Shown here in pieces: positions 1 to 16,108 of a stretch of DNA of 16,108 nucleotides. Where the stretch lies: contig RXOD01005066.1 in the NCBI GenBank assembly GCA_005223375.1, positions 1 through 16,108 of the forward strand, given 5' to 3'. Below the pieces are notes generated by a model. That model worked only from the letters and a program-made list of their open reading frames with translations. It did no database searches and had not been told where the DNA came from. The position numbers were made by a program, and so were the translations under genes. The stretch comes from Amoebophrya sp. AT5.2. Taxonomy: Eukaryota > Sar > Dinophyceae > Syndiniales > Amoebophryaceae. Position 1 is the first letter of the stretch, and each line of letters starts with the position of its first letter.

Positions 1-24
1 ACTTACCACTTAGCCACTTACCAG

Positions 25-193
25 CTGGTCTCTCCATAAGTCGCGGCATCGCTATCTCGACAAGCAGACCGCGTTTTACCAGCAGCTCGGAGAGGATAAC
101 GAGGCGCATCGACTTGCAGCGATGGTGCAAGAGTACGACGCAGTGGCGTGTCGACCACCCTTCCAAATACTAGACAAGGCGTACAAAATGTAA
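25..193 (+). CDS. 3' terminal exon of an upstream gene (partial), hypothetical protein
   Basis: An open frame runs from an acceptor-like site (CACTTACCAG, ending at 24) to a TAA at 191-193. It encodes about 55 residues. The peptide is charged and helix-prone, containing RHRYLDKQTAFYQQLGED and later QILDKAYKM just before the stop. A TAG in the same frame at 11-13 lies left of the proposed acceptor, so the frame must be entered by splicing, probably in phase 2. GC-rich third positions and the residue composition match the confident exons. I recognise no family. An alternative acceptor is CCATAAG ending at 40. The rest of the gene is outside the window. Function unknown; the exon call is an inference from frame and composition. 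Confidence 0.5.
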
Positions 194-1113
194 GGCTAAG
201 GCCTTCGGTGTCGGTGACTCAAAAGGTCGACTACGTGAAAAACTTCAAACAATGGGACAAAACGACATTTTTGAAAAAATCAAAAAAAAAATGAGAGACA
301 AGTTCTTTGCCGGTTTGCCCACGGCGCTAGTCCTAGTGCTGCGACGGAAATCGAAATAAAAATTACGTGGGCAATACCAATAAACAAGCGAAGGTACTAT
401 ACCTGCTTCTAGTTATACGTCCGCACCGCCGGTGCCGGCCCAGTCGTGCGGCGAGAAGCCCCCAAGCGCAAGCTGCGCCTTCGTTCGTGTCAACATAGTA
501 CTCAAATATCGTCTTTGCTATTTGCTATTCGTGTAATTGTCTTTGCTATTTGAGTCTTCTCTTGAACAGTCTCTGTGCGAATTGCAAGTTCCCTTCTCGA
601 ACAAGTTTTGCTTTTCAGAATCTCGGTCTGCCCTCCCTTGTCAAGGAACTTCGAGTCAATCGCGCGGCTGTCGCCGACCTCGCTTCATGAACTGCGACCC
701 AACGTTCATAGTGATCCTTCGTGTAGGACAGGGAAGAGGCAGAGGGGAAGTCTGGGTACTCTATATTAAAGTAAAAATAAAGTCGTGGTCCGTTTAGTTA
801 TAGTACGTTTAGCCTTAGCGGGAAGAACGCAACGTAGTCCTGGGCCGTAGGTTGAATGACTTGCTAACCCCAAGCTCCTTCGATACAGTATCAATGAATC
901 AATATCAATATGTAACTCGTGACACTGGGTGAATCTTTCAACGTGGGGAAAAAGCTGCCATCATCTTCATCGTACAACGTGCCCAGTTCTGGCCGACTGC
1001 CTGGCACTTACAAAAAATCCCCGCCAAGCAAGCATAGCCTCCGGGGAGAAAAACATTTGATTTTCCTGCTTCATTCTGCTATCTCCATACACATACTCCG
1101 AGAAGAAAAGCGA
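194..1113. other. Intergenic region, no convincing gene
   Basis: This stretch lies between the stop of the upstream gene and the first ATG of the large five-exon gene. It has AT-rich segments and no long ATG-initiated frame with coding character. A 35-codon ATG frame at 252-359 is lysine-rich and not supported by anything else. The frame of the next gene is open back to 919 but contains no ATG before 1114. The 5' UTR and promoter of that gene presumably lie here, but I see no TATA box or other core element I would defend. Confidence 0.5.
511..552 (+). repeat. 14-bp direct repeat with a third partial copy
   Basis: GTCTTTGCTATTTG occurs at 511-524 and again at 539-552. A partial third copy, TTTGCTATT, overlaps the first at 521-529. 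It lies in the intergenic region upstream of the large gene. It looks like local slippage or duplication; no function can be assigned. Confidence 0.7.
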
Positions 1114-4100
1114 ATGGCGGACGGTCTCGCCGGTGCTTTTCGCGCCCGGCGTGGCGGGCCGGCACTGTTGGCCGTGGTCCCTGGTGCTGCTGCAATCTCA
1201 AGCAAAAACAGCGCAAGAGATGGGGCTCCGTCTTCGCCGCGATCGGGCACGACAACATCCAGATTTCAGTTTTCATCGCGCCTCGATTTGCAGAATTTGC
1301 AGAAGTCATCAAACACAGGCTCTAAACAGCTCCTGCAGATCCAGATGCAGCTCCCATCAGCACGTGGTGCGGTGACGCCGACAACGCCGTCCGCTCGCGG
1401 CGCCCCTCGTGGCGCGCCCCCTGCGGCGATACTGAAAATGGCGCGCCGGGGCCGGGGGCGAAGTCGGAGTCCGTCGCCGGCGCAGGATGGCGCGACAACA
1501 GAAGTACTAAAGAACGCGCCCTCGCCTCCTTCTGCTGCAGAAGTTGTAGCGTCTCCGTCAGCGAGGAAGGCCCCTCTCCCAGCAACTTCACCCCGACCAC
1601 CGTCGGCGCCGTCGTCTGCGAAGAAGCGCGCCCCTTCGTTGTTAAATTCGTCGCAGAAGAGGCAACTCGCAAGGAAGAAACGGCAACCCATGTCCGAAGT
1701 GATGGGCTCGTCGGGAGTAACACCGCCAGAAAGCGCAACCAGTTCGGATCGCAGCGGGCGGAAAGAACCGTCGAGTTCGTCGTGGTCGAGAGGGAATGTT
1801 GGGACCAGAAATGCGAGCGCATGTCGCGCTGGACGAGTGGATCATGATGCGGGAGCACGGGCGGGACAGGGGTCCACTAAAGAAGACGAACGAGAAGGCG
1901 GACCGCAGCAGCCATCGTGGCGGGCAACACTGGGAAGCACAGCGCCGTCGATGTTCCTCGCCGGGGTCCCGGGACCGAAAATAGGTAAAGCTATAAGTAT
2001 GCAGTATTTATTTATTTCTTGAGTACTGGTGTTCTTCTTCTTGCCCTGTCCTGTGTTCTTGGGTTGGTAGCATCTATTGGGAGGGGGCTACCCAGCACCA
2101 GCTTTCCTCCGCTCTGCGATAAGGATAACTACGCACTGGACTGGCGCTGGTGCTCAAACACAAACGAAGCGCTCCGATAGAGCGGTTTTGCTCTTGTTGA
2201 TGTCGATGTTTCAAAAAACGCAACGACGCCCACACCTCGCAACAAAGGTCTCTTCCGTCCCCCCGGGTTCGGGGCCCTCCGCGCGGTGCCGCTTCCGGCG
2301 AGTGATCAGTTAAACGCGAATCTCCCAATGTCCCCGAAGTCGAGCGCAAGAGCCGCAGCAGCGGGAAAATCCTCGCAGGAACTCCACGAGAGGAAACGGC
2401 TGGCCATCCCCCACATTAACATGTCCCACAAGTCTATGGACCAAATGAACCAACACGCCCAAGAGTTCTCCGCAAACTTGAGCGAAATTCGGACGCAGCT
2501 GTCGGGACGATTGCACGTATCTATTTCGAGTTTTCTGGGGATGAAAAAATTTTGATCACACCCACACGTAAATCTAAATGTAAGTAAATCGAGTACCACT
2601 TGTCGCGTGTCGTGTTATTAAGTTTAGCGATTTAGAAGCTTCATTGATTACCGGCGTCGCCTACATTCGCTTGTAAAAGTAAATCGAGTACCACTACCAC
2701 TCACTCACTGTCACTGATACTGAAAGAATAAGAAACTTCTGATATGCGTATAAATGTAACTTTCGTTGGAGGCGTTACCCGCAATTCAAACGCAATAAAA
2801 CAGACGAGTCGCGTGCAGCCTGCGAAGCCGATGACCGAGGTGGACCTTGTCGCTGCTTTGAAACCCAACCCGCGGCCGCCGTCCTCGCGGCAGGACGGTT
2901 CTACGCCTCAAGCAGGTCAGCAGCCCACTACACCAAGACGGAAGGACACGTTTCAGACCACGGAGGTGACTGAGAAACCCGGCGGGATGCAAACCCAGCA
3001 AACGGCGGCCGAAATAGAGCAACAACAGCGGGAAAAAGAGAATGAGGGATACCACCACGAAGGGGAACCTCTGTTCTTCGATCCTGTCGCTCTACAGGAG
3101 CATGCAGAGGAATTGGTCCGGGACGGCACCCAAAAGAAGTGGCTGCACTACCAGGCGCAGAAACTTCCGCCCGGTGTGATCGATGTGGTCGGCGGCGCGG
3201 GGCCGGCTGAGCTGGATGATGAAGAGAAACGCGGAGGTGGTAAAAAGCGGCGATCGCGCTCTGTGGATCGTCCTACATCTTACTCGTCGTCCACCACGAA
3301 CTTGCTGGGTGCAACGGTGGCGGACTTGAAAAACCTCGCGACCAAGGCGAAGGAGCACATCGCGAACGACCTCGCAAAGACGCCTATTTCGAGCCGGCCG
3401 GCGAAGATGCGGGCGCTGGGCCCCCCCGGTTATGAAGTGCACCACTACGACTACCACGACCAAAGCTTAACCCACCACCTAGGCGACGAAATTAACACAA
3501 TCAGGACCCATGTGAACGACATAGAAAGGTTTTACCAGCACCAGGAGCCCCCGCGTGCTGGTTCTACATCTACCACGACGAGGTCCGAGAAGGTTGAAGA
3601 AAAGGATGTCGCTGCAGCTACGGAGATGAAGGAGAAGAAGGTTGCACCTTCTGTCGGAGGTGCGGCACCATGTGGTCAAGGCTTGCTGACGTCACTTCTA
3701 TGGCGAGCTTTGCGATTTAATTTCGAAAAACTTAAAAAAAAATAAGCACAGACAGCAATATCAATAAGTGAGGGCGGTGGAGGACATTTCGACCGGGCGG
3801 TGTGTTCTTTTGCCGCTGGACGCCGCACGAGAATCGGGCCGGGGGGTCGAGGAGAGGGATGGGCAGGACCCTCTGCGAACCACCTCTGGCATGCCTACAA
3901 AAAAGGCCTCTTGCTTGCACCTGGCTACACCTAGATTCCGCAGGCGGGGAGGCGGAGGCCTCTGGGGATGCCAGTCTAAGTACTTGGTCCTTCTACTACA
4001 GGCATACCCAAGAGGCATAGCAGAAGCCCTCCACTTGCGGGCACCCCCAGACGTCTAGACCTCTCGGCACATCCTTCCAGCCCAAGCCCATGAGCCCCGC

Positions 4101-5988
4101 AGTAGAACCTATTGCAGATTTTTTAGTACTCGCAAATTAAGTCGCAAAGCCCGCCATAACTTCATCGTGCACTGGAGCATCGACCGCTTACTGCTCGGGG
4201 CTTCCCGAAGAATTCGGAGTTGTTTTCGGCGTTCAAGCAAACCGGCCGGATCCGGGAGGTGGTGGAGGAATACGAGCAAGAATTGGACTTGAAGGAGGAA
4301 CAGGCAGCTGCCACAGGTGATGAAAAAAAAGAGAACAAACCGGACGGGTTGCTGCAGCACCCCAGTGCAATCAAGCAATTTTTTCAGAGCGAAAATGCGA
4401 GGAAGGGGGTCCTTCACAGTTCAGCGGGCGTCCGCGGCCAGGGTCAGACAGCAGCGAAAGATGGTCACGCAATAGAACCAGCAGAAGCTGCTGCAGCTGC
4501 AGCTGCACCACAAGCGCAAAAAAGCGAGGAAGAAGCTCCGCAAGTTGACGTCGTACACGCGGCAGCCAGCCTTTTAGCCGAGCAGCAGCCGTGGAGTCAC
4601 CTCGACGAAAAGCAGTGGCCCGCGCACGTCGAGCGACTTGATTCCGAGCTCCCGCGGGTGAGCGTCACGGGCGGCCACATCCATCCTGCTCACCACCATG
4701 CTCTTGGTAGCAACGAAGCTGGCTCGTCTTCCAAAGAAACCACGGAGCTCCCGCACGAGCAAGCCCTGACTGTGCAGAGCTACAACGTGCATGACGGGAG
4801 TAGTACTAGAGAGGCCGCTGTTGAGGCAGCGAACCCGCTGCCCCGGAAGGAGCTGGTAACCGGGTGGGTCGCGGAGGAGGAGGAAGGACGTATCGTCTGG
4901 TATCCCGTGTTTTCGCCGGCGTCGTTGCACCACGAGCGGCTGGAGACGCGGACCCACTTTCCGGCGGCGGAAATGTTGGCGGGCGCAATGCGGGGAACAA
5001 AGGGCGCGGACGCGCAGCAGGAGGAACAGGAACGCGAACAGGATGGCTCGTCACGATCTCGATCACCACGAAGCCCAAGAACTCCCAGGCCACCAAGAGT
5101 AGATGCCGTTGACGTCGACAACGGAGGACAGGAGACGGGTAGCGACAAGATGGAGGAGTTCCATAATTTTGACGACAGTTCCGTGTACCATGGATCCAAG
5201 GACGCTCCGACGCAGGTGCAGGATGATCGTGGAGGTCTGACGGGCAGCGAAGAAGTAGGAGCTGGTGCCGATAATATGATCGCTGCACCGGCACCACGCG
5301 CAGGCAAGAAGGTTGTCCCTGCAGCGTGGATGAACAGCCCTCGCACGACGCCCAGGAATAGCCCTCGCACGACGCCGAAGTCCACGACGGTGACGAGAAA
5401 CGGAGCAGAATCGCGGGAGGACAAGCCAAGCAGGAAATCGACCGTGCTCGCCGCGACCGCCGTGCGCACCGGAAGTGAGCGCAAATTTGCTCACGCCGTA
5501 GGGGCACCTCTGAGGATGAAAGCAACCCCAACCGTGGGCGTGGCCGCGAAAGTAAAACTACTTAAAAAACCTGGCTCTTCAGGTTCAGCTGACGCTAACC
5601 TAGACTGAGTCGTAAAAAGCTATTTGACCAAAACAATAACTTTCTCGCCCAGCTGCACATTAAAAACACATATACTCGCTTTCTGTGTTGATTCTTTCGT
5701 CAGGGCGGCGCGTCGCTTCAAGCTACAAGAAGGAAAAACACGGGCGGCAGCACGAAGCTCTTCTACAACGAGGGGTCTGGTACTGGTAGTGCGTCCTCCT
5801 CCTCTCCGTCACGTGCGCGGACAGGACGAGTCAATGGTCGCTCCCCCTCAAACCCTGCTGCGGACCTGGACCCGTCGGCGTCTTCACGGGGAGCGAAACC
5901 TGAAGACCGTACTAGCCCTCCGCTTGCAACACCAAACGCGAAGACGACGAGAACGCAACAGCGCAAGCAGGGAGGAGGGGCTGTATGA
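1114..5988 (+). CDS. Large basic Ser/Pro/Arg-rich protein, five-exon model with one introner
   Basis: Proposed exons are 1114-1984, 2248-2516, 2804-3698, 4164-5551 and 5704-5988. They sum to 3708 nt, or 1235 aa plus TGA, and every junction keeps phase. The start is the first ATG of the open frame (MADGLAGAF). The protein looks largely disordered. It has an SR-type patch (RGRGRSRSPSPA, about residues 111-122), a basic KKRRSRS stretch near 526 that could be a nuclear signal, an acidic helical segment after the third junction (VVEEYEQELDLKEEQ), an Ala run near 785, a second SRSRSPRSPRTP patch near 973, and a duplicated SPRTTP unit near 1069. No enzymatic domain is recognised. SR patches are typical of nuclear RNA-associated proteins, but that role is only a guess. 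Confidence differs by junction: exon 3 to 4 is strongest, exon 4 to 5 is good, and exons 1 to 2 and 2 to 3 are moderate. Exon 1 or exon 2 (from ATG 2328) could instead belong to separate genes. Confidence 0.55.
1985..2247 (+). other. Intron 1 of the large gene, GT-AG, phase 1
   Basis: The donor AAAATAG/GTAAAG is close to consensus. The acceptor CAACAAAG/GTCTC has no clear pyrimidine tract, which weakens the call. The join converts ATA G|GT into Ile-Gly and links PGPKI to GLFRPPGFGAL in frame. Stops in the downstream frame up to 2180 exclude nearly all other acceptors. If the intron is wrong, the frame ends at 2022 and a new gene could start at ATG 2328. Confidence 0.5.
2517..2803 (+). other. 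Intron 2 of the large gene, GT-AG, phase 0
   Basis: Donor GCAC/GTATCT and acceptor AATAAAACAG/ACGAG join two coding frames in phase 0. Retaining the intron gives a TGA at 2553-2555. A second in-phase acceptor, GTGCAG, ends at 2818. An ATG at 2744 lies inside the intron and could be an alternative start for the downstream exon. The intron carries a 19-bp direct repeat, listed separately. Confidence 0.55.
2582..2695 (+). repeat. 19-bp direct repeat inside intron 2
   Basis: AAGTAAATCGAGTACCACT is found exactly at 2582-2600 and 2677-2695, 95 bp apart. The second copy is followed by a micro-tandem ACCACT. The copies bracket a 76-bp spacer. Either a segmental duplication or flanking repeats of a small insertion would explain them. 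Confidence 0.8.
3699..3723 (+). repeat. Left terminal inverted repeat of the introner
   Basis: These 25 bases match the reverse complement of 4134-4158 at 23 positions. The two mismatches are transitions at positions 8 and 18. An A-rich run follows and loosely matches the T-rich run inside the right end. Confidence 0.9.
4134..4158 (-). repeat. Right terminal inverted repeat of the introner
   Basis: Reverse-complement partner of 3699-3723, with 23 of 25 positions identical. In the pre-mRNA the two ends could pair and bring the two ACTTC copies together. This is inferred from complementarity. Confidence 0.9.
5336..5376 (+). repeat. 24-bp coding tandem duplication (SPRTTP unit)
   Basis: AGCCCTCGCACGACGCC starts at 5336 and again at 5360. 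The 24-bp period preserves the frame and gives SPRTTPRN followed by SPRTTPKS in the large protein. It looks like a recent in-frame duplication within a disordered Ser/Pro/Thr segment. Confidence 0.85.
5552..5703 (+). other. Intron 4 of the large gene, GT-AG, phase 0
   Basis: Donor GCGAAA/GTAAAA and acceptor TGATTCTTTCGTCAG/GGC are both phase 0. The frame beyond the acceptor has coding character (KLFYNEGSGTGS, then Ser/Pro/Thr-rich) and stays open to TGA 5986-5988. Without splicing the protein would instead end at 5608. Reading through is the alternative, because the segment 5552-5605 (KLLKKPGSSGS) is also coding-like. Confidence 0.6.
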
Positions 5989-6349
5989 CGTAGACGTACA
6001 CGTCGTAGCTGACTGAATTATTAAACCTGCGACCAATTCATATAGACGATAAAATGTTTAAATGGATTTTTTTGTTGAAGAACTCACACTAAATTCTAAA
6101 GTACGACCAGGACGAGGACATCCACGATATCAAAGATGAGATCTCAATGACATCATCAATGACAATTTATGTTCCTTTACTTCGATTTGTACAATATGAA
6201 TAAAAATGATGTTTAGTTTCACCGACATTGGTGGTGTATCATAGTGACCAACATCAACATCATGGATTCATTTCTCTTTTGCCTTTCACGTTCAGTCACA
6301 TACATTCATAGGATAGAGTAGTGCCATTTACCATACTTGTGTCTTTCCC
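5989..6349. other. AT-rich intergenic region
   Basis: No coding frame, repeat or RNA gene is apparent between the TGA of the large gene and the minus-strand open frame that ends at 6350. It presumably holds the 3' UTR of the large gene. I see no defined polyadenylation signal I would rely on. Confidence 0.6.
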
Positions 6350-6712
6350 TCACCATATCAAAGAACGAATTTTCCCGTAACCGTACCAGGACCAGGATAG
6401 TCTCTCGCTAAGACTCGCCGCTTGCGTATGCACTTCGTCGCTGATGAGTCTTCGAGCCGGGCGCCCATGAACTGTCTGCGGATCATCTACTTCTTCACGG
6501 GTTGCAGGCGGTGGTCCACTCTGCTCAAGGGGTTGAGGCTCAAAAGCTGGGTAGTGCAAGTGCATGCCACAAACTCCAGCGACTACACGCCCAGCGTCAG
6601 ACTGTAGTTCGGAGCGTTCCAGAGTCCATGCCGATGCCTTGAGGCGGCTTCCTAGCCCAACCGCCTCCAGAGCATCTGCTGTCCCAGTGCTCCTCGTCCC
6701 CTCCCCGCCTTA
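6350..6712 (-). CDS. Possible minus-strand exon, hypothetical protein
   Basis: The minus strand is open for about 120 codons between a TAA just right of 6712 and a stop at 6350. Codons show an RNY-like bias, and the peptide is coding-like, with short segments such as WTLERSELQSDAGRV, PPPATREEVDDPQ and RRLISDEVHTQAASLSERLS. The only ATG is at 6565, which gives 71 aa. An internal exon is therefore as likely as a complete gene. I could not find a phase-consistent upstream exon on the minus strand. Overlapping plus-strand frames look less natural. Family unknown. Confidence 0.33.
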
Positions 6713-6846
6713 TCTTTCGTGGGCAGCTGATGTACTTGTACCTGCTGAAAACTATAAAACTTTTGGAGTTTTACATTCACCTTACGTAGCTTCAAAACTT
6801 GTATCGGCAGATTCATTTGTTTCTCTAACTGATCGACCGGGACTTG

Positions 6847-7248
6847 ATGCGCGTGAAGTCGTCGCCGCAGCGACTGCAGAGGTGTCGTTTAGCCGGTAAA
6901 AAGGTGCATAAGGTGATCAACGGTGGGGTGGGGAAGGTGCGGAAAGCGGCGAAGGAGGCGTTCGGAGACGCGGTGCTGATGCGGCCAGACGGGAATTGCC
7001 TGGCGACGGTGTTGCTGGACCCGCACCAGCCGGCGATCGAAGTGAGGTTTAAAGAGCACGAAGGACCGGGAATCCTCGACCGGGACAACAAGTGGCACCG
7101 GGCCGAGGTGATGTGATATCCCTAGCAGCGCTCCCGCTCCTTTTTGTACACGACATAGTACAACGATTGATTGACATTGTCATTGAGTTTTGTTGCGGAA
7201 GCCTACACCTCCCAGAAGTACAACCAGAAGCAAGCGCAAGAGGGCTGA
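6847..7248 (+). CDS. Small hypothetical protein, two exons (97 aa)
   Basis: The exons proposed are 6847-7107 and 7216-7248. The first encodes a basic N-terminus (SSPQRLQRCRLAGKKVHK), then a Gly/Lys helix region and a compact segment with MRPDGNCLATVLLD and IEVRFKEHEGPGILDRDN. The intron 7108-7215 (108 nt) runs from GCCGAG/GTGATG to CCTACACCTCCCAG/AAG in phase 0. It leads to the charged tail KYNQKQAQEG and TGA. Without splicing the ORF ends at 7116. A TATA-like ACTATAAAAC lies about 95 bp upstream of the ATG. The DGNC string recalls OTU proteases, but the flanking residues do not fit. The alternative is that this exon splices to the reverse transcriptase frame instead (see findings). Function unknown. 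Confidence 0.48.
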
Positions 7249-7339
7249 GGTTGATGAGACACGAGTTTGCACCATCAAGTAATTTGATATGTAAAATCTT
7301 TTTTCATTAAATATAAATACGGTTACGGTGCACGTGCAG

Positions 7340-8659
7340 ATGCAGAAAGTAAGAGGGCGGCATCTCGGAGGACTCGACCCACTGCCTGGATCGACCTATC
7401 GCCGCGTCCACGGATGGTGGGGCCTCCAGCGCGACAACTGTAATTCTTTTTGGCACTTGCGACCGAGAACGAACGTCGAGCCGAGGAAGGACCACCACTG
7501 GGGCTTCCTTCGCACGACTCTGAAGAAGAAGACATTCAACATTTTCAACGAGCCACCCGAGCGGAGAAAACTAAAAGACTTAGCATACCGACCGATACTC
7601 AGCTACGCGAAGCACTACTACGGACCAATCCTCCAACTTGCGTCAAGAGTCGTTAACGAAATTCTCGAGCTAGACCCCGAACTCTCGCGCCATTTTTTCA
7701 CGAAGACGGCGGACGTCCTGCAGTTTGTAAAGAACGCGGAGAGGATGGCGGCCGCGGCGGGCGAGCAGATTGGTGTCTGCGCCTGCGACGTGAAGGACTT
7801 TTTTACCAATTGCGATCTGGATGAAGCTCTCGTCCTGATTCGGGACGCCATCGCAAAGTTTAAGCGGGAAACGGGTGCAGTTTGGGCAAGGACCACCAAG
7901 CTTCTAGGAGGACACCTCCCGACTTTTCACGGGAAATCGCGCGACTACATAGTCCAGAAAGGCAAACGACTGCAGAGAAGGGTCGCGCGCATTACTTTCA
8001 CGAAGCGGAAACCTTCGCAGCACCTCTACAACTACATCCACCTTGACGACCTTGCGGCCGTGCTGAAACACGACGCCGACCATTGTTACCTCCGCGCGCT
8101 CGGCCACGTGTTCTCGCAGGAACACGGTGCGCCGATGGGCTCATACACGTCCACCCCCTTCAGCAACGCATATGCGCTATACCATGAAGTAAGGAAGGGA
8201 AAGCTCGCACACGAATCAGCCCGGAGGTGGTGTGACGACAAGTTGTGCGTGTACTTCGTGAACCATGGACCCCCCTCTGTCATGTCGCGGGGGTTCTACC
8301 CCGGTTGTGAGCTTATTCCCGACGGCGACGACCAGCTAGTTTATACCGGACTCAACATACGAGTTAGCGACGAGGAGAAGAGTCTCGACACGGTGGCAAG
8401 ACTCACGGGGAAGCCGATTGCTAGCGTTTTCAGCGCCGGCATCCGGAGACGACAGCGGGGCATCGTGAGAGGCCACCTAACGCGACTACGATTGAGTTCC
8501 ACAATACCCCCAATCGAAGCAACCTCTGGAATTCTGGACCAGCTACAGCAGCAGGGATACGACCTGAGGATTCTGCGCCAGGAAGCCACGCACTTCCTCA
8601 ACTGCATGCGGGAGGAATATGGAGAAGAGGGATGCGGTTTCGCGGCAGCAGGAAGCTGA
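7340..8659 (+). CDS. Reverse transcriptase, Penelope-like type, no endonuclease seen
   Basis: The frame encodes 439 aa from ATG 7340. It is open slightly further left, but only with GTG. Reverse transcriptase motifs appear in the expected order: a finger motif YRPILSY (84-88 region), motif A CDVKDFFTNCDLDEAL with catalytic Asp150, motif B FSQEHGAPMGS (about 258-268) followed by NAYALYHE, motif C RWCDDKL with the Asp pair 299-300, a GLNI strand, and RRRQRGIVRGHLTRLR near 370-384. FTN-LDEA after motif A and the YHE after motif B are typical of Penelope-like elements. About 110 residues separate motifs A and B, longer than usual. No GIY-YIG endonuclease follows, and none is visible N-terminally. 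The key aspartates are intact and there are no internal stops. It could be an endonuclease-lacking retroelement, a 5'-truncated copy or a domesticated gene. A-rich sequence follows the stop. Confidence 0.85.
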   Translation: MQKVRGRHLGGLDPLPGSTYRRVHGWWGLQRDNCNSFWHLRPRTNVEPRKDHHWGFLRTTLKKKTFNIFNEPPERRKLKDLAYRPILSYAKHYYGPILQLASRVVNEILELDPELSRHFFTKTADVLQFVKNAERMAAAAGEQIGVCACDVKDFFTNCDLDEALVLIRDAIAKFKRETGAVWARTTKLLGGHLPTFHGKSRDYIVQKGKRLQRRVARITFTKRKPSQHLYNYIHLDDLAAVLKHDADHCYLRALGHVFSQEHGAPMGSYTSTPFSNAYALYHEVRKGKLAHESARRWCDDKLCVYFVNHGPPSVMSRGFYPGCELIPDGDDQLVYTGLNIRVSDEEKSLDTVARLTGKPIASVFSAGIRRRQRGIVRGHLTRLRLSSTIPPIEATSGILDQLQQQGYDLRILRQEATHFLNCMREEYGEEGCGFAAAGS

Positions 8660-9809
8660 GGTTTTGGGGAGCAGCTGTGACATGATGTCGATGAAAAAAT
8701 GAAAATAAAAAATATAAAACATAAAAATAAAAACTAACTATTTCTATTACGTGATGGTACTGTTCTCCGATTGATTTCTGCCGATTCGGGTTAAAAATGA
8801 CATGTCATTTCTCCACCAAAATGATGTAGTTCTATCCTGATTCAGACTGACTTTTTTCTCGTCCAAGCCTTGGCAGCTCTTTCCAACCAGGGTCGCCCTT
8901 CTCGAAAATCCGACCTCGTTCCTCTGCGTGATCTTACTAGAAAAATAGTCTGTTGTAGATCAGTTAGTATTGTATGGGGACGCAGTTTCCCCGCGCGGTA
9001 AATATTACTTTCTTGTTTGCCCGATAGAATTCTCTCGTTTTTCTGCTTATGTTCTGATGACGGCACGCACAAACAACTCCGTCGCCGCTGGTGCTGTTTT
9101 TGAGTTAGCTCGACCATCTTCAGAAAAACCGAAAACTCCCCGCGGTCCGCCGTGAATGATTCAGAATTTAGCAGGGATTGAAGCTATTTACGCAGTGCAA
9201 CCGACCGTCGGGCTTTCGGGTTTGCGGTGCTGTTCTGCCTTCGTACCATCCAGAGTAAGGTTTCAGATCGGTTTCTCACGGTTGGATAAGAGGGATAATA
9301 AATTCGAGGAAAGGGAAACGAAAAACAAAAACGAAGGATCATGCGCAAGAAAGCCGCAGGATGAAGCAAAGTCTCACGCAAGCTTCCACTGAGATCAGTT
9401 TGCACTTGCCGATCTACTTCCGAGAAAAGTAACGCTGATGTTCTCGTCGTCGTCCGTGGCCGCTGGTCGATGTTAATCATATTTTTTGCTTCTCGACAGT
9501 ATAGACGGTTGTTTATATTTGTAAAGAACAGGCATGCTACTCGTCCCGTTCTCGTTCTTTGTTTGACTTTGGCTTGGGCTCAAATTTCAAAGAAGGCGAG
9601 AGAGATGAAGATGAACGCGAAGTATACTATGGGTAGCTATAGCTACGTAGGAGCTTGCAGCTCAGCGAGGTTGTACGGAATGGCCATGGTGATGATGTAT
9701 GGCACGAGCATGGTACGGACATGATGCTGCTCGACCTTCGCGTGGTGCTGGAAGCGTTGGCCGATCGATTTCGTCCACAAAGAGCCGACCGAAAAAATTC
9801 CGCAAATAG
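8660..9809. other. Intergenic region after the reverse transcriptase
   Basis: Just after the RT stop comes an A-rich tract (about 8690-8745) of AAAATAAA-like units, as in a retroelement 3' end or an ordinary 3' UTR. Several short frames exist on both strands, but none has convincing composition. A plus-strand stretch at 9667-9790 (EVVRNGHGDDVWHEHG, then LLDLRVVLEALADRFR) has some coding character. I could not connect it in phase to a neighbouring exon. Confidence 0.4.
8795..8810. repeat. Perfect 16-bp palindrome
   Basis: AAATGACATGTCATTT is self-complementary over all 16 bases. It lies about 135 bp after the RT stop in otherwise AT-rich DNA. It could be a protein-binding site or chance; no function is assigned. 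Confidence 0.8.
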
Positions 9810-10424
9810 GCCGCGCTCGCAGATAAAAAAAAAGCCGATGCCGATGCGCCGCGTGGTGCGGGAGCGGAGGGCAGGGGCGTTGACCACGCTGGCGACCTTG
9901 CGCGCAACGACATCAATGGCATTGCGCCCGACGGCCGTCCGTCGCTGTGAGTATGTCCCCCGGGCGGGGGCGTGCCCTTTTAAGCGGGGAGGGGGACGGG
10001 ACTAACTACAAGCAGCGAGGACAGCTGGCGGCGCTGCGGAAGCAGAGCGCCAGCAGACATCAGCCTCAGCAGACATCAGCCACGCTCAGCGAAGTTGGCC
10101 GCTTGCGCCGCGCTCGGGGCCGCGCTTGCGCCGAGCGCGGTGCGCCGCCGTTGGTCGTCTCTCCCGCCTTGCGCGGCCCTCGGTTTTTTTACAAGCGAAG
10201 AACGTCCGCGCCGCTTCCGCGCGCCGGCAGGCAGCCGCGGACCCATCGGCGCGCCAGCTGCCGCCGCTCCTTCTCTACTACCACTCCGCTGCATAACCGG
10301 AAGCAGAAGCCAGCGCCTCCGTCTCGGCCAGTCTCATCGTCATGCGGGGCGCTGTCGAGCTTCTTGGCTATTTTGGCGACGAGGGGGGGCGAATCGATTG
10401 ACGAGCGCGCTGCAACTCGGATAA
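9810..10424 (+). CDS. Possible two-exon gene fragment, Ala/Arg-rich
   Basis: The segment 9810-9946 reads ADKKKADADAPRGAGAEGRG and then DHAGDLARNDINGIAPDG. It is preceded by an AG (9808-9809) within an in-frame TAG and ends at a near-ideal donor, GCT/GTGAGTATG. A short intron to 10015 (69 nt, with ACTAAC before CAAGCAG) would lead in phase 2 to an Ala/Arg-rich frame that stops at 10422-10424. The second part is low-complexity, and several frames on both strands of this GC-rich DNA are open. No ATG-bearing first exon was identified. The donor is the best evidence; the rest is weak. Confidence 0.25.
10051..10081 (+). repeat. 16-bp tandem duplication
   Basis: CAGCAGACATCAGCCT at 10051-10066 is followed directly by CAGCAGACATCAGCC. 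The period is not a multiple of three, so it would shift any frame crossing it. This argues for recent slippage in non-coding or degenerating sequence. Confidence 0.85.
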
Positions 10425-10591
10425 AAAACAGGGCTGACGCTGCTGCGGACTAACGCACCGCTGGGGCCTCGTTGTGCTTGCTATAATTTCTTCCAGTTCG
10501 TGCAATATTTTTTTGATAAAAGACTTTACAGAGATAAAGTAAGAAGTATAAGGGCATAGCTTTACATAAGTAAGTTAGAAGCAAATGCTTT

Positions 10592-10850
10592 CTACTGCAC
10601 TCTATCAGACTTAATAGAAGCATCAGCACCCACCCATGCACGAAGCGCTTTCACTCGGCCTTGCGACTGGACGCGCGCGACTAAGTAGCTTGCTGGTGCT
10701 GCTTCTATATCTATAGAATTAGCAGACGAGTACTCATCCCGAAGGACAGTCTCCTCGATATTGTGGTCGCGGACTAGCGCGCCAGCCGCAGTTCTTCCCC
10801 TTGGGACGACAGGGAGGCCCTCCGTTCTTGCACCATCGCCACACCCGATA
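10592..10850 (-). CDS. Possible minus-strand terminal exon, hypothetical protein
   Basis: On the minus strand an acceptor-like GGATTTATCAG at 10851-10861 opens a frame. It reads GDGARTEGLPVVPRGRTAAG, then RDHNIEETVLRDEYSSANS and VQSQGRVKALRAWVGADAS before TAG at 10592-10594. Third positions are moderately GC-rich. The frame extends upstream to a TTG at 10888 with a hydrophobic run, but has no suitable ATG. No preceding exon could be assigned with confidence. Family unknown. Confidence 0.3.
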
Positions 10851-10888
10851 CTGATAAATCCAACCATCAAGGGCAGCACCAAGACCAA

Positions 10889-11380
10889 ATTGCTTTATGT
10901 CTCTGTTGATTGCAAAACGTGCCAGCGTATGAATTAGGAACATCAGACTTCTCCCTCGCGCCGCCGTCTGGTGCGGCGGGTGTCTTTTCGTCTCCTACTC
11001 GTACTCAAACCTGTGGCGTCGAGCTCGAAACTAACTCGAGCAAGAGCGAGGGCCTTTTCTGAAACTCATGATGCGCGAGTTGTTCTGGCGATCTACGTAT
11101 ATCCCTGTCCTTGTTCGTAAGCAAACATATCGTCGGGCTGGCTCGCCGTTCGGGGGGAGACGAAGAGGGCGCAGAAAATTTCATATGTTGCGTATAAACT
11201 TTCGTTCTCGACGTGCAGCTGCAATTACAAAATGTGCCTACAACGTGCCCGAACCGGGAGAGCAGGTAGAAGAAATCAGAAGTAAAAGTGTCGCGCTTAA
11301 TGTAAGTATAGTAGACACCATGAAGATTGAAATTAATGTGCCTCCTCACCTCCTCCTACGTGAAATCAACAAACTCAAGC
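10889..11380. other. Unresolved region upstream of the 419-aa gene
   Basis: Overlapping open frames occur on both strands (plus 11068-11388 and minus 11005-11349), but neither is clearly coding. The plus-strand frame overlaps the ATG of the next gene in a different frame. I see no repeat or RNA gene. It probably contains the 5' UTR and promoter of the gene at 11381. Confidence 0.4.
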
Positions 11381-12640
11381 ATGCCTGAGACGCCGGTGAG
11401 AAGATCGCGCGACAAGCCGCCCCTCTTCGACCGCATTATCTGTGACGAGTGGGCGACCCGCGAACTCCGGCGGTCTTCAACAGCGGATCTTTCTGGTCGT
11501 TTTTTTCAAGAGCAAGAATGGGTGAGCGTGCAGCTAACAACTGGTGGACTCATCAGTTCGCCGCCCTCTCGATTCTTGGCGGGGGAACGTGACAGACATC
11601 TCCCGGCACGAAATATTGCTGTTTCGTCAGCCGCGTCATCCTCGACCCGCAGCGCAACTGGAGACGAAGGCGTGCATCCGCGTCACAGCACGAAGCACTG
11701 GGTGAGCAATGTGCTGCGGTCATCGACCTCTAGCGACAATAGGCGTAAGAAGGCGCAGCTTCTCCAAGAGGCTAGTTGGGTAAAGGACTTTGACGACACG
11801 GAGGATGAGAAATGGCGGAAGCGGCACTGGCGCACGCACCACGAAGAACGTTTCACACCGATGCAGCGCGTGTCTGAATACTGGATGGAGGAGGTCGCTT
11901 CGTCGCGCATAGACAATGACGTGGAAAGCTGGCGGAAAGAAGATGAAGAGCGCGGCAGGAGCGTGAAGCGACACTCGACCGGATCGTCCAACGGCTTTCG
12001 CGACAGCCCCTTGCACTTGTTTCCTCGACCAGATTTCAGGGCGGGAAGGACGACAGGCAATGCCAGCGTCGTGGTGCGGTCAGTGTCGCCGTCGCCGTCG
12101 CGTTCGTCTACATATGGCGGAGGAGGTGCATCAATTGCCCGTAGTCGTAGCGCCAGCCCCGACGTAGAATCGCCAGGACGACGTCCAGCTCCAGTGCCGG
12201 GGCACCGGGTACCACCGTCGGCAAGAAGTCGCGATCGCTCACGCTCCTCGACGGTCGCGAGGCATCCCCGACCGTGGCAGCCGCCGGACTCGGTTAGCGA
12301 AACCGCGTTGGCAAGGCAAACGGAAAATCTGAAGATGCGGATGCGCAGTCCAGGTCCGAAACCGAAGCGCCACACAACCACGAGTACCATGGTCGTGGAC
12401 CACGACAAGGACGAGGACAGGGACAGCCATCAAACGACCCACGCCCTGTACCACCACAAGCGAACCACCAAAAAGTGGCTCAAGTTTCTGGAGGAGGGGC
12501 GCGGAGGGGATTACGACTGGCTGCGGCAGCCGGACGAAACCGCCCTGAAAGACAAAGCAGCGCTGACGAAGGAGCGCCGAGAAATGGCGTTGAATGCCGT
12601 GTACAGACCGAGCAAACAAGAACAAGTTCAAGAAGTGTAA
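11381..12640 (+). CDS. SR-like low-complexity protein, 419 aa, intronless
   Basis: One uninterrupted frame runs from ATG 11381 (MPETPVRRSRDKPPLFDRI) to TAA. The frame opens earlier, at TTG 11327, but ATG is the sensible eukaryotic start. The N-terminal third is charged with scattered Trp (DEWATRELRR, FFQEQEWVSV). A segment near residues 143-190 is rich in W/R/E/D (SWVKDFDDTEDEKWRKRHW). Residues about 234-292 form an Arg/Ser/Pro-rich region (VSPSPSRSSTYGGGG, RSRSASPDVESPGRR, SARSRDRSRSS). The C-terminus is charged (KKWLKFLEEGRGGDYDWL, then an Ala/Lys/Glu helix). No known fold is recognised. The RS-rich centre suggests a nuclear, RNA-related role by analogy only. It resembles the large gene at 1114-5988 in composition but not detectably in sequence. 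Confidence 0.72.
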   Translation: MPETPVRRSRDKPPLFDRIICDEWATRELRRSSTADLSGRFFQEQEWVSVQLTTGGLISSPPSRFLAGERDRHLPARNIAVSSAASSSTRSATGDEGVHPRHSTKHWVSNVLRSSTSSDNRRKKAQLLQEASWVKDFDDTEDEKWRKRHWRTHHEERFTPMQRVSEYWMEEVASSRIDNDVESWRKEDEERGRSVKRHSTGSSNGFRDSPLHLFPRPDFRAGRTTGNASVVVRSVSPSPSRSSTYGGGGASIARSRSASPDVESPGRRPAPVPGHRVPPSARSRDRSRSSTVARHPRPWQPPDSVSETALARQTENLKMRMRSPGPKPKRHTTTSTMVVDHDKDEDRDSHQTTHALYHHKRTTKKWLKFLEEGRGGDYDWLRQPDETALKDKAALTKERREMALNAVYRPSKQEQVQEV

Positions 12641-13059
12641 AATAATTTGATGTATAGTAGTTCAACAGCACGATTTAAAACCAATTATGCGATACACGTA
12701 AGAATCAGAATGTATGAAAACTTGGAAAAGTGCTCAAAATATTAATATGTAAAATATTGAACCACCTGCACCTGATTGACATGGGACCGAACGAAGCCGT
12801 CTAAAACTGCGTGTCATTTTCTGTGATGACCAAAGAAATTACTTATATGTGATGATATGAACATCAGCACGACCCCGGGCCGCTGCCACCTGTGTTCAAG
12901 AAGCTGCCAAAGAAACAGTAACAGAATTCCGAACGTATATATAAGAAACAGAAAGTAAATCGATTTCAATCGTGTTCGTGATTCCCTGTGAGTCCTGGGC
13001 CCTGTCGGGCAAGACCAAGATCATCTTCCGTGTGGCAAAACGCTTCTCCCTCCGCGGCA

Positions 13060-13395
13060 TCAGATGCCGCATTTACTCTCGTGATGCCTGCTCTGCTCAA
13101 TGAATAGCTCAATGAATAGCTCAAAAAGCAAAAGGTTCAGATCTACTTTGCGCGCAACATCACGATCCATCCATACACTGCTTGTTGAAGACAAATCTAC
13201 GCGTGGTTCGAAGCTGCGCAAATATCCGCTCGATCGCGATCTATAATCGGCGCCGGCGCCCTTCACTATTTTAGCTACCGCTACGACGTGGAGGATCAAC
13301 ATCAAGTTCAATTCATCGCTCTTTTCATGACCATGTTTTTTCCAGCGCGACTCGCAACGACCAATTGTAGTGCTTGGCACTACTACTAGCGACAT
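13060..13395 (-). CDS. Weak minus-strand ORF, hypothetical protein (111 aa)
   Basis: ATG at 13395 to TGA at 13060. The predicted peptide has a mixed but not clearly coding composition, with MSLVVVPSTTIGRCESRWKK at the start and LLFELFIELFIEQ near the end. The latter comes from a 12-bp tandem duplication. Third positions are not GC-rich, unlike the confident genes here. It would be divergent from the RRM gene with about 100 bp between starts. Probably fortuitous. Confidence 0.2.
   Translation of the reverse strand: MSLVVVPSTTIGRCESRWKKHGHEKSDELNLMLILHVVAVAKIVKGAGADYRSRSSGYLRSFEPRVDLSSTSSVWMDRDVARKVDLNLLLFELFIELFIEQSRHHESKCGI
13095..13118 (+). repeat. 12-bp tandem duplication
   Basis: GCTCAATGAATA is present twice in direct succession (13095-13106 and 13107-13118). 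It looks like simple slippage. Confidence 0.85.
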
Positions 13396-13495
13396 AGTGA
13401 TCGATATTCGATCAGAATCAGTATGAGGACTACGTCGAGTCTTTCATCAACGCAATTCCATTTCCAATTTTAGTTTCGATTATTAAAGTCTTCTA

Positions 13496-16108
13496 ATGGC
13501 CGCAGAGGTGGAGAACCTCGATTTCGAAGGCGACGAGCCTCCCGCGCCGACCGTTTCCAATGCAAGCGCAGCGGGCGTCGTGCCACCAGCTGCTGCTGCA
13601 GCGACAGCGACAGCTGCAGCAACTGGCTCGCCGAACGGAGTAACCGCAGTCCAGCCCGAGGTGGTGGTTGTCGCAAAAAATGGATCAGCTCCTCCTACTG
13701 GGTCCAGCCACCAAGTGTTCGTGCGGGGCCTAGACCACGAGGAGGACGAAGACATTTGGAAAGGCAAAGTCAGCGGGTAACCTTAACACACCAGCACCAC
13801 CGCTAATAAATGGAGTTCATGGAGGTCAGGGATGCCCTGCCCCAGGCCCACGATCGAAGTAGTATGAGAAGCAGAAGTCCTTCTCCTTGGTCTCATTGTG
13901 CTTGTCCTACTTTCAGGTCTTTCAACCTCCTCGACCTCAAATTCCTCAGGTATGCCGACGTGCAGGCGGCAGAGGTGAGCCTTTCAAATTTTCCCGAAAA
14001 AGACGAGGACAAGGACCGGGATTGCGTGTTGACCTTCCCGACTGCTGCTGCCGCAGCGAAATGCAAGGCGGCGCTGCTCGACAAGGGACTCGCAGCAAGG
14101 TACTGGAACAAACACTCGCGGACCTCCTCCTGCGCCTGTTCCTCCTGCTTCATTCGTTGACATAGATAGCGATACGACAATCGGCAACGAACCGGAAGTC
14201 CTAGTCCAAGTCGTGACCCAGACCCTGACCTGATCCTGACTCTAACTCTATTATATGTATCAATCATCAATCAGGCTCGCCGGTGAGGAGGCGCCCGCAG
14301 CCAACGGGGCGGGGCCTCAAGGAGGAGCAAGTGGCGGCTTGGTCATCCAGAAGCGAAGTTTTCTCGACGAGCCGCTGGACAATCTTGTAAACGAATCAAA
14401 GCGACGGCGCCTTGACCACGAGCAGACAGCGCAGAACGGGGGCGTAGGGCAGGCGGCGAATGGGAATGGCTGGGGAAAGTACCAGGGCGGCGCGGCGGCC
14501 CCCTACGCAGGCAAGCAGGGAGGGACCAACTACGGGAAGCCAATGGCGAACGGAGGTGCGTCTACTAACTTGAGCCTATGACCTTGATGTTGTTGAAAAA
14601 CGATTCTTGTTGATGGCGTACAGAAATAGAGCCAGAGACTGACTAGTCGTAAGAACGATACTAAAAATTCCAAATTGGTATATCGGAATGGATTGGCAGC
14701 AGGAGCAGGTAGGCAAGAAAAACTAAACACACTTACATACTAATCTAACCAGCAGGATGACCAGGTGTGGGCTTTTTGGTTTGGAAAAGCGAATTCAAGG
14801 CCAAGCAAGCCCAAGTCCTGTTCATGGCGCAGTCGTCCTTGCTACTGATACACATACGAAGATTTCCAAAGAAAAATTACTTTTTCATCAGGCAAAGGCT
14901 GGGGGTGGAAGGGCAAGGAACCGCAGTACATCGATCCGACCCTGCCCAGTTGGCTCGCTACTCGGGGGTACTACTACAGTTTTTTTCTTAATTTTGGTAT
15001 TGAATTTTGTTTTTGTTGCTAGACGAAGGAAGACGATCTTGTCTTTTTTTCGGCCCTACGATTGACTTCCCTCCCAGGTACGGCACCCAGATCGACTTGA
15101 ACAAGGGCCGCAAGGCTTCCGATCGGAAGGGCATCGGCAAGGGGAAGGAGCTTCTCGGCAAGCCCGTGGACAATTCCAAGAACGGGCAGGTGCCGTTCCT
15201 CCCCCCTGCCGCCAACAACACCGGCAGTGGATTTTACGCGCTGCCGGCCGAACCCGCGTCCAAGTGGTCGCCGGACATGCAGCTAGAAAAGCAGCTGGTC
15301 GACTACCTGAACATGAAGCGGCACGGGAACCTGAACCGGTACCTGGTTTTGAGCGGGCTGCAGGACCGCATGATGAACTGCAAGTCGATTCGCGGCGAGT
15401 TCGACTGGATGCTCCTGGACGGCAGCAGTGCGGTTCTCTCCATCGAGCTGCACACCATGATGGGGAAGGACGTGGCGCACCTCGCGCTGCGGGACGTGAA
15501 GAGCGCCTCCGCACTGAAAAAGTACATCGAAGACAACCCGGAAAGATACACAAACACGCGAGTAGCACACGCCGCGCCAAGAAAAGCTGGACGTACTTGT
15601 TACTTACACTGATAGACTTGATTGGTTTTTTTCGTAGTTGTGGATGTCCGGGACAAGCCGTATCTATGTGAATCTTCCTGGTCCACCAGCGATTTTTACG
15701 GAGGGGATGATAGATATAGATTCAAAGCGGCTGGATCTGGAAATCAATGATGTGAAATTCAGTCCGAAACCGAATGCAGAACGAACCTCCTACGGATACT
15801 ATAGTATTCTCGACATGATCCATGCAGATACGCTTTGGATCGGCGGGCTTCCTGCGGATTTTTCGGTAACGCCGTGGTTTCTCGCGCCGTTGAAGAAGCT
15901 GTTTGAGAATTTTGGGAAGCTGCAGCCCCAGCCGGGTAAAGAGTACAAGGCGCCCTGGTGGGAGCAGCTTGACGCGGCCGAGAAGAAGGAGCGCGAGGCG
16001 AGGTTCGCGGCTGCGCACCCGGACGCGGCGAATGGGGACGCCGACGCTGCAGCGCCAGCTGCGGTGCCGGAGAAAAACGGCGACGACGTCGTAGCTGCAG
16101 AAGCGGGA
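13496..16108 (+). CDS. Nuclear RNA-binding protein with RRM-like domains, six exons, 3' partial
   Basis: Exons 13496-13776, 13950-14099, 14275-14555, 14892-14967, 15078-15561 and 15639 to the window edge join in consistent phase (2, 2, 1, 2, 0). They give 580 residues with no stop. The start ATG follows an in-frame TAA. The N-terminus is acidic, then Ala-rich. A first RRM-like unit starts at about residue 72: HQVFVRGLD resembles RNP2, a helix crosses the first intron, and DRDCVLTF sits at the RNP1 position but lacks the usual aromatic pair, so RNA contact may be altered. KRRRL in the third exon may be a nuclear signal. Gly/Lys-rich sequence follows (GKGWGWKGKEPQYIDPTLPS). A second RRM-like start, DTLWIGGLPADFS with LKKLFENFGKL, lies near residue 488. 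The last part is Ala/Glu-rich. This fits an hnRNP or splicing-type protein; the exact orthologue is not recognised. Confidence 0.85.
13777..13949 (+). other. Intron 1 of the RRM gene, GT-AG, phase 2
   Basis: Donor CAGCGG/GTAACC, acceptor AAATTCCTCAG/G. The join keeps normal RRM spacing (WKGKVSG then YADVQAAEVSL). A stronger-looking acceptor, CCTACTTTCAG, ends at 13916 and is also in frame, adding 11 residues (SFNLLDLKFLR). Confidence 0.8.
14100..14274 (+). other. Intron 2 of the RRM gene, GT-AG, phase 2
   Basis: Donor GCAAG/GTACTG, branch-like CTCTAACTC near 14240, acceptor CATCAATCAG/GCTCG. Splicing joins AAG|G in phase to LAGEEAPAANG. Read-through meets stops. Confidence 0.85.
14556..14891 (+). 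other. Intron 3 of the RRM gene, GT-AG, phase 1, unusually long
   Basis: Donor CGGAG/GTGCGT, acceptor ATTACTTTTTCATCAG/GCAAAGG. At 336 nt it is about twice its neighbours. An internal TACTAATCTAACCAGCAG signal ends at 14755, but exons entered there hit a stop in phase 1. The chosen join gives a Gly-rich GKPMANGGKGWGWKGKE. Confidence 0.8.
14968..15077 (+). other. Intron 4 of the RRM gene, GT-AG, phase 2
   Basis: Donor CTCGGGG/GTACTA, acceptor GACTTCCCTCCCAG/GTACGG, 110 nt, T-rich. The short preceding exon (76 nt) is joined in frame: SWLATRG then YGTQIDLNKG. Confidence 0.85.
15562..15638 (+). other. Intron 5 of the RRM gene, GT-AG, phase 0
   Basis: Donor ACGCGA/GTAGCA (weak), acceptor GGTTTTTTTCGTAG/TTGTGG, 77 nt. 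The join links ERYTNTR to LWMSGTSRIYVNLPG. Reading on instead stops at TGA 15610-15612. Confidence 0.75.

Follow-up and report, generated by a model that had tools for sequence, protein, structure and literature searches.

According to the excerpts of Farhat et al. (2021; PMC7789003) on which we draw, more than 60 % of the introns of Amoebophrya A25 and A120 are non-canonical, with support from RNA-seq. Among these non-canonical introns, 11 and 30 %, respectively, carry inverted repeats of 8–20 nt together with direct repeats of 3–5 nt; in A120, for which 29,850 repeated introns were counted, the inverted repeats begin with TAT. Of 89 spliceosomal proteins, the same excerpts name six as not found in A25 and A120, and they give GC contents of 47.8 % (A25), 51.2 % (A120) and 55.9 % (AT5). 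Amoebophrya ex Karlodinium and AT5 are described in an excerpt of PMC12005148 as having mainly GT-AG introns; for AT5, PMC7789003 gives a share of 99.98 % GT-AG. Introner families with terminal inverted repeats (TIRs) and target-site duplications were described by Gozashti et al. (2022; PMC9860276), whose method allows for opposite orientations. As far as the cited sections go, the splice sites of such introners derive from the element, the duplication or the flank, and complex recruitment from the flanking exon is included. Introners in dinoflagellates were reported by Roy et al. (2023), as covered in excerpts of the review PMC11453091.

The window analyzed here, a stretch of 16,108 nucleotides, is contig C1270 of a genome of 50.7 Mb in 2759 contigs and harbors an element of this kind. 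Like the introner elements of A25 and A120, for which a hairpin was proposed, it is repeated, ends in inverted repeats, is bordered by a direct repeat and mostly lacks GT-AG; in contrast to them, its inverted repeat measures about 25 nt instead of 8–20 nt, and the family comprises about 40 insertions as opposed to the 29,850 repeated introns of A120 (excerpts of PMC7789003). The repeats share TAT at their start with those of A120, a comparison that covers this triplet of the A120 motif. Removal is backed by RNA-seq in A25 and A120 and is predicted from DNA sequence for the family presented here. The window has a GC content of 53.9 %, and the examined loci together one of 55.1 %, which differs from A25 and A120 and is close to the value given in the same source for AT5. 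TIRs, a duplication and many genic copies are shared with the DNA-transposon introners of other eukaryotes, as excerpted from PMC9860276 and PMC11453091; unlike the introners of PMC9860276, 19 of 20 copies examined here have no GT-AG pair in register. Euglenid non-conventional introns (PMC4770533, in part) likewise have non-canonical borders that vary and an RNA structure by which the ends are brought close to each other, here a predicted one with a z-score of −3.57. They belong to another lineage, and the cited part of PMC4770533 does not mention TIRs or a duplication. The host is not a euglenid, and the dinoflagellate spliced leader is present in its genome. Miniature inverted-repeat transposable elements (MITEs) are short and non-coding, have TIRs and a duplication of fixed length, and need not be removed from transcripts; the family matches them in being short, non-coding and TIR-bearing with a fixed-length duplication.

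In the window, the element extends over 460 bp on the plus strand (3699–4158), as delimited by sequence, genome matches and coding score. It is flanked by two copies of the target-site duplication ACTTC (3694–3698 and 4159–4163, plus strand), both read directly from the sequence. The left TIR, TATGGCGAGCTTTGCGATTTAATTT (3699–3723, plus strand), comprises the first 25 nt and matches the last 25 nt, which were identified by this comparison as the right TIR (4134–4158, minus strand), at 23 of 25 positions. The interrupted gene lies on the plus strand. Its upstream coding part reaches from 2804, a start taken from the public gene model P0001, to 3698, and its downstream coding part from 4164 to 5608. 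The upstream open frame (2732–3745) enters the element and encounters a stop at 3743, inside it; the downstream frame (4160–5608) has no ATG before position 4973. Within the element (3699–4158) the mean coding score was below zero in all three plus-strand frames. Omission of 465 nt, i.e. the element and one copy of the duplication, resulted in an open frame of 803 codons. The six frame-compatible registers at the boundary of the window copy are AC-TA, CT-AA, TT-AC, TC-CT, CT-TT and TA-TC, and GT-AG, GC-AG and AT-AC are absent from all of them. RNA corresponding to positions 3694–4163 was predicted to fold with its ends paired. Neither Rfam matches in the window nor Pfam matches for six other window frames were obtained. 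Elsewhere in the window, a 454-codon frame without Pfam match (7295–8659) resembles a reverse transcriptase by eye and is a candidate for such a protein.

All figures that an earlier note had given for this locus, namely the 23 of 25 matching repeat positions, the ACTTC duplication and the 465-nt joining of frames, hold on re-reading of the sequence. The same is true for its statements that no canonical register exists and that the downstream frame is without a nearby start codon. The note had regarded inverted repeats, duplication and frame restoration as three independent signs of an intron. Whenever an insertion creates a duplication within a reading frame, removal of the insert and one copy restores that frame; frame restoration thus follows from the duplication and is no independent evidence.

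A search for sibling copies, which had been proposed in the earlier note, was run in the element's own genome and was successful. The window element matched at least 67 pieces, as counted from 40 of the 46 candidates. With up to three mismatches allowed, a 26-base pattern taken from the end of the repeat had 54 matches in the genome and none for the reversed control, which rules out a chance inverted repeat. TAT begins 50 of these 54 ends, a triplet that the pattern itself required. Overall, we estimate about 40 insertions, with duplications and splice ends listed and copies located inside other genes. Family ends were found at 44 of the loci examined; two further loci (L026 and L028) match the family and have no recognizable end. 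At most three pairs among the 44 (L021/L034, L036/L055 and L031/L066), each sharing its duplication, may represent single insertions split between contigs. Many contigs terminate in or shortly past an element, as is expected for a repeat. When the diverged copy L020 served as query, 43 matching pieces were obtained, all on contigs already matched by the window element.

Both ends are present in 21 copies (19 plus L083 and L032), and the inverted repeats of the 19 match at 17–24 of 25 positions. The 5-bp duplication, whose sequence varies between copies, is identical in 12 of the 21, including L032. Four of its five positions agree in six copies (L009, L015, L018, L023, L027 and L083) and fewer than four in three (L006, L014 and L030). 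TIRs combined with a target duplication of fixed length define a TIR DNA transposon or MITE, and both are present. Among the 54 end-pattern matches, no facing ends lay more than approx. 1 kb apart, so that no autonomous copy was detected there. The interior of the copies is not uniform. In a comparison with three other copies, the sequence that L083 (1226–1531) shares with them is limited to approx. 25 nt at either end, with a different interior in between. L023 (2030–2872) and L027 (2071–3065) contain part of the family interior and an extra 540 and 605 nt, approximately, without match elsewhere among the loci examined.

Further inverted repeats occur around or away from the element, in L008 (approx. 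1320–1345 with 2208–2233) as well as in L004, L026, L027 and L038; possible explanations are amplification chimeras and foldback structures. Additional introner families, as present in A120, are not claimed. A scan for TIRs, duplication and frame gain over 167,537 bases of loci and four further loci yielded 8 candidates versus 3 in the direct-repeat control; five were ends of the family itself, one lay inside a family copy, one enclosed such a copy (L004) and one was located elsewhere (L072). An earlier scan of the 167,537 bases had given 40 inverted pairs, 23 of them with a frame of at least 150 codons, and 103 direct pairs, five of them with such a frame. The candidate at L072:1262 is 354 nt long, with a 4-nt repeat and inverted ends that differ from those of the family. 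Its removal would join coding frames, which may be due to chance.

The copies are closely associated with genes. In 17 of 19 copies, the coding score was highest when exactly the element and 5 nt were left out, as compared with omission of one or two additional nucleotides; exact removal was not favored in L002 and L005, and the scores of L003 and L030 were weak. At 32 of the 44 sites, and not at the other 12, an open frame extends up to the element from at least one flank that scores 10 bits or more as coding, a threshold chosen after inspection of the table. Five copies are embedded in proteins that can be followed on both sides of the joint. In L006, the match to Exostosin_GT47 reaches 90.7 bits from profile position 142 in the joined frame and 81.9 bits from position 169 in the unjoined one; exostosin structures match downstream of the joint only. 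In L014, a Lipase_3 Pfam match (residues 353–494 of the piece) spans the joint; the structure match ends before it, so that the Pfam match alone crosses it. Without its element, L083 encodes a continuous SulP transporter protein that comprises the last membrane segment and the STAS domain. A plant sulfate transporter and relatives from animals, solved transporters among them, can be aligned with it through the joint. The methyltransferase motif of L020 is gapless at the joint relative to a homologous protein with 42 % identity. In L010, the insert separates KLCV and AG, and the sister repeat reads KLCVAG. The cysteine-rich protein of L010 contains two repeats that resemble each other; the first is uninterrupted, and the second is split by the element in a register permitting GT-AG.

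Other hosts were recognized from one side. L082 borders a dynein heavy chain. Its match to dynein axonemal heavy chain 10 (506 bits) begins at the first codon past the element, and that to an unnamed chain of 8glv (523 bits) at the second. In L022, a homocysteine S-methyltransferase domain is followed by a pterin-binding domain, and we read the host as a methionine-synthase-like gene on the basis of this predicted domain order. One-sided matches were also obtained for L025 (sialyltransferase), L039 (Polysacc_synt_2), L035 (EamA) and L009 (acyltransferase). No Pfam family was assigned to L015, L020 and L027, and L010 and L018 had Pfam matches below cut-off only. Two matches of the L027 frame to solved structures, with E values of about 0.3, were too weak for use.

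Of the 19 copies, 15 reach a coding score of 14 or higher; eight of these are inserted in sense and seven in antisense orientation to the gene; this count omits the four weak copies L002, L003, L005 and L030. L032 is a further antisense copy, which brings the numbers to eight and eight. In the excerpts of PMC7789003, no statement on introner orientation was found. To judge from the presence of these copies, orientation and perhaps also the interior seem to be irrelevant to tolerance in genes.

Taken together, the element inserts with a 5-bp duplication and has about 40 relatives, most of which adjoin coding frames and which occur in genes in both orientations. Conserved proteins read continuously once the element and one copy of the duplication are omitted. 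Persistence in conserved genes, and not the restoration of the frame, is the real argument for an introner. With a probability of roughly 70 %, we interpret the element as a non-autonomous, MITE-like TIR DNA transposon that would behave as an introner. The earlier proposal of an introner captured with both ends intact is borne out as regards the transposon-like structure, the ends and the siblings in genes; removal from the transcript is a prediction.

The most probable course of events begins with transcription, which would pass through the element. The two repeats would then pair to form a predicted stem with the duplication at its foot, and the element would leave the transcript at the duplication or no more than a few nucleotides away from it, keeping the host genes functional. 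Less surely, it might be the location of the ends at the foot of the TIR stem, rather than GT and AG, by which they are recognized. Our guess is that the exons would be joined at this foot, probably by a spliceosome with weak sequence demands and with the help of the stem. In L010, L014 and L032, the duplication happens to provide the letters for an ordinary GT-AG pair at the same place.

Ordinary introns are found next to such copies. Between exon pieces of the Polysacc_synt_2 gene in L039, which carries a copy of the element, two introns (reverse complement, approx. 1005–1200 and 1515–1706) are GT-AG by eye, and the public model P0001 contains a GT-AG intron in the window (GTATCT..AAACAG, 2517–2803, plus strand). 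Normal introns thus coexist with the element family, and a relaxed spliceosome, as considered in the earlier note, is unnecessary for the genome as a whole. Alongside these GT-AG introns, the family may be removed from mRNA by virtue of its ends alone, in either orientation, with any interior and without GT or AG, a proposal that we make tentatively.

The splicing machinery of the host was inspected in the genome sequence. The dinoflagellate spliced leader had 50 matches with up to two mismatches, 18 of them perfect, and none in the control. U6 was found, as was a U1-70K domain with 28.7 bits. U1 snRNA was not found in the genome, and neither was U2. Since U2 was missed as well, nothing follows about U1, and a loss of U1 is not accepted in view of the U1-70K domain. 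A pattern search of the genome for 18S rRNA was negative.

These data bear on an alternative in which the element is removed from the RNA without a spliceosome, by a stem-dependent endonuclease and a ligase as might act on euglenid non-conventional introns. The predicted end-paired stem, the variable borders, the general lack of GT-AG and the two orientations would suit such a pathway, and a second route is conceivable because the ordinary introns read here are GT-AG. Nevertheless, we consider it unlikely. U6 and the U1-70K domain are present, nearly the whole set of spliceosomal proteins was found in A25 and A120 (PMC7789003, in part), and tunicate spliceosomes can cope without GT-AG according to an excerpt of PMC13326754.

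A still less likely alternative is an ordinary canonical intron, in which GT and AG of the flanks or the element are used at the expense of a few codons lost, gained or exchanged. Introners with complex splice-site recruitment from the flanking exon, as in PMC9860276, offer a precedent. We searched 20 copies, all those with two ends but L005, for GT-AG pairs. A pair in exact register exists in one copy (L010, duplication GCAGG), and a pair within the duplications in three (L010, L014 and L032), adding one codon in L014 and L032. Within approx. 18 nt of the ends, 11 of the 20 have an in-frame, stop-free GT-AG pair, and for these canonical splicing near the ends is possible; the other nine, among them the window copy, have none. 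In the window, there is no such pair within 30 nt, as compared with two to four for five arbitrary control dinucleotide pairs, and a single one within 50 nt (3653–4177), which would remove 60 nt; the controls give four to eight at this distance. For L020, one GT-AG choice preserves length and is conceivable. L083 offers three choices within 18 nt, each of which deletes or replaces VGKLE, and this sequence aligns with a conserved stretch of known SulP transporters.

Two restricted forms of canonical splicing were not accepted. A requirement for AG in the duplication would be compatible with 20 of 31 sites against an expected fraction of 0.498 (p = 0.07); the 31 are the 32 sites with a coding flank minus L006, in which the left and the right duplication disagree. 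The second form, an AAG acceptor that is fixed in the repeat at 9 nt from the right end and combined with a GT in the flank, has a frame-compatible GT within 18 nt in L010, L020, L023 and L083, and thus fits only four of the 20 copies.

The only annotation found for the window gene follows the canonical rule. P0001 (EukProt), the sole public protein found for this gene, maps to 1796–5317 of the window and uses the GT at 3428 and the AG at 4564 for an intron on the plus strand that spans the element (3428–4564); in addition, it omits 4901–5089. Its name resembles that of an ab initio model. The intron spanning the element would also discard roughly 670 nt with positive coding scores: the dropped stretches reach 0.092 and 0.143 per codon, as compared with 0.179 and 0.109 for the neighboring accepted parts and −0.128 for the element. 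In our view, P0001 comes from a predictor that was tied to GT-AG and had to circumvent the element. Searches among 5.8 billion protein sequences, in which proteins much longer than the query were passed over, did not return any spliced product; they gave this model with the longer GT-AG intron, one distant relative and, in one case, no match.

Plain insertion of a transposon that breaks the gene, with no splicing and a frame restored on paper only, is improbable. Insertion by itself would account for frame restoration, and the 12 sites without a coding flank of 10 bits would be consistent with it. However, divergence of the longer matching pieces from the query amounts to 13–35 %, and together with the imperfect duplications in 9 of 21 copies this indicates that many copies are not recent. 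Despite this age, frames of 748, 618, 533 and 420 codons are open around the imperfect-duplication copies L014, L023, L018 and L009, respectively, and beside the copy in L082 a dynein frame of 354 codons, which is highly conserved, has remained intact.

Ciliate internal eliminated sequences are excised from DNA exactly at a short direct repeat, a pattern that exact removal of this element would suit; however, a separate somatic nucleus is not known from dinoflagellates, and precise DNA excision in some nucleus or life stage is hardly credible. The Amoebophrya precedent also speaks against it, as it acts at the RNA level in the excerpts of PMC7789003.

Returning to the element itself, which is real and very probably an introner, we call it a new family of the same kind as the Amoebophrya introner elements. 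No prior description of this particular family was found by title and abstract in the open-licence literature. Its novelty is smaller than the earlier note claimed, since such elements have already been published for Amoebophrya (PMC7789003, in part). To the published kind it usefully adds a small family size, insertion in either orientation, one copy whose interior differs, and hosts that are conserved genes.

The family provides a clean natural experiment on the recognition of introns without GT-AG in basal dinoflagellates: about 40 insertions in both orientations, many 5-nt boundaries, one different interior and conserved hosts with a joint that can be checked. If removal by the ends alone is true, an end-defined, stem-dependent mode of intron removal would operate beside the normal one. 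Annotation of small dinoflagellate genomes that is restricted to GT-AG would then hide such introns, as P0001 seems to do.
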